From Haloglomus salinum (GTDB lineage Archaea; Halobacteriota; Halobacteria; Halobacteriales; Haloarculaceae), in contig NZ_CP101153.1 in assembly GCF_024298825.1 (NCBI RefSeq), positions 3,224,001-3,288,000 of the forward strand: DNA of 64,000 nucleotides, given 5' to 3'. The notes beneath the pieces are model-generated. The model ran no database searches. It had not been told where the DNA came from and saw only the letters and a list, made by a program, of their open reading frames with translations. Below are positions 1 to 64,000 of this stretch, in pieces. Within the stretch, counting starts at the first letter, position 1. Each line of letters begins with the position of its first letter. The translations under genes were made by a program, and so were the position numbers.

Positions 1-81
1 GGTGACCCCGACAGCCTCGCCGAGGGCGCCCTGGCTCAGCCCCTCGCGTTCGCGGTACTCCCGGAGGTTCGACTCCATCAT
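1..81 (-). CDS. XRE/Cro-CI family HTH regulator, partial (N-terminus only)
   Basis: Only the first 27 codons are inside the window; the gene runs off the left edge. The visible reading begins MMESNLREYREREGLSQGAL and matches the first two helices of a Cro/CI helix-turn-helix (the REREGLSQGALGEAVGVT stretch). Its ATG overlaps the TGA of the upstream membrane-protein gene in an ATGA junction at 78-81, so the two are almost certainly translationally coupled. Family knowledge: small XRE regulators next to DUF2178-type membrane proteins are common in haloarchaea. It probably controls this pair through the repeats upstream of the membrane-protein gene; that is inference. Confidence 0.8.
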   Translation of the reverse strand, partial: MMESNLREYREREGLSQGALGEAVGVT

Positions 82-482
82 CGGCGGCGGGAGCGGGCCA
101 GGAGCACGAAGACGCCCCAGACGGCGAACAGTCCGGCCACGAAGTAGCCCGCGTAGTAGAACCACTCCGGCCAGGTCACGTAGCCCAGCGCCCGGGCGGC
201 GACCATCGTCGGGAAGACGACGGCCGAGGCCATCCCGACGGCGGCCATCGTGTGGCGGCCGGCCTCGTCGAAGACGGCGCGGTCGCGCTCGTCGAAGGTG
301 GGCTGGTCGCTCTCGTGACCCAGCGCGACCGCGACGACCGCGCCGGCGACGAAGGCACCGACGCCGACCAGCGGGTAGCCGGCGACGATGAGGGCGGCGT
401 ACAGCGCGCTGCCGACGGCCCAGGAGGCCGCGTACAGCGAGCGAGTCGATACGGTGGGGCTCGGGAGGGCGGTATCCGTCAT
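78..482 (-). CDS. small four-helix membrane protein (DUF2178-like), partner of an XRE regulator
   Basis: This 134-residue protein has two pairs of hydrophobic segments (about residues 15-55 and 85-130) separated by a short charged stretch rich in D, E and R, with an Arg-rich C-terminus on the cytoplasmic side. The size and topology resemble DUF2178 membrane proteins. The start is taken at the ATG giving MTDTALPSP; a GTG four codons upstream (494) is in frame but falls inside the repeat region. The gene leads a two-gene operon, overlapping the XRE regulator by ATGA. It could be a membrane sensor or partner for that regulator. Its biochemical function is unknown. Confidence 0.7.
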   Translation of the reverse strand: MTDTALPSPTVSTRSLYAASWAVGSALYAALIVAGYPLVGVGAFVAGAVVAVALGHESDQPTFDERDRAVFDEAGRHTMAAVGMASAVVFPTMVAARALGYVTWPEWFYYAGYFVAGLFAVWGVFVLLARSRRR

Positions 483-495
483 GGTGTCAAGCACC

Positions 496-521
496 CTTTA
501 CACTGTAACGTGTGCTTTACA
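496..521 (-). promoter_or_regulatory. direct-repeat operator candidate upstream of the DUF2178/XRE operon
   Basis: Two copies of TGTAAAG (minus strand) lie 19 bp apart, with a TTACA in opposite orientation between them. They sit 14 to 39 bases upstream of the membrane-protein start, that is over its promoter. This suggests autoregulation by the XRE protein. The repeat is directly visible; the binding is inferred. Confidence 0.5.
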
Positions 522-573
522 TCCACTTCAACATTTCGCCCCCACGGCACTCGCTCCTGCCCCCGGGCACGGG

Positions 574-580
574 ATTTATT
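574..580 (+). promoter_or_regulatory. TATA box of the DUF460 gene
   Basis: ATTTATT is centred 28 bases before the GTG start at 605, the spacing expected of a leaderless haloarchaeal transcript. It supports the GTG as the true start. Confidence 0.6.
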
Positions 581-604
581 CCCGCTCGTCGCCGATAGCC
601 TGGT

Positions 605-2590
605 GTGAGTACCCGAACGAGTGCCCTCGACGCGGTCGTGTTCGGGGTGGATATCCAGAGCGGCGACGTCCGCGGTGACTCCCCCTCCTACGCCGTGGTG
701 GCCTTCGACGGCGAGAACGTCGACCGGGACGTGGTCTCCTACCGGAAGCTGACCCGGCTCATCCAGCGCGAGGAGCCCGCCATCGTCGCGACCGACAACA
801 CGTACGAGCTCGCGACGGACAAGGACGACCTCGTGCGGTTCCTGCGCGAGCTCCCGTCCGGAACGACGCTCGTGCAGGTGACGGGCGCCGAGGAACCCGA
901 GCCCCTCTCTCGCGTCGCCCGCCGCCACGGCGTCCCGTACGGCAAGAAGCCGATGAAGGAAGCCGAGGCCGCCGCCCGGCTCGCCGCCCGGAACGTGGGC
1001 CAGGAGGTGTCGGCGTTCGCCGACCGGACGACCGTGAAGGTCGCGCGGGGCCGCTCGACCGGCGGCGGCGGGGGCTGGTCCGAGGACCGCTTCACCCGTC
1101 GCATCCACGGGAGCGTGAAGACGAAGGCTCGCGACGTGGAGCGAAAGCTCGACGAGGCCGGACTGGAGTACGAGCAGGAGGTCACGGAGAAGTACGGCGG
1201 CTACTCGCAGGCGCTGTTCCACGTCGAGGCGACCCCCGCCGAGTTGCCGGTCTCGCGCGAGCGCGCCGGCGACACTCGCATCGAGATCGACCGCGAGCGC
1301 AAGGACGGCATCGAGTACGCGCCGCTCGTCCAGCGCCGCGACCACGTCCTCGTCGGTATCGACCCCGGGACGACGACAGCCGTCGCCATCGTCGGGCTGG
1401 ACGGCGAGGTACTGGAGACGCTCTCGACCCGCACCGCGGACACCGCGGCGGTCATCGAGTGGATCATCGAGCGCGGCCGGCCCATCCTGGTCGCCGCGGA
1501 TGTCGAGCCGATGCCCGAGACGGTCGAGAAGATACGGCGCTCGTTCGACGCCGCCGGCTGGGTGCCCGAGACGGACCTCCCGGTCGACACCAAGCAGCAC
1601 CGGACCCGGGAGGTGAGCTACGAGAACGACCACGAGCGCGACGCGATGGCCGCCGCCCTCCACGCGTTCGACGACCACGAGGACCAGTTCCAGCGCATCG
1701 CTCGGAAGGTCCCGGCGGGGTTCAACCGCGGCGAGGTGACCGCGCGCGTCGTGGCGGGCGAGGAGTCCGTCGAGGCCGTGCTCGCTGACCTGCGCGACGA
1801 CCCCGACGAGGAGGCGGAGGAGTCGAGCCACGAGCCCCGCGAACTGACCGCCGAGGAGAAGGAGATCAAGCGACTGGAGGCCCGCGTCCAGCGCCTCGAG
1901 GACCACGTCGAGGAGCTTCGCGATACCGTCCAGCAGAAGGACGAGCGCATCGCGGAGTACGAGGACGAACTCAGCGAGGCCCGCCGCGAGGAGCGCCAGG
2001 AGGCCCGCGAGCGCCGCGAGGTCGCCCGCCTCGAGCGCGAGACAGACCGCCTCGAACGCGAACTCACCGAGGAACGCGAGACCGTGGCGGAACTGGAGGA
2101 CAAACTGGAGCGGCTGAAGGCGCTCTGGCGGCTCGACCACTCGGATTTCGCCGACGTGGCCGACGAGCAGGCCGGACTCGTCCCGGTCAAGCCCGTCGAC
2201 CAGTTCACCACGACCGCCATCGAGGACGCCCAGGAGTCCTACGGCCTCGCCCCCGACGACGTGGTCCTCCTGCGTGACGCCTCCGGCGCGGGCCGCCGGA
2301 CGGCGGAACTCCTCGCTGAGACCGAACCCCGGGTCGTCCTCCGGGACGGCAACCTCTCGGAACAGGCCGACGAGGTGCTGTTCGGGCACGGCATCCCTGA
2401 GGGCCCGGCCGACGACGTGACGGTCCAGGAGGTGGACGAACTGGCGGTCGCCCGCGAGCGCGAGGTCGAGGCCGTCATCGAGGACTGGGAGGCCCGTGCC
2501 GAGGACCGCCGGCGCGATCGGAACGCCGAGATGGTCGACCAGATCATCAGCGAGCACCGCGCGGACCGGCCCTCCGGCGAGAGCGACTGA
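605..2590 (+). CDS. DUF460 protein, predicted RNase H-fold nuclease of the RuvC/YqgF type
   Basis: A 661-residue protein of the archaeal DUF460/COG2433 family. The N-terminal region (about 10-240) has an internal basic, glycine-rich loop near 150-175. An RNase H-like core follows, with VGIDPGTTTAVAIVG at 250-264 and a later NDHERDAMAAALHAF (about 341-355) that matches the RuvC-type last acidic motif. From about 405 to 510 there is a long, highly charged coiled coil, followed by a C-terminal globular part with a DRRRDR-rich tail. Family knowledge: the fold predicts a metal-dependent nuclease acting on structured nucleic acid, but the substrate is not established. The GTG start is set by the TATA box 28 bases upstream. 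It is monocistronic and divergent from the DUF2178 operon. Confidence 0.85.
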   Translation: MSTRTSALDAVVFGVDIQSGDVRGDSPSYAVVAFDGENVDRDVVSYRKLTRLIQREEPAIVATDNTYELATDKDDLVRFLRELPSGTTLVQVTGAEEPEPLSRVARRHGVPYGKKPMKEAEAAARLAARNVGQEVSAFADRTTVKVARGRSTGGGGGWSEDRFTRRIHGSVKTKARDVERKLDEAGLEYEQEVTEKYGGYSQALFHVEATPAELPVSRERAGDTRIEIDRERKDGIEYAPLVQRRDHVLVGIDPGTTTAVAIVGLDGEVLETLSTRTADTAAVIEWIIERGRPILVAADVEPMPETVEKIRRSFDAAGWVPETDLPVDTKQHRTREVSYENDHERDAMAAALHAFDDHEDQFQRIARKVPAGFNRGEVTARVVAGEESVEAVLADLRDDPDEEAEESSHEPRELTAEEKEIKRLEARVQRLEDHVEELRDTVQQKDERIAEYEDELSEARREERQEARERREVARLERETDRLERELTEERETVAELEDKLERLKALWRLDHSDFADVADEQAGLVPVKPVDQFTTTAIEDAQESYGLAPDDVVLLRDASGAGRRTAELLAETEPRVVLRDGNLSEQADEVLFGHGIPEGPADDVTVQEVDELAVAREREVEAVIEDWEARAEDRRRDRNAEMVDQIISEHRADRPSGESD

Positions 2591-2601
2591 GTCGGCGGTG
2601 T

Positions 2602-3531
2602 CTATCGCTCCGTTTCCGTCGTGGATTCGCGGAACTGTGATTTCACGCTAAAGGTTTCTTCATCGTGACCGAACGTCGTCTCTACTCCATCGTAGAACGT
2701 TGTTGATCCATAAGTGGGTGCGAGGACACGAACCTCGTCGACGTCCGGCTCGAACTGTGCCATCGCCTCACGGAGCGGCCAGTCCCGCAGCAACTGCTCG
2801 GTTATGGCGCGTTCCTCAGGCTCTCCGTCGGTCCGTCTGACGATTAACTCACTCTCTCGTCCGCCGTCTTCATTCGGGTACCGATCCGCGATGACCGTGA
2901 CTGTGGAACCTTCGCGTCGGGTACCGGTGACCAGTTCCGACGGCCGCACTGAGACTTGCTCACCCCGGAGCTCCACCCGTGTTGCGGCGACAGTCTCGGT
3001 ACCCGTGTCGCGCCATGCACCATCGATACTGAATGCGTAACTTCCGCCCCCGAGACCCCGGAAACGCAGTTGGCTCTCCCCATAATCGTCTATAGGGACG
3101 GGGGTGAGGTCTGTATTGCGTATCTGGGCAACCCATTCGTGCTCCCCATCTCCCGGGAGACTCTGCAGCAGCCCCGACCCACTCTGGGGCGAGACGTACC
3201 ACCATCTACCGTCTTCCCATCGATGTAGTCGAAGATGAGAGAAATTCGTCTCGAACGCGGCACTACGATTGTTGTGGAGCGTAAGTCCGACACTGCCTTT
3301 CGGGAGCTCTACTGATTCAGATTTCGCTTCCAGATATATCGGAGCACTTTCTTTCAGCACATCTTCCGACTTTACTACCTCCCCTGCATCGTAATCGGGA
3401 TACGACGAGTTCGGAGGATTGTCGCCTCTCGTCCCACCATTCTCCGGCATCCCAGTCGAATCAGAAACGCACCCAGAAACCGGTACTACCCCTAGGGTGC
3501 CAAGGAGGGTGATGTAGCCTCGACGGTTCAT
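2602..3531 (-). CDS. secreted lipoprotein of unknown function in an AT-rich island
   Basis: A 309-residue protein starting MNRRGYITLLGTLG, with twin Arg at residues 3-4, a hydrophobic stretch and a lipobox ending VSGC (Cys21), so it is likely exported (probably by Tat) and lipid-anchored. Residues 50-130 have alternating beta-type hydrophobicity with a WEDGRWWYVSP segment, like Ig-fold domains of bacterial lipoproteins; no enzyme motif is visible. An upstream in-frame ATG (3576) would read the T14 run as FFFF and is rejected as start because it destroys the signal peptide. Codon use is visibly less GC-biased than in neighbours. It is divergent from the frameshifted protease and may belong with it functionally (inference). 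Confidence 0.7.
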   Translation of the reverse strand: MNRRGYITLLGTLGVVPVSGCVSDSTGMPENGGTRGDNPPNSSYPDYDAGEVVKSEDVLKESAPIYLEAKSESVELPKGSVGLTLHNNRSAAFETNFSHLRLHRWEDGRWWYVSPQSGSGLLQSLPGDGEHEWVAQIRNTDLTPVPIDDYGESQLRFRGLGGGSYAFSIDGAWRDTGTETVAATRVELRGEQVSVRPSELVTGTRREGSTVTVIADRYPNEDGGRESELIVRRTDGEPEERAITEQLLRDWPLREAMAQFEPDVDEVRVLAPTYGSTTFYDGVETTFGHDEETFSVKSQFRESTTETER

Positions 3532-3553
3532 ACCCTCACGAGATTGAGTAACC

Positions 3554-3567
3554 AAAAAAAAAAAAAA
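3554..3567. repeat. A14 homopolymer in the divergent promoter region
   Basis: Fourteen consecutive A (T14 on the minus strand) lie 23 to 36 bases upstream of the lipoprotein ATG, in the position normally held by the archaeal TATA box. The + strand also has TAATATATT at 3581-3589, just before the protease ATG. Such runs are rare in a high-GC genome and prone to slippage. Confidence 0.8.
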
Positions 3568-3594
3568 CTTATGCACTAAATAATATATTGGTCT

Positions 3595-4750
3595 ATGGTT
3601 GATTCAATCAACCGGAGAAAAATTTTAAAGAGTGGTGCAGCCGCTGCCACCGCTCTCAGCAACGTCGGTGTAGTAACAGCGTCATCAAACGACACGCTTG
3701 AGTTGCCGATAGACGTCGTTTACGAGGGGACGCATGTCGTAGATAAGAAGTGGTACAAACTGACCCAGGCTGCCGACCGGGTACACGAAAATTCAAATTT
3801 CCTACGACATGACGGGATCCACGGACAGTGGGTTCGGCCTGGCGGCTCGGAGGAAGGTGGGCATCCCCGACTTGAAGTGGAGGTAGAGCCGAACAATGAA
3901 AAAGCAAAGCGGAAAATTCCGGACGAGAGAGACGGTGTTCCAGTCGACACTGTAGAACGGCCCAAAGGAATCAATCGGGGGGCTTGTGCTAGCATCGCCG
4001 GAAAGAATTACGGCACGAATCCCCCCGGTGGTGCACAGATTGCGAGGGATGGATCAGGTGGTGGCGGAACGATGACCCCACTTATGCTGGACAACAACTA
4101 TCCATCACGAAGGTATGTAGGTACCTCCGCACACGTAGCGGAGGTCTGTGAGTACAGTTACGCACCGCAGCAGATGGATCATCCAACCGATGGATACGAT
4201 GCAGTGGGAGACGCGTATCCATCGTACGCCGTGGACAAATTGGATTTCGTAGCGGTCCGTACTGATGGTGAAGGTATCGAGCCACGGCCGAAGGTCGTCG
4301 ATCCCCAGAATCCGCTCGAATCAAGTAGTGACCAGTGGTACGATATCAACGGTACGTACACGAAGAGCGCTGTACAGGCCATTTGCAACGATACCGAACG
4401 TAACGGTGAGACTCCGGGATCCGTGCGAAAAGTAGGTCGCACAACGTGTACAACTCACGGTGACGCGAAGGGCTATGGAAAAAAAAGAACCAGAGTACAA
4501 GGACGAGGACGACGTCAGCTGCGCCAGTGAGTTTACCAAGCAGGTGCGGTGGGGTACTGGGAGCTCATTCGACGAGGGGGATAGCGGCTCACCGACGTTC
4601 GATAATTATCAGACGAGCTACTGGAAGGTGTTCGGCATGAACAATGGATGGGTATCCGGTGGCCTATTGAGCGAGGGATACACCTTCGGCCCCGCTGGCT
4701 ACGCAATCTACTACGAGAGCGGGGAGCGGTTCTTCTTCGGTGGACAGTAG
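3595..4750 (+). pseudogene. Tat-exported trypsin-like (S1-fold) serine protease, frameshifted at an A8 run
   Basis: Frame 1 (from 3595) encodes a Tat signal (NRRKILKSGAAAATALS) and a chymotrypsin-like N-terminal half: His180 in GTSAHVAEV and Asp217 in DKLDFVAV. It loses the match after GYGKK at about 4485. The match resumes in frame 2 with KKEPEYKDEDDVSC and contains the catalytic Ser in DEGDSGSP (codon 4583-4585), ending at TAG 4748-4750. The shift falls in eight A (4479-4486); seven A would give one uninterrupted protein of about 385 residues with all three triad residues in order. As written, the upstream product ends at 4530 and lacks the Ser. It may be a true pseudogene, a phase-variable gene, a programmed +1 shift or a sequencing error. 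GC and codon use are lower than in neighbours, suggesting transfer. The stop is 1 bp from the convergent gene's stop. Confidence 0.75.
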
Positions 4751-4751
4751 C

Positions 4752-4955
4752 TCAGAGCATCCCGCCCATCCCCATCTCCTCCAGCGCGGACTCGACGAGT
4801 CCGCGCGCGACCATCCCCATCCCGGCGACGACGAGCGCGATGCCCACCGCGGCGACCTTGTTCTCGCGGGCGACCACGAGCAGGCCCAGCACGAGCGCCA
4901 CGACGCCCTTCTGTCCGACCTCACCGAGCGACTCCTTGGTTTCGTCGACGTCCAT
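4752..4955 (-). CDS. small two-helix membrane protein
   Basis: A 67-residue protein starting MDVDETKESLGEVGQKG. An acidic N-terminus is followed by two closely spaced hydrophobic helices (about residues 18-29 and 33-52) and a Met/Gly-rich tail (EEMGMGGML). The ATG at 4955 is chosen over an upstream ATG (5132) because the upstream extension is basic and cysteine-containing, unlike haloarchaeal proteins. Small proteins of this type are conserved across haloarchaea; function unknown. It converges with the protease gene with one base between the stops. Confidence 0.7.
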   Translation of the reverse strand: MDVDETKESLGEVGQKGVVALVLGLLVVARENKVAAVGIALVVAGMGMVARGLVESALEEMGMGGML

Positions 4956-5176
4956 ACCTGTCGGGATTCGCCCGTGTGTGATAAAGACACGGAAACCCCG
5001 ACGCGCGGCGAGATATGCCGACACTCTCGCCGGTCGTCGGTCGATTACTCGTGAAATACCTCGACAAGTCGATAGTGTCCGGTTCCGAAGATCTGTTTCG
5101 GACCAAACGTCGCAACGGCGGTCGGCAGGCAACTGCCGCCGGTGGATTCACGGCCCCGGCGCTCGCGTCCGGTGAT

Positions 5177-6043
5177 ATGCAGGACGTCGAGCCGATGGAC
5201 CACGAGCAGTGGAGCGCTGAACAGGAGGAGACCACCGTGAGCGTCGACGGCCACTCGGTCAAGATGGCCTACCGCGACGCGGGCCCGACCGACCGAGACG
5301 AGCCCCGGGACACGCTCGTGTTCGTCCACGGCGTGCCGACGTGGAGCTACCTCTGGCGCCGCGTCGCACCCGCCTTCGAGGACGCGTACCGCGTCATCGT
5401 CCCGGACATGGTCGGCTACGGCAACTCCTCGTTCCGCGAGGGGTTCGATCGTTCCATCCGTGCCCAGGAGCAGGCGCTGGACGGCCTGCTGGACCACCTC
5501 GGCATCGAGCTGTTCAGCTTCGTCGCGCACGATATCGGGGGTGGGGCGGCGCTGCGGTTCGCCGCCCACCAGCCCGAACGGGTCGACCGCTTCGTCGCCT
5601 CCAACCTCGTCTGCTACGACTCCTGGCCCGTCGAGTTCATCGTGAACCTCGGGCTCCCGCGGACCGAGGAGATGGACCGCGAGGAGTTCGTCGGGCAACT
5701 GGACTTCGCGTTCGCCGAGGGTGCGGCCGCCGACGAACCGGACGAGGCGTTCGTCGAAGGGATGCAGGCACCCTGGCTCGGTGAGAACGGTCAGCGTGCC
5801 ATCGCCCGGGCGGCGGTTGCGACGAACACGAATCACACCACGGAGATCGACTACGGCGACATCGAGGCCCAGTTGCTCTGTCTGTGGGCCGAGGACGACG
5901 TGATGCAGCCCATCGAGTACGGCGAGCGACTCGCCGACGACGTTGGTGGTGAGGTCGTCCGGCTGTCCGGCGCGTACCACTGGGTGCCCGAGGACGTGGG
6001 GGCCGAGTACCGCGAGGAACTGGGCGAGTTCCTCGGCGCCTGA
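5177..6043 (+). CDS. alpha/beta hydrolase, haloalkane dehalogenase-like
   Basis: An alpha/beta-hydrolase of about 288 residues. The oxyanion-hole HGVPTW lies at 51-56 and the nucleophile elbow FVAHDIGGGAA has Asp119 rather than Ser, as in haloalkane dehalogenases, epoxide hydrolases and fluoroacetate dehalogenases. The general-base His is in GAYHWVPED (H268), with an acid in AEDDVMQP (about 240). A cap domain lies at about 150-215. It could release halide or open epoxides; the substrate cannot be read from sequence. The start at 5177 (MQDVEPMDHE) is chosen because the frame upstream to 5015 encodes an Arg-rich, non-acidic sequence; 5195 is a possible later start. Confidence 0.8.
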   Translation: MQDVEPMDHEQWSAEQEETTVSVDGHSVKMAYRDAGPTDRDEPRDTLVFVHGVPTWSYLWRRVAPAFEDAYRVIVPDMVGYGNSSFREGFDRSIRAQEQALDGLLDHLGIELFSFVAHDIGGGAALRFAAHQPERVDRFVASNLVCYDSWPVEFIVNLGLPRTEEMDREEFVGQLDFAFAEGAAADEPDEAFVEGMQAPWLGENGQRAIARAAVATNTNHTTEIDYGDIEAQLLCLWAEDDVMQPIEYGERLADDVGGEVVRLSGAYHWVPEDVGAEYREELGEFLGA

Positions 6044-6113
6044 GCACGGCCGGAAGCCGGCGAGGTGGTGGGTGTCCGAAAAAGGCACGTACCCACCCCG
6101 TGACGACCGGGGT

Positions 6114-6638
6114 ATGAGCAACGACGCGCCCGACTGGGAGTTCAAGCCGCGGGACGTCTACGTCCTCCGCGAGCTGTCGCGGGACCCACAGCTCTCCTCG
6201 CGTGACCTGGCCCGCATCCTCGAGGAGAAGTACGACATCGATGTCTCGCACGTCACCGTCAGCGAATCCATCCGCGGGATGCGCGAGCACGGGGTCTTCC
6301 GCGAGGCCGTCATCCCCAACGAGGAGTACTTCATCTTCGGCCTGTTCGAGTTCAAACTCAACCCCGAGAACTTCGCCGAGGGCTGGCGCGACGCGATGGA
6401 GTACATCCGCGACTCGCCGAACACGCTCTTCTACTTCCTCTCGGACGGGGAGTACCAGTGGAAGTCCGTGATGATGTTCTCCTCGCGGCAGCACGAGTCA
6501 CAGTGGATCCACGAGTTCTACAAGGAGCACGGCCCGGTCGTCGAGAACATCCGCAACTCCGTCATCCACAACGTCCTCAAGTTCCGGACGGACCCGGAGA
6601 TTCTGGCGAGTATCGACGAGAAGAACCCGCGGGAGTAG
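6114..6638 (+). CDS. winged-helix transcriptional regulator
   Basis: A 174-residue protein with an N-terminal winged helix: DVYVLRELSRDPQLSSRDLA followed by DVSHVTVSESIRGMREHGVF as the recognition region (about 15-65). The C-terminal part (80-174) is aromatic-rich (EYFIFGLFEFKLNP, WRDAMEYIRD) and resembles the ligand/dimer domain of haloarchaeal Lrp-like regulators, though I cannot assign it to a named family. The ATG at 6114 has a GAAAAAGG box about 32 bases upstream. It follows the dehalogenase-like hydrolase by 70 bp on the same strand, so it may regulate that gene (inference). Confidence 0.7.
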   Translation: MSNDAPDWEFKPRDVYVLRELSRDPQLSSRDLARILEEKYDIDVSHVTVSESIRGMREHGVFREAVIPNEEYFIFGLFEFKLNPENFAEGWRDAMEYIRDSPNTLFYFLSDGEYQWKSVMMFSSRQHESQWIHEFYKEHGPVVENIRNSVIHNVLKFRTDPEILASIDEKNPRE

Positions 6639-6662
6639 CCCCGAGCGCCCTGGCGCGCCGGC

Positions 6663-7190
6663 TCACCCCGACAGCGGCTTCTCGAACTCGTACTCCGAGA
6701 CGGTCTCGCCGCCGACCTCCGCCTCCACCTCGCGCACCCGCTCGAACCCCCGCGATTCGAGGAACGCCACGGCGACGGTGTTGCCGGCGAGCGCCGAGCA
6801 GACGAGCCGTTCGGCGCCGCGGTCGGCGGCCCACGACTCCAGTGCCTCCAGCAGCGCCGTCCCGGTGCCCTCGCCCCAGTGGTCTGGGTCGACGTACAGA
6901 GTGAACAGTTCGGTCTCGTCGGCCCACTCCCGGGCCGCGCTGGCGAACCCGATGACCGCATCGTCGTCGTTCTCGCCCTCCTCGTCCGTGACCGCGACGA
7001 GGAACCGGAACTCCTCCTCCTGAGCGGCTTCGGCGGCGACCTCCGCGAGGAACGCCTCGTCGTAGAGGTCGGCGAGCGCGGTCCGGACGGCATCGGCCGA
7101 CAGCGCCGAGGCGCAGGCCGCCCACCAGGCGTCCGTGGCGACCGCCGCGATGGCGTCGGCGTCCTCGGGCGTGGCCTCCCGGAGCCTCAC
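6663..7190 (-). CDS. GNAT family N-acetyltransferase
   Basis: A 175-residue GNAT: MRLREATPEDADAIAAVA at the N-terminus, the ELFTLYVDPDHWGEGTGTAL segment (about 95-115) forming the acetyl-CoA pyrophosphate-binding V/I-x-x-x-x-x-G-x-G region, and AVAFLESRGFERVREVE near the end. The acceptor substrate is unknown. It is the last gene of the eIF1A-rio1-GNAT operon; its ATG overlaps the rio1 stop in ATGA (7187-7190), implying coupled translation. A link to ribosome maturation would be only guilt by association. Confidence 0.85.
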   Translation of the reverse strand: MRLREATPEDADAIAAVATDAWWAACASALSADAVRTALADLYDEAFLAEVAAEAAQEEEFRFLVAVTDEEGENDDDAVIGFASAAREWADETELFTLYVDPDHWGEGTGTALLEALESWAADRGAERLVCSALAGNTVAVAFLESRGFERVREVEAEVGGETVSEYEFEKPLSG

Positions 7191-8134
7191 GGTCGGTCCT
7201 CCTCCTCGGCAGCGTCGGCCTCTGCGTCTCGTCCCGGCACGCTAGGGGCGTCCTCTGGTGCCGCCGCGTCGCTGTCGCGAGCGCGGGTGACGTACGCCAG
7301 CAGCTCGTCGGCGTCCGCGTCGGCGCCCGCGCGGGCGAAGAAGTCCGCGACGTTCCGGCAGTCCCGTTCGAGGAACTCCCGGTGATTGGGGTGGTGGACC
7401 GTCACCGCCTGTCCCAGGTCCAGCAGCGCGAGTTCCCCCTCGTGGACCACGATGTTGTACTCCGAGAGGTCGCCGTGGACGAGGCCGGCGTCGTACAGCC
7501 GGCGGGTGTACTCGCGGACCACCTCGTACGCGGTCTCGGGGTTCTCGACGTTCACCTCGTTGAGCCGGTGGGCGCGCTGGCCGTCGGTGCCCAGGAACTC
7601 CATCACCAGGACGTTGCGCTGGACCGCGATGGGTTCGGGCACCCGGACGCCGGCGGCGATGGCGCGCTTGAGGTTGGCGTACTCCTTCTTCGTCCACGCG
7701 GTGACGACCTTCTTCTTGTCCGAGCCGATGCCCTCGAAGCGCGGGTCGCCCTCAAGGTAGTCACGCATCGAGCGGAAGTCCGAGGCGTTGATGCGGTAGA
7801 TCTTCACCGCGACCTCGGCGGAGGGGCCGGCCGCGAGGTAGACGTTGGCCTCCTTCCCGGTCGAGAGCGGCCCGCCGAACGCGTCGATGTGGCCGTCCTG
7901 GACCAGTTTGTACAGCGCGCCCAGCGTGGCGTCGTCGAACACCGACGCCTCGACCTTGAACTGGTCGGCGTCCTTGATGCGCTTGCGGAACTCCAGGAAC
8001 TCGCGGTCCCGCTTGCGCGCGATACGGTCGGCCTCCGTGTCCGAGACGTCGAGTTCCTCCCACTCGTCGCCGAAGTCCTCGCCCTCACCCTCGCCCGGTT
8101 CGAGCAGGTCCACCTCGACGTCCTGGTCGGCCAT
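7187..8134 (-). CDS. rio1: Rio1-type serine protein kinase
   Basis: A 315-residue atypical protein kinase. An acidic N-tail (1-40) is followed by the RIO nucleotide loop STGKEANVY (91-99), the ATP-anchoring Lys in VAVKIYR (K111), the catalytic loop VHGDLSEYN (about 221-229) and the metal-binding LLDLGQAV. The C-terminal 60 residues are low-complexity and acidic/Ala-rich, typical of haloarchaeal versions. Family knowledge: RIO kinases act as ATPases/kinases in small ribosomal subunit maturation. It starts one base overlapping the eIF1A stop (TGATG) and ends overlapping the GNAT start, so the three genes form a tight operon. Confidence 0.95.
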   Translation of the reverse strand: MADQDVEVDLLEPGEGEGEDFGDEWEELDVSDTEADRIARKRDREFLEFRKRIKDADQFKVEASVFDDATLGALYKLVQDGHIDAFGGPLSTGKEANVYLAAGPSAEVAVKIYRINASDFRSMRDYLEGDPRFEGIGSDKKKVVTAWTKKEYANLKRAIAAGVRVPEPIAVQRNVLVMEFLGTDGQRAHRLNEVNVENPETAYEVVREYTRRLYDAGLVHGDLSEYNIVVHEGELALLDLGQAVTVHHPNHREFLERDCRNVADFFARAGADADADELLAYVTRARDSDAAAPEDAPSVPGRDAEADAAEEEDRP

Positions 8135-8424
8135 CAGGCGGAGATGTGGCCCTCTTCACGGAGCTGGTCGGCGTCCTGCTTGTCGTAGCGCCACGTGATG
8201 TCGCCCTTCTCGTCCTGCCAGTCCCACGGCTCGACCAGCACCACGTCGTCCTCGCGGATCCAGATGCGCTTCTGCATCCGCCCCGGGATGCGCGCGGTAC
8301 GCTCCTTGCCGTCCATACACCGGACCTTCACCCGGTTCGCACCGAGCATCTCCGTGACGACCGCGAACACCTCGTCGTCGTCCGGCATGCGGAGGTTCTT
8401 CCGGCCGCCGTCGTCCTCGCTCAT
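8134..8424 (-). CDS. eif1A: translation initiation factor aIF-1A
   Basis: A 96-residue S1-like OB-fold protein beginning [20 protein letters not shown]. The core has [20 protein letters not shown], then [18 protein letters not shown], the conserved OB-fold of eIF1A, followed by [20 protein letters not shown]. It binds the 30S A site during initiation. The ATG at 8424 is fixed by a TATA element 28 bases upstream; longer in-frame extension toward 8622 would cross the divergent promoter. It is the first gene of the operon with rio1. Confidence 0.95.
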
Positions 8425-8448
8425 ACGCGGCGGTTCGGTGGCCCGAAG

Positions 8449-8454
8449 TTTAAG
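8449..8454 (-). promoter_or_regulatory. TATA box of the eIF1A-rio1-GNAT operon
   Basis: CTTAAA on the minus strand, centred 28 bases before the eIF1A ATG; leaderless arrangement. Confidence 0.6.
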
Positions 8455-8586
8455 TGCAATGCATGATTCCGCGGAATCGGTCGACTGGCCCCCCCTGTCG
8501 TGGCCGTCGCTGAGCGCCCGTACCGCGGCGGCGACCTCGCCCCGTGCAGGCCCCGGTTTAACGGTGCCTGCGAACAATTGCCAATC

Positions 8587-8594
8587 CTTTATTG
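8587..8594 (+). promoter_or_regulatory. TATA box of the alcohol dehydrogenase gene
   Basis: CTTTATTG is centred about 31 bases before the ATG at 8622, in the divergent spacer shared with eIF1A. Confidence 0.5.
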
Positions 8595-8621
8595 TGACGT
8601 ACGCACTCTCCGCAGGACGCA

Positions 8622-9689
8622 ATGAGAGCCGTAGTTTTCCAGGGACCGGAGGAGCCGATGCAGGTCGAAGAGGTCGACCGCCCGGACTGCCCTTCGGACG
8701 GGGTCGTCATCGAGACCGAAGCCTGCGGGGTGTGCCGCTCGGACTGGCACGCCTGGCAGGGCGACTGGTCGTGGATCGGGATGATGATGACGGAGGGTCT
8801 CATCTTCGGCCACGAGCCCGTCGGCGTGGTCGCCGAGGTCGGTGACGATGTCGAGAACTTCCGCGAGGGCGACCGGGTCACGAACCCGTTCAACCTCTCG
8901 GACGGGACGTGTGTCCACTGCAAGGAGGGCCATCAGAACCGCTGTGAACGCTCCATCCCGATGGGGTTCGTGAACTTCTCGTCGGGCGCGTTCGCCGAGG
9001 AGTACCCCGTCCGCGCGGCGGACACCAACCTCATCAAGCTCCCCGAGGGCGTCGATTCGGTCGACGTCGCGGGGCTGGGCTGTCGCTTCGCGACCGCCTT
9101 CCACGGCATCGCCCACCGCGTCGACGTCGACCCCGGCGATTGGGTCGCCGTCCACGGCTGTGGTGGCGTCGGCCTCTCCGCCGTCCACACGGCCAACGCG
9201 CTCGGTGCCAACGTCATCGGCGTCGACCTGAACGAGGCCGCCCTCGAGAAGGCCGAGGAACTCGGCGCGGACGAGACCATCAAGGTGGACGACGTCCAGG
9301 ACGTGCCGCAGGCAGTCAAGAAGAAGACCCCCAAGTCGCGCGGCTGTGAGGTGTCCGTCGACGCGCTGGGTATCGCCCAGACCTGCCAGAACTCCGTCAA
9401 CTCGCTCGGCAAGGGCGGCCAGCACCTCCAGATCGGCCTGACGACGAGCGAGGAGGGTGGCGAGGTCTCCCTGCCCGTCGACAACATCGTCACGGACGAG
9501 CGCGAGTTCATCGGCTCCTACGGGATGCCGCCCCACGAGTACGACGAGATATTCCGGATGATGGACAACGGCAAGATCGACCCCGGCGCCATCGTCTCCG
9601 AGACCATCTCCCTGTCCGAGGTCCCCGAGACCATCGCCTCGATGGGCGACTACGATACGGTCGGGATTCCGGTCTGCAACAAGTTCTAA
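8622..9689 (+). CDS. zinc-dependent alcohol dehydrogenase family protein
   Basis: A 355-residue medium-chain dehydrogenase/reductase. Catalytic zinc ligands are Cys38 (CGVCRSD) and His64-Glu65 (FGHEP). The structural lobe reads [16 protein letters not shown], giving Asp94, Cys97, Cys100 and Cys108, so one of the four usual Cys is Asp. The Rossmann motif is [20 protein letters not shown], followed by [19 protein letters not shown]; the acidic Asp after the second strand suggests NAD preference. It oxidises an alcohol or sugar alcohol; the substrate is not evident. It is monocistronic with its own TATA box and ends facing a hairpin-rich spacer. Confidence 0.9.
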
Positions 9690-9926
9690 ACGCGAGCTGT
9701 TTTCCGGCTCGGGTTTGCTCGCGCGCCCTTCGCGCGCGCTGCACGAACCACTCGGCGCAAAAATCATTCAGAAAAAAGGCCGCTCTCCGCTCGCTTCGCT
9801 CACTCCGAGCGGTGAAACGCGCTCGCTTCGCTCGCGCGTACACAGTATCTGGACTCCGGTCGCGGGTCCACTTCGGAACGAGGTTCCGGGGTTCTCTGGC
9901 CAGACGAACCGGCGCCAGGGCGCCAG
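9690..9926. repeat. hairpin-rich convergent spacer (haloarchaeal palindromic repeats)
   Basis: No gene. The stretch contains CCGCTCG at 9787-9793 pairing with CGAGCGG at 9806-9812, and ACGCGC/GCGCGT arms at about 9817-9839 around the GCTCGCTTCGCTC motif. A further GCGCGC-rich inverted repeat lies at about 9719-9740. A short A-rich segment (about 9759-9780) separates them. It lies between the convergent dehydrogenase and caspase-like genes, so transcription termination is a plausible role. Confidence 0.55.
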
Positions 9927-11975
9927 TCAGCCGGGGCCTTCCGTCGTCGACCCGGCGAACTGCGGGTGTTCCTGGTAGAAGTTCCCGTTGTACGTCACGC
10001 CCTGGGCGTACCGCTCGTGAGCGACCGAGTAGTCGTGGGCCTCCTTCCAGCTGATGTCGCCGTTGCCGTTCGCGTCGACGACCGACATGGGAACGTTCGT
10101 CCCGTTGGGGTAGGTCCCCGCGAGCGCGGCCACGAAGTGGTATCCGTAGGGGCCGACACCGTCGGAGCCGGTCGTGCTGTAGGTCACCTCGCCGTTCTTG
10201 CCGGCGGTGCCGATGGCGGTGACGACCGGGTCACTGGTCCCCTGGCGCTGCATGAGGTCGACGTTCGGCTGGTCGTTTCGGGCGTTCAGGAACTGGCCGC
10301 TGTAGCACTGCTTCATCATCACGTACCCCTCGTCGAGCCCCGCCTCGTTCACGCGCTCGAACATCGTCCGCAGTTCCACGGGCGTCAGCGACGACCCGTC
10401 ACCGCTCAAGCCCAGCAGGCTCTTCCCCTCGGGGTCGGAGGTCTGGCCGTGGTTGTAGGTGAAGACCATGAGTTCGGTGTTCACTCCGCAATCCTCGACC
10501 CGGCTCTCGAGTGTGTCGAACGTGTCGTTGATCGCCGTCTCGCTCGCGTCGTCGTCTACGATAGTCCGCCCGTTGACCGAGGTCGCGTGGCCGGTCCCGG
10601 CGCCGTTGAAGTAGTGGACGAAGATCTGGTCGTCCGAGAGTCCGAAGGAACCGTTCATCGCCTTGTACGTGTACCTGACGTCGTTCCAGTACCGCTTGTG
10701 GTTGTTGGCCGAGTTGATGCCGCCGCTCATGATGACCGCGAACCGACACTCGCTCCGGTCGTACACGAGCTCCGGGAACCGCGCGGGGTCGATGCGATTG
10801 CGTACCTCGACGAAGCGGATGTAGTCGCTCGGGCCCAGGATATCGTACTCCTCGATCTGCAGTTCGACCTCGGGTGTCTCCTCGTTGTCGTCCTCGCTGG
10901 ACGCGACCCGCCCGACCAGTTCGAAGCGGTAGCCCTCCGACCACTCGGCGCGCTCCGACGGCGGGACCTCCACCGTGTCGAGCGGCAGGGTGCCCTCGGC
11001 TGGGAGCGCCCGGTCCTGTGCGACGCGGCTGTAGTTCTCGACGAGCACACTGTTGTCGACCTCGCCCTGCGCGACGACGTTGTTGTGCAGCGTCCCCCGG
11101 ACGCGGACCCGCTCGCCGGTCCACCGCTCGGGGTCCTCGTTCAGTTCCTCGATGGTCACGGTCGGAAGCTCCTCCGGGTCGTCAGGCGTGGGCGACGACT
11201 CGGTCGTGGACGTCGGGTACGCCGTTCCCGTAATCGTGGAGTTCGTCCCCTCGTGCTGGATGCAGCGGTAGAGCCGGTCCAGCCGGGACCGTTCGGCCGT
11301 GTTGGACTGCTCGTAGACGCTCCCCAGTACGACGTAATCGCCCCCGTGCTCGACGCGCACGACCTCGACGAACACGTCCACCGGGTCACCGTCCCGGGCC
11401 CCGGTCGCCGTGAAGCGTGTCCGGGTCGCCGTCGTCCCCAGCGTGGTCACCTCGTCGGTCCCTTCCTTCTGGAGGTCCTGCAGTGACCCGTACTCGTCGA
11501 GTCCCGAGTCGAGGTTCTCGACCATCTCCCGTGGCGACCAGTTCCGGACCGGGTTCACCGACTGCCCGGCTGCCTGCGCCTGCGGTGTCGTGAACACCGC
11601 GAACCCGCCCTTCGACTCGGTTCCCCCCTCGCCGTCCGGTCCCTCCCGGGCGTAGCTGTTCACGTAGTTCGAGAAGGAGACATTCCGGGATTGACCGCCG
11701 ACCTCCAGGGTCCGCGAGACGTTCTCCCAGCGGGACAGTTCGCCCGTGTACCCCGTCGAGGAGAGTGCCTCGTCGCAGGCGCTGGCTGGCGAGGCGGTGA
11801 ACGCGAGCGGCCCCGACAGCATCGAACACCCGCTCGACAGCACGACGAGTGCGAGCAGTATCGTGGCAGTGCGGCGGCGGACGGCTGGGCTCGCAGCCAT
11901 ACCCAGCCAGCCGTACATCCGCCGGCAGTTCCCCAGCACTCCGCTCCCCCGTACCCGCTCGGCGATCCGGACCAT
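9927..11975 (-). CDS. caspase-like (clan CD) lipoprotein with an EF-hand loop
   Basis: A 682-residue secreted protein. The hydrophobic segment RRRTATILLALVVLSSGC ends in a lipobox (Cys50). Residues 60-260 are an extracellular region with no known motif. Residues 270-380 (TVTIEELNEDPERWTGERV onward) look like an OB-type beta domain. Residues 408-650 form a legumain/caspase-type fold: CRFAVIMSGG, catalytic His509 in FTYNHGQTSD and Cys557 in MMKQCYSGQF. A canonical 12-residue EF-hand loop (634-645, D-A-N-G-N-G-D-I-S-W-K-E) follows the catalytic core. Start 11975 fits a TATA box 28 bases upstream; 11900 (MAASPAVRRR) would give a more usual signal length. It could be a calcium-dependent cysteine endopeptidase on the cell surface. 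Confidence 0.75.
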   Translation of the reverse strand: MVRIAERVRGSGVLGNCRRMYGWLGMAASPAVRRRTATILLALVVLSSGCSMLSGPLAFTASPASACDEALSSTGYTGELSRWENVSRTLEVGGQSRNVSFSNYVNSYAREGPDGEGGTESKGGFAVFTTPQAQAAGQSVNPVRNWSPREMVENLDSGLDEYGSLQDLQKEGTDEVTTLGTTATRTRFTATGARDGDPVDVFVEVVRVEHGGDYVVLGSVYEQSNTAERSRLDRLYRCIQHEGTNSTITGTAYPTSTTESSPTPDDPEELPTVTIEELNEDPERWTGERVRVRGTLHNNVVAQGEVDNSVLVENYSRVAQDRALPAEGTLPLDTVEVPPSERAEWSEGYRFELVGRVASSEDDNEETPEVELQIEEYDILGPSDYIRFVEVRNRIDPARFPELVYDRSECRFAVIMSGGINSANNHKRYWNDVRYTYKAMNGSFGLSDDQIFVHYFNGAGTGHATSVNGRTIVDDDASETAINDTFDTLESRVEDCGVNTELMVFTYNHGQTSDPEGKSLLGLSGDGSSLTPVELRTMFERVNEAGLDEGYVMMKQCYSGQFLNARNDQPNVDLMQRQGTSDPVVTAIGTAGKNGEVTYSTTGSDGVGPYGYHFVAALAGTYPNGTNVPMSVVDANGNGDISWKEAHDYSVAHERYAQGVTYNGNFYQEHPQFAGSTTEGPG

Positions 11976-11998
11976 GTTGAGTGTGAGCTATGCACACG

Positions 11999-12006
11999 AA
12001 ATAAAG
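11999..12006 (-). promoter_or_regulatory. TATA box of the caspase-like gene
   Basis: CTTTATTT on the minus strand is centred about 28 bases before the ATG at 11975, in an AT-rich patch (about 11985-12040). It favours the longer N-terminus. Confidence 0.55.
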
Positions 12007-12213
12007 TATTCTCAAAATATCGTCCTATTGATATACGGGTGAGACGGGCTCTGTGGCGTATGCTGTCGACGTGTGTTCGATAGACGGGAGCCGGTCGGGT
12101 TCCTCGGTGCCCGACGGAAACCGGGCTCGCGAGACAGCCGATGACTGTTGGCGATTGGAGCAACCCGATTCCACTGTCCGGGTTCGGGGTCCGGTTCGCA
12201 ACGCGCTCGACGG

Positions 12214-12990
12214 TCAGCGCCGGATGACCTCGACCTCGTGGCCGTCGTTCGTCTTCGTGAACGCGTACATCTGGTTGCAGGATTCGGGGTCGCGGTAGTC
12301 CTCGGCGTCGCGCAACTGGAGTGTCTCCCAGGCGTCGTTCAGGTCGGCAGCCCGGACCGCGAGGTGCCCCCAGGCATCACCCATCTCGTAGGAGCGGCCG
12401 TCGTAGTTGTAGGTGAGCTCGACGCTCATCGCCTCCTCCGGCGCGCCCTCCGGCCGCATGAAGTAGAGCGCGAAGTCGTCCAGCTCGACGCGGCGGTGCA
12501 TCTCGTAGCCGAGCTTCCGGGTGTACCAGCCGATGGCGGCGTCGGCGTCCTCGACGCGGAGCATCGTGTGGTCGAGCGACCAGCGCGCGCCATAGTCACG
12601 CTCGACGATCTCGATCTCGTGGCCGTCCGGGTCCGTGACGAAGGCGTAGTGGCCGCCACAGGACTCGGGGTCGCGGTAGTCCTCGACGCCTTCGTCCATC
12701 AGCTGCTCGTACGCCTGGTGGACGTCCTCGACACGGACGGCGATGTGGCCCCAGGCGTCGCCGAACTCGTACGTGCGGTCGTCGTGGTTGTATGTGAGTT
12801 CGAGGACGGCGCCCTCGTCGTGACGGTCCCCGGGCGCGAGGAAGACGTTGGTGAAGGTGTCGGCCTCCATGCGCCCCTCCTCGACGTAGTCGAGATGGGT
12901 GGTGTACCAGTCGACCGATTCCTCCAGGTCCTCGACGCGCATCATGGTGTGGTCGAGCGTCGCGTCCAGTCCGGTCTCGGATTCCAGCAT
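12214..12990 (-). CDS. two-domain glyoxalase/VOC family protein (lactoylglutathione lyase-like)
   Basis: A 258-residue protein made of two vicinal-oxygen-chelate domains in tandem. Each has LDHTM-M/L-RVED (about 12 and 140), an aromatic W-Y-T motif, an ELTYN strand (about 64 and 188), a DAWGH motif (residues about 78 and 202) and a final GHE-I/V-E-V/I strand. Metal ligands are expected from the repeated His and Glu residues. Glyoxalase I isomerises the hemithioacetal of methylglyoxal and a thiol; in this organism the thiol would more likely be gamma-glutamylcysteine than glutathione, given the gshA gene in the window (inference). Fused tandem domains occur in eukaryotic and some halophile glyoxalases. 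Monocistronic; the ATG at 12990 has a T-rich box about 30 bases upstream. Confidence 0.85.
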   Translation of the reverse strand: MLESETGLDATLDHTMMRVEDLEESVDWYTTHLDYVEEGRMEADTFTNVFLAPGDRHDEGAVLELTYNHDDRTYEFGDAWGHIAVRVEDVHQAYEQLMDEGVEDYRDPESCGGHYAFVTDPDGHEIEIVERDYGARWSLDHTMLRVEDADAAIGWYTRKLGYEMHRRVELDDFALYFMRPEGAPEEAMSVELTYNYDGRSYEMGDAWGHLAVRAADLNDAWETLQLRDAEDYRDPESCNQMYAFTKTNDGHEVEVIRR

Positions 12991-13188
12991 TGGTCGCGCC
13001 TACTCGCGCGCGAGCGAAAAAGGTAGTGACGGCGATGGGATTCCGGATGCGACCCGGCGACCCGGACGGAATCGGATAACCGCAGCAATAGCCTCTTTTG
13101 TTATCTATGTGGGTATCTTGATGTTATTCTGTGGTGCTATTGGGATACATGTGGGTTTGAGACGCTATGATATCCGGAACGGCGAAGG

Positions 13189-13440
13189 CTATCCGTCCAG
13201 TTCCGGGTCGTAGCCGTCCGCGTTCTCGCCGCCGGGGCGAGGTTCGACGCCGACCTGCCGGAGCGCCTCGTAGTAGGTCGAGGCGTCGGCCTCGCCGACG
13301 AACGTCGCGAGCGCGTCGTGGTCGAGCTCCCACGCCGCGTACTGGACGGCGCTCCGGTTGAGCGGGTGGTCGACCTCCGCGTGGTCGAGCGCCTCGGTCA
13401 GCTGCGAGCGCACCTCCTCGGTGATGGAGACGCGGGTCAT
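13189..13440 (-). CDS. small conserved haloarchaeal protein, unknown function
   Basis: An 83-residue acidic protein starting MTRVSITEEVRSQLTEALDH and ending in a Gly/Asp-rich tail (GGENADGYDPELDG). The body is predicted mostly helical. No catalytic or binding motif is visible. It begins 22 bp after the stop of the DnaJ-domain gene on the same strand, so it is probably the second gene of that operon and may work with it. The spacer from 13000 to 13188 downstream holds an AT-rich stretch (13090-13170) and no gene. Confidence 0.65.
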   Translation of the reverse strand: MTRVSITEEVRSQLTEALDHAEVDHPLNRSAVQYAAWELDHDALATFVGEADASTYYEALRQVGVEPRPGGENADGYDPELDG

Positions 13441-13462
13441 GCGGCCCTCCGGAGGGAAGCGC

Positions 13463-14092
13463 TCACGACGCGGCCTCCCCGGTGGCTGCGGCCTCGCGGG
13501 CCGCCGTGTACGCTTCGCGCACGCGCTTGAACTCGTCCTCGTCGCCGCCGTGGTCCGGGTGGACCTGCTTGACCTTCCGGCGGTAGGCCGCCCGGACCTC
13601 GGACTCGCTTGCACCCTCCGACAGCCCGAGGACGGCGAACGCCTCGTCGTAGGGCTCCAGGTCCCGCTCTGCGGGGTCCCGGCCGAGGTCGACCTCGGGC
13701 GTCTCGAACGGGAGTCGCGAGCCCAGATGGATGCCCGGCAGCTCGTGTTCGACGAGCACCGGGTGGGTCGCGGTGCGCTCCAGACGGTAGAACGTCCGCG
13801 GGTCGAACGTGATGGCCACGTCGCGACCGGGAAGGTAGAACTCGACGCTCGCTCCCTCGACGGGGTGGTTCTCGGCGTAGGGCTCGTCGATGGCGTCGAG
13901 ATACTCGCGGATCTCGACCGTCCGGCGTTCGCTGTCCGTGTTCGACCCAGACCCACCACCGGTGCCCCGGCCGGGGAACCAGCGTGTCCCGACGTAGAAC
14001 AGCCCGGCGGCGCAACAGCTCGCGGCGAACCCGAGCAGCAGTCCCACGACGACCCATCGCGGGACCCCGAACCACAGACCCTCGCTCGGCAC
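13463..14092 (-). CDS. membrane-anchored DnaJ-domain protein
   Basis: A 209-residue protein with an N-terminal membrane helix (about 12-35, PRWVVVGLLLGFAASCCAAG), a glycine/serine linker, a beta-rich middle domain (55-140) and a C-terminal J domain (148-208). The J domain has YDEAFAVLGLSEGASESEV and the essential HPD at 178-180 (QVHPDHGG). J proteins stimulate the ATPase of DnaK; tethering would place the client-handling site at the inner membrane face. The GTG start at 14092 is chosen because the frame upstream is Arg-rich and lacks a promoter; a GATACTTACT box lies about 30 bases before it. Operon with the 83-residue protein downstream. Confidence 0.75.
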   Translation of the reverse strand: MPSEGLWFGVPRWVVVGLLLGFAASCCAAGLFYVGTRWFPGRGTGGGSGSNTDSERRTVEIREYLDAIDEPYAENHPVEGASVEFYLPGRDVAITFDPRTFYRLERTATHPVLVEHELPGIHLGSRLPFETPEVDLGRDPAERDLEPYDEAFAVLGLSEGASESEVRAAYRRKVKQVHPDHGGDEDEFKRVREAYTAAREAAATGEAAS

Positions 14093-14192
14093 GACGCCCC
14101 GTAGGGGTGGTGGGAGTAAGTATCTCTCGGGACCGGGCCGGGTGTCCGGGGACGAACGAAGGCCGGCGACCCTCGCGCCGTCGGCCGTTTGG

Positions 14193-14211
14193 ACGGTTCT
14201 GTCAGAACCGT
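14193..14211. promoter_or_regulatory. perfect 19-bp palindrome upstream of the M14 carboxypeptidase
   Basis: ACGGTTCTG, one T, CAGAACCGT: nine-base arms with a single central base. It lies 61-79 bases upstream of the carboxypeptidase ATG and about 100 bases from the divergent DnaJ-domain gene start. It shares the core GTTCT-R-TCAGAAC with a site before ribH. It is probably a regulator binding site. Confidence 0.5.
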
Positions 14212-14271
14212 TTACCCGTCGGGAACGCCCTCTCGGACAACCGCGGAGTACGTGGTGTCCACACATCCACA

Positions 14272-17200
14272 ATGGTACGAGACGACACATCCGAGGACGG
14301 GAGCGATGGACGGTTCGACGACGCTGGTATCGACCGGCGGACGTTCGTGAAGCTGTCGGCGGCGACGGGCGCGGCGCTCGCGCTGCCCGGCAATGCCACC
14401 GCGAGTGCGTCCGCCCCCGCGTTCGACGCGGAGTACGAGTACATCCAGAACCACACACCAGCGGACCACGCGGTGCCGACGCTGGTCCGGTTCGAGTCCG
14501 GCACCGACCCCACGGTGCTGGAGTCGTTCGACCCGAACGCCGTCACGACGACCGAGCCCGAGCCGGCCGCCTACGGACGGCTGACGGCCACGGAGGCGGA
14601 GGTCGCGGCGGCCGAACTCCCGCAGGCGTCGAAGTTCCAGTTCGCGCCGGGGTCGAACCCGTTCTGGCGCATCGGCTACTATCCGTTCGGGGTCTTCCCC
14701 GAGGCGCGGCGGGCCGTCGACTGGATCGGCTTCGAGCAGCTCAAGGACGGCCTCCACGAGCTGGAGGACCGCTACTCCGATACGGTCCGCATCAAACGCT
14801 TCGGGCAGTCCCCCGGCCACCTGAACAACGCGACCAACCGCGACGACCCGAAGGGGATGTACCTCGCCGAGGTGACCGACTTCACCTCCGAGGCGTCCTT
14901 CGCGGAGAAGGAGAAGGTGTTCTTCTCCTGTTCGCTGCACGGGCTAGAGCGGGCCGGCGCCGAGGCTGGCGCGCGTATCATCGAGAACATCGCGCGCGGC
15001 GACCAGTTCGCCGGCGACCTGCCGGAACTGCTCGAGGACGCCGTCCTCATCTTCGGCTTCACCAACCCGGACGGCTGGGCGGTCCGGAACCCGCAGTACG
15101 ACTCCGGTTGGCAGCTCGGCGGTCCCGGGACCGGGCTCCCCCGCGCTCCGGCCGCGCCGCTGTTCGAGCGCGGGAACGCCGAGGTGTTCGACACCAACCG
15201 CCAGTACCCGACGGTCGGGTACATCACGACCGCGCACAACCCCGCCGAGCCGCGTGACGCGCCGGACTACATCCACGACAAGGTGCCCGACGCGGTGTCT
15301 ATCGTCCAGCAGTTCCGCTCGTACGAGAACCTCAACTACGGTGCGGACCTCCACGGCGGGCCGCTGTTCGAGGACTTCGTGCTCGGACTCATCTCGCAGG
15401 ACCAGTACACCCTCGAGGAGTCCCACGAGGTGTACGCGATGTGCGAGGTCATCAAGGAGAACCTCGACGAGGCGCTGGTCGAGTGGCAGACCGCCGGTGA
15501 CCTGAGCGAACCGCTCCGGAACGCGCTCGGCAACCCCTCGGTTCCGCTGGCCGGCGGCACGCCCCCGGACGACGCCTTCGACTACGCGACCATCTACGAC
15601 ACCATCGGCTACACGGTCTCCGGCGCCATGCTGGACTGGATGGCCCACCCCGAGGACCTCGGCGGACTGGGCATGACGACGCTGGACTTCGAGATGTCGT
15701 TCTCGCACATGGTCGGCGGGAACGTCTACAACCCCGAACTGCTTCGGATGGAGGTGCTGGGGTACCGGGAGGCCATCCGGACCATCTCGAACTTCGCGGT
15801 CCGGAACTCCGACACGCCCACGACGGATGACGAGTTCGACACCACCGTCGATACGAAGGTGGAGACGGACACCGACGAGGACGGCGAATCCGTCGCGTTC
15901 GTCACGCCGACGGACCTGTTCGACAGCGAGGGCGAGTTCGACCCCGCGGGCGACCCACTCACGCGCTCCGCCGACGACCTGGACTTCGGCCGCAGCGGTT
16001 CGACCACGACGGACCAGACCAGCCAGTCCACGACCGTCGCCGGGACGGATATCGCCACCGTCTCCCAGGAGGTCCCGGCGGGCCTGCACAGCATGCAGGT
16101 CCACATGCACTCACACAGCGCCATCATGGACCTGGAACTCGTCTCGCCGTCGGGCGAGGTCGTTCGCGAGTTCGAGGGCATCACCGAGAAGCGCGTCGGC
16201 GGGAAATGCTGTGGCTTCCCCGAGTGGGACGTCGCCGACCCCGAACCCGGCGAGTGGACGGTCCGCCTGTCGAACCTGCTGGTCGACGCTCAGGAGGTCG
16301 ACGTGCAGTTCGCCACGCTCTCCTCGAACGGTCCGAACCCCGACCCGAAGGAGGCGCTGGGCTACGAGCAGCGCGGATACACCGTCACGCCGTTCCAGTT
16401 CGCACTCGACTACGACGCAGCCGTCGAGGACCCGGGGGCGGTCGACCTCGTCACCGTGGCCGATGTCGCTGGCGGAGCCCTCTCCGGCTACGACCACGCC
16501 GTCGTCATCCACGACTACGTCGACGCAACGAACCGTGTCGGCGATGCCACCAGAACGGCGTACTTCGACGCGCTCGACGCGTTCGTCGACGCCGGCAACA
16601 ACCTCGTCCTCACGGACACGGGCGTGAACCTGCTGGGTGAACTGGAGAACGACCTCGTGGGGAGCGGCCAGTTCGGGCAGGACGCGTTCACCAGCACCAC
16701 CCAGGACGTGGCCCGATACACGAGCAAGAACCTCGACCACCCGCTGATGACGGACGTGCGCCCCATCCAGAACCAGCTCTGGAAGGTCGCGCCGCTGGGC
16801 TACAACGTCTCCGGTGAGGCGCCGAGCCACCTCGTCTCCCAGAGCGCCTTCACGAGCGGCCCGGCCACGTCGTCGGTCGCCGGCAACATCGACGGGTCTG
16901 TTGCGACGGGCTCGCTGACTCGCGCGTCCGACGACGGCACCGGCATCCACGTCATCGGGTCACTGCTGCCGCCAGCGAGCCAGGCCAACCTCCACCCGTT
17001 CGGCCTGCTCGACTACACGGTCTCGTTCCTCGGCTACCTCGTGTTCACCTCCGCGCTGGGCTTCCAGCAGGTGCGCACCGTCGAGGGTGAGAAGCCGACG
17101 GAGTTCGGCCGCGGCGACTCCTGGGACACCGGTTCCGGCTCGGGCGGCTCCGGTGGGTCGGACGGCCCGACCGTCTCGGGCTCCCGGGGCAGTGCGAGCA

Positions 17201-17589
17201 ACCCCTACACGCCGGGTGACACGCACCAGGTCGAACTGACCATCTCCGAACTCTCGGAGGCGGCGACGGTCACGGACTCGCTCCCCTCCGAGGACTGGAC
17301 GGTCACCGGCGGCGACGTGGAACAGAACGGTGCAACCGTCGACTTCGGGACGGTCCAGCCCGTCGACGCTGGCGGGAGCGACACGGAGACGCTCCGCTAC
17401 TTCGTCGAGGTACCCGAGACGAACGGCCAGGCCACGTTCGGCCCGGCGGCGGCCGACGGGACGGCGTTCGGCGGGCAGAACACGCTGTACGTCGTGGGTG
17501 GCGACCCCAGCGGTGGGTCGGCGCCCGCGTCAGAGAGTGATTCCGTCGGGTCGACCCTGACGGGCACCCGGGGCTTCACGGACGACTAG
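14272..17589 (+). CDS. Tat-exported M14-family zinc carboxypeptidase, multidomain
   Basis: A 1105-residue extracellular enzyme. The Tat signal is DRRTFVKLSAATGAALALPG (21-40). The M14 domain (about 145-535) has zinc ligands His223 and Glu226 (CSLHGLERA) and His361 (ADLHGGP), the substrate-binding DTNRQYP (308-314), and the catalytic Glu474 in LDFEMSFSH. A jelly-roll P-domain-like region follows (about 600-700, GLHSMQVHMHSHS to GEWTVRLSN). Then comes a GATase/ThuA-like alpha-beta domain (about 710-930). A Gly/Ser linker (about 955-975) leads to a beta-sandwich (975-1075) that may be cell-wall or surface associated. It removes C-terminal residues from peptides outside the cell. The ATG at 14272 is set by the signal peptide; upstream open frame is Arg-rich. 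Divergent from the DnaJ-domain gene. Confidence 0.85.
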   Translation: MVRDDTSEDGSDGRFDDAGIDRRTFVKLSAATGAALALPGNATASASAPAFDAEYEYIQNHTPADHAVPTLVRFESGTDPTVLESFDPNAVTTTEPEPAAYGRLTATEAEVAAAELPQASKFQFAPGSNPFWRIGYYPFGVFPEARRAVDWIGFEQLKDGLHELEDRYSDTVRIKRFGQSPGHLNNATNRDDPKGMYLAEVTDFTSEASFAEKEKVFFSCSLHGLERAGAEAGARIIENIARGDQFAGDLPELLEDAVLIFGFTNPDGWAVRNPQYDSGWQLGGPGTGLPRAPAAPLFERGNAEVFDTNRQYPTVGYITTAHNPAEPRDAPDYIHDKVPDAVSIVQQFRSYENLNYGADLHGGPLFEDFVLGLISQDQYTLEESHEVYAMCEVIKENLDEALVEWQTAGDLSEPLRNALGNPSVPLAGGTPPDDAFDYATIYDTIGYTVSGAMLDWMAHPEDLGGLGMTTLDFEMSFSHMVGGNVYNPELLRMEVLGYREAIRTISNFAVRNSDTPTTDDEFDTTVDTKVETDTDEDGESVAFVTPTDLFDSEGEFDPAGDPLTRSADDLDFGRSGSTTTDQTSQSTTVAGTDIATVSQEVPAGLHSMQVHMHSHSAIMDLELVSPSGEVVREFEGITEKRVGGKCCGFPEWDVADPEPGEWTVRLSNLLVDAQEVDVQFATLSSNGPNPDPKEALGYEQRGYTVTPFQFALDYDAAVEDPGAVDLVTVADVAGGALSGYDHAVVIHDYVDATNRVGDATRTAYFDALDAFVDAGNNLVLTDTGVNLLGELENDLVGSGQFGQDAFTSTTQDVARYTSKNLDHPLMTDVRPIQNQLWKVAPLGYNVSGEAPSHLVSQSAFTSGPATSSVAGNIDGSVATGSLTRASDDGTGIHVIGSLLPPASQANLHPFGLLDYTVSFLGYLVFTSALGFQQVRTVEGEKPTEFGRGDSWDTGSGSGGSGGSDGPTVSGSRGSASNPYTPGDTHQVELTISELSEAATVTDSLPSEDWTVTGGDVEQNGATVDFGTVQPVDAGGSDTETLRYFVEVPETNGQATFGPAAADGTAFGGQNTLYVVGGDPSGGSAPASESDSVGSTLTGTRGFTDD

Positions 17590-17627
17590 CTCGGCCGTCC
17601 CCTCGCCCGGAACCCGCGAGTCGATGC

Positions 17628-18386
17628 TCACCCGATGTAGCGCAGGTCCTCGTCGCTGGGACTCTGGGGGCCCTGCTCCATCTCCTGGATCTTCTTGATG
17701 ACCTCCTCCATCTCCTCGGCGCGGTCCTCGAGCGACGCGTACCCGACCTCGAAGTCGACGACCTCCTGCAGCACCTCCAGCACCGCGCGGGCGCTTTTCG
17801 GATCGACCAGATAGCCGGACGTCTCGCCCATCAGGCAGGCTGTGGGGATGTCGCGGCGCTCCCCGAGCCCGAGCAACAGCCCCGAGACACCGACGATGCC
17901 GCCGGCGGGTTCGTCCTCGCGGAACTCCACGCCCGCGGCTTCGAGTTCCCCGACCTGCTCGTCGTCCGTGGCCGCGCCGACGACGGCGTACTCCTCGATG
18001 AATTCGCCCGTCGGCACCCCGCCCAGCGCGAAGGCGCGCTCGACGCCGAACGCCTCGGCCACGTCGAGGAAACAGTCGGTCAGCCGGTAGTGGCCGGGAG
18101 CATCGGTGGCCTGATGGTCGCCCGACAGGAGGAGGATGTCCGCGCCGTCGGTCCGGACGGCGTGGAACTCAGCGGAGGCCATCGTCGTGGTCCCGTCGTC
18201 GTCCACGGCCACCTGCGGCGGGAAGTGCTCCGAGTAGACCCGCCGGACCAGCTCCGCGTCCTCGAACTCCTCGAGCAGGTGTTCGGCCACGAGCTTTCCC
18301 ACGTGCCCGACTCCGGGCAGCCCCTCGACCAGCACGGGGTCCTCGAGCTCCGGGTCCGCGTGTTCCTCGACGTCGAACTCGTCCAT
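17628..18386 (-). CDS. PAC2-family proteasome assembly chaperone
   Basis: A 252-residue protein starting MDEFDVEEHADPELEDPVLV. It shows PVLVEGLPGVGHVGKLVAEHL (16-36), YSEHFPPQV, ADILLLSGDHQ, ALGGVPTGEF and a glycine-rich PAGGIVGVSGLLLGLGE segment, all typical of the archaeal PbaB/PAC2 (COG2047) family, followed by a charged helical C-terminus (about 215-245). These proteins help assemble the proteasome; the alpha subunit psmA is about 34 kb away in this window. The start at 18386 is preferred to 18443 because the longer N-terminus is basic and proline-rich. Confidence 0.85.
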   Translation of the reverse strand: MDEFDVEEHADPELEDPVLVEGLPGVGHVGKLVAEHLLEEFEDAELVRRVYSEHFPPQVAVDDDGTTTMASAEFHAVRTDGADILLLSGDHQATDAPGHYRLTDCFLDVAEAFGVERAFALGGVPTGEFIEEYAVVGAATDDEQVGELEAAGVEFREDEPAGGIVGVSGLLLGLGERRDIPTACLMGETSGYLVDPKSARAVLEVLQEVVDFEVGYASLEDRAEEMEEVIKKIQEMEQGPQSPSDEDLRYIG

Positions 18387-18544
18387 ACCGCGGGGTGGGG
18401 GTCCCGACACTTGAACCCCGGCGGGTCGGTGCGACCACCCCACCAGGGGCGTGCGCTGGGCCGGGGGCGGAACCGATGGCGCGCCGTCCGGCAGCGACCG
18501 CCCCGACGGTCAGGTTCTTCCGCCGGGCACCCGTACGCGGGACT

Positions 18545-18691
18545 ATGCGTGACGAAGACGAAATCCGCGAGCAGTACGAGTTCCTGAAGGCCGAGCTCGA
18601 CGACGAGGAGATGAACCACGAGGGGGTCCGGCAGATGTTCACCTACTACAAGCGAGCCCTGGGCTGGGTGCTCGAGGAGGAGTACATCTAA
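18545..18691 (+). CDS. 48-residue acidic small protein
   Basis: It starts MRDEDEIREQYEFLKAELDD and ends GWVLEEEYI, an amphipathic, mostly helical small protein with aromatic residues (F, Y, W) in the second half. A strong charge bias and conserved-looking spacing suggest a genuine haloarchaeal small protein rather than chance. It is divergent from the proteasome chaperone gene (158 bp spacer). No function can be assigned. Confidence 0.6.
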   Translation: MRDEDEIREQYEFLKAELDDEEMNHEGVRQMFTYYKRALGWVLEEEYI

Positions 18692-18752
18692 CTGGACGAC
18701 AAGTCGTCTCCCTCGGTCGGTAGGCTTAAGTAGAAACGGCGATTCGTATCAG

Positions 18753-18850
18753 GTGACGCTTCGCTTGGAGGGCCGAAGCGTCAGCGGGGACCAATTCAGG
18801 GCGGCAACGGCCGACCGGCCTTTTCATCCGGTCGGCCCTTGCTTTCCTTT
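18753..18850 (+). ncRNA. candidate structured RNA with two perfect hairpins
   Basis: A TATA-like CTTAAGTAG at 18725-18733 would place transcription start near 18753. Stem 1 pairs 18754-18763 with 18774-18783 (10 bp, loop 10). Stem 2 pairs 18809-18818 with 18828-18837 (10 bp, GC-rich, loop 9) and is followed by CTTGCTTTCCTTT, like a terminator. About 25 unpaired bases between the stems could be a target-binding region. No open frame with haloarchaeal composition spans it. I cannot match it to a known RNA family; the second stem alone could be a terminator. Confidence 0.4.
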
Positions 18851-19052
18851 CCGAGCACTACTCGACGAGCGACAGTACCGCCGTCACCGTAGTATCCAAG
18901 ACAGGTCAAACTTCGGAGGCGTCCCGCTACCTTCTGATGGCACCGAACCCCGTAGCGAGTGGAGATGTCATCGTTCGCCCTGTACGACGCCCACGACGGC
19001 GTGAGGTAGCCCGCCCGCACAGATTGGGGGAGTGACATGATGAAAGCGATAT
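18851..19052. other. spacer without a recognisable gene
   Basis: Between the candidate RNA and the PadR operator I see no protein with haloarchaeal composition, no tRNA and no long repeat. An ATGATGA at 19036-19042 resembles a box C but no matching D box follows. Confidence 0.5.
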
Positions 19053-19076
19053 ACTTATTCGATACCGACAATAAGT
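19053..19076. promoter_or_regulatory. inverted-repeat operator of the PadR gene
   Basis: ACTTATT and AATAAGT (7-base perfect arms) are separated by 10 bases, ending 19 bases before the PadR ATG and overlapping the promoter region. Spaced dyads of this kind are typical PadR targets, so autorepression is likely. Confidence 0.6.
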
Positions 19077-19095
19077 CCGGAGCAGGTAACTGTCC

Positions 19096-19368
19096 ATGTA
19101 CGACCTGACCGGCTTCCAGCGGGACCTGTTGTACGTCATCGCGGGGCGCGACGAACCACACGGCCTCGCCATCAAGGAGGAACTGGAGGACTACTACGAG
19201 AAGGAGATCCACCACGGTCGACTGTATCCGAACCTCGATACCCTGGTCGAGAAGGGCCTCGTCGAGAAGGGTCAGCATGACCGGCGAACGAACTACTACA
19301 CGCTGACACGTCGTGGTCGTCGGGAGATCGACGCCCGGCGCGACTGGGAAGAACAGTATCTCGATTGA
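19096..19368 (+). CDS. PadR family transcriptional regulator
   Basis: A 90-residue one-domain PadR regulator. MYDLTGFQRDLLYVIAG leads into GLAIKEELEDYYEKEI, the diagnostic HGRLYPNLDTLVEKGLVEKG (40-59), and the wing DRRTNYYTLTRRGRREI. It lacks the long C-terminal dimer helix of larger PadR proteins, ending at EEQYLD. These proteins usually repress membrane-transport or stress genes in response to a small molecule. The inverted repeat just upstream points to autoregulation. The next gene on the other strand (GNAT with zinc ribbon) ends 18 bp after its stop. Confidence 0.9.
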   Translation: MYDLTGFQRDLLYVIAGRDEPHGLAIKEELEDYYEKEIHHGRLYPNLDTLVEKGLVEKGQHDRRTNYYTLTRRGRREIDARRDWEEQYLD

Positions 19369-19386
19369 GCGAACGGCCCGGTCGGG

Positions 19387-20112
19387 TTACATGTACGCGG
19401 CGTCCCAGCGCGTGGGCTTGCGCTGGTTCCCACACTCGTCGCACTCCATCCGGCCCATCGTGTCCATCGACGTGATGAACGTCTCGCAGTTCCCGCAGTA
19501 GTAGCCCCACTTGTTCTCGCGGTTCTCGTCCGTGTAGACGGTGTGGAACGCGCCCTTCGAACCCCGGTCCGTGTCGAGATGGTCGATGTAAACCTCGTCG
19601 CCGTCCGGCGTCGTGGCCGCCTCCAGGTCCTCGGTCTCGGCGTCCGTGTAGACGTTCTCGACGAACGTGGGTCCGTCGAGCTCGACCCGCCCCTCGCCGC
19701 TCTTGACGAGGCCCTGGCGCTCGTAGAACTTGTTGCCCTCCGTGTTGTCCGAGAGGACCCGCCCACGGATGGTCTCGGCACCGCGGTCCCGGAGCGCGCG
19801 CCGCGTCTCGCGGAACAGCTCCCCGCCGATGCTCTCGCCCCGGTGCATCGGGTCGACGTGGAGCCAGTTGATGTCCCCGTGGTCGTCGACCAGTTCGCTC
19901 TCGGAGAACGCCACCAGTTCGACGCCGTCGTCGACCACGAGGAACAGCACGTCGTCGTCCTGGAGCTTCTCGGTGAACGTCTCGCTGGAGTACCAGCGTT
20001 CGATTGCCTCCTCGATCGCTCCGGGTGAGAGGGAGTAGGACGCCTCCATCGACCGCTTCGCGATAGAGCGGATTGCCGACTCGTCCGCCGGGGTCGCTTC
20101 TCGAACCTGCAT
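19387..20112 (-). CDS. GNAT N-acetyltransferase with C-terminal zinc ribbon
   Basis: A 241-residue protein. The GNAT domain (1-150) has MQVREATPADESAIRSIA, WLHVDPMHRGESIGGELF (acetyl-CoA loop) and GNKFYERQGLVKSGEGRVE. A variable linker (about 155-200) is followed by a zinc ribbon, WGYYCGNCETF then MECDECGNQRKP (Cys-x2-Cys twice, about 207-230), ending in DAAYM. A second protein with the same architecture is encoded at 57085-57867. The ribbon may recruit the enzyme to a protein or RNA partner (inference). The ATG at 20112 has TTTTATG 26 bases upstream. Confidence 0.85.
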   Translation of the reverse strand: MQVREATPADESAIRSIAKRSMEASYSLSPGAIEEAIERWYSSETFTEKLQDDDVLFLVVDDGVELVAFSESELVDDHGDINWLHVDPMHRGESIGGELFRETRRALRDRGAETIRGRVLSDNTEGNKFYERQGLVKSGEGRVELDGPTFVENVYTDAETEDLEAATTPDGDEVYIDHLDTDRGSKGAFHTVYTDENRENKWGYYCGNCETFITSMDTMGRMECDECGNQRKPTRWDAAYM

Positions 20113-20448
20113 ACGTGCAGGTGACGGTGGGGCCCGGCATAAAACCACCTCGCTGGCGCGGTGAACTCGAAGTCCGTCCACCTCGCGCCCCCGGCCGCCG
20201 CGCTCCGGGGACAGGCTCTCCCGTCGCCCCATCCCGGGGACCCGCTGGATGGTGTCAACCACCAGTAAAAGCCGACCGGTGGCCACCGACCATTGGTGAG
20301 TGCCGAAGCGCCCGATACCGGGTTGTAGAGGTGGTATATGGCTGCTTTCCTGCTGCGACCAGTACCATAATCACTAAGACTGGAAACCACCTTTAGTTAC
20401 GTAACATGACTGACGTTCGTGCGGCAATGCCGTCCCGGAGGTGGGTCG
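20113..20448. other. 336-bp divergent spacer with two or more promoters
   Basis: GGTTTTATGCC (minus, about 20133-20143) is the GNAT promoter. CAGTAAAAGC (plus, 20261-20270) lies 28 bases before a GTG at 20295 that opens an 11-codon frame, MSAEAPDTGL then stop, which may be a relic or leader peptide. A CGGTGGCCACCG palindrome is at 20277-20288 and GTTACGTAAC at 20396-20405. There is no full gene. Confidence 0.5.
20437..20443 (+). promoter_or_regulatory. Shine-Dalgarno site fixing the HD-domain gene start
   Basis: GGAGGTG, fully complementary to the 16S 3' end, lies 5 bases before the ATG at 20449 and selects it over the upstream ATG at 20419. Confidence 0.65.
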
Positions 20449-21144
20449 ATGGGCGTTGAGATAAAGGAGTCGCCCGTCACCGACGCGGAGTTCGAGGCGA
20501 TGAAGGGGTTCGTCCACGACTACCTCGCGGCCTCGGTCGAGAACGAGGAGGAGGGTGGGCGGATGCGCTGGTACCCGTGGCACAGCGCGGAGTACCGGTT
20601 CAACCACATCCTCAACGTGACCGAGCTGGCGACCGATATCGCCCGGGAGGAGGGCGCCAACGTGGACGTGACGCGGGTCGCGGCGCTGTTCCACGACATC
20701 TCGAAACTGGAAGCCGACCAGGACGTCCACGCCGAGGAGGGCGCTCGCGTCGCCCGGGAGTACCTGGAGACGCACGGGGAGTACCCGGAGTCGTTCGTCG
20801 ATGCGGTCTGCCGCGCGGTCCGCGAGCACTCCTACCAGGGCGACCTCGCCGACGTGACGCTGGAGTCGCGCTGCCTGATGGAGGCCGACCTGCTCGACAA
20901 GGTGGGCGCCAACGGCACCGCCCTGATGCTGCTCCGGATGGGCTACGAGTCCCGCACCCACATGGACGCCAACGAGATGGTGGGCCGGGTGCTGGAGCGC
21001 GGCGAGGACGCCGCCCAGCGCGTCCGCTCGGACACCGCCGAGAGCATCGCCCACCAGCGGCTCAAGCGGGTCCGGTGGTTCAAGGAGTGGCTGGAGGGTG
21101 AAATCGCGGACATGGAGCCCCCGGGTCGGAACGAGTCCGGGTAG
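20449..21144 (+). CDS. HD-domain phosphohydrolase
   Basis: A 231-residue HD protein. Metal ligands are expected at His in YRFNHILNVTELA (about residue 48), the signature HD in AALFHDISKLEA (about 76-77) and later acidic residues (LMEADLLDKVGANG, about 145-158). The HDIS variant resembles the archaeal HDIG family that hydrolyses phosphoester or nucleotide substrates. The C-terminal third is helical (RLKRVRWFKEWLEGEI). The start is set by a strong Shine-Dalgarno. Its in vivo substrate is unknown. It is followed by the convergent LysE gene after 42 bp. Confidence 0.85.
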   Translation: MGVEIKESPVTDAEFEAMKGFVHDYLAASVENEEEGGRMRWYPWHSAEYRFNHILNVTELATDIAREEGANVDVTRVAALFHDISKLEADQDVHAEEGARVAREYLETHGEYPESFVDAVCRAVREHSYQGDLADVTLESRCLMEADLLDKVGANGTALMLLRMGYESRTHMDANEMVGRVLERGEDAAQRVRSDTAESIAHQRLKRVRWFKEWLEGEIADMEPPGRNESG

Positions 21145-21186
21145 CCGCAGCCGGCAGCGACGGCCGGATACGCGAGCCCTCGCCGT

Positions 21187-21864
21187 TCAGAGCCCCGACA
21201 GCGTCTCGGCCGCGCGGACGAGGTAGAACACGCCGAACCCGGCCAGCACGAGCGCACTCACTCCGGCGACGGCCGGGGCGAGTCGGTCGACCCGGCGCTG
21301 GGCGCCCACGAGCGCGGCCGGGAAGCCCGTGACCCAGACCCCGATACCGACGAACAGGCCGACGAGCAGTGCGGGCGACCCCGTCTCGACGACCAGGAGT
21401 CCGGACAGGGCCTCCGAGAGCGGCGCGAGTGCGTCCAGGGTGCCGGGTTCGAGAAGCCCGACGCCGACCGTGAGCCAGAAGACGATCTGGTAGGGGTTGG
21501 TGAGCGCCAGCACGAACGCCTTCCGGAACCCCCGACTCGACTCGTCGAGCGCGGCGTCGGCGTCGGTGAACGTCTCGCGGACGTCCGCGACGGCCCCGTA
21601 GGCGAAGTAGAGCATCAGGATACCGCCGAGACCGACCATCAACCCCGTTACGAGCGCGGACTGGCGCACGAAGGTCACGACGCCGGCGACCGCGAGCAGG
21701 AAGAAGATGAAATCGGCCGTCGCGGCCCCGAGACCGGCCTGGAACCCGGAGAGCCAGCCCCGGAGAACGGACTCCTCGGCGATGACGGCGTTCATCGGTC
21801 CCGGTGGCGCGGCCAGCGCCAGGCCGAAGGCGACACCGGCGGTGAGCGAGACGAGCGTCGACAT
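21187..21864 (-). CDS. LysE/RhtB family exporter
   Basis: A 225-residue membrane protein with six predicted helices. The N-terminal GLALAAPPGPMNAVIAEESV motif (about 14-33) is the signature of LysE/RhtB amino-acid exporters, followed by a helix with FIFFLLAVAGVVTFV and the conserved ALTNPYQIVFWLTVGVG (about 118-134). Family members export lysine, homoserine, threonine or other small solutes by proton antiport; the substrate here is unknown. TTATACACG lies 28 bases before the ATG at 21864, indicating a leaderless transcript. Confidence 0.85.
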   Translation of the reverse strand: MSTLVSLTAGVAFGLALAAPPGPMNAVIAEESVLRGWLSGFQAGLGAATADFIFFLLAVAGVVTFVRQSALVTGLMVGLGGILMLYFAYGAVADVRETFTDADAALDESSRGFRKAFVLALTNPYQIVFWLTVGVGLLEPGTLDALAPLSEALSGLLVVETGSPALLVGLFVGIGVWVTGFPAALVGAQRRVDRLAPAVAGVSALVLAGFGVFYLVRAAETLSGL

Positions 21865-22004
21865 CGGCTGGAGCTACCGGGTGGGCGTGTATAATCGTTG
21901 TGTGGTGAGAAGTCGTGACATGGTCACTGAGGAGCCCTTTTCGACAGGTATAGTTCGAATTTACGGCGTACTGCGCCAATTTCTCGATAATATCGCCTTC
22001 TCGC

Positions 22005-22802
22005 TCACACTGGCGTCGCCTCGGCACCGTCCCAGTGGACGTGCCCCTCGACGGCGAGTTTCTCGAGATGTGCGATGACGGTGGCCTCGGCCATATCGCG
22101 GACCCCCGAGAGGTCTTTCTCGTACGCCGTGTCGGTTATCTCCTCGACGGTCCGGGCGCCGTCGTGGACCGCGCGGCGGACGCGCTCCTCGCGGTCACGC
22201 CGGTGGGCGATGAGGCGAGCGCAGGTCTCGCGGGGGTCGGCGATGACGGGGCCGTGCGAGGGGTAGAGCGTCTCCGGGTTGCGGGCCCAGAGGCGGCGAA
22301 GCGACGAGACGTAGGCGCGCATGTCGCCCTGCGGCGCGCCGACGACGACGCTCCCGGCGGCGACCGCGAGGTCGCCCACGAGATACGCAGTGGCGCCCCC
22401 GATGTCGTCGTCAGCGAACCGGAAGCCGACGTGCTCGGGCGCGTGGCCCGGCGTGTCGACGACGGTCACCTCCCCGTCGGCGGTGGGGATGGTCGTGCCG
22501 TCGACGAACGTCCGGTCGGGCGCCACGCCGGTCGCGGCCTCGAAGTCGGCGGCACGACCGTACCGGCACCAGACCGTCGCGTCGTGGGCGACCGCGTACC
22601 GCTCGACCGCACCCACGTGGTCCGGGTGGTGGTGTGTCACGGCGACGTGGTCGACGGTACGGTCGGCGAGCGCGTCGTCGAGTTCGTCGGTCACGGCGGC
22701 CGGGTCGACCAGGAGGGCGCTGTCACTCCCGAGGATGTAGGCGGCGGTCTGCCCCGTGGGCGCGCGGGTGGCGACGGAGAGGGAGACGCGGTTACAGTCC
22801 AT
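22005..22802 (-). CDS. metallo-beta-lactamase-fold hydrolase (LACTB2-like)
   Basis: A 265-residue MBL-fold protein. Zinc ligands are visible in VTHHHPDH (57-59, 61-62, HxHxDH), TPGHAPEHVGF (about His115), GDLAVA (about Asp145) and YPSHGPVI (about His178). The C-terminal 70 residues (RRDREERVRRAVHDGARTVE to the end) form a winged-helix-like domain as in LACTB2/COG0491 hydrolases. It probably hydrolyses a thioester or RNA-like phosphodiester; the substrate is undetermined. It follows the wHTH gene by 50 bp on the same strand and may be co-transcribed. The ATG at 22802 is chosen because the frame upstream is Arg/Pro-rich. Confidence 0.8.
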   Translation of the reverse strand: MDCNRVSLSVATRAPTGQTAAYILGSDSALLVDPAAVTDELDDALADRTVDHVAVTHHHPDHVGAVERYAVAHDATVWCRYGRAADFEAATGVAPDRTFVDGTTIPTADGEVTVVDTPGHAPEHVGFRFADDDIGGATAYLVGDLAVAAGSVVVGAPQGDMRAYVSSLRRLWARNPETLYPSHGPVIADPRETCARLIAHRRDREERVRRAVHDGARTVEEITDTAYEKDLSGVRDMAEATVIAHLEKLAVEGHVHWDGAEATPV

Positions 22803-22852
22803 ACCTGCGGGTCGGGTGCGGGAAGGAAAAGCGTGGTCGCTGGACGCTGGCG

Positions 22853-23125
22853 TTACTCCGTGAGGAAGTAGACCTGCTTGCGGGCGTCGTGGAAGGAGTA
22901 GCGCGACCCGACGAGGTCCTCCTCTTCCAGCCGGTTCAGCGCGTAGCGCACGGTACGGTCGGGGAGGAGCGACTCCTCGGCCAGCTGGCCCTGGGAGAGC
23001 GGAGAGGCGTCCTCGAGGACCTTCGCGACGAGTTTCGCACTCGGCGGGAGTTCGCGCAGACGCTCGCGGAACTCGGGGTCTGTCAGGGGCGACTCGGCTG
23101 TCTGCTCCTCCGGCGTCGTGCTCAT
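22853..23125 (-). CDS. winged-helix DNA-binding protein (MarR/ArsR-like)
   Basis: A 90-residue protein with an acidic N-tail, then LPPSAKLVAKVLEDASPLSQ, the helix-turn-helix GQLAEESLLPDRTVRYALNRLEEEDLV (about 47-73, a classic winged-helix recognition pattern) and a wing SRYSFHDARKQVYFL. It is a single-domain regulator. Its upstream spacer is AT-rich and contains several short repeats, so it is likely autoregulated. It probably leads an operon with the MBL-fold gene. Confidence 0.8.
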   Translation of the reverse strand: MSTTPEEQTAESPLTDPEFRERLRELPPSAKLVAKVLEDASPLSQGQLAEESLLPDRTVRYALNRLEEEDLVGSRYSFHDARKQVYFLTE

Positions 23126-23505
23126 ACCCGTAGTGGCCCGTACCCTTCCGTAAAGCCTCGCTATATGTGTGACAAAACAATACGTACACTGCTATGTGAC
23201 TAAGGGTCCCTTATACAAACTCGGGTGACATAAGTTGCCGGAACCGATAATAGACGTATCTCCCCGTGATTGGAGGGCCGCTTATCCCTCTGGCCGGTGC
23301 GTGTCGGGCTGGTCCCGGACTAGTGTACTCGATGTGGTAGGTCTGTGGTCGGTTCACCGGCGTTCCCCAGCGTCCCCGCCGTCCGCCCGACGGTCGCGTG
23401 CCGGTGTCGGCTCCGAACCGGCGCGCGAGCGGCCCGGACGCGGCCCCGACTGCCCCGGACCGAGGTCGGGGGAACGGTTTTGCGGGCCCGTTCCGACCTA
23501 TCGGT
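23126..23505. promoter_or_regulatory. 380-bp divergent spacer with palindrome and repeated TATGTG elements
   Basis: The wHTH-proximal part (23126-23250) is AT-rich. It has GTGTGAC (about 23167-23173) and ATGTGAC (about 23194-23200), a TAAGGG-T-CCCTTA palindrome (23201-23213) and TTATACAAAC (23211-23220). From 23250 to 23470 the sequence is GC-rich with no credible gene. ACGGTTTTGCGG (about 23474-23485) is the likely promoter of the amidohydrolase-like gene. Confidence 0.45.
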
Positions 23506-24297
23506 ATGCTCGAACTCGAGCACGGGTTCAGGGTCGTCGATGTCGGGGCGACGCTGCCCGGCGAGCGGGGCGGGTCCAGAGGACGTGCGGTCGTGCCCGA
23601 CCGACTGGAGCGAGAACTCCGGCAGGCGGGCGTGGTACGGGCTGTCGTCACGCCACCCGCCCGGCCGAGCGAGGGTGGCTACCTCGCGGCCAACAACGCC
23701 GTCGCCCGCCGGTCTGTCGACCGGCCGTTCGTCCCCTTCGCCCGGCTCTCCGGCCCGCGCGTGCCGGGCGCCCCGGCCGGCGAGCGCTCACACCCGGGTG
23801 ACCACCCAGGCGCCGACTCCGTCGCGCAGTACGGGTACGACGACCGATTCCACGGCTTCGCCATGGACCCGGCCCGGGACGGCCTGCCGACCCGAGAGAC
23901 GCTCGACGCGCTCGGCGACGTGGGCCTGCCCGTGCTGGTGACGGCCGGCAACGGGTTCCCCCCTTCGCGGGTGGCCGACCTCTGTGGCCGCGGGTTCCCC
24001 GTCGTCCTCGGTGGGGTCGGTGGCGACCCGGGGACCCGCGAGTTGTTCGCGACCGCCGTCGACCTGCTGGACCGTCACGACGACCTCCACCTCGACACGG
24101 GGACCGTCCGGACACGGTCGCTGCTCGAGCGGGCGCTCCGCGAGCATCCCGACCGTGTGCTGTTCGCCAGCCGTGCCGGGGAGGCCCATCCCAACGTGGC
24201 CGTGATGACACTCCTGACCTGTTCGATTCCCGAGGATACGATGCGCCGGGCGTTCGACGCCAACCCCTCGCGGGTGGTATCGTCGCTGGCGCCCTGA
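23506..24297 (+). CDS. amidohydrolase-like (TIM-barrel) protein without obvious metal ligands
   Basis: A 263-residue protein that begins MLELEHGFRVVDVGATLPGE and has the strand-helix pattern of COG2159-type amidohydrolases: VVTPPARPSEGGYLAANNAV, FHGFAMDPARDGLP, GLPVLVTAGNGF, FPVVLGGVGGD, LHLDTGT, RVLFASRAGEAHPNVAVMTL. The usual N-terminal HxH is replaced by DVGAT, and no histidine occupies the fourth-strand position, so the metal site appears lost or changed. It may be a non-catalytic relative. ACGGTTTTGC about 25-30 bases upstream supports the ATG at 23506. It converges with the glycosyltransferase gene after 16 bp. Confidence 0.65.
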   Translation: MLELEHGFRVVDVGATLPGERGGSRGRAVVPDRLERELRQAGVVRAVVTPPARPSEGGYLAANNAVARRSVDRPFVPFARLSGPRVPGAPAGERSHPGDHPGADSVAQYGYDDRFHGFAMDPARDGLPTRETLDALGDVGLPVLVTAGNGFPPSRVADLCGRGFPVVLGGVGGDPGTRELFATAVDLLDRHDDLHLDTGTVRTRSLLERALREHPDRVLFASRAGEAHPNVAVMTLLTCSIPEDTMRRAFDANPSRVVSSLAP

Positions 24298-24313
24298 CAC
24301 ATCTGACGGGGGG

Positions 24314-25357
24314 CTACCCGCGCCGGTCGAAGACCGTGACAGCCCGGTTCGTCCGCGAGGAGAGACCGTTGGGGTTCCGCCGAGGGTCGCGGTCGCGGTA
24401 GCGTGCCCGGATGCCGTCGGCCAGCCCGCGCCCCATGCCCAGGGCGACATCGCGGCCGTTTCCGAGCCAGACGGAGGGTCGTCCCTCGCCGCGGCCGACC
24501 TCGCGGAGTCCCGTCCACGCGTCATCGAGCGCGTGGCGACAGACCCGGTAGGCGACGGTCGGTCGCGGGCCGTAGTTCTTCGCGAGCCGGTAGGCCAGCG
24601 ACCGATAGCGCCAGCGCCACTCGGCCTCCTCGCCGCCGTCGGCCCGGGTCGACGGGCCGTGCTCGGGGTCGAACCGGACCGCCATTCCCGGCCGCCAGTC
24701 GACCTCGTACCCCGTCGCGGCCAGTCGATGGGCCGCGTCCCGCGCCCCTCCGACCTCGAGGTACTCGTCGAACCCGTCGATCTCGTTCAGCGCCACCTGG
24801 GTGAACGCGACGTTGCGCGGGTTGACGTAGGTTACCGACCGACCCTTTATGCGGCGTGTCTCGACCTCCTCCGTGGCGAGTCCCGCACGGAGCTGCCGGT
24901 TCGTCGGCCCGGAGAAGGCCCCGACCGGGCGTTCGTCCGCTGCGGCCTCGCTCTTCTCGTCACCGTCGCTTTCGCTGTGCTCGTCCGCGCTGGCACCGCC
25001 GTCGGTCGCCACCTGCTTTCCTGTCTCCGTCTCGGGGTCGCTGTCGACGCCGGGCATCCGGTCGCGGAGGGCATCCAGCCATCCCTCCGCGACCACGAGC
25101 TCGTCGCCCAGGAAGGCGATGATATCGCCACTCGCACGCGCCGCGCCGGCGTTGCGAGCGACGTTCACGTTCCGCTCGTCCAGCTCGACGAGCACGTCCA
25201 CGTCGTCCCGGTCGCGGACCATCCCGCTGGTCCCGTCCGCCGAAGGGCCGTTGGCGACCACCGTCTCGACATCCGGCGCTCGCTCGACGAGCGAGTCGAG
25301 ACAGGCCGCCAACCGCTCCCGCCCATTCAGGGTGGGTATCACGACCGAGATATCCAT
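24314..25357 (-). CDS. family 2 glycosyltransferase
   Basis: A 347-residue GT2 (GT-A fold) enzyme: MDISVVIPTLNGRERLAACL, VVANGPSADGT, ERNVNVARNAGAARASGDII and FLGDELVVAEGWL (a GDE in place of the usual DxD). A low-complexity acidic insert (about 105-145) precedes YVNPRNVAFTQVALNEIDGFDE and a helical C-terminus (about 235-345). It transfers a sugar from an activated donor, probably for surface glycans or N-glycosylation. It stands alone, not in a polysaccharide cluster. The CTTTTTGGC box 29 bases upstream supports the ATG at 25357. Confidence 0.85.
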   Translation of the reverse strand: MDISVVIPTLNGRERLAACLDSLVERAPDVETVVANGPSADGTSGMVRDRDDVDVLVELDERNVNVARNAGAARASGDIIAFLGDELVVAEGWLDALRDRMPGVDSDPETETGKQVATDGGASADEHSESDGDEKSEAAADERPVGAFSGPTNRQLRAGLATEEVETRRIKGRSVTYVNPRNVAFTQVALNEIDGFDEYLEVGGARDAAHRLAATGYEVDWRPGMAVRFDPEHGPSTRADGGEEAEWRWRYRSLAYRLAKNYGPRPTVAYRVCRHALDDAWTGLREVGRGEGRPSVWLGNGRDVALGMGRGLADGIRARYRDRDPRRNPNGLSSRTNRAVTVFDRRG

Positions 25358-25506
25358 ACGGTTTCGTTCGGCTACCCAGGGCCAAAAAGCCCGCGGGTCG
25401 GGAGGCGTACGGCGAGGTCTGCCCTGCCACAGCGCGTGTAGCGAAGGAACTGCCTCACTTGGGGGCGTCCTGGCCTCGGTGCGCGGCTGGCTGTCCGTGG
25501 TGGCGA

Positions 25507-25869
25507 TTAGCGGCCGATGACCACGGCCTCACGGATGTCGAGTGCCGCCTCGAACTCCTCGTGTCGGTCGGTGTCGGTCCCGATGCGGCGGAGTTGCGCG
25601 CCGTGGACCCGGCGGAGCGCGTCCGTCTCCTGCTCGGTGAAGCCGAGTCGCTGGCCGAGGTCGCCCCAGTGGTCGGCCTCGACGAAGAAGCCGACGCGGT
25701 CGTCCTCGTCGAAGGCCACCTCGTACGTCCGCAGGTACTCGGTGAGCCGGTCGGTGAGATGGGCCTGCGCGAGGTCGACGAGGTCCGGGAGCCGCTGTGG
25801 GCTCACACTCGCCTTCGCCGCCGCCAGCAGCAGGACCTGCCCGTCCATCGGGTCGCCGTCGCCGGCCAT
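25507..25869 (-). CDS. conserved haloarchaeal protein of unknown function
   Basis: A 120-residue acidic protein: MAGDGDPMDGQVLLLAAAKA, then a helical body with LVDLAQAHLTDRLTEYLRTYEVAFDEDDR-type composition, WGDLGQRLGFTEQETDALRR and a final LDIREAVVIGR strand. No motif is recognised. Its ATG is 2 bp after the stop of the MoaD-like fusion gene, so the two are certainly co-transcribed and may act in the same ubiquitin-like or cofactor pathway. Confidence 0.6.
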   Translation of the reverse strand: MAGDGDPMDGQVLLLAAAKASVSPQRLPDLVDLAQAHLTDRLTEYLRTYEVAFDEDDRVGFFVEADHWGDLGQRLGFTEQETDALRRVHGAQLRRIGTDTDRHEEFEAALDIREAVVIGR

Positions 25870-25871
25870 CT

Positions 25872-26438
25872 TCAGCCTCCGGCGCGCATGGCCTTCCGGC
25901 CGAACTTCTCCATCAGCGGGTCCAGCGTCTCCGGCGGCCCCTCGAACGTGACCGTCACCTCCGTCAGGGTCATCGACCCCGCGACGTTGACCTTCTCCGC
26001 GCTGGTCTCGACCCGCCAGTCCGGCCCCACGACGACGTGGTCGTCGACCTCCTCGCCGCCGAGATTGACGAGGTAGTGACGCGCGAGCCGCTCCGAGATA
26101 CCCCGGAAGGCCTTCTCTCGGGTGATGCGCTCTCGCTCGTCCTCGGTGGACTCCCCGCTTCCCCCGGCGACCGGCGGGAAGACCGAGACCGCGTCCCCGT
26201 CCTCGAGTGGTGTGGCGAGCCCCGACATGTGGACGACCTCGCGGCCGTTCTTCAGGACGGAGAGCTGTGGCCGCAACTCGCCCGCGTCGTCGAGTATCTC
26301 GCCCTCGAGCCCGTCGAACTCTGCCTCCAGTGCCCGGAGGACCACCCCGACGTCGGCACCGTCGTCGACCTCGCGTTCGATGGTCTTCGACCCGACGGCC
26401 TGCCGGAACGTCGCGAAGAACCGGAGCTCGATTTCCAT
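25872..26438 (-). CDS. MoaD/ubiquitin-like protein fused to a C-terminal domain
   Basis: A 188-residue protein. Residues 1-93 are a beta-grasp MoaD domain: MEIELRFFATFRQAVG, LRALEAEF, LSVLKNGREV, LEDGDAVSVFPPVAGG, with the Gly-Gly at 92-93 that ends free MoaD and SAMP proteins. Instead of stopping, it continues for 95 residues (GESTEDERERITREKAFRGI to LDPLMEKFGRKAMRAGG) and ends in a second Gly-Gly (187-188). The extension may be the DUF1952 domain known from MoaD-related fusions; I am unsure. It may serve in molybdopterin sulfur transfer or as a protein modifier. It is the first gene of an operon with the 120-residue protein, and divergent from the aminotransferase gene. Confidence 0.8.
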   Translation of the reverse strand: MEIELRFFATFRQAVGSKTIEREVDDGADVGVVLRALEAEFDGLEGEILDDAGELRPQLSVLKNGREVVHMSGLATPLEDGDAVSVFPPVAGGSGESTEDERERITREKAFRGISERLARHYLVNLGGEEVDDHVVVGPDWRVETSAEKVNVAGSMTLTEVTVTFEGPPETLDPLMEKFGRKAMRAGG

Positions 26439-26529
26439 GCCCACCGAAAGGGCCGGACCGGACATGAGTGTTGGCGTGGCGCGTTCGACACGACAAGAGC
26501 GAAGCGGCCCCCGTCCGTTCGCCGACACG

Positions 26530-27444
26530 ATGACGGATACGGGCGGGAACGGCGAGCGCATCTACCACGTGAACGGACGGCTGGTCCCCCGCGGGTCGGC
26601 CCGGGTCTCGGTCGAGGACAGAGGATTCCGGTACGGCGACGCGGCGTTCGAGACGATGCGGGCCTACGGCGGTGAGATTCTCGACTGGGACCGCCACCTG
26701 GCGCGGCTGGAACGGACCTGCGAGACGCTCGGGATGGCCGCGGCCGTCCCGGACGACCTCGCGGTCCGGGTGGCTGACACCATCGACGAGAACGCGTTCG
26801 ACGACGCGTACGTCCGTGTCTCGGTCACCCGCGGCCCGACACAGGGCAAACTCACCCCGCCGCCGGAAGCCGAGCTCGAACCGACGGTCGTGGTGGTCGC
26901 CCAGCCGCTCCCGCGTGGCGGCCTGCCCGACCACGGTGGGGAACCGGTCTGGGACGACCCCGCGGTCGTACAGACGGTGCGGACCCGCCGTATCCCCGAC
27001 GCCGCGCTGCCGGCGGACGCGAAGACGCACAACTACCTCAACGGCACGCTCGCCCGGCTGGAACTCCGCCGCGCGACCAGCGACACGTACGCCCCGGACG
27101 AGGCGCTCATGCGCGACTTCAACGGGAACGTCGCGGAGGGCGCCACGAGCAACCTCTTCTTCGTCGACGACGGTACCCTGAAGACACCCGAACCCGGCGA
27201 CCTGCTCCCCGGTATCACCAGAGAGGTCACGCTCGAACTGGCCGAGGCCGAGTCGTTCCCGGTCGAGACCGGCCACTACGACCTCGACACGGTCCGGGAC
27301 GCCGACGAAGCCTTCCTCACCAACCGGACCTGGGAACTCCGCCCGGTGGCGTCCATCGACGGCATCGATGTCGGTGGTGGGCCGATTACATCACTTCTTC
27401 AGCGACTCTACGATGAACGAGTGGAAGAACGCTGCTATTCGTAA
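26530..27444 (+). CDS. class IV aminotransferase (ADC lyase / BCAT-like)
   Basis: A 304-residue fold-type IV PLP enzyme: VSVEDRGFRYGDAAFETMRA (27-46), the PLP-binding Lys165 in AKTHNYLNGTLAR, and the phosphate-binding NGNVAEGATSNLFFV (about 207-221). Glu in FNGNVAEG and the DEAFLTNRTWELRPV segment near the C-terminus are typical. Members include branched-chain aminotransferase, aminodeoxychorismate lyase and D-amino-acid transaminase. Here pabA/pabB are not adjacent, so the exact reaction is open. It is divergent from the MoaD fusion (91-bp spacer); a Rieske gene follows 100 bp downstream. Confidence 0.85.
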   Translation: MTDTGGNGERIYHVNGRLVPRGSARVSVEDRGFRYGDAAFETMRAYGGEILDWDRHLARLERTCETLGMAAAVPDDLAVRVADTIDENAFDDAYVRVSVTRGPTQGKLTPPPEAELEPTVVVVAQPLPRGGLPDHGGEPVWDDPAVVQTVRTRRIPDAALPADAKTHNYLNGTLARLELRRATSDTYAPDEALMRDFNGNVAEGATSNLFFVDDGTLKTPEPGDLLPGITREVTLELAEAESFPVETGHYDLDTVRDADEAFLTNRTWELRPVASIDGIDVGGGPITSLLQRLYDERVEERCYS

Positions 27445-27544
27445 TTCTCGCTGACAATCAGCGCCGTTCGAACCGAACGCGTGCTGGGTTCTATCTCGCC
27501 CCATCGCAAGGGTTGAATCGCCCGCTCGCCAATGCCGGGGCAGA

Positions 27545-28033
27545 ATGGAGGTCAGCGACGACCAGCGAATCTGCGACGTGGAGGACGTTCCCGGGGCGGG
27601 GACCTTCCTCTTCACCTACCGTGACGGGTTCGACACCGGGGAGGCGCTGCTCGTCCGGTTCGGTGGCGGCGCGCCGTCGAGCGATGCCGAGGCGGGTGGC
27701 ACGGCCCTGGGTGACGAGGACACCGGCATCGGCTGCTGGAAGAACTACTGCCAGCACTGGACCGACGTGCGCCTCGACAAGGGCAGCGGCGCTCGCGTCC
27801 GGGATGGGGAACTGTGGTGCAACAAGCACGCCGCCACCTTCCGGCTCGACGACGGCGTCTGCACGCACGGCCCCTGCGAGGGCGCCGTACTCGACGAGGT
27901 CGAGGTGACGGTCCACGACGGCGGGGTCTACCTGACCGACGACCGCTACGAGTTCGACTCGACGGGACCGGACGGGGACCGTGACCTCTCGACCGGCTCA
28001 CCCGGCGGGCGCATCGATTTCACCGGTTCCTGA
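27545..28033 (+). CDS. Rieske [2Fe-2S] protein
   Basis: A 162-residue soluble Rieske protein. Cluster ligands are Cys69-x-His71 (KNYCQHW) and Cys92-x2-His95 (WCNKHAATF), with a later PCEG loop (CTHGPCEGAVL). There is no signal peptide or membrane helix, so it is of the ferredoxin type and may donate electrons to an oxygenase or hydroxylase. An insert at about 40-60 is acidic and Gly-rich. The Spo0M-like gene follows closely on the same strand, and the two may be co-transcribed. Confidence 0.85.
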   Translation: MEVSDDQRICDVEDVPGAGTFLFTYRDGFDTGEALLVRFGGGAPSSDAEAGGTALGDEDTGIGCWKNYCQHWTDVRLDKGSGARVRDGELWCNKHAATFRLDDGVCTHGPCEGAVLDEVEVTVHDGGVYLTDDRYEFDSTGPDGDRDLSTGSPGGRIDFTGS

Positions 28034-28108
28034 GGGGTCGCTACCGGCGCTCGTCCGAGCGGGTCCCTCGCGGAAACGCTCATGATGCACCACCCGGAAG
28101 CGCAGGTC

Positions 28109-28864
28109 ATGGGGCTGCTCTCGCGACTGGGTGTCGGAAGTGCGACGGTCGATACGGTGCTTCCGACGACCCGTGTGACCGCGGGCGAGTCGGTGACCGC
28201 ACGGGTGGAGATCGAGGGAGGGCGGGACCACCAGCACGCGACGGAACTGGTGGCCGGCCTGTTCACCAGGGCACAGACCGGTCACGGCGAGCGCGTGGTG
28301 GAGATCGGGCGGACGCCCCTCGCCACGGACCTCGACATCACGCCGGAGACCGACCGGTGGTTCGAGGCAACGATTGACATCCCGCCCTGGACGCCCATCA
28401 CGCTGGAGGGGACGAACGTGTGGGTGGACACGGACCTCGCCATCGACTGGGGGGTCGATACACACGACGAGGACGAGCTCCACGTCGAACCCGGCCGACG
28501 GCTCCGGCTGGTGCTTCAGGAACTCGAGGAACTCGGGGTCGTCCCGCACCGGGCCGTCCCGTTGACAGGTCGGGGGGAGCGCGAGGCCGCGCCGGGCGTC
28601 GGGGACGACCACCCCGTCGTCCAGCAGTTCGACTGTCATCCGCAGTCGGGGAGCTTCGTCGGGAGCGTCCGGCGGCTGACCGTGGTGGCGGTCCCCACCG
28701 AGTCCGACCTCCGGCTCCATCTCCGTGCCGACATGGACACGGACGTGATGTACGAGGCCTCGGGCGCCTACGAGTTCTCGACCGCAATCGACGTGACCGA
28801 CGAGCGTCCGGCCGAACTCCGCCACCGGCTGGAGCGGGCCATCGGTGGCTCGACCGGCCCCTAG
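28109..28864 (+). CDS. Spo0M-family protein (arrestin-like fold)
   Basis: A 251-residue protein starting MGLLSRLGVGSATVDTVLPT, followed by VTAGESVTARVEIEGG, the beta-sandwich core of Spo0M proteins (which have an arrestin-like fold), and WTPITLEGTNVWVDTDLAI. The second half contains ADMDTDVMYEASGAYEFS. In Bacillus, Spo0M modulates sporulation and cytoskeleton; in archaea its role is unknown. The first ATG at 28082 is also in frame; the conserved MGLLSRLG begins at 28109, so I prefer it. It converges with the HTH/zinc-ribbon gene, whose stop overlaps its own. Confidence 0.75.
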   Translation: MGLLSRLGVGSATVDTVLPTTRVTAGESVTARVEIEGGRDHQHATELVAGLFTRAQTGHGERVVEIGRTPLATDLDITPETDRWFEATIDIPPWTPITLEGTNVWVDTDLAIDWGVDTHDEDELHVEPGRRLRLVLQELEELGVVPHRAVPLTGRGEREAAPGVGDDHPVVQQFDCHPQSGSFVGSVRRLTVVAVPTESDLRLHLRADMDTDVMYEASGAYEFSTAIDVTDERPAELRHRLERAIGGSTGP

Positions 28865-29154
28865 TCGACGCGGAACGCCGGCTCCTCGACGGCCTCGGAC
28901 TTGCAGTCCGGGCACCGCGAGGGGCGGTTCACCGGGTCGTCGAACGCCGAGAACCCGCAGTCGCGACACTCCGGCGGCGCGACCAGCAACTGCTCGTCGG
29001 CCGCATCGAGCGACCGGGCGATGTGCCGGACGTGCGAGAGTGCCTGGTCGGTTGTGATGTCGAACTCGCTGGCGATGGCGCTGGCCCGGAGTGCCTCCGA
29101 CCGGAGTTGGTCCGTAATCCGCTCCCGGGTGGTTGGTTCGTCGACGCCCTGCAT
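28861..29154 (-). CDS. HTH domain fused to zinc ribbon, predicted transcriptional regulator
   Basis: A 97-residue protein of the COG3357 type. The N-terminal helices TTRERITDQLRSEALRAS and IASEFDITTDQALSHVRHIA form a helix-turn-helix. They are followed by a zinc ribbon PECRDCGFSAF and RCPDCKSEAVEEP (Cys-x2-Cys twice). Its gene converges with the Spo0M-like gene (4-bp overlap of ends) and is divergent from the nucleotidyltransferase gene. It could regulate one of these (inference). Confidence 0.8.
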   Translation of the reverse strand: MQGVDEPTTRERITDQLRSEALRASAIASEFDITTDQALSHVRHIARSLDAADEQLLVAPPECRDCGFSAFDDPVNRPSRCPDCKSEAVEEPAFRVD

Positions 29155-29254
29155 GCCGTGGCGTAGGTGGCCCCCCGGCAAATCCCTTCCCCCGGCGCCT
29201 TCGGCGGGCCGGGAAGGGAAACTGACTTGCACGGGGGTGCCGACGCCACGCGGT

Positions 29255-30220
29255 ATGCACGCTGTCGTCCTGGCTGGTGGGTACGCGACGCGCCTGTGGC
29301 CCATCACGAAACACCGGCCGAAGATGTTCCTCCCTGTCGGCGAGACCACCGTCGTCGACCGTATCTTCCGCGAACTCGAGTCCGACGACCGCATCGGCGA
29401 CGTCTACGTCTCCACCAACGAGCGGTTCGCCGACGAGTTCCGCGAGCACCTCGCCGAGAGCGAGTTCGAGAAGCCCGTCGTCTCCGTCGAGGAGACCACC
29501 GAGGAGGACGAGAAGTTCGGCGTCGTGGGGGCGCTCGGGCAACTCGTCGACCGCGAGGGCATCGACGACGACCTGCTCGTCGTCGCGGGCGACAACCTCG
29601 TCGACTTCGACCTCAGCGAGTTCGTCGACTTCTTCGAGGCGAAGGGAGCCCCATCGCTGGCGGCCTACGATGTCGGCTCGCGCGAGAAGGCGAGCTCGTA
29701 CGGCCTCGTCGAACTCGACGGCGACCGCGTCGTCGACTTCCAGGAGAAGCCCGACGACCCGAAGAGCACGCTCGTCTCAATCGCCTGCTACGCCTTCCCC
29801 CGGGACCAGCTCCGGTTCGAGGAGTACCTCGAGAGCGGCAACAACCCCGACGAACCGGGCTGGTACCTCCAGTGGCTCCAGGAGCGGACCGAGGTCGACG
29901 CCTTCGTCTTCGACGGCGCGTGGTTCGACATCGGCACCCCCGAATCGTACCTCGAGACCGTCGCGTGGTATCTGGAGGGCGACAGCATCGTCGCCGACGA
30001 CGCCACCGTCGTCGACACGGCGATCGGCGAGAACGTCCACGTCATGTCGGGCGCCCACGTCGAGGACACGACCCTCGACCGGTCGCTCGTCTTCCCGAAC
30101 GCGCACGTCGAGGACTGCGAGATCCACGACTCCATCATCGACGAGGAGACCCACGTCGAGGATATCGACCTCGCGGGCGCGCTCGTGGGCGCGCACACCC
30201 GCCTGACGAACGGCGAGTAA
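29255..30220 (+). CDS. sugar-1-phosphate nucleotidyltransferase
   Basis: A 321-residue enzyme: the activated-NTP loop VLAGGYATRLWPITKHRPKM (5-24), the metal-binding GDN in VVAGDNLVDF, the EKP motif (DFQEKPDDPKST) and WFDIGTPESYLETV. From about 245 the sequence is a left-handed beta helix of hexapeptide-like repeats (DATVVDTAIGENVHVMSG, then HVEDTTLDRS). It produces an NDP-sugar, most likely dTDP- or UDP-glucose type, for surface glycan or lipid synthesis. The ATG at 29255 follows a spacer with the HTH/zinc-ribbon gene divergent. No other sugar genes are adjacent. Confidence 0.85.
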   Translation: MHAVVLAGGYATRLWPITKHRPKMFLPVGETTVVDRIFRELESDDRIGDVYVSTNERFADEFREHLAESEFEKPVVSVEETTEEDEKFGVVGALGQLVDREGIDDDLLVVAGDNLVDFDLSEFVDFFEAKGAPSLAAYDVGSREKASSYGLVELDGDRVVDFQEKPDDPKSTLVSIACYAFPRDQLRFEEYLESGNNPDEPGWYLQWLQERTEVDAFVFDGAWFDIGTPESYLETVAWYLEGDSIVADDATVVDTAIGENVHVMSGAHVEDTTLDRSLVFPNAHVEDCEIHDSIIDEETHVEDIDLAGALVGAHTRLTNGE

Positions 30221-30246
30221 CCCGACTCACTGTCGAGTGAGGTGAC

Positions 30247-30993
30247 TCACTCAAGCGACGCGCTCGTGACCCGGACGTGCCCCCGCGTTCCCTCCCACAC
30301 CGCCTCGAACTCGAGGCTGATTCGCCGGGCCATGTGGGGCCCGTCGACGACGAACGTCTCGAACTCCCCGCCCTCGCCGAGGATGTGGACACCGTACTCC
30401 TCGTTGAGAGCCTCGAGGTCGGCGAGCGCCGCCTCGTCCAGTCGCCGGCCGAGCCACGACTCGTCGAGGCCACCCGCGGCCACCTGCACGATGCGGATGT
30501 CGAACCCGGCATCCAGCATCGCCTCGGCTAGCATGCGGGGGTCCTCCTGCCACAGCGGCGCGAACACCGCACAGCCGAGGCGGTCCGCCATCGACCGGAT
30601 GCGTGAGGTCTGGTACTCGCTCTCGACGGCGCCGGCGGTGACACCGCCGAGGCCACCGAGTCCCTCGCGCAGGTCCTCGAGCGCGCGCTCCAGGGGTTCC
30701 AGTTCACGGTCACCCTGCGCGCCCGAGTCGGTCGCCGCCGCGGCCTCGAAGTCGTCGGGATAGACGTCGACGAGGTCGATGCCGATGCTCTCGGCGGCCA
30801 GCGCCGTCAGGTCCGTCGCCGGCGTGTGGTACATGTAGGAGTCGCCCTCCGGGTGGACGGTCACGAGTCGCTCGACCGGAAGACCCGCCTCCAGCGCCCG
30901 GTAGAGTGCCCACGAGGAGTCCTTCCCGCCGGAGAAGAGGCTCACCCAGGGCTGGTCCATGGGAAGCCCGTCGGCGTCAGCCGCGTCGGTCAT
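30247..30993 (-). CDS. dph6: diphthine--ammonia ligase
   Basis: A 248-residue PP-loop ATPase: SLFSGGKDSSWALYRALEAG (18-37), the family signature SEYQTSRIRSMADRLGC (about 124-140), PLWQEDPRMLAEAMLDAGFD, and the C-terminal GEGGEFETFVVDGP (about 208-221), characteristic of Dph6/ATPBD4. It amidates diphthine on archaeal elongation factor 2 in the last step of diphthamide synthesis. An acidic insert (about 75-110) is typical of halophiles. It is monocistronic, convergent with the nucleotidyltransferase gene. Confidence 0.9.
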   Translation of the reverse strand: MTDAADADGLPMDQPWVSLFSGGKDSSWALYRALEAGLPVERLVTVHPEGDSYMYHTPATDLTALAAESIGIDLVDVYPDDFEAAAATDSGAQGDRELEPLERALEDLREGLGGLGGVTAGAVESEYQTSRIRSMADRLGCAVFAPLWQEDPRMLAEAMLDAGFDIRIVQVAAGGLDESWLGRRLDEAALADLEALNEEYGVHILGEGGEFETFVVDGPHMARRISLEFEAVWEGTRGHVRVTSASLE

Positions 30994-31055
30994 ACCTCGA
31001 ATAGCGATGCGACCGCTTTAGCCACACCGCTCTCCGGACGGCGGCGCGTGTCGAC

Positions 31056-32183
31056 TCACGACTCCGGGAACTCCTCCTCGACGCTCTCCTCGGTGGTGAT
31101 GTATGAGGTGAAGCGGACGCCGCCGAGACTGATGGCGATACCGAGCAGGACGTACACGGCCAGCCGGGTCCAGACGGTGACGGTGAACCCCTCGACGGAG
31201 ACTGGGCCCAGTTCGGTTGCGGGGACCATCACCGACGGAATCTCGCCCGCGCGTTCGAGGAAGTACGCCGAGAACCCGCGGACGACGAGTCCGACCGCGA
31301 CCACGCCGAACGGGAGGTTGAGGAAGGCGTTTGGGACCTGTTCCTCGGCGAGGAACTCGTCGATGAGCCGCCCGGTCGAGGCGGTGAGAGCGGCCAGCGC
31401 CAGCCACGGGACTGCCGCGAAGACGAACCGCATCCCGAGGATGACCGGGCTCGCCGCCGTGTTCGACACGTCGATGGCGCCGGCGAAGACGCCGACCATC
31501 GCGAGCCCGGCGCCGACGACATACGTCACGAGCGACACCTGCCCGGAGTAGAAGGCGTCCCGCACCGCGCCCGGCAGCGCGGCCAGCCAGTCGTCGACGC
31601 CCAGCCCCTTGTAGAGGAGGAACACGCCGATGACGGCGGCGATGGCCGACACGGCGACCGTCAGCGAGTCCGCCAGCAACAGCAGGACGGGGAACGCCAG
31701 CAGGGCCGCGCCGATGGGGACCAGCACCGTCGCGCGCAGTTCCTCGTCGGCGAGGAACTGCTTGAGGACGTAGTAGGTGGACTCGATGTCGTGGCTCTGC
31801 CGGACGACCACGCGGTCGACCGCGTCGACGCGAATCCGTGATTCGACGATGGGGACCAGCCGCTCGTCCTCGGCGCTGTCGGTGACGACGACGGCCGAAT
31901 CGGGGCCGTACTCCTCGACCAGCCGGTCGGTCTGTCGGGCGACCGCGCGGTCGGCGTCGACGCCATCGCCGCCGCCCGAGACCACCGCGACGATGGCCTC
32001 GTCGCCCTCCGCCTCGATGTCGTCCGCGACCCGAAGCGTCTCGAGGAAGCTGTTGACGCGGGAGGTCTCCGGGTCCTCGACGCCGATATCCATCACCAGC
32101 GATTCGATGGCGTCACGCCCCACCACCGGCTCACCGTCGGCGAGGTCCCCCCTGCGGTCCACACAGACGACGAGCGTACTCAC
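31056..32183 (-). CDS. DUF373 family integral membrane protein
   Basis: A 375-residue protein. The soluble N-terminal domain (MSTLVVCVDRRGDL to about 140) shows VVSGGGDGVDADRAVARQTD, ESRIRVDAVDRVVVRQSHDIESTY, typical of DUF373. Six or so hydrophobic helices follow (about 150-360), with a C-terminal charged tail. It is conserved across Euryarchaeota; no function is established. A CCTTTTATCC promoter lies about 24-28 bases upstream of the ATG at 32183. Confidence 0.85.
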   Translation of the reverse strand: MSTLVVCVDRRGDLADGEPVVGRDAIESLVMDIGVEDPETSRVNSFLETLRVADDIEAEGDEAIVAVVSGGGDGVDADRAVARQTDRLVEEYGPDSAVVVTDSAEDERLVPIVESRIRVDAVDRVVVRQSHDIESTYYVLKQFLADEELRATVLVPIGAALLAFPVLLLLADSLTVAVSAIAAVIGVFLLYKGLGVDDWLAALPGAVRDAFYSGQVSLVTYVVGAGLAMVGVFAGAIDVSNTAASPVILGMRFVFAAVPWLALAALTASTGRLIDEFLAEEQVPNAFLNLPFGVVAVGLVVRGFSAYFLERAGEIPSVMVPATELGPVSVEGFTVTVWTRLAVYVLLGIAISLGGVRFTSYITTEESVEEEFPES

Positions 32184-32241
32184 GCACGGGAGGTGGTGGC
32201 GCCCGGATAAAAGGGTTCAGGCTGGCTCCCGCGGCACGGCG

Positions 32242-33246
32242 TCACCGTTCGGCACGGACCTCGACCTCGTCGTCGGGCGTGACCGCATCCGCGAGGCCCT
32301 GCCCGAGCGCGTACGCCACGCCGCTCGCACCGCCGCGGAGGCGCGCCCCCAGCCCACGCCGGGGCTCGAAGGTCGACACGCGCGGCTCCGTCCCCAGCAG
32401 CGTCGCCAGCCGGTCCTCCACGTCGTCGCGGGTGCCGAGGTCGTCGACCAGCCCGAGGTCGTGGGCCTCCGACCCGAGATAGACGCGTGCCTCGGTGTCA
32501 CGTACGAAGTCCTCGTCGAGGTCGCGCCCCTCGGCCACTGTCTCGACGAACGTCTCGTAGAACTCGTCGGTGATCCCCTGCAGGTACTCGCGCTCGTCCT
32601 CATCGAGTTCGGTGAACGGGGAGCCGGCCTCCTTGTACTCGCCGGCGACGAACTGCTTGTACTCGACACCGAGTTTCTCCAGCAGCCCGGTTGCGGTGAA
32701 GCGTGGGCTCCGGACGCCGATGGAGCCGACCACCGACCCCTCGCGAGCCCACAGCTCGTCGCAGCCCGAGGCGATCCAGTAGCCGCCGCTGGCGCAGGTG
32801 TCCGTGGTGTACGCGACGGTCACTCCATCGAACCGCTCTGCGGCCAGCCGGATGTCGTCGCTGGGCACGACCGCGCCGCCGGGCGTGTTGAGCTTGACGA
32901 GCAGGGCGTCGACCGCGTCGTCCTCGTCCGCACGCTCCATCTGCTCGACGATATCGTCGGCACCCGGCGTGGTGGGTGTCGAGGGAAGTGGGCTGCTCCC
33001 GCCGTCGCGGGTGATGGGCCCCTCGACGGCCACCTCCGCCACGTTGTACGTCGGGTACAGCGAGCCCGCGATGCGGCTGCCGAACTGGAGGCCTGCCCCC
33101 ACCGTCGCCAGCACCAGCACCACGCCCAGCAGCTCGGCCAGGTCGCCGGGGAACCAGACGAACAGGACGTAGCCGGCGACGACGCTCAGCACCGCGACGA
33201 GGACGATGATGAGCGTGCGGGCGAACCCCTGCGTGCGGTCGCTCAC
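32242..33246 (-). CDS. sppA: S49 signal peptide peptidase-like protein
   Basis: A 334-residue membrane protease. Two N-terminal helices (about 10-31 and 36-55) anchor it. The S49 domain has LLVKLNTPGGAVVPSD (115-130), catalytic Ser153 in DTCASGGYWIASGCDE, GSVVGSIGV and the general-base Lys205 in GEYKEAGSPF. It cleaves membrane-embedded or remnant signal peptides. The GTG start at 33246 is supported by a strong Shine-Dalgarno 7-14 bases upstream; the frame upstream is Arg/Pro-rich. Its C-terminal tail (EVRAER) ends 58 bp before the DUF373 start. Confidence 0.85.
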   Translation of the reverse strand: MSDRTQGFARTLIIVLVAVLSVVAGYVLFVWFPGDLAELLGVVLVLATVGAGLQFGSRIAGSLYPTYNVAEVAVEGPITRDGGSSPLPSTPTTPGADDIVEQMERADEDDAVDALLVKLNTPGGAVVPSDDIRLAAERFDGVTVAYTTDTCASGGYWIASGCDELWAREGSVVGSIGVRSPRFTATGLLEKLGVEYKQFVAGEYKEAGSPFTELDEDEREYLQGITDEFYETFVETVAEGRDLDEDFVRDTEARVYLGSEAHDLGLVDDLGTRDDVEDRLATLLGTEPRVSTFEPRRGLGARLRGGASGVAYALGQGLADAVTPDDEVEVRAER

Positions 33247-33578
33247 GATACGCTCCCTCCGTGAATCGACGACCGATACCCTCGCGACGGGTCGTGATTC
33301 CCGTGTGGTTCCATACCGTCGCTCCGCCCGCGCCGGAGTTAAAGACACCCGACCGTGGATGGCGAACAGGCGGCGCCACGGCATCGACGGCGAGGGGTGG
33401 CGCCGCAGTACGAGTCCCTCGCCGACTCCTGTCAGGTCACGGGGCCGGTGGTCATGTCCTCCTATTTGAACCCATGGCGGGGAGAGGAGATGACAGATAT
33501 GCACCGAAGCTGCTTCGTATGCCAGTATATGATGGGTTATTCAGAAAATGTGGCGAATAATTTGGGGGACTATGATTT
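33247..33578. other. 332-bp spacer upstream of sppA
   Basis: It contains the sppA promoter region (a TCTTTAACTC box on the minus strand at about 33337-33346) and, nearer 33500-33578, an AT-rich patch. The latter is likely the UPF0058 terminator region. No gene or tRNA is seen. Confidence 0.5.
33253..33260 (-). promoter_or_regulatory. Shine-Dalgarno of the sppA gene
   Basis: GGAGGGAG lies 6 to 14 bases before the GTG start and fixes it; the mRNA therefore has a leader. Confidence 0.6.
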
Positions 33579-33857
33579 TCAGAGCTTGCGCTCGGCGTCG
33601 TCGGCCAACTCTTCCATCCGCTTGCCGATACGGCCGGCGTCGGAGAACTCGTCCTCGCTCATCACCTTCGCGAGGGCGTTCCCGAGGACGAACACGGCGT
33701 GTTTGTGCTCCGATTTGGACTTGTGGACGTCGTTCGGGGTCACGTCCAGCCCCTTGTACTCCTCGAAGACGCTGGAGTCGACATCGTCCATCCCGTCGAA
33801 CGTCTCCATGATGGAGACCATCTGTTCGTGGAGCTCCAGCAGTTCGTCCTTGTGCAT
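33579..33857 (-). CDS. UPF0058 family protein
   Basis: A 92-residue helical protein starting MHKDELLELHEQMVSIMETF. It has VFEEYKGLDVTPNDVHKSKSEHKHAVFVLGNALAKVM (split: VTPNDVHKSKSEHKHAV then FVLGNALAKVMSEDE), the hallmark of archaeal UPF0058. Function unknown. The start at 33857 is preferred to 33884 because the conserved family begins with MHKDELLELH. Confidence 0.85.
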   Translation of the reverse strand: MHKDELLELHEQMVSIMETFDGMDDVDSSVFEEYKGLDVTPNDVHKSKSEHKHAVFVLGNALAKVMSEDEFSDAGRIGKRMEELADDAERKL

Positions 33858-33961
33858 GGAAGCGTGTTGCCGGTACGCCGACATAACAGTTGCGCGGGGG
33901 GAGATACCACGGGCTGCTGGCCTCGGAGTGCGGAGAGAACCGCTCGGCGCCGCGGGCGCCC

Positions 33962-34174
33962 TCAGAAGACGTACTCGTCCTCGTGGCCCATCATCCCGTC
34001 GTCCTCGAAGCCGGCGTCCTCGTCCTCCATCGGGCCACTCGTCTTGTACGCACGGATTCCGGTCGACAGGAGGTCCTCGATGGCCTCCTCACGGTTGACG
34101 AACTCGCCCCGTTCGACGAGCTGGGCGATCTGCATCTCCAGGTGTTCAGGAACGGTGATTTGTACCTTCGGCAT
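33962..34174 (-). CDS. ribbon-helix-helix (CopG-like) DNA-binding protein
   Basis: A 70-residue protein with an N-terminal beta strand PKVQITVPEHL and helices EMQIAQLVERGEFVNREEAI, the RHH fold that binds DNA as a dimer through the paired strands. An acidic, Met-rich tail follows (MEDEDAGFEDDGMMGHED). A TTTAAATCC box about 33 bases upstream gives a near-leaderless start. It is a likely regulator; targets are unknown. Confidence 0.8.
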   Translation of the reverse strand: MPKVQITVPEHLEMQIAQLVERGEFVNREEAIEDLLSTGIRAYKTSGPMEDEDAGFEDDGMMGHEDEYVF

Positions 34175-34394
34175 CTGATTACGTGGAGATTCGGCAGACG
34201 GGGATTTAAACTTGGCGGGGGAGATACCGAATCCGACAATCCCGGGTCGCGGAGCGCGAACTTTCGCTTGTCCTTGGCGTGGATGTTTTGTCGTTAGCGA
34301 AGGAACTGCGGCGCGGCTGATAGGTCGGGGGCCGATGAACTGGTCGCCGCGGGTCGAACGTCAGGCATACGGATGCTCGCCCCGGACACGGCCC

Positions 34395-34988
34395 ATGAGC
34401 GATATCGTCGACGTGACCGACCTCTACCACGAGTTCGGCGAGGAGCGGCTCCCGCCGGGGCAGCGCGAGACGAGCGCGTTCCCGGTGCTGTCCAAATCCG
34501 GCACGCCGTCGGTGGCTGAGCCCGATGTCGAGGTCTGGGGGGCCGTCGAGGAGCCGACGACCTTCTCGTTCGACGAGTTCCACGACCTGCCCAGCGAGAC
34601 GCAGCGACAGGACTTCCACTGTGTCACGGGCTGGTCGAAGTTCGACTGCGAGTTCACCGGCGTCACCTTCCCGACGCTCGCCGAGGCCGTCGGTGTCACC
34701 GACGACGCGGTGCACGTCATGTTCCACGCCGCCGACGGCTACACGACCGACCTCCCGCTCGAGGCCTGCATGCGCCGGGAGACGATGCTGGCATGGGGCT
34801 TCGACGGCGAGCCCCTGTCGGCGGACCACGGCGGCCCGCTCCGCGTGGTGACACCGCACCGCTATGCCTACAAGGGGGCCAAGTGGGTGACTGGCGTCGA
34901 GTTCCTGACCGAACCCGAGCGCGGCTACTGGGAGCAGCGTGGGTACTCGGTCACGGCGGATCCGTGGGCGGAAGAGCGGTACGCGTAG
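34395..34988 (+). CDS. sulfite oxidase-like molybdopterin oxidoreductase
   Basis: A 197-residue protein of the YedY/sulfite-oxidase catalytic domain type. The Mo-coordinating Cys76 lies in DFHCVTGWSKFD, followed by GVTFPTLAEAV, AADGYTTDLPLEACM, LSADHGGPLRVVTPHRYAYK and the aromatic GYWEQRGYSV near the end. There is no signal peptide, unlike YedY, so it may act in the cytoplasm. It oxidises or reduces a small sulfoxide or related compound; the substrate is unknown. It is soluble and small. The ATG at 34395 is preferred because the frame upstream does not resemble the family. Confidence 0.85.
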   Translation: MSDIVDVTDLYHEFGEERLPPGQRETSAFPVLSKSGTPSVAEPDVEVWGAVEEPTTFSFDEFHDLPSETQRQDFHCVTGWSKFDCEFTGVTFPTLAEAVGVTDDAVHVMFHAADGYTTDLPLEACMRRETMLAWGFDGEPLSADHGGPLRVVTPHRYAYKGAKWVTGVEFLTEPERGYWEQRGYSVTADPWAEERYA

Positions 34989-35070
34989 CGCCGTCCCGAC
35001 ATGGGCGGCTGCCGGCCACCGCGCCGCACTCTCCCCGAGACATAAATCCATCACGCGAGTACGGGCGCGC

Positions 35071-35451
35071 ATGCCCATCGATGCCGACGAGTGGGACGAG
35101 GGACGGACGGACCAGGGTGGCGAGGGGGGCCACGTCAAGGAGAAACTGCTGGAGTACCTCGAACTGAACGACACCCGCGCGTACACGGCCGACGAACTGG
35201 CGAAGGTGTACGCCCGCGAGGTTGCTGGCGACGCCGTCGCCGGGGAGGACCCCGAGGGAATCAGCCCCGACGCCCCCGATGACGGCGGCATGTTCGAGCG
35301 GTTCCTGAGCCGTGTCAACCGAACGGTCTTCCGGCGCTCAGGGAACATCCGAGAGGCGCTGGAGGAACTCGAGGCCGAGGGGCGCGTCGAGAGCAAGACC
35401 ATCGAGACCGCGGAAGGCCGCCGGACCTACTACCGGGTCCGCCAGGACTGA
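35071..35451 (+). CDS. winged-helix protein of unknown target
   Basis: A 126-residue protein. An acidic N-tail is followed by VKEKLLEYLELNDTRAYTADELAKVYAREV (split: VKEKLLEYLELNDTRAYTAD then ELAKVYAREV) as the DNA-recognition helices, an acidic loop (65-85), and a second half RVNRTVFRRSGNIREALEEL with wing EGRVESKTIETAEGRRTYYR. This looks like a winged-helix regulator. A CATAAATCC box 26 bases upstream supports the ATG at 35071 and a leaderless mRNA. Confidence 0.7.
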   Translation: MPIDADEWDEGRTDQGGEGGHVKEKLLEYLELNDTRAYTADELAKVYAREVAGDAVAGEDPEGISPDAPDDGGMFERFLSRVNRTVFRRSGNIREALEELEAEGRVESKTIETAEGRRTYYRVRQD

Positions 35452-35483
35452 CGGCTCCGGGCGACCCGCCCGCTGCGGGCCGC

Positions 35484-36047
35484 CTACAGCTCGACCTCGG
35501 TCGTCGGGTCGTCGAGTTCCCACAGCAACTCGGGGAGGAACGCCTCCAGGTTGTCGACGACGCGGCGCTCGCTCACGTCGAGCCCCTCGCAGTGTTCGTG
35601 GGCGCTGTCCCGGATGGAGACGTGGATGTCACCGTCCTCGACCTGGACCTCAAGGGGGAACACGGAACATCGCGCGGGCTTCCACTCGTGTTCGGCGTGG
35701 AGCGCACAGAGCCCGTCATCGCGCAGGAAGTAGCAGGCGGCGCCGTCCTCCGGGTCGACGTGCTCGTCGCGGTCCTTCTGTTCGCGGCGGACGAAGTCCC
35801 GGCCATGTGCCTGGGTGACCGGGTCGTTGATCGACTCGCGCGCGGCGAGTTCCAGCAGGTCCTTCTCGTACAGCAGGACGCCGTGCTGACAGCACCAGGT
35901 ACAGTCGTCGACACACTCGAACGTCAGCGAGGGGTCGAACTCCACGACGACCTCCTTCCCGTCGTGGACCGTCGTCCGGAACGGTGGCTCGGGGCGGCCC
36001 TCGCTCCCGCTTCGGGTCCCGGTTTCGGCGTCCGAGGCATCGCTCAC
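35484..36047 (-). CDS. YkgJ-type cysteine-cluster protein (zinc/iron-chelating)
   Basis: A 187-residue protein with the cluster motif Cys45-x3-Cys49-x2-Cys52-Cys53 (FECVDDCTWCCQHGV) and later Cys residues in AACYFLRDDGLCALHA and KPARCSVFPLEV. The family (COG0727) binds a metal or Fe-S cluster; the role is unresolved. An acidic N-tail (1-20) is haloarchaeal. Its gene is divergent from the Cas4-like gene (92-bp spacer). Confidence 0.85.
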   Translation of the reverse strand: MSDASDAETGTRSGSEGRPEPPFRTTVHDGKEVVVEFDPSLTFECVDDCTWCCQHGVLLYEKDLLELAARESINDPVTQAHGRDFVRREQKDRDEHVDPEDGAACYFLRDDGLCALHAEHEWKPARCSVFPLEVQVEDGDIHVSIRDSAHEHCEGLDVSERRVVDNLEAFLPELLWELDDPTTEVEL

Positions 36048-36139
36048 GTCCGCCTCCTCGGGGACTGACGGGCAAAGGCGTTCCGTCCGGCCGGCGTCCG
36101 ACCGAGGGTTGAAACCGGAAGCCGCGGGCAGGACCGCCG

Positions 36140-36811
36140 ATGGAGGCGTTCTCCGACATCGCGACGGCCGCGTACTGTCCCCGGCAGCTCTACTACCGAC
36201 GCAGGCATTCCGACCACGGGGTTCCGGAGTCGGCGGCCGAGCGCCGGGCGCTGGCGTTCCGGTACGACGAGTTGCTCGACCCGGCCCACGACCTGCGAGG
36301 GGAACCGGTCGATGTGACGCCCACGCAGTTCCGGGCGCGGCTCTCGGCCGCGAAGGAGCGACTCGACGCGTGGGGTGCGCTGGTCGACCCCGCGGGGCGG
36401 GAGGTGCTGCTTGAGGGGAAGGACGCCCGGGGTATCGCGCACAAGGTCCTCGACGGGTCGGCGCTCGCGTCTGCGCCGACCGTCTCGGTCATCAGCGCCG
36501 GCGAGCCGCCCGAGCGGGGCGTCTGGGAACCCGACTCCGTCCGCGCGGTGGCGGCCGCGAAGGCGCTCGCGTGGGAGCGCGAGACGGCGGTCGACCACGC
36601 CTTCGTCGAATACCCGGCGCATGGTGTGATCCGCCACATCTCCCTCGGGACCCGGCGCACGGCCGCGTACCGCCACGCGCTCCGGGTCGCGCGGTCGATG
36701 GACGGGCCGCCGCCCCGACTCGAGAACGACGACCGCTGTGCGCCCTGCGAGTACCGAACTGAATGCGGGACCCGGACACGGACGCTCCGGTCGCTGCTGG
36801 GTGGGGACTAA
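36140..36811 (+). CDS. Cas4-like (DUF83) protein with a degenerate nuclease core
   Basis: A 223-residue protein with the Fe-S cysteines of Cas4/AddB nucleases: Cys13 in ATAAYCPRQLYYRR and three Cys in the tail (CAPCEYRTECG). The nuclease core is not intact: the expected G-x-x-D reads GIAHK in KDARGIAHKVLDG and the E-x-K strand reads VISAGEPP. The PD-(D/E)xK triad therefore looks incomplete. No CRISPR repeats or other cas genes occur in this window, so it is a stand-alone protein, perhaps in DNA repair. The ATG at 36140 is well placed, as the conserved part starts immediately (MEAFSDIATAAYC). Confidence 0.7.
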   Translation: MEAFSDIATAAYCPRQLYYRRRHSDHGVPESAAERRALAFRYDELLDPAHDLRGEPVDVTPTQFRARLSAAKERLDAWGALVDPAGREVLLEGKDARGIAHKVLDGSALASAPTVSVISAGEPPERGVWEPDSVRAVAAAKALAWERETAVDHAFVEYPAHGVIRHISLGTRRTAAYRHALRVARSMDGPPPRLENDDRCAPCEYRTECGTRTRTLRSLLGGD

Positions 36812-36838
36812 GGAAGCGCTTCCGTCGGTCCGAACGGG

Positions 36839-37441
36839 TCAGTGCTCGGCCAGCCACTGCTCGATGGCGTCGATACGGTTCCCGCGCCGGTGGATGGTCC
36901 CGGTCGTCACGTCGACGACGGTGCTCCCGCCGCCCGGCGTCCGCCCGCCGTCGACGACGAACGCCCGGTCACGGATGGACGATGCTATCTCGTCGACGTT
37001 TCGAGCGCTCCCCTCGCCACTCAGGTTGGCACTCGTCGCCGTGACCGGACGGTCGGCAGCCTCGGCCAGCCGTCGCGCGACCGCGTGGTCGGGCACGCGA
37101 AGACCGACCCGCTCGCCGCCCGCGACGAGCACGTCCGGGACGCGGTCGGTCCGCTCGGCGACGACGGTGACCGGCCCGGGGAGGAACCGGTCGCAGAAGG
37201 CCCGTTCGCGCTCGCCGAGTCGGACGTACGGCGCCGCGGCCGGGAGGTCGGGGACGGCCATCGAGAGCGGCTTGTCACGCGACCGGCCCTTGGCCTCGAA
37301 GACCCGTTCGACCGCGGCCGCGTCGGTCGCGTCGGCGCCGAGCCCGTACACGGTCTCGGTCGGGTAGACGACCAGCCCGCCCGAACCGATACGGTCGGCA
37401 GCGTCCTCGATGGTGTCGTCGGAGACTGACCCGGTCGACAT
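36839..37441 (-). CDS. L-threonylcarbamoyladenylate synthase (TsaC/Sua5)
   Basis: A 200-residue YrdC-fold enzyme: GGLVVYPTETVYGLGADATD (21-40), the KGRSRDKPLSMAVPDL ATP/substrate motif, FLPGPVTVVA and PVTATSANLSGEGSARN (about 131-147). It makes threonylcarbamoyl-AMP from threonine, bicarbonate and ATP for the t6A modification of tRNAs that read ANN codons. It lacks the Sua5 C-terminal domain, so it is of the short TsaC type. It starts 7 bp before the stop-side neighbour (peroxiredoxin-like), same strand, so these three may be one transcript. Confidence 0.9.
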   Translation of the reverse strand: MSTGSVSDDTIEDAADRIGSGGLVVYPTETVYGLGADATDAAAVERVFEAKGRSRDKPLSMAVPDLPAAAPYVRLGERERAFCDRFLPGPVTVVAERTDRVPDVLVAGGERVGLRVPDHAVARRLAEAADRPVTATSANLSGEGSARNVDEIASSIRDRAFVVDGGRTPGGGSTVVDVTTGTIHRRGNRIDAIEQWLAEH

Positions 37442-37447
37442 CCTCGG

Positions 37448-37966
37448 TCAGAGGTCCTGGACCGCCGCCTCGACATCGGAGTACGGCGGGAACTCGGGGT
37501 TCTCCCCAGCGACCCACGCGTACCGAACGGTCCGGTCCTCGTCCAGCACGTAGACGGCGGGCCGGGGCTCGCGGATGCCGGTCATCCCGTCGACGTCGGT
37601 GGTGATGCCGAACTCATCGGCGACACCGGCCGCCGGGTCCGAGAAGAACCGGAACTGTTCGAAGTCACGCCACTCGTGGATGAACCCCTTCAGCTCGTAC
37701 GGCGAGGAGATGGAGACGCCGACGACCTCGGCGTCCCAGCCGGTCCACTCGTCGTCGCGGATGCGCTGGAAGACGTAGGTCGGCGGGAAGTCACCCGCCA
37801 TCTGATGGAAGACGAGGACGACCGGCGACTCGTCGGTCAGGTCCGACAGCGCGACGTCCTCCCAGAACTCGTCGTTGACGAGCGGTCGGGTGAAGTCGGG
37901 CGCCGTCTCGCCCTCCTCGAGCGCATCGGCTGGTGGGAGTTCCGAGACCTCGAAGCCCAGGTCCAT
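37448..37966 (-). CDS. peroxiredoxin-fold protein lacking any cysteine
   Basis: A 172-residue AhpC/TSA-fold protein: EGETAPDFTRPLVNDEFWED, VVLVFHQMAGDFPPTYVFQR, AEVVGVSISSPYELKGFIHE and FFSDPAAGVADEFGI are the expected strands and helices. The position of the peroxidatic Cys (in VFHQMAGDFPPTYVF) has none, and the whole protein has no Cys, so it cannot work as a classical thiol peroxidase. It is coupled (TGATG overlap at 37966) to the glutaredoxin-like gene upstream. It may have become a binding or regulatory partner. Confidence 0.8.
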   Translation of the reverse strand: MDLGFEVSELPPADALEEGETAPDFTRPLVNDEFWEDVALSDLTDESPVVLVFHQMAGDFPPTYVFQRIRDDEWTGWDAEVVGVSISSPYELKGFIHEWRDFEQFRFFSDPAAGVADEFGITTDVDGMTGIREPRPAVYVLDEDRTVRYAWVAGENPEFPPYSDVEAAVQDL

Positions 37967-38328
37967 CAGGCCTCCACCTCCTGCTCGTCGGCGTCCTGGT
38001 CCTCATCGCCGGATTGGAGTTCCTGCACGTCGTCGCCCGCGGCGTCGGCGGAGATGTGTACCGGCGTCTCCCCGTCGCCGTCGCCGTACGTCTCGTCGAG
38101 GTACTCGACGATGTTGGCGGATTCGGACATCGTGACACCGGTCCGCTCGTCGACCAGCGCGGGCACGGTGCGTGCGCCGGTCAGCCGTTTCACCACGTCG
38201 CGCCGGGAGTGGCGCGCCTCAACGAATCGGGAGTGGTAGTCGAGCCCGAGGTCGTCCAGTTTCCGAACCGCCCGCTCGCAGAACGGGCAGGCCTGTAGCC
38301 GGTAGAGTGTGAGTGCAGAATCGCTCAT
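37966..38328 (-). CDS. glutaredoxin-like protein (GST N-terminal domain type)
   Basis: A 120-residue thioredoxin-fold protein with a Cys14-Pro-Phe-Cys17 active site (LQACPFCERAVRKL), the cis-Pro ARTVPALVD (about 53-61) and GVTMSESANIVEYLDETY. An acidic tail of about 35 residues follows. It probably reduces disulfides or mixed thiols with gamma-glutamylcysteine or a protein donor. Its stop overlaps the ATG of the cysteine-free peroxiredoxin-like gene, so both are one transcript. The start is the ATG at 38328; longer frames upstream are basic. Confidence 0.85.
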   Translation of the reverse strand: MSDSALTLYRLQACPFCERAVRKLDDLGLDYHSRFVEARHSRRDVVKRLTGARTVPALVDERTGVTMSESANIVEYLDETYGDGDGETPVHISADAAGDDVQELQSGDEDQDADEQEVEA

Positions 38329-38473
38329 GGCTCCGACTACGAGCGACCGACCGGTAAGCGTATCGCCTGCGGAAGCCGGCCGTACATGACCGGCACGCCC
38401 CGAGCCAGCGGAATCACGCGCGACGGGAGATGGCAAACCCTTAATCCCGTGGCGGGTCAAAACGGACTACTCG

Positions 38474-39880
38474 ATGGGTATACGCCCCCTCAGCCCACTG
38501 CTCGCGGATTCGCTGCTCAGCGGCGGCGCTCTCCTCCAGGCGCAGTCGGCCCTCCCGGCGGTCGATACAGCCACCCTGACCGCGCTCGGCCTCGTGACCA
38601 TCGTCTTCCTCATCGCGCTCTCCGGGTTCTTCTCATCCTCGGAGATCGCGATGTTCTCGCTCGCACCTCACCGCGTCGAGTCGCTCGTCGAGGACGACGT
38701 CCCCGGCGCGGAGGCGATGGCGGAGCTGAAATCCGACCCACATCGCCTGCTCGTGACCATCCTCGTCGGCAACAACATCGTCAACATCGCGATGTCCTCC
38801 ATCGCGACGGGGCTGTTCGCACTCTACCTCTCACAGGGAGCGGCCGTGGCCGCCGCCACGTTCGGCATCACGGCGCTCGTCCTGCTGTTCGGCGAGAGTG
38901 CACCCAAGTCCTACGCCGTCGAGAACACCGAATCGTGGGCCCTGCGCATCGCCCGCCCGCTCCAGATCGCGGAACTGGCACTCCTCCCACTGGTCGTCAC
39001 CTTCGACTACCTCACGCGCGTCGTCAACAAGGTGACCGGCGGCCGCTCGGCCATCGAGACCTCCTACGTCACCCGCGACGAGATCCGTGATATCATCGAG
39101 ACCGGTGAGCGCGAGGGGGTCATCGAGGAGGACGAGCGCGAACTCCTCCATCGGGTCTTCCGGTTCAACAACACCATCGCCAAGGAGGTGATGACTCCAC
39201 GGCTCGACATGACCGCCGTCTCGAAGGACGGCTCCATCGAGGAGGCCCTGGAGACCGCCGTCCAGTCGAGCCACGCCCGCATCCCCGTCTACGAGGGCTC
39301 GCTGGACAACATCATCGGCGTCGTCCACGTCCGCGACCTCGTGCGGGACCTCAACTACGGCGAGAACGAGTCCGAGGACCTCACGCTCGAATCGATCATC
39401 GAGCCGACGCTCCACGTTCCCGAGTCGAAGAACGTCGACGAACTCCTCGCGGAGATGCGACAGAACCGGATGCACATGGTCATCGTCATCGACGAGTTCG
39501 GGACCACCGAGGGGCTGGTGACGATGGAGGACCTCACCGAGGAGATCGTCGGCGAGATCCTCGAGGGCGAGGAGGAGGAGCCCATCGACTTCCTCGACGA
39601 GGACACCGCCCTCGTTCGCGGCGAGCTCAACATCGAGGAGGTCAACGAGGCGCTGGAGATCGACCTGCCGGAGGGCGAGGAGTTCGAGACCATCGCTGGC
39701 TTCATCTTCAACCGCGCCGGTCGCCTGGTCGAGGAGGGCGAGACCATCTCCTACGAGGGCGTCGACATCCGCGTCGAGGAGGTCGAGAACACGCGCATCA
39801 TGAAAGCGCGCATCACTGTCACCGATGAGTACGGCGTCGAGGACGAGGAGGCCGAGGCCGACGAAGTGGCGACGGACTGA
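38474..39880 (+). CDS. CNNM/CorC-type (hemolysin C family) membrane protein
   Basis: A 468-residue protein. The CNNM/DUF21 domain (about 35-205) carries several helices, including TLTALGLVTIVFLIALSGFF and SEIAMFSLAPHRVESL. Two CBS domains follow: VMTPRLDMTAVSKDGS to PVYEGSLDNIIGVVHVRDLV, and ESKNVDELLAEMRQNRMHMV to EFGTTEGLVTMEDLTEEIVG. The CorC_HlyC C-terminal domain (about 380-455) ends in an acidic tail. Family members are implicated in magnesium/cobalt efflux. It is monocistronic and divergent from the glutaredoxin-like gene; it converges with the PiT gene after 106 bp. Confidence 0.9.
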   Translation: MGIRPLSPLLADSLLSGGALLQAQSALPAVDTATLTALGLVTIVFLIALSGFFSSSEIAMFSLAPHRVESLVEDDVPGAEAMAELKSDPHRLLVTILVGNNIVNIAMSSIATGLFALYLSQGAAVAAATFGITALVLLFGESAPKSYAVENTESWALRIARPLQIAELALLPLVVTFDYLTRVVNKVTGGRSAIETSYVTRDEIRDIIETGEREGVIEEDERELLHRVFRFNNTIAKEVMTPRLDMTAVSKDGSIEEALETAVQSSHARIPVYEGSLDNIIGVVHVRDLVRDLNYGENESEDLTLESIIEPTLHVPESKNVDELLAEMRQNRMHMVIVIDEFGTTEGLVTMEDLTEEIVGEILEGEEEEPIDFLDEDTALVRGELNIEEVNEALEIDLPEGEEFETIAGFIFNRAGRLVEEGETISYEGVDIRVEEVENTRIMKARITVTDEYGVEDEEAEADEVATD

Positions 39881-39986
39881 CCGGAGCGTTTCGCTCGGCG
39901 AATCGCCTCGCAGGAGGCCTGCGGCTGCCCGTCTTCGACCATCACTCGTGCAACACACGCCCGGACGAACGCTCGTCCCGGACGGG

Positions 39987-41174
39987 TCAGAGCACGGCAT
40001 CGACCGCCACGAACATCCCGTAGCTCACGGTGAACGCCAGCAACAGGGATCCGGTCCAGGCCAGCACCGTCTTCACCATCTTCTCACGGCTGACCCCGGC
40101 GCCGCCGGCGGCGTAGCCCGCCCCGACGATGGCCGAGACGATAATCTCGTTGAACGAGACGGGGATGCCGAAGAAGACGGCGGTCTGCGCGATGGCGAAG
40201 GAGGGGATGAGCGCGGCGATGGAGCGGCGTGGGCCGAGCGCCGAGTAGTCCTGCGCGAGCGCCTTTATCATCCGCGGCGCGCCGGTCCACGAGCCAACCA
40301 GGAGCCCGAGGCCGCCGGCGAACAGCAGCCCGGTGAGCGGAAGCGCAAGCGACGTATCGTCCAGCAGCGGGAGCAGCGGCCCGAGCGCGAGGCCGACCTG
40401 CGAGCCGCCCGCCGAGAACGCGACGAGGCCGCCGAGCGCGAGCAGGAAGTGGCGCTGGCCCGCGGCCTCGTCACGGACGAGGTCGCGCCAGAGGGCGAGC
40501 GCGACGGTGGCCGCGAGCACGAGCGACACTGCGCCCCGGACGGCGAGTGGTGGCCCCGGGAACTCGGCGGCGATGGTCTGGGCGATGGAGTAGGCCTCGC
40601 CTGCCGGCCCCAGAAGCACGAAGCCCACGTTGGCGAGGATGAGCCCGACCACCGCAGCGAGCAGTGGGACCGCAACGCGCTCGGGGACGCGCTCGTCGCG
40701 CAGCGTCACCGCGGTGCCGTAGGCGATGCCGCCGCCGACGAAGGGCACGAGGACCCAGAGGGTCGCTATCTCCTGATATTTCGCCCACGCGGGGTCACCA
40801 CCCATCGCCAGCCCCGCGCCGACGACAGCCCCCGTGACGGTGAACGCCGTGGCGATGGGGTAGCCCGCGAAGACGCCGATGGCGACGAGCGTCGCGGCCA
40901 CGAGCAGGCCCACAGTGGCGGCGACCGGCGAGAGCGTGACGCCGACGACGAGTTCCTTGCCGACCGCCTCGGTCACGTTGGCGCCCTGCAGGATGGCACC
41001 GAGCAGTCCGAGGATGCCGACGATGAACCCGGCCCGCATCACGCTGATGGCGTTCGCCCCCACCGCGGGCGCGAACGGGGTGGACCCCGAGGAGCCGGCG
41101 CCGATAGACCAGGCCATGAAGAGGCTCGCCAGACTCGCGATTACGAGTGTCACCAGCGTCGCGGTGCCGACCAT
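39987..41174 (-). CDS. inorganic phosphate permease (PiT family)
   Basis: A 395-residue membrane protein with about ten helices. The N-terminal PiT motif ASLFMAWSIGAGSSGSTPFAP and GANAISVMRAG are followed by GANVTEAV. A second repeat appears near the C-terminus as GIPVSFNEIIVSAIVGAG. It transports phosphate with a cation. A CTTTAACC box lies about 33 bases before the ATG at 41174, in the 177-bp divergent spacer shared with ribH. Confidence 0.9.
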   Translation of the reverse strand: MVGTATLVTLVIASLASLFMAWSIGAGSSGSTPFAPAVGANAISVMRAGFIVGILGLLGAILQGANVTEAVGKELVVGVTLSPVAATVGLLVAATLVAIGVFAGYPIATAFTVTGAVVGAGLAMGGDPAWAKYQEIATLWVLVPFVGGGIAYGTAVTLRDERVPERVAVPLLAAVVGLILANVGFVLLGPAGEAYSIAQTIAAEFPGPPLAVRGAVSLVLAATVALALWRDLVRDEAAGQRHFLLALGGLVAFSAGGSQVGLALGPLLPLLDDTSLALPLTGLLFAGGLGLLVGSWTGAPRMIKALAQDYSALGPRRSIAALIPSFAIAQTAVFFGIPVSFNEIIVSAIVGAGYAAGGAGVSREKMVKTVLAWTGSLLLAFTVSYGMFVAVDAVL

Positions 41175-41319
41175 CAGTTGTCCGACGCTACTCCGTCACG
41201 CCGGTTAAAGCCGCCCATCGCCTCGCGACCGAGAGTCGGTGCTGGCTGCGGGCCGGCGCGGGCGCGCACCCTGCCCGGAATCCCTAGTGGTCGTTCCCGT
41301 CGATTCCCACGAAGCGGCA

Positions 41320-41332
41320 GTTCTATCAGAAC
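41320..41332. promoter_or_regulatory. palindrome GTTCTATCAGAAC before ribH
   Basis: Five-base arms with a 3-bp centre. It overlaps the TATA-like TTCTATCAG, 27 bases before the ribH ATG. It shares its core with the 19-bp palindrome before the M14 carboxypeptidase (14196-14208). Confidence 0.4.
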
Positions 41333-41351
41333 CCTCTGCCTGCGACCGGGT

Positions 41352-41813
41352 ATGGTAGCACTCGGACTGGTGGTCGCTCAGTTCAACAAGGAGCGACCGA
41401 TTACGCACGAGATGGCCGAGCGGGGCCGGGAGGCCGCGGCCGCGCGCGACGCCGACGTCGTCGCCGAGATTCCGGTTCCCGGTTCGTACGACGCGCCGCT
41501 GGCCGCCGACCGACTCGCCCGGCGCGAGGACGTCGACGCGGTCGCGGTGCTGGGGGCCATCGTCACGGGGGACACGAAGCACGACGAGGTCATCGGCCAC
41601 GCTATCGCACCCAAACTGTCCGATGTCGCGCTCGACCGGGACACGCCCGTCACGCTCGGCGTGACGGGGCCCGGGCAGAGTGCAGCCGAGGCCGACGAGC
41701 GCGTCCACGTCGGCGCCGACGCCGTCGACGCCGCGCTCGACCTCGCCGCGGACCTGCCGGAGCCGGGTACCGACCTCGATGCGTACGACGCGGACACGGG
41801 GGTCGAAGCATGA
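41352..41813 (+). CDS. ribH: 6,7-dimethyl-8-ribityllumazine synthase
   Basis: A 153-residue lumazine synthase: MVALGLVVAQFNKERPITHE, PVPGSYDAPLAADRLARRED (binding site), AVAVLGAIVTGDTKHDEVIG (about 65-84, with the catalytic GDT-H region) and VTLGVTGPGQSAAEADERVH. It condenses 5-amino-6-ribitylaminouracil with 3,4-dihydroxy-2-butanone 4-phosphate in riboflavin synthesis. It overlaps the downstream aminotransferase gene by 4 bp (ATGA), so it leads that operon. The long open frame to its left is antisense to PiT and is not coding. Confidence 0.95.
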   Translation: MVALGLVVAQFNKERPITHEMAERGREAAAARDADVVAEIPVPGSYDAPLAADRLARREDVDAVAVLGAIVTGDTKHDEVIGHAIAPKLSDVALDRDTPVTLGVTGPGQSAAEADERVHVGADAVDAALDLAADLPEPGTDLDAYDADTGVEA

Positions 41814-42958
41814 ACTTCGAGTTCGCGGACCGCGTCACGCGCGTCGAGCCCTCCGCCACCATCGCCATCTCCAACCTCTCCGCGGAACTGGAGGCCGACG
41901 GCGTCGACGTCGTCGACCTCTCGGTTGGTGAGCCCGACTTCCCCACGCCGGAGAACATCGTCCAGGCTGGCAAGGACGCGATTGACGCCGGGCACACGGG
42001 GTACGCGCCCTCGAACGGCATCCCCGCGCTGAAGGAGGCTATCGTCGACAAGTTCGAGAGCGACGGCCTCGACTACGGCACCGACGAGATAATCGTCACG
42101 CCCGGCGGGAAGCAGGCGCTCTACGAGATCTTCCAGACGCTCATCGACGACGGCGACGAGGTCGTCCTGCTGGACCCGGCGTGGGTGAGTTACGAGGCGA
42201 TGACGAAACTCGCCGGCGGCTCCATCTCGCGCGTGGACACCTCGGGCCACGACTTCCAGCTCGAGCCGGTGCTCGACGACCTCGCCGAGACCGTCTCCGA
42301 CGAGACGGAACTGCTGGTCGTCAACTCGCCGAACAACCCGACCGGCGCGGTCTACTCCGACGCGGCGCTCGAGGGCGTGCGCGACCTCGCCGTCGACCAC
42401 GACGTCGCGGTCATCTCCGACGAGATATACAAGGAGATAACCTACGGCGTCTCCCCGACCTCGCTGGGCACGCTGGACGGGATGGAGGACCGCACCATCA
42501 CGCTCAACGGCTTCTCGAAGGCCTACTCCATGACGGGCTGGCGGCTGGGCTACTTCGGCGCGCCGAGCGACCTCGTGAGTCAGGCCGGCAAGCTCCACTC
42601 GCACTCCGTGACCTGTGCGACCAACTTCGTCCAGCACGCGGGCGTCGAGGCCCTGCGCAACACGGACGACGCCATCACGGAGATGCGCGACGCGTTCCAC
42701 GAGCGCCGCGACATGCTCGTCGACCTGTTCGCCGACCACGGGAAGGACGTGGCCGTCCCGGAGGGCGCGTTCTACATGATGCTCCCCGTCCCCGAGGACG
42801 ACCAGGCCTGGTGTGAGGGCGCCATCGAGGACGCCCACGTCGCCACGGTCCCCGGTAGCGCCTTCGGCACGCCCGGCTTCGCCCGGCTCTCCTACGCCGC
42901 GAGCGAGGAGCGCCTGCGCGAGGGCGTCGAGCGGCTGGCCGAGGAAGGCTACCTGTAA
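41810..42958 (+). CDS. aspC: PLP-dependent aminotransferase (AspC family, class I/II)
   Basis: A 382-residue fold-type I aminotransferase: SVGEPDFPTPENIVQAG (37-53), TPGGKQALYEIFQ, VNSPNNPTGAVYSD (about 164-177), ISDEIYKEITYG (about 203-214) and the PLP Lys in LNGFSKAYSMTGWRLGYFG (about K236). It transfers the amino group of aspartate or an aromatic/branched acid to 2-oxoglutarate. It is translationally coupled to ribH (ATGA) and followed by a GMC oxidoreductase after 64 bp. The coupling to riboflavin synthesis is not obvious and may be incidental. Confidence 0.9.
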   Translation: MNFEFADRVTRVEPSATIAISNLSAELEADGVDVVDLSVGEPDFPTPENIVQAGKDAIDAGHTGYAPSNGIPALKEAIVDKFESDGLDYGTDEIIVTPGGKQALYEIFQTLIDDGDEVVLLDPAWVSYEAMTKLAGGSISRVDTSGHDFQLEPVLDDLAETVSDETELLVVNSPNNPTGAVYSDAALEGVRDLAVDHDVAVISDEIYKEITYGVSPTSLGTLDGMEDRTITLNGFSKAYSMTGWRLGYFGAPSDLVSQAGKLHSHSVTCATNFVQHAGVEALRNTDDAITEMRDAFHERRDMLVDLFADHGKDVAVPEGAFYMMLPVPEDDQAWCEGAIEDAHVATVPGSAFGTPGFARLSYAASEERLREGVERLAEEGYL

Positions 42959-43022
42959 CGACGCGGGACCGATTCTCGGTGCGGGCGGACCTTTTTGTCG
43001 CCGGAAGGAGACACGCACGCCC

Positions 43023-44576
43023 ATGGCGGGGTACGATTACGTCATCGTGGGTGGCGGGTCCGCGGGGTGCGTGCTGGCGAATCGGCTGAGTGCGGACAAC
43101 GACGTACTGCTCCTCGAGGCGGGCAAGCCGGACGAGGAACGGGAGATGTCCATCCCCATCGCGCACGTCGACCTCCTCGGGACGGAGCACGACTGGGATT
43201 TCCGGACGACACCGCAGGCAGGGCTGGACGGACGCCGCGTGACGCTCGCGCAGGGCCGGACGCTCGGCGGCTCCAGCTCCATCAACGCGCAGATGTACTT
43301 CCGCGGCCACCAGGCGGATTTCGAGGAATGGGCCGCCGTGACCGACGACGACGGTTGGGGCCCCGAATCGGTGGCCGAGCAGTACGACCGCCTCGAGGAC
43401 GCAGAGAGCCCGCATCTCTCGACGGGTGGCCTCCAGCACCTCCGGGCCGTCGACGACCCGCACCCGGTCGCGTCGTCGCTCGTCGAGGCGGCGGCCGCGA
43501 GCGGTCTGGACCGCGCGGAGAGCGTCGCCCGCGACGCCGACGGGGTGGGCTACTGCGACGTCATCCAGAAGGACGGCGAGCGATACAGCGCCGCGGACGC
43601 CTACCTGAAGCCGGCCCTCGGCCGTGAGTCGCTCACCGTCGAGACGGGTGCCCACGTCCGCCGGCTCCGGTTCGACGGCGACGGTGACCGGGTGACGGGC
43701 GTGCTGTACGTGCAGGATGGTGTGACCCGCACCGCCGAGGCCGCCGAGGAGGTGGTCGTCTCGGCCGGCGCGATCAACTCCCCGCGTCTACTGCTCCTCT
43801 CGGGCATCGGGCCCGCCGACCACCTCCGCGAGCACGACATCGAGGTGCGCGCGGGCCTGCCGGTCGGCGAGGGGCTGCAGGACCACGCGCTCGTCTACAC
43901 CAACTACCGTGCCACGACCCAGACGTACGACGACGCCGAGACGCTGTGGAACGTGGCGAAGTACCTCCTGCTGAAGCGCGGCCCGCTCACCTCAAACGGC
44001 TCCGAGGCGGTGGGTTACTGGCGCTCGCGCGAGGGGCTGGACGCGCCGGACCTCCAGTTTATGTTCGCTCCGGCGACCATCGAGGGCGGCGACCTCGCCG
44101 AGTACGACTGGAGCGGGTTCACCATCGGCGTCGGCCTCGTCGCGCCGGAGAGTCGGGGTCGCGTGCGACTCCGGTCGGCCGACCCGAACGACGAGCCCCT
44201 CGTCGACCCGGGCTACCTCACTGCAGAGGCTGACGTCGAGGCGCTCGTCCGGGGCGTCGAGAAGGCCCAGGAGATTGCGGCGGCGGAGCCGCTCGCCGAC
44301 GTGTACGACGGGCGGAACTTCCCCGTGAAGACCGACGAGGCGTCCATCCGTGAGCACGTGCGCGACCACACTGCCTCGTACTACCATCTCGCCGGCTCCT
44401 GCCGGATGGGGGCGGGCGAGGACGCCGTGGTCGACCCGGGGTGTCGAGTTCGGGGTGTCGAGGGACTGCGGGTGGTGGATGCCTCGGTACTGCCGACCAT
44501 CCCGCGGGCGAACACGTACGGGCCGACGATGATGCTCGCAGAGCGGGCAGCGGACCTGCTATCCGGTGGCGCCTGA
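43023..44576 (+). CDS. GMC family FAD-dependent oxidoreductase (choline dehydrogenase-like)
   Basis: A 517-residue flavoprotein. The FAD-binding DYVIVGGGSAGCVLANRLS (5-23) is followed by GRTLGGSSSINAQMYFRGH (GMC signature 1), VVSAGAINSPRLLLLSGIGP (signature 2) and the C-terminal ASYYHLAGSCRMG and PRANTYGPTMMLAERAADL, which supply the catalytic His and Asn. It oxidises an alcohol such as choline or a polyol. The ATG at 43023 starts directly before the Rossmann fold. It lies downstream of aspC on the same strand. Confidence 0.9.
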   Translation: MAGYDYVIVGGGSAGCVLANRLSADNDVLLLEAGKPDEEREMSIPIAHVDLLGTEHDWDFRTTPQAGLDGRRVTLAQGRTLGGSSSINAQMYFRGHQADFEEWAAVTDDDGWGPESVAEQYDRLEDAESPHLSTGGLQHLRAVDDPHPVASSLVEAAAASGLDRAESVARDADGVGYCDVIQKDGERYSAADAYLKPALGRESLTVETGAHVRRLRFDGDGDRVTGVLYVQDGVTRTAEAAEEVVVSAGAINSPRLLLLSGIGPADHLREHDIEVRAGLPVGEGLQDHALVYTNYRATTQTYDDAETLWNVAKYLLLKRGPLTSNGSEAVGYWRSREGLDAPDLQFMFAPATIEGGDLAEYDWSGFTIGVGLVAPESRGRVRLRSADPNDEPLVDPGYLTAEADVEALVRGVEKAQEIAAAEPLADVYDGRNFPVKTDEASIREHVRDHTASYYHLAGSCRMGAGEDAVVDPGCRVRGVEGLRVVDASVLPTIPRANTYGPTMMLAERAADLLSGGA

Positions 44577-44703
44577 GGATATCCCTACTTTCTAGCTTGT
44601 CATCGTCCTAAATTCTCCGTTTGACACATTAAGGATAAAATACTCGAATAAGTGCAGAATAACGTGCCTGCAGAATTTCTGCTCCAGGTCCGGACCGTCC
44701 CTG
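44577..44703. other. AT-rich convergent spacer
   Basis: 127 bp between convergent genes, much more AT-rich than its surroundings, with TACTTTCTAG and several T/A runs. It is likely a bidirectional termination region; no gene. Confidence 0.45.
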
Positions 44704-46398
44704 TCAGAGCTGCTCGCTCGACGCCAGCGGCTCCCCGTCGAGTTCCGCCTCGACCCGTTCCTCCAGTTTGTACCGCTGCACCTTCTGCGTCGCCGAGCGC
44801 GGAAGTTCGTCCACGTAGAACACCCGACGCGGGTGCGCGTAGCTCGCGACGTTCTCCAGCGAGTACTCGCGGACGGCCTGCTCGTCGAGGTCGGCGTCCG
44901 GCTCGGGCACCACGAACGCGACCGGTGCCTCGCCTTTCACCTCGTGGGGTGCGGCGACGACGGCGGCCTCGGCGATGTCCGGGTGGTCGTAGAGGGCGTC
45001 CTCGACCTCGGCGGGATAGATGTTCTCCCCGCCTGCGATTATCATATCGTCGGCGCGGTCGACGATCCAGAGGTGGCCGTCCTCGTCGACGCGCCCCACG
45101 TCCTCGGTGTGGAACCAGCCCTCGTCGTCGAAGACCTGTTCGTTCGTCTCCGGGAGACCGTGGTAGCCCTCGAACACCTGCGGGCCGCGCACCGCGATTT
45201 CGCCGGTGCGTGCGTCTTCGTCCTCGGGGAGGTCGGCGGGTGCCGAGCGGGGGTTCAGTACGTTCGCGGGCACGACCGTCTCGCGGGTGTCCGGGTCACG
45301 CAGTTCGAGCTCGAGGTTGCGGAGCGGCTGGCCGATACAGCCGGCGGCCTTGTTCACGGCGGGCGAGCGCAGCGTGACGAGGCCAGCGGTCTCGGTCATC
45401 CCCCAGCCCTCGCTCATCGACACGTCGAAGTCGCGGGTGAGGTTCCGCTTGGTGTCGTCCGGCAGGGGGGCGGCGGCGGCACCCAGGGCCTCCACCGACG
45501 AGACGTCGTAGGCATCCGGGTTCTCGCTGTACGCCCGGTACATCATCGTGTGGAGCGCGGGGACCGCGGGTACCTCGTTGATGTCGAACTGCGCGATGGC
45601 CTGGAGCATCCCCTCGCCGCTGGGCCGGGCCTGCAGGATGACTGTCCCGCCGGTGTAGAGGTACTTCCCCATCACGGTGTTCAGCGTCGGAACATGGAAC
45701 AGCGGCAGCACCATCAGGCCAGTCATCCCGGGGTCGGGGCTGGGGCCGGAGGTGGCCATCGACTCCTGCACCGAGAGCAGGTTCCGGTGGCTCAACAGCA
45801 CCCCTTTCGGTCGGCCTGTCGTGCCGGAGGTGTACGTCTGGACGGCCACGTCGTCGGTGTCGCGCTCCGGCGGGTCGAAGTCCGGGTCGGCGGCCTCGAG
45901 CGCGGCATCGTAGTCGACCACGCCGTCCGCGTCGCCGTCGCGGTCGCCCATCCCGGGAATCCAGCGGGTCGAGATGCTCGCTTCGGCCGCGATATCGGCG
46001 GGCGCCGCGACTGTCGCGCGGTCGGTCTCCATCCCACCGACGAGCAGCGGCGACGTGACGAGATGGTCCACGTCGGCGTCCGAGCAGATGTACCCCAGCG
46101 TCTCGACGTCCATCCGGAGGTTGAGCGGTACCGGGATGGCGCCGGCCCGCATCGCCCCGAAGAAGGTCTCCGGGAACTGGAGCGTGTTCGGCAGGAAGAG
46201 CCCCACCCGGTCGCCCGCTCCGACGCCGCGTTCGGTCAGCGCGCTCGCGACGCGGCTCGCGCGCTCGTCCAGGGCCGCGAAGCTCTGTGCCTCGCCGTAC
46301 TCCAGCGAGACGATAGCGTCCTTCTCGCCGTATCGGTGCGCTCCCATCGATAGCACGGCATCGGCGTGCTGGAGCGGTGCGCCGTCGTGGTACTCCAT
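44704..46398 (-). CDS. acyl-CoA synthetase / AMP-dependent ligase
   Basis: A 564-residue ANL-superfamily enzyme: the AMP-binding P-loop YTSGTTGRPKGVLLSHRN (about 190-207), MSEGWGMTETAGLVTLRSP, GWFHTEDVGRVDEDGHLWIV, DRADDMIIAGGENIYPAEVE (about 440-459) and the C-terminal catalytic-Lys region LPRSATQKVQRYKLEE. It activates a medium or long carboxylic acid to an acyl-adenylate and then acyl-CoA. The ATG at 46398 (MEYHDGAPLQHADAV) begins the conserved fold. It is monocistronic, following the Bat-like regulator on the same strand. Confidence 0.9.
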   Translation of the reverse strand: MEYHDGAPLQHADAVLSMGAHRYGEKDAIVSLEYGEAQSFAALDERASRVASALTERGVGAGDRVGLFLPNTLQFPETFFGAMRAGAIPVPLNLRMDVETLGYICSDADVDHLVTSPLLVGGMETDRATVAAPADIAAEASISTRWIPGMGDRDGDADGVVDYDAALEAADPDFDPPERDTDDVAVQTYTSGTTGRPKGVLLSHRNLLSVQESMATSGPSPDPGMTGLMVLPLFHVPTLNTVMGKYLYTGGTVILQARPSGEGMLQAIAQFDINEVPAVPALHTMMYRAYSENPDAYDVSSVEALGAAAAPLPDDTKRNLTRDFDVSMSEGWGMTETAGLVTLRSPAVNKAAGCIGQPLRNLELELRDPDTRETVVPANVLNPRSAPADLPEDEDARTGEIAVRGPQVFEGYHGLPETNEQVFDDEGWFHTEDVGRVDEDGHLWIVDRADDMIIAGGENIYPAEVEDALYDHPDIAEAAVVAAPHEVKGEAPVAFVVPEPDADLDEQAVREYSLENVASYAHPRRVFYVDELPRSATQKVQRYKLEERVEAELDGEPLASSEQL

Positions 46399-46517
46399 GA
46401 CAATCGTGAACGCGTGTGTCGCACCGGGGGTTAAGTCTATCCCCGGCTGTCGTCGCCGGTCCCGGACCGCCCCTTGCCACCCTGCCGCCCCCGGCCGCCC
46501 CCGGCCGCCACTCCCTG

Positions 46518-48629
46518 TCACCCGCTCGTCGGCGACTCGTCGAAGAACAGTTCCAGGAAGTTCCGCTCGGCGGCGCGGAGGTGGTAGTGCAGCGTCGCGG
46601 AGGTGATGCCCATCCGCTCGGCGACCTCCTCGGCGTTGTGGACGCGGGGCCACTCGAAGTAGCCCATCAGGTACGCGGTCCGGAGGACGTCGCTCTGCCG
46701 GTCGGTGAGGCGCTCGTCGGCCGCTTGCCGGAGGTCCTGAGCCGTCTCGACGGGCTCTTCGACCCGTCGTTTGGCTTTCAGCGACGCCTCGAACTCCTCC
46801 TGGAACGCCTCGACGACGGTCCGGGTGCTGGTCTGCCCGGCGATGCGGGCGGTGAACTCGGCGGTGCCGCCCTCGGCGCTCCCCTGCTGGACCACGGCCC
46901 CGACATCACTCAGGCGGGCGGTGACGCTCCGAGGCGCTATCGCCTCGATGATGGTCGTCGTGGGGTCGCCGTCGCCCTCGCGCTCGCTGACCACCGCAAC
47001 CTCGAGGGCCCCGGCGGCCTCCGCGCCAGCGACCGCCGCCTCCGCGGGGGCCTCGACCTCGAGGAAGTGCCGAAGCCCCTCGTCCTCGGGGACGGTCCAG
47101 CGGAGGCCGACGGGGCCGGCCTCGGCCGAGAGCGTCGCCAGGAAGCAGTTCTTCCCCCGGACCCGGAACACGAGTTCGGTCGTGGTGCCCGAGTGGAGCA
47201 GGAGCTCCGTGTCGGCGGCGTTGATACCGAACCCGACGACGCGCGCCAGTCGCTCCAGTGCGGCCTGCTCGCGGTCGCTGAAGGCGTCGGGGCGCGGCGA
47301 CTGCAGGCAGAGGACGCCGTACGCGGTATCGTTGTGCGTGATGGGGAGCGCCATGCTCGCCCGGATGCCGTGTTCGGCCGCCAGCCCGTGCTCGGTCGGG
47401 TGGTCGCCCCCCATCCAGTCGTCGCGTCGGATACACGGCTCCCCCGTCCGGAACGCCACCCGCGCCGGATGGTCCTCGTGGGTCCCGGCTGCCGTGGCCA
47501 CGTCCGCGACACCCTTCTCGGCTCCGTCCTCGGCCGCCTGCTGGCTCGCGAACAGTGGGGGCTCGCCAGCGCTCGCCGTCACCTCCAGGCCGCCTGCCGC
47601 GATGCGGCCGACCCAGACCGTCCGGTAGAGGTCGGAGGCGGCCAGCCGCTCGCAGACGGTCTCCTCGATACCCTCGCGGGTCGCCGACTCGACGATTCCC
47701 TGGACGACTCCCTCGACGGCCTCGCTGATGCGGTTCAGCGTCGCCAGCTGGTCTCGGTGGCGTGCGAGCTGGTGTTCCCGGCGCCGGCGGTCGGAGACGT
47801 CCCGGAGGACGCCGACGACCACCCGGTCGTCCCCGTCGGCAACGGCCGTGGCGTGGATCTCGGCCGGGAGGGCGCCCGTGGCGCTTGCGACCGTCAACTC
47901 CACGGTCCCCGTCTCGCGGTCTCCGGCCAGCAGTGCCTCGTGGAGGCCGACCGCCGCGGCCTGGGAGTCGTTGGCGAGCAGCGCCCGGAGCCGCTGGCCA
48001 ACCAGCGCGTCGCGGTCGCGCCCCAGCGTCGCGGCGAGGCGGTCGCTCACCGCGGCGAGCCGGCGGTCGGTGTCGAGAACGTACGCTCCGTCCCCGACGG
48101 CGCCCACGATGTCGGCCCGCTGGAGGAGACTTCCCCCGGCGAGCCCGTCCTCTGGCGGTTCGGATGCGGTGTCGTCGGACGCCTCGGCGGTCCCGGTGGC
48201 GGACGCTTCCCCGTCCTGGCTCCCGTCTACAGTCGGCTCCGTGTTCGGCTCGCCGTCCTCGGGGGTACTCGGGCGGCCGATGGCCAGCACGGCGGTCGGG
48301 CCACCCTCCCGCTCGATAGCCGAGCAGTCGAAGGCGAACCGTCGCGGTCCGTCGGCGGTCTGCACGTCGATCTCGATGGTCGCCGTGTCACTCCTGGCAG
48401 CCGTCTTCACGGCCTCTCGGGCCCGTTCGCGGTGTGCTGGGCGAGCGAGCATGTGGAACGTATCCGGCACGTCTCCGGCCAGAAGCATGGCTGCGGCTTC
48501 GTTCGTCTGCTGGACGCGTCCGTCGGTCGCCAGCACGAACGCGGGGCCGGGAATCGCACCGAACAGCGCCGCACCCGATGGTTCGTTCGCATTCCGACGC
48601 TCCCCCGGCTGCTGGTGTCCGTCTGCCAT
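46518..48629 (-). CDS. bacterio-opsin activator-type regulator (PAS-PAS-GAF-HTH)
   Basis: A 703-residue protein. A first PAS-like region (about 20-120, ALFGAIPGPAFVLATDGRVQ), an acidic linker, a second PAS (about 170-300, ADIVGAVGDGAYVLDTDRRL), a GAF domain (about 310-470) and a BAT-type middle domain (about 480-640) precede the C-terminal HTH_10 (about 640-700: RLTDRQSDVLRTAYLMGYFE and AEEVAERMGITSATLHYHLR). Relatives sense oxygen or light and control membrane-protein and carotenoid genes in halophiles. Its targets may include neighbours, but this is unproven. The ATG at 48629 is chosen because the frame upstream is not halophilic in composition. Confidence 0.85.
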   Translation of the reverse strand: MADGHQQPGERRNANEPSGAALFGAIPGPAFVLATDGRVQQTNEAAAMLLAGDVPDTFHMLARPAHRERAREAVKTAARSDTATIEIDVQTADGPRRFAFDCSAIEREGGPTAVLAIGRPSTPEDGEPNTEPTVDGSQDGEASATGTAEASDDTASEPPEDGLAGGSLLQRADIVGAVGDGAYVLDTDRRLAAVSDRLAATLGRDRDALVGQRLRALLANDSQAAAVGLHEALLAGDRETGTVELTVASATGALPAEIHATAVADGDDRVVVGVLRDVSDRRRREHQLARHRDQLATLNRISEAVEGVVQGIVESATREGIEETVCERLAASDLYRTVWVGRIAAGGLEVTASAGEPPLFASQQAAEDGAEKGVADVATAAGTHEDHPARVAFRTGEPCIRRDDWMGGDHPTEHGLAAEHGIRASMALPITHNDTAYGVLCLQSPRPDAFSDREQAALERLARVVGFGINAADTELLLHSGTTTELVFRVRGKNCFLATLSAEAGPVGLRWTVPEDEGLRHFLEVEAPAEAAVAGAEAAGALEVAVVSEREGDGDPTTTIIEAIAPRSVTARLSDVGAVVQQGSAEGGTAEFTARIAGQTSTRTVVEAFQEEFEASLKAKRRVEEPVETAQDLRQAADERLTDRQSDVLRTAYLMGYFEWPRVHNAEEVAERMGITSATLHYHLRAAERNFLELFFDESPTSG

Positions 48630-48720
48630 GACTCGATTTCCGCCGGACGGCGGTCTATGTCGACGGGAGGAACGCGGGAAGATAAGTTGTCGGGTGGCTT
48701 GTGGCCGTGAACCCGGGTCG

Positions 48721-50646
48721 TCAGTCGTCGCGGACCAGTGTGCTCCGGAGCTCCTCGTCCAGTTCCGCGTCGGCCATCTTCTCGACCAGCGCGTCGAGCA
48801 CGGCCTCGCGCTTCCCGGGGACGAACTTGATGGAACCGACGACGAGGTGGCCGCCGCCGCTGACTCCCGCACCTGGCAGCTCCTCGGTCAACTCCGTCAC
48901 CATCTCCGGGATGTCGAGCCGGACGCCGTCACTCCGGAGGACCGCGAAGTCCGGGCCGTAGCCGATGGTGATAACCGGGTCGCCCGTCTCCTCGACCTTC
49001 CGGTCGTGGACCTCGCCCGTCGTCTTCCCGGGGGCGGGGTAGATGAATCGATGGGCGTGCTCGTCGACGTCGAGCTGGTAGAGGTGTGCATCGTTGTCGA
49101 GTCGTTCGTGGTCGACGTGTGGGAGGGCGTCCTCGAGCTGTCGGTCGACATCACGCTCGGCGCGGGTGGCCATGAACTCGATGAGGTCGGCGTGACGGTC
49201 GGCGTCGGTCCCCACGTCGAGCAGGTCGTTGACGAAGCCGTTGCCGTCGTTGTAGCGGAGCCAGTGGGCGGCGTAGTCGAGCGCTTCGCCCACGTCGCGC
49301 AGGTCGGCCTCGGTGTAGCCGGCCTCCTCCGCGAGGGCGAGGTAGTCGTCCATCGCCTCGGCCTTCGAGCGGTCCGACAGGCCGCCGACGGCGGGGACGT
49401 GGCGGACCTCTTCGGTGATGTCGGGGTCGACCAGACGCGCGAGCTCGACGCCCATCATGCCCGTCGTGATGCGGTAGTCCTCGCCGTGCAGGTACGGATT
49501 GACGTGGGCCTCCAGCAGCGGTTCGACGGCCTCCGGGTCGGGGTGGTGGTGGTCGACGACGACGATGGGGACGTCGTACTGGGCCATCGCACGATAGGCG
49601 GGGACGTCCTCCTCGGTCGACCCGTTGTCCAGCATGCACAGCATCGGGAGCTTCTGCCCGTGGCGCTCGCGGTCCTCCAGCGCGAAGTTCAGGTCGCGCG
49701 TGACGTCCTCCATCTCGTAGAACGGCGCCTTCGAGGGGAGCCGCTTCAGGAGGTGTCGCGGGGCCTGGTTGTCCTCGTGGGTGTCGTCGATGAACCGCTC
49801 GAGCGCGGTCTGGAGCGGAACCGACGCACACATCCCGTCACCGTCGGCGTGGTGGCGCATCCGGATGGGGCGGTTGGCGAGTGCGGCCCGGCGGAGGTGG
49901 CGAGCCACCTCGCGGAGTTCCTCGTGGATGGATTCGAACGCCTCCCACTCGATGAGCGGCTCGACCTCGGGCGGCTCGGCGGCGGCCTCCAGTCGCTCCT
50001 CGTACTCGTCGCGGACCTCGTCGGCGGCCTCGCCACGCAGGCGCGAGAGGTCCTCGACCTCGATCTGCAGCGCCTCCTCGCGGTGCTCGACCTCCCCCGT
50101 GATGCGGACGGCGTCCTCCACCTCCACGCTCGGGTACGCGCGGACGCCGGCGGACTCGAAGGCGGCGCCGGGGACGACCGCTTCGCCGTCGGCGACGTGG
50201 AACAGGGTCGGGCCGCCGGTCTGCTTGACCTGCACGACGACGCCCTCGACGTTGACGATGTCGCCGACGTGCTCGTCCAGTTCGGCGACGCCGACCTCGG
50301 CGCCGGCCGCGATATCCTCGGTCTCGAACTCGTCGAGGTCACGCTCGGCGAACGCGAGGTCGTCGTTCTCGCGCACCTCGATGAGTTCGACGACGAGCTC
50401 GTCACCGACATCGTACTCCCCTTGCAGTTCGGAGTCGTGGACGAGCCCGGACACGCTGGCCGAGACATCGACGAAGACCCCGTACTCGACCACACCGTTG
50501 ACGGTCGCGTGGTAGTGCTCCCCCTGTTCGAGGGCATCGGCCGTACAGGCGTCCGCGAGACGATAAACGACGGTCCCCCGGTCCGGGACCCCGTCAGCGT
50601 CGGAATCGGCGCCGACTTCCTCGTCGGCGTCGGGCGAATGAGACAT
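48721..50646 (-). CDS. DHH-family RecJ-like single-strand nuclease
   Basis: A 641-residue protein. An acidic N-tail and an S1 domain (about 40-100) precede an OB-fold (about 120-200), then the DHH phosphoesterase domain. Its motifs are MRHHADGDGMCASVPLQTAL, LCMLDNGSTEED, VPIVVVDHHHPDPEAV (the DHH motif) and, in the DHHA1 region, VSGGGHLVVGSIKFVPGKRE. This is the archaeal RecJ/GAN architecture, involved in replication and repair. CTCTTAAACGG lies 28 bases before the ATG at 50646. It is divergent from the JAMM gene. Confidence 0.9.
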   Translation of the reverse strand: MSHSPDADEEVGADSDADGVPDRGTVVYRLADACTADALEQGEHYHATVNGVVEYGVFVDVSASVSGLVHDSELQGEYDVGDELVVELIEVRENDDLAFAERDLDEFETEDIAAGAEVGVAELDEHVGDIVNVEGVVVQVKQTGGPTLFHVADGEAVVPGAAFESAGVRAYPSVEVEDAVRITGEVEHREEALQIEVEDLSRLRGEAADEVRDEYEERLEAAAEPPEVEPLIEWEAFESIHEELREVARHLRRAALANRPIRMRHHADGDGMCASVPLQTALERFIDDTHEDNQAPRHLLKRLPSKAPFYEMEDVTRDLNFALEDRERHGQKLPMLCMLDNGSTEEDVPAYRAMAQYDVPIVVVDHHHPDPEAVEPLLEAHVNPYLHGEDYRITTGMMGVELARLVDPDITEEVRHVPAVGGLSDRSKAEAMDDYLALAEEAGYTEADLRDVGEALDYAAHWLRYNDGNGFVNDLLDVGTDADRHADLIEFMATRAERDVDRQLEDALPHVDHERLDNDAHLYQLDVDEHAHRFIYPAPGKTTGEVHDRKVEETGDPVITIGYGPDFAVLRSDGVRLDIPEMVTELTEELPGAGVSGGGHLVVGSIKFVPGKREAVLDALVEKMADAELDEELRSTLVRDD

Positions 50647-50818
50647 GTAACGGGTTTCGGTCCCGTTGCCGTTTAAGAGTTGTCAAACGGTGGAACCGCC
50701 GCTCCCACGCGTCACGGGTTGCTGGCTGCTCAGACGGTCGATTCCGGTCACATCTACTCGCCCGCGGTGGGGTCCGGGGCATCGAAACGCCTAATCATCG
50801 GCCGACCGGACTTCGGAT

Positions 50819-51346
50819 ATGCGCCTGTTCCGGTCGAGCGGGGTCATCGGCATCGCCGAGGACGCCCTCGAGTTCGCGCTCGAGGCCTCCGAGGACGCCC
50901 ACCCAAACGAGTACATGGGCTTCCTCCGGGGCGAGGACGCCTCGCGGCTGGGCCTCGACCGGGACGGCACCGTCATCACGGACGTGCTCGTGATTCCGGG
51001 GACGGAGTCGAACCCGACGAGCGCCACCGTCCAGGAGTACATGGTCCCGAACAGCATCAAGTCCGCCGGCTCCGTCCACTCCCACCCGAACGGCGTCCTC
51101 AAGCCCTCCGACGCCGACCTGATGACCTTCGGCAAGGGGAAGGTCCACATCATCATCGGCTACCCGTACGGCCGCCACGACTGGCAGGCGTTCGACCGCG
51201 AGGGCGAGCCCCGCGACCTGGAGGTGCTCGACGTCGACCTGCCCGACGACGAGTTCTTCGATTTCACCCAGGCGGATATCGACGAGGAACTCCGGAACGA
51301 GGCCGACGAGCGCGACACCCGATTCGACGGGGGGGATGGCTGGTGA
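50819..51346 (+). CDS. JAMM/MPN+ metalloprotease domain protein
   Basis: A 175-residue protein with a complete JAMM site: Glu31 ([10 protein letters not shown]), and [14 protein letters not shown] giving His87-x-His89, Ser97 and Asp100. This is the zinc isopeptidase motif of desampylases that remove SAMP modifiers from proteins in haloarchaea. A C-terminal acidic extension (about 130-175) is present. Its stop overlaps the GTG start of the FAD synthase gene, so the two are translationally coupled, which is an unusual partnership. Confidence 0.9.
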
Positions 51347-51810
51347 GTGGCGAGGAGCGTGACATCGTGGACGCGTCCCAGTACGAGCGCGTGGTCGCGC
51401 AGGGAACCTTCGACGTGCTCCACCCGGGCCACCTTCACTACCTCCGCGAGGCCGCCTCGCTGGGCGACGAGGTCCACGTCATCATCGCGCGCTCGGAGAA
51501 CGTGACCCACAAGGAACCGCCCGTCCTCGCCGACCAACAGCGCCGGGAGATGGTCGACGCACTCGACCCTGTGACCGAGGCGCATCTGGGCCACCTGGAG
51601 GACTTCTTCATCCCCATCGAGCGCATCGACCCGGACTGTATCCTGCTGGGCCACGACCAGCACCACGACGCCGACGGGGTGCGCGGGGCGCTGGACGGTC
51701 GGGGGCTGGACTGCGACGTGCGACGCGCGAGTGGACGGGAGCCACGGTTCGAGGGCGAGTTGCTGTCGACAGGGCGCATCTTCGACCGCATCTGCGAGGA
51801 GCGGTGCTAG
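51343..51810 (+). CDS. ribL: archaeal FAD synthase (RibL)
   Basis: A 155-residue nucleotidyltransferase: [20 protein letters not shown] (18-37) has the HxGH motif (His27-x-Gly-His30), and [18 protein letters not shown] (about 100-117) and [13 protein letters not shown] (about 138-150, the STGRI/ISSTxI equivalent) complete the active site. RibL adenylates FMN to FAD using CTP-type cytidylyltransferase chemistry. The GTG start at 51343 overlaps the JAMM stop (GTGA). RibH, earlier in the same pathway, lies about 10 kb away. Confidence 0.9.
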
Positions 51811-52309
51811 AGGTAGTCTGGAAGTCAATTTCTGGAGAAAGACGCACACTCGGTTATTATGGTGGTATTATAATATCAAAATGGTCTCTTAAAGGTATAT
51901 ACTCGATGCTGGGAGTTTGAGTGCCGTGAGTGGCTGGGGTGGCCAGCGGCGAAGCCTCCCCCGAAGCCCTCGCGCTCTCGACCGGTTGCGACTCGCTGCG
52001 CTCCTCGCTCCCGTTGGTCGCTGCGGTGCTTGCGTCGTCTCACCGGGTCGAGAGCGCTCGCCCTCCGAGTCCGCCAGGGACTGCAGTTTGTCAGTCGGCA
52101 GTCGTGGACCTCACGCCTCCCCACCCGCTTGCGCTTCTCGGCCTCGCTTCGCTCGGCTCCGGTGCTCGTCCCTCGCGCGCTGGCGGCGGCCGGCCCTGCG
52201 GGCACGGCCGCCAGCGCGCGCCCACTGGACTGACAAGGGAATGGTGTCCGCGTGGATGACTCTCGCCTTGTCGTCCGGTGTCGGAGACTCGAGAACGGCG
52301 TGGCGTCCG
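51811..52309. repeat. dispersed repeat copy A in a convergent spacer
   Basis: After an AT-rich stretch (about 51830-51905) the sequence turns GC-rich and resembles copy B at 62.08-62.29 kb. Shared blocks include GAAGCCCTCGC, CTCACRCCTCCCCA, CCGCTTGCG and CTGGACTGAC. Arms CGCGCGCTGGCGGC (52174-52187) and GCCGCCAGCGCGCG (52207-52220) form a perfect 14-bp inverted repeat. No gene fits. The copies lie downstream of psmA and flpA respectively, in the same orientation. Confidence 0.65.
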
Positions 52310-53071
52310 TTACTCCTCGTCCTCGTCCGCGTCCTCGCCGGTGTCGAGCAGCCCGTGCTCGTCCAGATGCGACTCGACCTGCGCGTCGTCGAGGTCCTCG
52401 TACTCGGCAGTGTCGGACGGGATGACGGCGACGCCGATGCCCTCCGGCGTCAGTTTGCCGTCGTTGACCGACGCGAGCGCACCCAGCGCCAGCCCGATGC
52501 CGGTGTCCAGATCCGCGGACTCGTCGTAGTTCTCCTCGAGGTAGTCCTCGATCTCGCCGCGGTCCGCGCCGATGGCGAGGGCCTGCCACTCGTAGGGGGT
52601 GCCGGAGGGGTCCGTCTCGAAGAGGCGGGGCTCGCCGTCCTCGACGCCGCCGACGATGAGCGCGACGCCGAACGGGCGGGCGCCGCCAACCTGCGTGTAC
52701 TGCTGGATGAAGTCCGTGACCTCCTTGGTGAGGGTCTCGACGCCGATGGGCTCGCCGTAGCGGAGCTGGTTGACCTGCGCCTGCCGGCGGGCCATGTCGA
52801 TGAGCTGGCGGGCGTCGGCGACGTGGCCCGCGGAGGCGATACCGATGTGGTCGTCGGCCTTGTGGAGCTTCTCGACGGAGTTGCGCTCCATCAGCGGCGA
52901 GCGGATGCGCTTGTCGACGGCGAGGACGACGCCGCCCTCCGTCCGGACACCGATGCTGGCCGTACCGCGCTTCACTGCCTCGCGGGCGTACTCGACCTGG
53001 TAGAGCCGGCCGTCCGGCGAGAAGATGGTGATACCGCGGTCGTACGCCTGCTGTTGTGATTGTCCCTGCAT
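52310..53071 (-). CDS. psmA: proteasome alpha subunit
   Basis: A 253-residue 20S alpha subunit: the alpha signature YDRGITIFSPDGRLYQVEYA (about 10-29), AREAVKRGTASIGVRTEGGV, IASAGHVADARQLIDMARRQ and ARPFGVALIVGGVEDGEPRL. It lacks the catalytic N-terminal Thr of beta subunits. The N-terminal MQGQSQQQA is the gate region. An acidic tail ends DEDEE. It is the last gene of the rnp3-methyltransferase-rnp2-psmA operon. The start at 53071 is the only ATG giving the alpha N-terminus. Confidence 0.97.
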   Translation of the reverse strand: MQGQSQQQAYDRGITIFSPDGRLYQVEYAREAVKRGTASIGVRTEGGVVLAVDKRIRSPLMERNSVEKLHKADDHIGIASAGHVADARQLIDMARRQAQVNQLRYGEPIGVETLTKEVTDFIQQYTQVGGARPFGVALIVGGVEDGEPRLFETDPSGTPYEWQALAIGADRGEIEDYLEENYDESADLDTGIGLALGALASVNDGKLTPEGIGVAVIPSDTAEYEDLDDAQVESHLDEHGLLDTGEDADEDEE

Positions 53072-53139
53072 GTTCTGTGTGGTGTGTCGTTGTGGGGTGT
53101 CTCGGCTCCGTGGTCGGTACCGGGAGATGTCGCGCGTCG

Positions 53140-53682
53140 TCAGCCGTCGGAGCCCTGGTAGTCGAGTTCCGTCGCGCCAGCGTGCCCGTCCGCCAGTTCG
53201 ACGTCCACCCGTCGGCCACGGGTCCACGCCCGGCGGTCGGCCCCCGCGAACGCGACCGTTCGGTCCCCTGTTCCTGCTCGCGGCCGATTCAAATACTTTT
53301 CCTCACTGGCTCGCACGGTCCCGCTGACACCGCGGACGCGCGTCCGGACCGGCGCCCCCTCGACGGCGTCGAGACAGGCGACCACGGCCCGGCCGCGCTG
53401 GACCTCCTCGCGCCGGACGCGCACGATTGCGGTCGCCTCCGCACCGCCGTCCCGGCCGTCCCGGCCGTCCCTCCGTCCGGGCGATGCCTCGTTCCCCTCG
53501 CGCTCGAACCGGACGACCGACAGGTCGGCGTCGGCGCTCCCCGGGTCGCCGAGCAGGTTGCCCGCGGCGTACCAGATGGCCCGCTGGAGCCCTTCGCGGC
53601 CGAACGTGGCGTCCGGGCCCGACTCCAGCTCGACCGCAAGGTAGCGCCAGCGCGGGCGGAGGTGTTTCGGGAGGTGCTTCAC
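53140..53682 (-). CDS. rnp2: ribonuclease P protein component 2 (Pop5)
   Basis: A 180-residue protein beginning MKHLPKHLRPRWRYLAVELE, the highly conserved start of archaeal Pop5. It has LQRAIWYAAGNLLGDPGSADADLSVVRFE (split: LQRAIWYAAGNLLGDPGSAD then ADLSVVRF), an acidic/Arg insert (GRRDGRDGRDGG) and EATAIVRVRREEVQRGRAVV. It forms part of the RNase P holoenzyme that removes 5' leaders from pre-tRNA. It sits between the methyltransferase gene and psmA, 68 bp before psmA. Confidence 0.9.
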   Translation of the reverse strand: MKHLPKHLRPRWRYLAVELESGPDATFGREGLQRAIWYAAGNLLGDPGSADADLSVVRFEREGNEASPGRRDGRDGRDGGAEATAIVRVRREEVQRGRAVVACLDAVEGAPVRTRVRGVSGTVRASEEKYLNRPRAGTGDRTVAFAGADRRAWTRGRRVDVELADGHAGATELDYQGSDG

Positions 53683-53689
53683 GGTCGAC

Positions 53690-54388
53690 TCAGTCCTCGT
53701 TCATCCCGACGGGTTCGTCCGAGAACCCCTCGTCGGCGGCCGCGTCGGTCTCCAGGCGGTCGGCGACGAGGACGCCCACCTGCTCGTGGACCAGCTCGAC
53801 GGCCGTGACGGCGTAGCCCGCATCGGTGAACGCGTCACACAGCACTCCGACGGTGGCCGGGTCGTCGACCTCCGGGCTGTAGAACGGCTCCTCGGGGTCC
53901 GGCTCGCCGAAGAACATCACGTCCCCGAGGACGATACGGCGGGGGGCCAGGTCGGCGACGAGGTCGATTGCCTCGCGCTTCTCCGCGTCCGAGAGGTGGT
54001 GCATCGCGAAGTTCGAGACGACCACGTCGACGGGTCCCTCGTACCCCGGTTCGCGGAAGGTACCGTTGCCGAAGTTGACGTTGTCCGCGCCCTGCTCGTC
54101 GGCCTTCTCGCGTGCCTTCGCCAGCATCCCGTCGCTGATGTCGCGGCCGACGACCCGGCCGGCGTCGCCCGCGAGCGCGAGCGCGATGGCACCCGTCCCC
54201 GTCCCGAGGTCCAGTACCACGTCGTCCGGGCGGAGGGGGCGTGCCGGGCGCATCGCACTCTCGGCGGTGCCGCGAGCGTGCTCGACGACGAGCCCCGCGC
54301 AGGCCTCGTACTCGGCCGACTTGTCTGCGTCGTAGGAATCGGCCGCCTCGTCGAACCGCGCGGCGTGCTCGTCAATCGACTTCTTCAT
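53690..54388 (-). CDS. class I SAM-dependent methyltransferase
   Basis: A 232-residue Rossmann methyltransferase: motif I VVLDLGTGTGAIALALAGDA (about 57-76), RVVGRDISDGMLAKAREKA (motif II) and DVVVSNFAMHHLSDAEKREA (motif IV). Methyl acceptor unknown. It is inserted between the two RNase P protein genes, overlapping rnp3 by 17 bp at its start, so it is part of that operon and may modify RNA or a component of RNase P (inference). Confidence 0.85.
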   Translation of the reverse strand: MKKSIDEHAARFDEAADSYDADKSAEYEACAGLVVEHARGTAESAMRPARPLRPDDVVLDLGTGTGAIALALAGDAGRVVGRDISDGMLAKAREKADEQGADNVNFGNGTFREPGYEGPVDVVVSNFAMHHLSDAEKREAIDLVADLAPRRIVLGDVMFFGEPDPEEPFYSPEVDDPATVGVLCDAFTDAGYAVTAVELVHEQVGVLVADRLETDAAADEGFSDEPVGMNED

Positions 54389-55196
54389 ACCGACCCCTGT
54401 GGACGCCGGGGGCTATGAAATCCTCGCCGAGTCGCTCGCGGTTGCGCGCGGCGAGTCGCCCCCACTCGCGAAGTCCCGCCGACACCCGTTCGGGGTCGAA
54501 CCCGACGACCTCGCCCACCGCCCGGAGGTCGCGTGGCGACCGGAGTTCGAGATGCGAGGTCGGGTCCGCGCTCACGACGAACGGGGCGTCGTAGTGTGCG
54601 ACGATCTCCCGTTGCTTGCGGAGTCCCCTGACGGCCTGCACCCGCTTGCCTCCCGTTCGCCGGAGCACGCGCGAGAGGTCGAACTCGAGTCGGACGCCGT
54701 TCCGCGCCGCCGCCTTCACCAGCACGTGATTCAGGTCGCCCTCACCGCGGGTCGGGTGCGCCAGCACGTCCACGCGTGGGTCCTCGACCGCCCAGCGGTT
54801 CAGCGACCCCCCGTGGACACAGACGATGACGCGCTCGTCCCGGTACCGCGAGAGGAGGGTGCCGGCCTGTCCGCGGTCGTCCGTCCGTATCTCGACGGCC
54901 GGCACCACGTCGATGTCGTACGCGTCGATGACGCGGTCGGGAGCGTAGGCGCCGCCACCGGGGTCCTCGGGCGGTTCCTCGGCCGGCGTCGCGTCGGCGT
55001 CCCCGTGGTTACGGACGACGACGCCGGCGTAGCCGGACTCGGCCGCGGTCAGAGCCATCCGGGCGACCGTCGCGTCCCCCTCGGGACGAGCGTGGACCGC
55101 AGCGTACGGCCCACCAGCGGCTGCCGAGCCCTCGTCGGTCCCGTCGGCGTCGGGGTGATTCGGCGGTGCGTCCCTACCGTCGTCGTCCGTCATCAT
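54372..55196 (-). CDS. rnp3: ribonuclease P protein component 3 (Rpp30)
   Basis: A 274-residue TIM-barrel protein of the PHP/Rpp30 type. After an acidic N-tail it shows YAAVHARPEGDATVARMALT, YDIDVVPAVEIRTDDRGQAG, RVIVCVHGGSLNRWAVEDPR, VDVLAHPTRGEGDLNHVLVK and NGVRLEFDLSRVLR. It interacts with Pop5 in RNase P. Two ATG codons in tandem (55196 and 55193) are possible starts. It is the first gene of the operon with the methyltransferase, rnp2 and psmA. Confidence 0.9.
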   Translation of the reverse strand: MMTDDDGRDAPPNHPDADGTDEGSAAAGGPYAAVHARPEGDATVARMALTAAESGYAGVVVRNHGDADATPAEEPPEDPGGGAYAPDRVIDAYDIDVVPAVEIRTDDRGQAGTLLSRYRDERVIVCVHGGSLNRWAVEDPRVDVLAHPTRGEGDLNHVLVKAAARNGVRLEFDLSRVLRRTGGKRVQAVRGLRKQREIVAHYDAPFVVSADPTSHLELRSPRDLRAVGEVVGFDPERVSAGLREWGRLAARNRERLGEDFIAPGVHRGRYEEVD

Positions 55197-55302
55197 CTCG
55201 GCGGATGCGGGGCGCGGGCAAGGGCGTGTCGGTGGGATGACCGGCACTGGACGGTGTCACGGTGGTGCAAGCGGTTACAATCCCCTGGCCGAACCTCCGG
55301 CT

Positions 55303-55683
55303 ATGCGGAAGCTCGGAGTCGCCGCCGTCGCCGCACTCGCCGGCGTCGCCGTCGGCATCGCGGGGGAGGCTAGCCTCGCGGGTCTACTCGTGGCGCCGGC
55401 GCCACTTCTGACGGTCGTCCGGCAGCTGCCGCTCCCGGTCGCGGCCCCGGCAGCGGTCTCGCTCGGCATGTCGATGTTCACGATGGTCGCGCTGAAGCGC
55501 GAGACCGACCTGCCGCTGGTCATCAGCGGGATGATCGTCCCGGTGGTCGTCTTCCTCGGATTCGGGCTCGCGGTGGTGCTGGACCGGTTCACCGCGCTCA
55601 CCCTCGTCGAGGGGGCGTTCGGCCTCGGCGTGACGCTGTTCGGCCTCGTGTTCGTGAAGCAGATGGTCGACCCCGACCCGTAG
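55303..55683 (+). CDS. small membrane protein of unknown function
   Basis: A 126-residue protein with four hydrophobic segments (about 5-35, 40-62, 72-92 and 100-118): MRKLGVAAVAALAGVAVGIA, SLGMSMFTMVALK and LVISGMIVPVVVFLGFGLAV. It resembles no family I can name. Divergent from rnp3 (about 106 bp) and convergent with the prenyltransferase fusion gene (41 bp). The ATG at 55303 starts at the first hydrophobic helix. Confidence 0.65.
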   Translation: MRKLGVAAVAALAGVAVGIAGEASLAGLLVAPAPLLTVVRQLPLPVAAPAAVSLGMSMFTMVALKRETDLPLVISGMIVPVVVFLGFGLAVVLDRFTALTLVEGAFGLGVTLFGLVFVKQMVDPDP

Positions 55684-55724
55684 TGCGCCGGGGTTGTCTC
55701 GGAGGTCCCGGGGTTGTCCAGTTC

Positions 55725-56915
55725 TCACCCGTCGGTGTCGTGTCGTAGCGACTCGTGGACCCCGACGACGAACGCCGGCACCACCAGCATGAACAGGTGC
55801 TCTTCGAGGGGGATGCCGAGCAGTTCGACGCCCGTTCGGAGCGGAATCGCGAAGACACCGACCTCCAGCGTGTACCAGTCCCAGAGGTACGCGAGCGGGT
55901 AGAGGACGACCACCGTCCGGGCGGCCGCCCGCCACGCGCCCGCCCGCCACAGCAGGGTGAACGCGCCCGTGCCGAAGAGCGCCTCCGTCGCGAGATAGGT
56001 GTACGGCCCCAGCACGCCGATGTCCGGCAAGGGGACGCCCGCGAGCGGCCGGAACCAGACCGCCGCCACGAGGACGGCCAGGAAGAGGTACGCACCCCGG
56101 ATGAGCAACATCGTTGCCAGTTCCGGGTCAGCGCGGGTCGCGAGCGCAGCCACGACGACGAACGGAACCGTCGCGAGTACGGCACCCGTCGGAAACAGGC
56201 CGTCGATGGCGAACGCGACCACGAGGAACATCCCGAGCCCCATCAGCCCGAAGGCAACTTCCCGACCGTGGCGGGGGCCCAGCGCCACCGCGACCGTCCG
56301 TTTCCCGATGGACCGGTCGTACAGCACGTCCGTCGTGTCGTCGACCACCTTCACGCCCGAGAGTGTGACCACGAACACGGCCGCGAACGCGAGCACCGCC
56401 GGCGAGAGCGTGCTCGCCTGCACGTAGAACCCGCCGAGAAGTGCCAGCGCGACGCCGGTCGGGTAGCCCGCCGTTGCGGTCACGGGGTTGGTGTCGAACT
56501 GTGGCGCGTGCAGGTAGCCGATGGCCCACCCCGGTACGGTCAGAAGCCCTGCGACCGGTCCGGCGGCAAGAACCACCGCCGCGAGCGCGAGTGCGAACCC
56601 GGCTGTCGCGCCGGCCAGCGCGAGCCGGCACCCCCGGGCCGTGAGCGGGTGGTCGTCGTCCTCGCTCCGGACGTGGAAGTCGACGTAGCCGTCCTTCAGG
56701 TGGGCCGTGTAGAGGCCGAAGAAGACCGCCACGAGGTGTGCGGCCAGCGCGAGTGGAGCGAGCGTCGCGTCGGTGGCACCGAGACGGCTCGTCACCGCGA
56801 GGAGGGCACCGAACGTGCTGGCGGCCAGCGGCGGCAGCATGAACACCGGATGGACCTGCGACCCCAGCGCGCGGAGCTTCGCGGTCGGGCCGGCGCCGTG
56901 CCGTGCGATTGCCAT
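55725..56915 (-). CDS. UbiA-type prenyltransferase fused to a lycopene-cyclase domain
   Basis: A 396-residue integral membrane protein. The N-terminal two-thirds is a UbiA prenyltransferase: first acidic motif KDGYVDFHVRSEDDDHPLT (74-92) and second KVVDDTTDVLYDRSIGKRTV (189-208), within about eight helices. The C-terminal part (about 270-390) has the heterodimeric lycopene-cyclase (CrtY-type) domain: YLWDWYTLEVGVFAIPLRTG and the conserved PLEE (369-372, GIPLEEHLF). The combination suggests a carotenoid or other isoprenoid elongation/cyclisation enzyme (inference). The GACTTTTCC box 28 bases upstream sets the ATG at 56915. Confidence 0.8.
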   Translation of the reverse strand: MAIARHGAGPTAKLRALGSQVHPVFMLPPLAASTFGALLAVTSRLGATDATLAPLALAAHLVAVFFGLYTAHLKDGYVDFHVRSEDDDHPLTARGCRLALAGATAGFALALAAVVLAAGPVAGLLTVPGWAIGYLHAPQFDTNPVTATAGYPTGVALALLGGFYVQASTLSPAVLAFAAVFVVTLSGVKVVDDTTDVLYDRSIGKRTVAVALGPRHGREVAFGLMGLGMFLVVAFAIDGLFPTGAVLATVPFVVVAALATRADPELATMLLIRGAYLFLAVLVAAVWFRPLAGVPLPDIGVLGPYTYLATEALFGTGAFTLLWRAGAWRAAARTVVVLYPLAYLWDWYTLEVGVFAIPLRTGVELLGIPLEEHLFMLVVPAFVVGVHESLRHDTDG

Positions 56916-57084
56916 GTGTGCCTTGTTGGCAGACAGCAGGAAAAGTCCCCGTGCCCCGACCGAGTCCCACCTGTGGGCTGCTCGGAGTCGAGACAGCCCG
57001 TGGCGTTCGTCGGCTCCGGGACCGTCGTTGCCGGGGGCGTCCTGCTGAGGGGTCCGAACTGGGCAGCAGGTACCAGGCAAGCAC

Positions 57085-57867
57085 CTACAGGTAGGAGCCG
57101 TCGTACTCCTCCTTCGGCCGGTGCGTGTTGCCACAGTGCCCACACCTGATACGGTTCATACTATCGACGGTCACGTCCATCGACTCGCAGTTCGCACAGA
57201 GGTAGCCGTACGCTTCGCTTCCGTCGTAGGTGACGACGAAGCCACCCTCCGACCCCGGGACCGACTCGTCGCCGAGGGTCACGGTCCGGCCGTCGACCGT
57301 CACCTCGTCCGGCAGGTCGAGGTCGTCGCGCTCGGTCGGTTCGGCGGCCTCTGCAGCGTCGGCTTCCCGCCCGGAGTCGCTCGCGCGCTCCGTGGCTCCC
57401 GCCGGCGCGTAGACGTACTCGGCGAGTTCCAGACTGCCGAGTTCCGTCTGCCGTTCCGCGACACGCTCGAAATCGAACCGCTCGAAGAAGGCGCCCGACT
57501 GGGTGTTCGCGGCGAGCGTCGTGGCCTGCACCGGACCGGACCCGTCATCCAGGGTCTCGACCGCCCGCTCGAACAGTGCCGTCCCGGCCCCGCGGCCGCG
57601 CCGCTCCGGGTCGACGTGGAGCCAGTCGACTTCGCCGTCGGTGGTCGTGACGAAGCCGACGATGCCGTCGTCTTCGGCCACCAGCAGCGACGCCGCAGCA
57701 TCGTCGAGACACTCGGCCAGCGCGTCCTCCGCGAACGCGACCTCGACGAGCATTTCGATGTCGTCCGGACTCAGCGCGTACGACGAGGTGAGCGAGTCCC
57801 GTGCGATCTCGCGGACGCGAGCGATGTCGTCACGCTCCGCTCCTCGAATGGTCAACTGGTCAAGCAT
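57085..57867 (-). CDS. GNAT N-acetyltransferase with C-terminal zinc ribbon (second paralogue)
   Basis: A 260-residue protein with the same architecture as the gene at 19387-20112. The GNAT domain has LTIRGAERDDIARVREIARD, WLHVDPERRGRGAGTALFER (the acetyl-CoA loop, a full R/Q-x-x-G-x-G/A) and SGAFFERFDFERVAERQTE. A long acidic linker (about 150-210) is followed by a zinc ribbon GYLCANCESMDV and RIRCGHCGNTHRPKEE. A Shine-Dalgarno (GGGAGGT, 57876-57882) precedes the ATG by 8 bases. The shared linker-plus-ribbon layout marks these as a haloarchaeal subfamily. Confidence 0.85.
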   Translation of the reverse strand: MLDQLTIRGAERDDIARVREIARDSLTSSYALSPDDIEMLVEVAFAEDALAECLDDAAASLLVAEDDGIVGFVTTTDGEVDWLHVDPERRGRGAGTALFERAVETLDDGSGPVQATTLAANTQSGAFFERFDFERVAERQTELGSLELAEYVYAPAGATERASDSGREADAAEAAEPTERDDLDLPDEVTVDGRTVTLGDESVPGSEGGFVVTYDGSEAYGYLCANCESMDVTVDSMNRIRCGHCGNTHRPKEEYDGSYL

Positions 57868-57875
57868 GAATCGGT

Positions 57876-57882
57876 ACCTCCC
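57876..57882 (-). promoter_or_regulatory. Shine-Dalgarno of the GNAT/zinc-ribbon gene
   Basis: GGGAGGT on the minus strand, 8 bases before the ATG at 57867. It shows that this gene is transcribed with a leader. Confidence 0.6.
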
Positions 57883-58001
57883 GACGGAAGCTGGTGCCTC
57901 GACACTTGTAGGCCTTGGCCGAGATGGAGGGAAACCGGCCGCTCGTCGGGGAGGCTGCTCCGCGTGGCCCCGTCCGGAACGCCGGGACGGCGGGGTTCCA
58001 G

Positions 58002-58085
58002 TGCGCGGGACCGGATTTGAACCGGCGGACTCCTACGAGACAAGGTCCTAAGCCTTGCGCCGTTTCCTGGCTTGGCTACCCGCGC
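58002..58085 (-). tRNA. tRNA-Leu (anticodon TAG)
   Basis: An 84-base tRNA on the minus strand. The acceptor stem pairs GCGCGGG (58085-58079) with CCCGCGC (58009-58003), with discriminator A at 58002. The anticodon stem CAAGG/CCTTG encloses loop CTTAGGA, giving anticodon TAG (reads CTA/CTG leucine). The long variable arm (about CTCGTAGGAG) and the GGTTCAAATCC T-arm mark a class II leucine tRNA. The 3' CCA is not encoded. No intron is seen. It lies 134 bp from the GNAT/zinc-ribbon start and 46 bp from the MOSC gene. Confidence 0.95.
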
Positions 58086-58131
58086 GCATTGTCATCTGCG
58101 CCGGAACGGGGCAAGAACCTGACGCTCTCGG

Positions 58132-58671
58132 TCACTCCACTCGCTTCTCCGCCCGTTCCTCGGCTCGCTCGCGCATCGCCCGCGCGATGCTCGATGGCTC
58201 CGGGTTCGCAGGCTCGGGAACGCCGAACTCGTCACCGACACGTAACTCGCCGCCGTCCACGACATCCGCGCAGATGCCGCCCCGTCCCTCCGTGAGCGCC
58301 TCCATCACGCCCTCCTCGTCGGCCACCTGCTCCACGTGTGCGCAGGGTGGCCGCGGTCGGGTCCCCTCGAACGTCACCTCGCCGACGCTGAAACGGTGGT
58401 CCAGCAGGTCGTGCGGGTCGACGCCTCGCGTGACGACGTTCCGGCGGTGCCGGCCGTCGGTCAGGTCGATATCGTACTCCTCGCGGATGGCCTCGAGCGC
58501 CTCGGCCGCGACGAACGTGACCTCGCAGACGTCGTACGGGGAGTAGTAGCCGGTCCCCTCGTAGTAGCGGTCACCGACGAGTCCACCCGGACGGGCGTTG
58601 GCCGACTCGACGGACTCCATCGGCGCCGAGCCCTCGTCGGCGATGCGGATGCGTTCGACGTGGCAGTCCAT
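58132..58671 (-). CDS. MOSC domain protein
   Basis: A 179-residue MOSC-domain protein: MDCHVERIRIADEGSAPMES, ARPGGLVGDRYYEGTGYYSP (the family G-D-R-Y motif), RRNVVTRGVDPHDLLDHRF and CAHVEQVADEEG with Cys in the PRPPCAHVE region. MOSC domains carry activated sulfur or molybdenum cofactor and catalyse reductions or sulfur transfer. CGCTTTTGCA 27 bases upstream supports the ATG at 58671. It is the first gene to the right of the tRNA-Leu gene. Confidence 0.85.
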   Translation of the reverse strand: MDCHVERIRIADEGSAPMESVESANARPGGLVGDRYYEGTGYYSPYDVCEVTFVAAEALEAIREEYDIDLTDGRHRRNVVTRGVDPHDLLDHRFSVGEVTFEGTRPRPPCAHVEQVADEEGVMEALTEGRGGICADVVDGGELRVGDEFGVPEPANPEPSSIARAMRERAEERAEKRVE

Positions 58672-58754
58672 ACGAGTGCGAGTACTGGCGCGTGCAAAAG
58701 CGTTCGCGGGCCAGGCGTTCGCGCCCCGGTCACCACGCCCCCCGGATAGCCGGC

Positions 58755-59102
58755 TCAGTCCCGCAGCGAGGTGGCGTAGTCGCCGACCGTGCTGTCGTGG
58801 ACGAGCCCGTCGACGACCGCGGTCGGGTCGGGGTCAAGTTCGTAGCCCGGGCGGCCCTTGCCGACGGGGGAGGTGGCCTCCACCTCGGTCAGCGGGCCGT
58901 CGCCGGTCATCGACTCCAGCGCGCGCAGGATGACCGCACGCTCGACGCCACCCTCCGCGCAGGTCACATCCGTCGTGCGAGCCGTACACCGCTCGCGTAC
59001 GACGAACGAGTGGACCGGCTCCCGGTCGTCCAGCGTCAGGTCGGCGACCGCCAGCAGGACGAAGCGCTGGAACGGTCGCTCCGGTAGCGTCTCTTCGATC
59101 AT
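58755..59102 (-). CDS. conserved haloarchaeal protein, possibly winged-helix
   Basis: A 115-residue protein: MIEETLPERPFQRFVLLAVA, then a helix-turn region VTCAEGGVERAVILRALESM and EATSPVGKGRPGYELDPD. Helices and a possible wing suggest a DNA-binding fold, but this is uncertain. GTTTTATCTC 29 bases upstream supports the ATG at 59102. It is divergent from the TFB-like gene. Confidence 0.65.
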   Translation of the reverse strand: MIEETLPERPFQRFVLLAVADLTLDDREPVHSFVVRERCTARTTDVTCAEGGVERAVILRALESMTGDGPLTEVEATSPVGKGRPGYELDPDPTAVVDGLVHDSTVGDYATSLRD

Positions 59103-59125
59103 AGATGACCGGGTGCGTGCCCGGG

Positions 59126-59134
59126 AGATAAAAC
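59126..59134 (-). promoter_or_regulatory. TATA box of the 115-residue protein gene
   Basis: GTTTTATCT (minus strand) about 28 bases before the ATG at 59102; it fixes that start. Confidence 0.55.
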
Positions 59135-59190
59135 ACCGTGTCCGTTCCCATCCGTGGGGAGCGAGCGTCGAGTTACGACCGGGGCCGGAG

Positions 59191-59198
59191 ATTCAAGT
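59191..59198 (+). promoter_or_regulatory. TATA-like box of the TFB-like gene
   Basis: ATTCAAGT, centred 27 bases before the GTG at 59222. It favours this start over an ATG at 59138. Confidence 0.45.
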
Positions 59199-59221
59199 GC
59201 GCCGGCGACCGAGAGTCGTCC

Positions 59222-59530
59222 GTGTACCGTGCGTCCGACGAGGTCGACAACGAGGAGTGGCTGGCCGAACTGGAGAGCGCAGCCGACCGGCTCGGCCTCG
59301 GCACGGACGCGCGGAGTCGGGCGGCGGACCTGTTCCTGAGCGTGAATCCGGACACCGACCGTTCGAAACGAGCAGTGCTCGGGGCGGCCGTGTACGCGGG
59401 CGCACTGATGGCCGGCGACCGGCGCTCGCAGTCCGAGGTAGCCGACGCGGTGGGGTGCTCGCGGCTGACGGTCCAGGGGCGGTGGAAGTCACTGCTGGAG
59501 GAGGCCGGGCTGGAGCCGCCGGGCTGGTGA
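59222..59530 (+). CDS. TFIIB/TFB-like single cyclin-fold protein
   Basis: A 102-residue protein resembling one cyclin repeat of archaeal TFB: LAELESAADRLGLGTDARSR, then AVLGAAVYAGALMAGDRRSQ, SEVADAVGCSRLTVQGRWKS (the DNA-contacting helix-turn-helix of the cyclin repeat). The N-terminal zinc ribbon, B-finger and second cyclin repeat of full TFB are missing. It could be a minimal TFB paralogue modulating promoter choice or a derived regulator. It ends 1 bp from the convergent CoaD stop. Confidence 0.75.
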   Translation: MYRASDEVDNEEWLAELESAADRLGLGTDARSRAADLFLSVNPDTDRSKRAVLGAAVYAGALMAGDRRSQSEVADAVGCSRLTVQGRWKSLLEEAGLEPPGW

Positions 59531-59531
59531 G

Positions 59532-60059
59532 TCAGTCCTCGGAGGCGTCCGTGCTGGTCTCGACGTCGGCGTCGGCCGGACTCGCACGCCCCTCGCGCTC
59601 GGGCGTGAGGTTCCCGTGTTCGTCGATCTCGCCGGTCACGACGCGTGTCGAGGAGATGGCCTCGCCGTCCTCCGCGGGCACGTGGTCGACCACCTCGATA
59701 TCGAGCGGTTCGAGCCCGTTCCTCTCGCGGATCTCGTTGACGCGCTCGCCGCCATCCCGGGTCTCGGGCGAGACGATGAGTACGTCGAACCCCGGTTCGG
59801 TGGCGACGCCGGTCGGCTCCGTCAGCTCGCGGATGGTGTACTCGCGGTCGTACTCGTCGGCGAACAACGCGAGCTCCGCGGCGAGGTCCGCCCGCCGTTC
59901 GGTCCACGAGCGGACGTAGCGCTCCTGTGAACGCGTCTTCGGCGCGAGGTCGTCACTGGTGAGTCCGACGGTCACGTCGCCGAGTTCGAACGCCCGCTCG
60001 AACAGCGCGCGGTGCCCGTCGTGGATGGGGTCGAACGTGCCGCCCAGCACCACCTGCAT
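59532..60059 (-). CDS. coaD: phosphopantetheine adenylyltransferase (archaeal CoaD)
   Basis: A 175-residue nucleotidyltransferase: MQVVLGGTFDPIHDGHRALF (HxGH site His13-x-Gly-His16), VTVGLTSDDLAPK, VLIVSPETRDGG and EAISSTRVVTGEIDEHG (the ISSTxI motif). The archaeal-type enzyme transfers AMP to 4'-phosphopantetheine in CoA synthesis. An acidic tail (about 150-175) follows. GACTAAACC 27 bases upstream sets the ATG at 60059. It is followed, on the same strand and upstream in sequence, by a wHTH gene 57 bp away. Confidence 0.9.
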   Translation of the reverse strand: MQVVLGGTFDPIHDGHRALFERAFELGDVTVGLTSDDLAPKTRSQERYVRSWTERRADLAAELALFADEYDREYTIRELTEPTGVATEPGFDVLIVSPETRDGGERVNEIRERNGLEPLDIEVVDHVPAEDGEAISSTRVVTGEIDEHGNLTPEREGRASPADADVETSTDASED

Positions 60060-60116
60060 ACGCCGCGAGTGGCGTGCCGGCGGTTTAGTCGTTCCCCAAC
60101 GAGCCTATCGCGGCGG

Positions 60117-60638
60117 TCAGTCGTCGCCCGCCTCGGTGCCCGTCTCGGCGCCTGCGTCCGCCTTCCCCTCCACATCGACGCTGATGGTGACGGGACCCCG
60201 CTCGCCATCGGCCTCGGTCTCGCCGAGATGGCGATCCAGATTGAACACGGTGTTGAGCTCGTCCTGTACGCCGTCGACGATGCTCGTCACGAGGTCGGCC
60301 GGCGCCTGCGCGGTGTACTCGTAGGGGTTGTTGCCGGCGCCGCTGGACTCGCGCTTGCGGCGCTCGACCTTCCCCTCCTCGTGCAGTTCGGCCAGTGCCT
60401 CCCGGACTGTCGACGGGTAGAGCCCGGTTCCGGTCGCGATCTCCTCGGAGGTGCTGTCGGGGTGCTGTCGGAGATAGAGGTATATCCGGGCCCGCGTCTC
60501 GGTGTCGAGGACCCACGCCAGCAGGTCGACGATACCGTCGTCGAACGAGGCGTTCCGCTCCTCGAGCGCGTCCCGGACCGCGACCTCCTCCCCGTCTTCC
60601 GGGATATCCCTGTCGTCAGGGGTCTCTTCGGTAGACAT
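60117..60638 (-). CDS. winged-helix transcriptional regulator (TrmB/ArsR-like)
   Basis: A 173-residue protein. The DNA-binding part is RARIYLYLRQHPDSTSEEIA then GTGLYPSTVREALAELHEEG and a wing KVERRKRESSGAGNNPYEY (about 50-105), a clear winged helix. The C-terminal part has LVTSIVDGVQDELNTVFNLD and an acidic tail, which may form the dimer or effector domain. A CTTTTTATCC box about 33 bases before the ATG at 60638 supports that start. Its targets may include coaD. Confidence 0.8.
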   Translation of the reverse strand: MSTEETPDDRDIPEDGEEVAVRDALEERNASFDDGIVDLLAWVLDTETRARIYLYLRQHPDSTSEEIATGTGLYPSTVREALAELHEEGKVERRKRESSGAGNNPYEYTAQAPADLVTSIVDGVQDELNTVFNLDRHLGETEADGERGPVTISVDVEGKADAGAETGTEAGDD

Positions 60639-60805
60639 ATCGAACCTATCGCGAGGCGAGGGAATCACCGGATAAAAAGCCAACGTCTGTCTCGGCGCCA
60701 TGGGGAGAATCCCGGACGCTAAGGAGAGCAACGGCGCGAAGCGCGGTGTAACGGGAGTCACATTTCGCTACTGGCGCCCCCCGACTGCCTTCTGCGGGGC
60801 CTGGA

Positions 60806-61990
60806 CTACTCGTCAGGGTCCAGTAGCAGTGCCGCACAGAGCGCATCGAGTCCCTCCTCCTCGCGGAGTCGGCGTTGCCGCTCGGCGCCGCTCTCGGACT
60901 CGTACAGCCGCCGGATGCCCTCGACGCCGAGTCGGTCGGCCAGCCGGTCGGTCGCCTCGCCGAGGCCGATGGTCCCATCGCCGTCGCGGTCGATGAACGA
61001 GGCGCCGTGCCCCCGACGGATGGCCCGCCACTTGTTCTCGTCGAGCGTCTCGCGCCGGTGGCCGGGTGTCTCGTCGCCCGCCGCAGCGTCGCTGCCCCGG
61101 CTCCCACCACGGTAGGCCGCCCACGGGTCCGACCGGTCGGCGTACCGTTCGGCGAGGTCCAGCACCAGCGCGTGGACCGCCTCGACGAACGCCAGCACCC
61201 GCTCGGGGTCGGCCTGCCCGTCCGGGGTCCGGACCTCGACGGTCCCGTGCGCCGAGTGGGGCCGCACGTCGTACCAGAGCTCGCCCCGGTCCTCGATGCT
61301 CCCGAACTCGACCATCCGCCGCTCGAGGTCGAGGTACTCCTCGAACGAAGCGAAGGCGGTCGGGATACCCGTGTTGGGCAGCGCCTCGAAGATCTTCGCG
61401 CGCGCCGACGCCAGCCCCGTGTCGAACCCGTTCCAGTACGGCGAGTTCGCCGATAGCGCCAGCAGCACGGGCAGATACCACCGGAGTTCGTTGGCGATCC
61501 AGGTCGCCTTGTCGGCGTCGTCGACGCCGACGTGGACGTGCAGCCCGGCGGTCGTGTTGCGGTGCTGTGGGTACTGGATGCGGTCGAGCTGTGACCGATA
61601 CCGGGGTTTCTCGGCGTGTTCCAGTTCGCGCCACTTCGCTGCGGGGTGGAGGCCCGCCGCCGCAATCTGGTAGTCGTGGGCCTCGGCGTGCTCGACGAGC
61701 GCCGCCCGGACCGCGCGGACCTGCTCGCGCGCCTCCGACAGCGACTCGCAGGTCGGAGTCTGTGTCTCGATGACACATTTGAACAGTTCGTGGTCGAGGC
61801 GCCCCTCGAGAAGTTCGGGGGGCGTCGAGTCGTAGACGAGCGTGTCCGTTCCCGAGGTCGGCCGGCCGTCCTCGTCGACGACGTAGAACTCCTCCTCGAT
61901 ACCGAGCGTCCCGAGCCGGTCGAACGCGTCGGCCGAACCCGTCGCTCCCTGCTTCTGGTCGTCGGCCCCGGCGTCGTCGCCCGTCTCCAT
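60806..61990 (-). CDS. gshA: glutamate--cysteine ligase, GCS2 type
   Basis: A 394-residue enzyme of the GCS2 family: [20 protein letters not shown] (27-46, glutamate/metal site), [40 protein letters not shown] (about 140-159), [20 protein letters not shown]. It ligates glutamate and cysteine into gamma-glutamylcysteine, the main low-molecular-weight thiol of haloarchaea. Residues 334-345 ([12 protein letters not shown]) form an EF-hand-like loop within an otherwise family-typical region; whether it binds calcium is unknown. A TATA box 29 bases upstream sets the ATG at 61990. Confidence 0.9.
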
Positions 61991-62016
61991 CGCCTCAAGC
62001 GAGACGACCCGGGTGG

Positions 62017-62022
62017 TTAAAT
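62017..62022 (-). promoter_or_regulatory. TATA box of gshA
   Basis: ATTTAA (minus) is centred about 29 bases before the ATG at 61990; leaderless. Confidence 0.55.
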
Positions 62023-62039
62023 CTCACCGTCGGCGACGC

Positions 62040-62396
62040 ACCGTGTGCACGACGGCTGGGAGCCGGTGGGCTTCCCCGCTGGTTCAGTTTCGGAAGCCCT
62101 CGCTCGCTTCGCTCGTGAGGACACCAGGACCGCAGGTCGGTCAGTCGGGGTCCGTGAGCCTCACACCTCCCCAGCCGCTTGCGGTGCTCGCTTCGGTCGC
62201 TGCTCCCTCCACTGCGCTCCTCAGCCCTCGCACGCGTAGAGGCGGCTGGCCCTCGGCACAGCCGCCAGCGCGCGCCAGCTGGACTGACGGCCGTTCGCCG
62301 ACTCGGCGTTATAATTCAGCCTGCAGTATTATGGGCGAATTGTGGGAATTGGGGGCCTAACCGAATAATATTGTGTTATTGCGGGCTATTACTCGC
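62040..62396. repeat. dispersed repeat copy B with flanking AT-rich segment
   Basis: 62083-62287 is the GC-rich repeat core: TCAGTCGG near 62140, CTCACACCTCCCCAGCCGCT at 62160-62179, and GGCGGCTG (about 62241-62248) with CAGCCGCC (about 62259-62266) as inverted arms, then GCTGGACTGAC. It matches copy A in the order of these blocks. From 62305 to 62396 the sequence is AT-rich, with no gene, between gshA and the flpA stop. Confidence 0.6.
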
Positions 62397-63035
62397 CTAT
62401 TCGTCCAGCCGACGCGCAACGACGGCCAGGTGGTCGTCGTGGGTGGGGTCCAGCCGTTCGGTCTCCAGCACCTCGTACCCCTCGCGGAGGTCCGACAGCA
62501 CCTGGTCGAACACGTCGTCCGGGTCGGCCACGACGTCCTCGCTCCGGGCCTTCACCGAGAGCAGGAGGCGGCCGTCCTCCCGGAGGAACTGCCGGTTCCG
62601 GAGCGCGACCGTTGCCTGCCCGCGCGTCGCCACGTCCTGCACCAGCACGTCGACGGGCTCGACGACGTGGGCGTACGTCTCCGGCTCGCGGGCGTCCTTC
62701 AGGAGCGGGAACAGGTTCGGCCGGGGTTCGGCGGCGTCCAGCAGGTCCCGCGCCGGCCGCGGGGCGAACTCGACGGCGTAGGTGGGGCCGGCGAAGTCCG
62801 CGACGTGCGAGACGGTCGTCCCCGCGGCGGCGCCGAGATAGAGGACCGTCTCGTCGCCGCCCAGTCCGGTCTCGAGTCCACGGCCGAGCATCGCCCCCAG
62901 TTTCGACCGGCCGGTGTCCCACGCGCGCCAGTCGCCGTCCGTCGGCTCGCCGTACACCGGCGGCCCGCGGGTCGCCAGCCGCTCCTCGCCGTCGAAGGGG
63001 CGGCGTTCGACACCCGCAGGCAGGTCCGGGGTCAC
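62397..63035 (-). CDS. flpA: fibrillarin-like rRNA/tRNA 2'-O-methyltransferase
   Basis: A 212-residue Rossmann methyltransferase: VLYLGAAAGTTVSHVADFAG (about 63-82, motif I with the fibrillarin GAAAGTT variant), YAVEFAPRPARDLLDAAEPR, VDVLVQDVATRGQATVALRN and LREDGRLLLSVKARSEDVVA. It methylates rRNA and tRNA riboses guided by C/D box sRNAs, together with Nop5. Its ATG overlaps the Nop5 stop in ATGA (63032-63035), so the two are coupled. Confidence 0.93.
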   Translation of the reverse strand: MTPDLPAGVERRPFDGEERLATRGPPVYGEPTDGDWRAWDTGRSKLGAMLGRGLETGLGGDETVLYLGAAAGTTVSHVADFAGPTYAVEFAPRPARDLLDAAEPRPNLFPLLKDAREPETYAHVVEPVDVLVQDVATRGQATVALRNRQFLREDGRLLLSVKARSEDVVADPDDVFDQVLSDLREGYEVLETERLDPTHDDHLAVVARRLDE

Positions 63036-63913
63036 GTGCCATCACCATCGGTCGCCGCCCCGGTCGCCTCGCCCTCCGTCCGCGCCCGGATGGTGGCGAT
63101 GCGTTCGCGGAGCTGTTCGTCCAGTACCGGCCGGCGTTCGCCGGTGTAGTGGTCGGCACGGGCGGCGATGGTCAGTTTTCCGGCGAGGGCCCGCGCCGCC
63201 GACCCGCGGTCGTCGGGGTGGGTGTTCCGGACGGCCTCGTGCGTGTAGATGACACCGTGCTTGGGTGAGGGCGCCCGGCCGCGGAGATGTGCGAACAGCG
63301 CCTCCTCCGCGCCGAGTACCTGGAGCGTCCCCGAGGGCTTGCGCGCCAGCGTCTCCAGTCCACCGGCGAGCGCGATGAGCCGCGCGGCGAGCACGGGCCC
63401 GGCGAGCGCCGCGAGATTGGGCGCCACCTCCGGCGCGGTCCGCTCGATGCTCGCGCGGAGGTCAGCTGCCTCGTCGTCGAGGTCGCGGACGCGGCGGGCG
63501 AGTTCGACCACGCGGCGCTCGTCGGGCTCCGGGTCGCGCTCGGCGAGTTCGCGGGCGAACGTGATGCCCGTCCCCGACTCGTCGGCCACCGTACTCCCCC
63601 ACTCGGCGACGCGCTCGGCGAGTTCGTTGGCGACGCGTTCGCAGTCGTCCATCGCTCGGACCGCGTGGACCAGTTGTCGGTCTCCAGCGCTCTCGGCCTC
63701 GGCGATGGCCGCACGGGTGGCGGCCATCGTCGCGGCGTGGAGCGCGTCGTAGTAGTCAGCCGCGTCGTCGGCGAACGCCGATTGGACCGCGCGTGCCGGC
63801 CAGTCGGCCGTGGCCTCGGCGGTGCCATCGCGGATAGCCTCGGTGACTGCTGCCTCGTCGTCGCGGTCGATTCCCTCGAACCAGCCCGCGGCCGAGGGAG
63901 CGGTACCGTCCAT
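63032..63913 (-). CDS. nop5: Nop5/Nop56-type C/D box RNP protein
   Basis: A 293-residue Nop-domain protein. The N-terminal part (1-110) has Ala-rich helices forming the coiled-coil and fibrillarin-binding region. The signature ELARRVRDLDDEAADLRASI and APEVAPNLAALAGPVLAARL followed by IALAGGLETLARKPSGTLQV are the Nop domain, then LGAEEALFAHLRGRAPSPKH and HDDRGSAARALAGKLTIAAR-type helices (actual reading NTHPDDRGSAARALAGKL). It anchors fibrillarin to C/D sRNAs. The ATG at 63913 has a GTCTATGTG box about 28 bases upstream. The remaining bases to the window end show no gene. Confidence 0.9.
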   Translation of the reverse strand: MDGTAPSAAGWFEGIDRDDEAAVTEAIRDGTAEATADWPARAVQSAFADDAADYYDALHAATMAATRAAIAEAESAGDRQLVHAVRAMDDCERVANELAERVAEWGSTVADESGTGITFARELAERDPEPDERRVVELARRVRDLDDEAADLRASIERTAPEVAPNLAALAGPVLAARLIALAGGLETLARKPSGTLQVLGAEEALFAHLRGRAPSPKHGVIYTHEAVRNTHPDDRGSAARALAGKLTIAARADHYTGERRPVLDEQLRERIATIRARTEGEATGAATDGDGT

Positions 63914-64000
63914 GGCACGTCGTTGCGCGGTGGGTCACATAGACGTACTGAAGACGGCCCCCGCTATCCGGCCCTCCTTCGTGGCGATTCCAGGCCACTG

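Follow-up and report, generated by a model that had tools for sequence, protein, structure and literature searches.

The joining of carotenoid elongation and cyclisation in a single protein has been described in Dietzia, where LbtBC is a characterised in-frame fusion of the cyclase subunit LbtB and the elongase LbtC (PMC6393565; PMC6669644). An earlier interpretation of the DNA studied here, made without database searches (the sequence-only reading), had described the elongase of characterised C50 routes as a protein apart from the cyclase subunits, a statement which the Dietzia protein contradicts. In Haloarcula japonica, crtD, lyeJ and cruF suffice for bacterioruberin (PMC8305020). UbiA enzymes, to which the elongases belong, have been reported to group by acceptor, as Hemmi (2004) is cited in PMC9385802.

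The window analysed, a 64,000-nucleotide stretch of the single-contig, 4.19 Mb genome of Haloglomus salinum (G000), carries a gene in which a UbiA-type prenyltransferase domain is followed by a lone CarR-type half-cyclase domain. Its open reading frame extends by translation from an ATG at 56915 to a stop codon at 55727-55725 on the minus strand, with the following features:

55725..56915, minus strand: complete fused gene, UbiA plus CarR-type half-cyclase; 396 aa (P0001), start codon kept in relatives
56046..56915, minus strand: UbiA-type intramembrane prenyltransferase domain, residues 1-290; PF01040 and MenA-type NCBIfam matches, UbiA fold
56646..56696, minus strand: first Asp motif, K74-D75-G-Y-V-D79 ... 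D86-D-D-H-P90; the 32 fused and 29 UbiA sequences all keep D75 and D79
56301..56351, minus strand: second Asp motif, K189-V-V-D192-D-x-x-D196-x-x-x-D200 ... K205; D192, D193, D196, D200 and K205 invariant in fused and separate copies
56025..56048, minus strand: inter-domain linker, residues 290-297 (8 residues); sole segment with pLDDT <50
55725..56024, minus strand: lone CarR-type (lycopene cyclase) domain, covering residues 298-396 and the stop codon; TIGR03462 / PF18916
55872..55883, minus strand: cyclase motif W345-D346-W347-Y348, invariant in fused copies; W-D-x-Y invariant in standalone copies
55791..55811, minus strand: cyclase motif P369-L-E-E-H-L-F375; fused and standalone copies alike keep P, E, E, H and F

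P0001 is a member of the UbiA prenyltransferase superfamily, with the UbiA fold and two Asp-rich motifs, and its C-terminal part is a CarR-type lycopene cyclase domain (TIGR03462), as indicated by its score and PxEE motif. This is the composition that the sequence-only reading had recognised, and it has been borne out by domain matches, by motifs and by the same fusion in approximately 39 further haloarchaeal loci, which also exclude a sequencing or assembly artefact. The two N-terminal Asp-rich motifs named there are present, with D75/D79 and D192/D193/D196/D200 invariant in 32 fused relatives, and its PLEE-containing domain corresponds to the P369 to F375 motif. A domain search of the kind proposed in that reading matched TIGR03462 (CarR_dom_SF) with 38.0 bits (E 1.8e-9) in a protein scan and 42.2 bits in a genome scan, the cut-off being 39.4, and PF01040 (UbiA), whose gathering score is 34.2, with 25.1 bits (E 1.3e-5). 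PF18916 gave 22.2 bits (E 2.1e-4) and did not reach its cut-off of 27, which is exceeded by two standalone relatives tested. As the scores of P0001 itself are modest, the identification of both domains rests on the families as a whole. Standalone homologues of its cyclase domain are about 100 aa long and 61-78% identical to it. Together with R360-T-G and H387-E388, further motifs of the cyclase domain, the Asp and cyclase motifs are nearly all invariant across the 32 fused relatives aligned; separate UbiA genes keep the Asp motifs, and standalone half-cyclases have P-x-E-E-H-x-F, R-T-G and H-E invariant, with the second W of WDWY variable. A related P-x-[EG]-E-x-x-F-type motif is found in both halves of CrtY. 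An AlphaFold model built with 32 sequences (mean pLDDT 88.3, pTM 0.70) consists of a UbiA fold and three C-terminal helices, the low-confidence linker leaving the placement of the domains relative to each other not fixed by the model. Foldseek matches (6m31, 4tq4, 7bpu and UBIAD1) are solved UbiA enzymes, comprising DGGGPS, the UbiA homologues from A. fulgidus and A. pernix, and UBIAD1; a sequence search of the PDB gave no match, and a structure search of viral structures gave no significant one.

The two parts also occur as separate genes. A scan of the genome collection returned full-length fusions from many members of the Haloferacaceae and from certain other genera, and copies of UbiA alone from Natrialbaceae, Haloarcula, Halorussus and further groups; among the genomes sampled, the family does not extend beyond Halobacteriales. 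In a control search, Haloferax volcanii gave no TIGR03462 match and so probably lacks the half-cyclase. The separate versions, a UbiA of about 285 aa and a half-cyclase of about 100 aa, are mostly distant from each other in the genome, with the half-cyclase gene often adjoining a CBS-domain gene. Among 97 related genomes, both parts are present in 72 (19 fused, 53 separate), UbiA only in 2, the cyclase only in 0 and neither in 23, and once the fused genomes are left out the corresponding counts are 53, 2, 0 and 23; the 53 include G034 (57% complete), in which the cyclase gene is just a fragment at a contig end. The UbiA-only exceptions are G063 (81% complete) and G007, which has a fast-diverging UbiA of 47-48% identity. 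The Fisher p of 2.7e-20 for all genomes ignores phylogeny and is not literal, the counts being inflated by shared ancestry. Nonetheless, joint presence or absence of the pair varies within genera g10, g21 and g34, which indicates that the association is not shared ancestry alone. A mirror-tree comparison of UbiA with the half-cyclase, run on 18 genomes and controlled with MenA and Lye, detected no co-evolution above the background of the genomes (partial r 0.15, p 0.13). In the Rosetta Stone sense, the fusion marks its two parts as a conserved module.

Linked arrangements of the separate genes have been detected as well. The two genes stand in tandem in Salinigranum and Halohasta, while in Halosimplex and its kin the half-cyclase gene, often divergent beside UbiA, retains a stretch that matches UbiA from about residue 213 onwards, which suggests decay of a fused gene. 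Genes of this type, whose N-terminus preserves remains of the C-terminal UbiA helices, are located at L098:5924-6487 and L064:5297-5836. In a quick tree with a plasmid-borne sister clade as outgroup, the separate genes are basal (Natrialbaceae) and four label changes occur, so that the fusion looks derived from separate genes; a single fusion clade is neither rejected nor shown (AU p 0.364). The neighbours are housekeeping genes (an aminotransferase, an Obg-type GTPase, a CBS protein), and gene neighbourhood was dropped as an uninformative guide to function. A gene for a benzoylformate-decarboxylase-like TPP enzyme (L124:6217-7905; L070:4181-5923) often lies head-to-head with the standalone UbiA in Natrialbaceae, and in that family only.

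The sequence-only reading had suggested elongation, as by a CrtEb/Lye-type elongase, for the UbiA part, and this identification is not supported. No match at E<=1 was obtained between P0001 and the Lye-family model NF009516, and in the tree P0001, its relatives and the sister clade form a 100/100 clade apart from the Lye clade. The proper Lye of the host, scoring 434 bits against NF009516, is encoded elsewhere in the genome and adjoins a crtI-like gene. MenA, DGGGPS and CtaB are also separate genes there, besides an orphan UbiA; the host MenA adjoins MenC/MenE-like genes. The labels CtaB, CtaA, MenC and MenE reflect our own reading of the sequences. An assignment of P0001 as MenA has likewise been rejected, with 29.7 bits against TIGR00751, below the cut-off of 102.15; the three best MenA-type NCBIfam models give 30-36 bits against cut-offs of 102-264. 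The P0001 clade is nonetheless placed on the MenA side (91/96), tentatively, given that the deep branches are long. Two further host genes concern the same superfamily: the orphan UbiA (L121:4982-6046, minus strand, 354 aa), which matches no curated NCBIfam family over cut-off and has a relative in at least one other haloarchaeon (L154), and a presumed heme o synthase (CtaB) with an N-terminal CtaA-like membrane part (L117:4551-6032, plus strand, 493 aa), of similar length in three other genomes.

Functional CarR-type lycopene cyclases comprise two different halves, in tandem or as CrtYc and CrtYd, and P0001 has one domain. Compared with the halves of 18 tandem CrtY proteins, the UbiA-linked CarR domain constitutes a third clade (SH-aLRT 98) on the CrtY C-half side (99); the C-half profile gives it 24-35 bits and the N-half profile 12-22. 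It is the only CarR domain found in 21 of the 72 genomes with the pair, 17 of these 21 having a completeness of 90% or more and three consisting of one contig; in those genomes there is therefore no CrtYc/LbtA-type partner, and the domain would act alone, as a homodimer or with UbiA. To our knowledge, no single CarR half is active alone. A link to retinal or rhodopsin by way of CrtY is not required, as the pair occurs without CrtY in 21 genomes and CrtY occurs without the pair in 12.

Judging from sequence and predicted structure, P0001 is rather probably a membrane enzyme of prenylation plus cyclisation, serving an accessory haloarchaeal isoprenoid that is neither bacterioruberin nor menaquinone. 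With Mg2+, the UbiA domain would transfer the prenyl group of an allylic isoprenyl diphosphate to a hydrophobic acceptor, and the C-terminal CarR-type half-cyclase would then protonate a terminal isoprenoid double bond, leading to ring closure. The fusion would hold both sites together in the membrane, and in most other haloarchaea the same two proteins would be separate, probably complexed. We infer catalysis by both domains, the order of the steps and the formation of a complex. From the coupled elongation and cyclisation that had been suggested earlier, coupling is kept as probable because the halves co-occur near-perfectly as separate genes, and Lye-type elongation is given up; the distinct isoprenoid product also suggested there fits, with its identity as a quinone or lipid left as a candidate. 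The housekeeping neighbours and the presence in G007 of a UbiA without half-cyclase count against this two-step model, as do the mirror-tree result and the inflation of the co-occurrence counts. A carotenoid polyene has nearly an even chance of being the acceptor, an aromatic or quinol acceptor is possible with a somewhat smaller one, and another lipid is unlikely. It is rather doubtful that the lone CarR half works without a second half, with UbiA as obligate partner, to yield an undescribed cyclic isoprenoid through coupled prenylation and ring closure.

Within this model, we tentatively consider that UbiA adds C5 to a lycopene-type end and that the half-cyclase closes this end into a ring, so that a minor cyclic C45/C50 carotenoid would accompany bacterioruberin. 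Carotenoid ends are the substrates of characterised CarR domains, and Dietzia LbtBC combines the same types of domain (PMC6393565), while the position of the UbiA outside the Lye clade, its failure to match NF009516 and the independence of the pair from CrtY argue against this. Particular genomes point in both directions. G007 (94% complete; L171) appears to be a haloarchaeon naturally free of carotenoids: phytoene synthase (crtB), CruF and CarR gave no match there, CrtI and Lye gave none over cut-off, and only a fast-diverging copy of the P0001-type UbiA has been kept; a carotenoid substrate for the cyclase is favoured by this single case. Conversely, the pair is present in G082, where a search for a crtB-type gene, crtI, lye and cruF found none of them, its one SQS_PSY match being called squalene-synthase type by length only, and this single case, 66% complete, favours a non-carotenoid substrate. 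It is less likely, though conceivable, that UbiA prenylates an aromatic acceptor and that the half-cyclase closes a ring in the tail, chroman-like or terminal, producing a modified quinone or meroterpenoid. The MenA-type models as best NCBIfam UbiA matches, the position on the MenA side and the clustering of UbiA enzymes by acceptor, as far as it is cited from Hemmi (2004) in PMC9385802, would agree with such an activity; the long deep branches weaken the placement. In the sister clade, all 7 plasmid members inspected (L123, L126, L127, L172-L175), from several haloarchaeal families, stand head-to-head with a gene for an AMP-binding ligase in islands of aromatic-catabolism type, the majority of which also contain ADP-forming acetate-CoA-ligase-type, cupin, FAD-monooxygenase or fumarylacetoacetate-hydrolase genes. 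An aromatic acceptor is thereby hinted at for the sister clade, not directly for P0001, and that clade is without a cyclase domain. We know of no CarR domain acting on a quinone.

The C-terminal domain could instead be a non-catalytic membrane partner that stabilises or positions UbiA, leaving prenylation as the only reaction. The construction of CarR cyclases from two different halves, set against the one present here and the 21 genomes with no other CarR domain, is consistent with this, but D346, P369, E371, E372 and F375, which have counterparts in CrtY, are invariant beyond what a scaffold would need, and a purely structural role appears improbable. A bacterioruberin-pathway lycopene elongase fused to a cyclase, a version of the elongation suggested in the sequence-only reading, agrees with the domain types only and is very improbable indeed: the bona fide Lye lies beside the crtI-like gene of the same genome, many Lye-bearing genomes have no pair, and bacterioruberin in Haloarcula japonica requires crtD-lyeJ-cruF only (PMC8305020). 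The prenylation-plus-cyclisation enzyme remains the reading that we prefer.

The module is found in about three quarters of the haloarchaeal genomes searched, nearly all of which carry their own Lye and MenA genes as well. If active, it would point to an undescribed isoprenoid common to much of the class, and the rule of two different halves for CarR cyclases would change. The fused and split versions constitute ready tools for tests of coupled prenylation and cyclisation. Concerning annotation, UbiA genes of the P0001 type should not be named 'lycopene elongase', nor the small half-cyclase genes 'CrtY'; the NCBI names for the parts are 'UbiA family prenyltransferase' and 'lycopene cyclase domain-containing protein'.

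No published description of the UbiA/half-cyclase pair was found in the open-access literature searched, and each known relative shares some of its features. LyeJ (NF009516/PRK12875) belongs to the same superfamily and occurs in the same organisms, but it falls in another clade and is a separate, co-present gene without a cyclase domain. MenA (TIGR00751, PRK06080) provides the closest curated UbiA models and has a similar second Asp motif followed by K-x-T, yet P0001 scores far below the cut-offs and the true MenA is elsewhere in the host genome. Tandem CrtY (a CrtYcd fusion) shares the TIGR03462 domain and related D and P-x-[EG]-E-x-x-F motifs; it has two halves, whereas P0001 has one, of its own clade, linked to UbiA and also present in genomes without CrtY. 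LbtBC from Dietzia sp. CQ4, which acts with LbtA in C50 beta-cyclic carotenoid synthesis, resembles P0001 in joining a single CarR-type domain and a UbiA in one polypeptide. However, its order is cyclase (1-134) then elongase (135-432) (PMC6669644), the reverse of P0001; it depends on LbtA as second cyclase subunit, to which nothing corresponds in the 21 pair-bearing genomes with no other CarR domain; and its UbiA is a lycopene elongase in a carotenoid operon, while that of P0001 belongs to a non-Lye clade and has housekeeping neighbours. On the grounds of domain order, neighbours and missing partner subunit, P0001 was rejected as an LbtBC-type fusion. The elongase-cyclase fusion as an idea is already known, and the haloarchaeal protein differs from it in domain order, in the absent second half, in UbiA clade and in genomic distribution.
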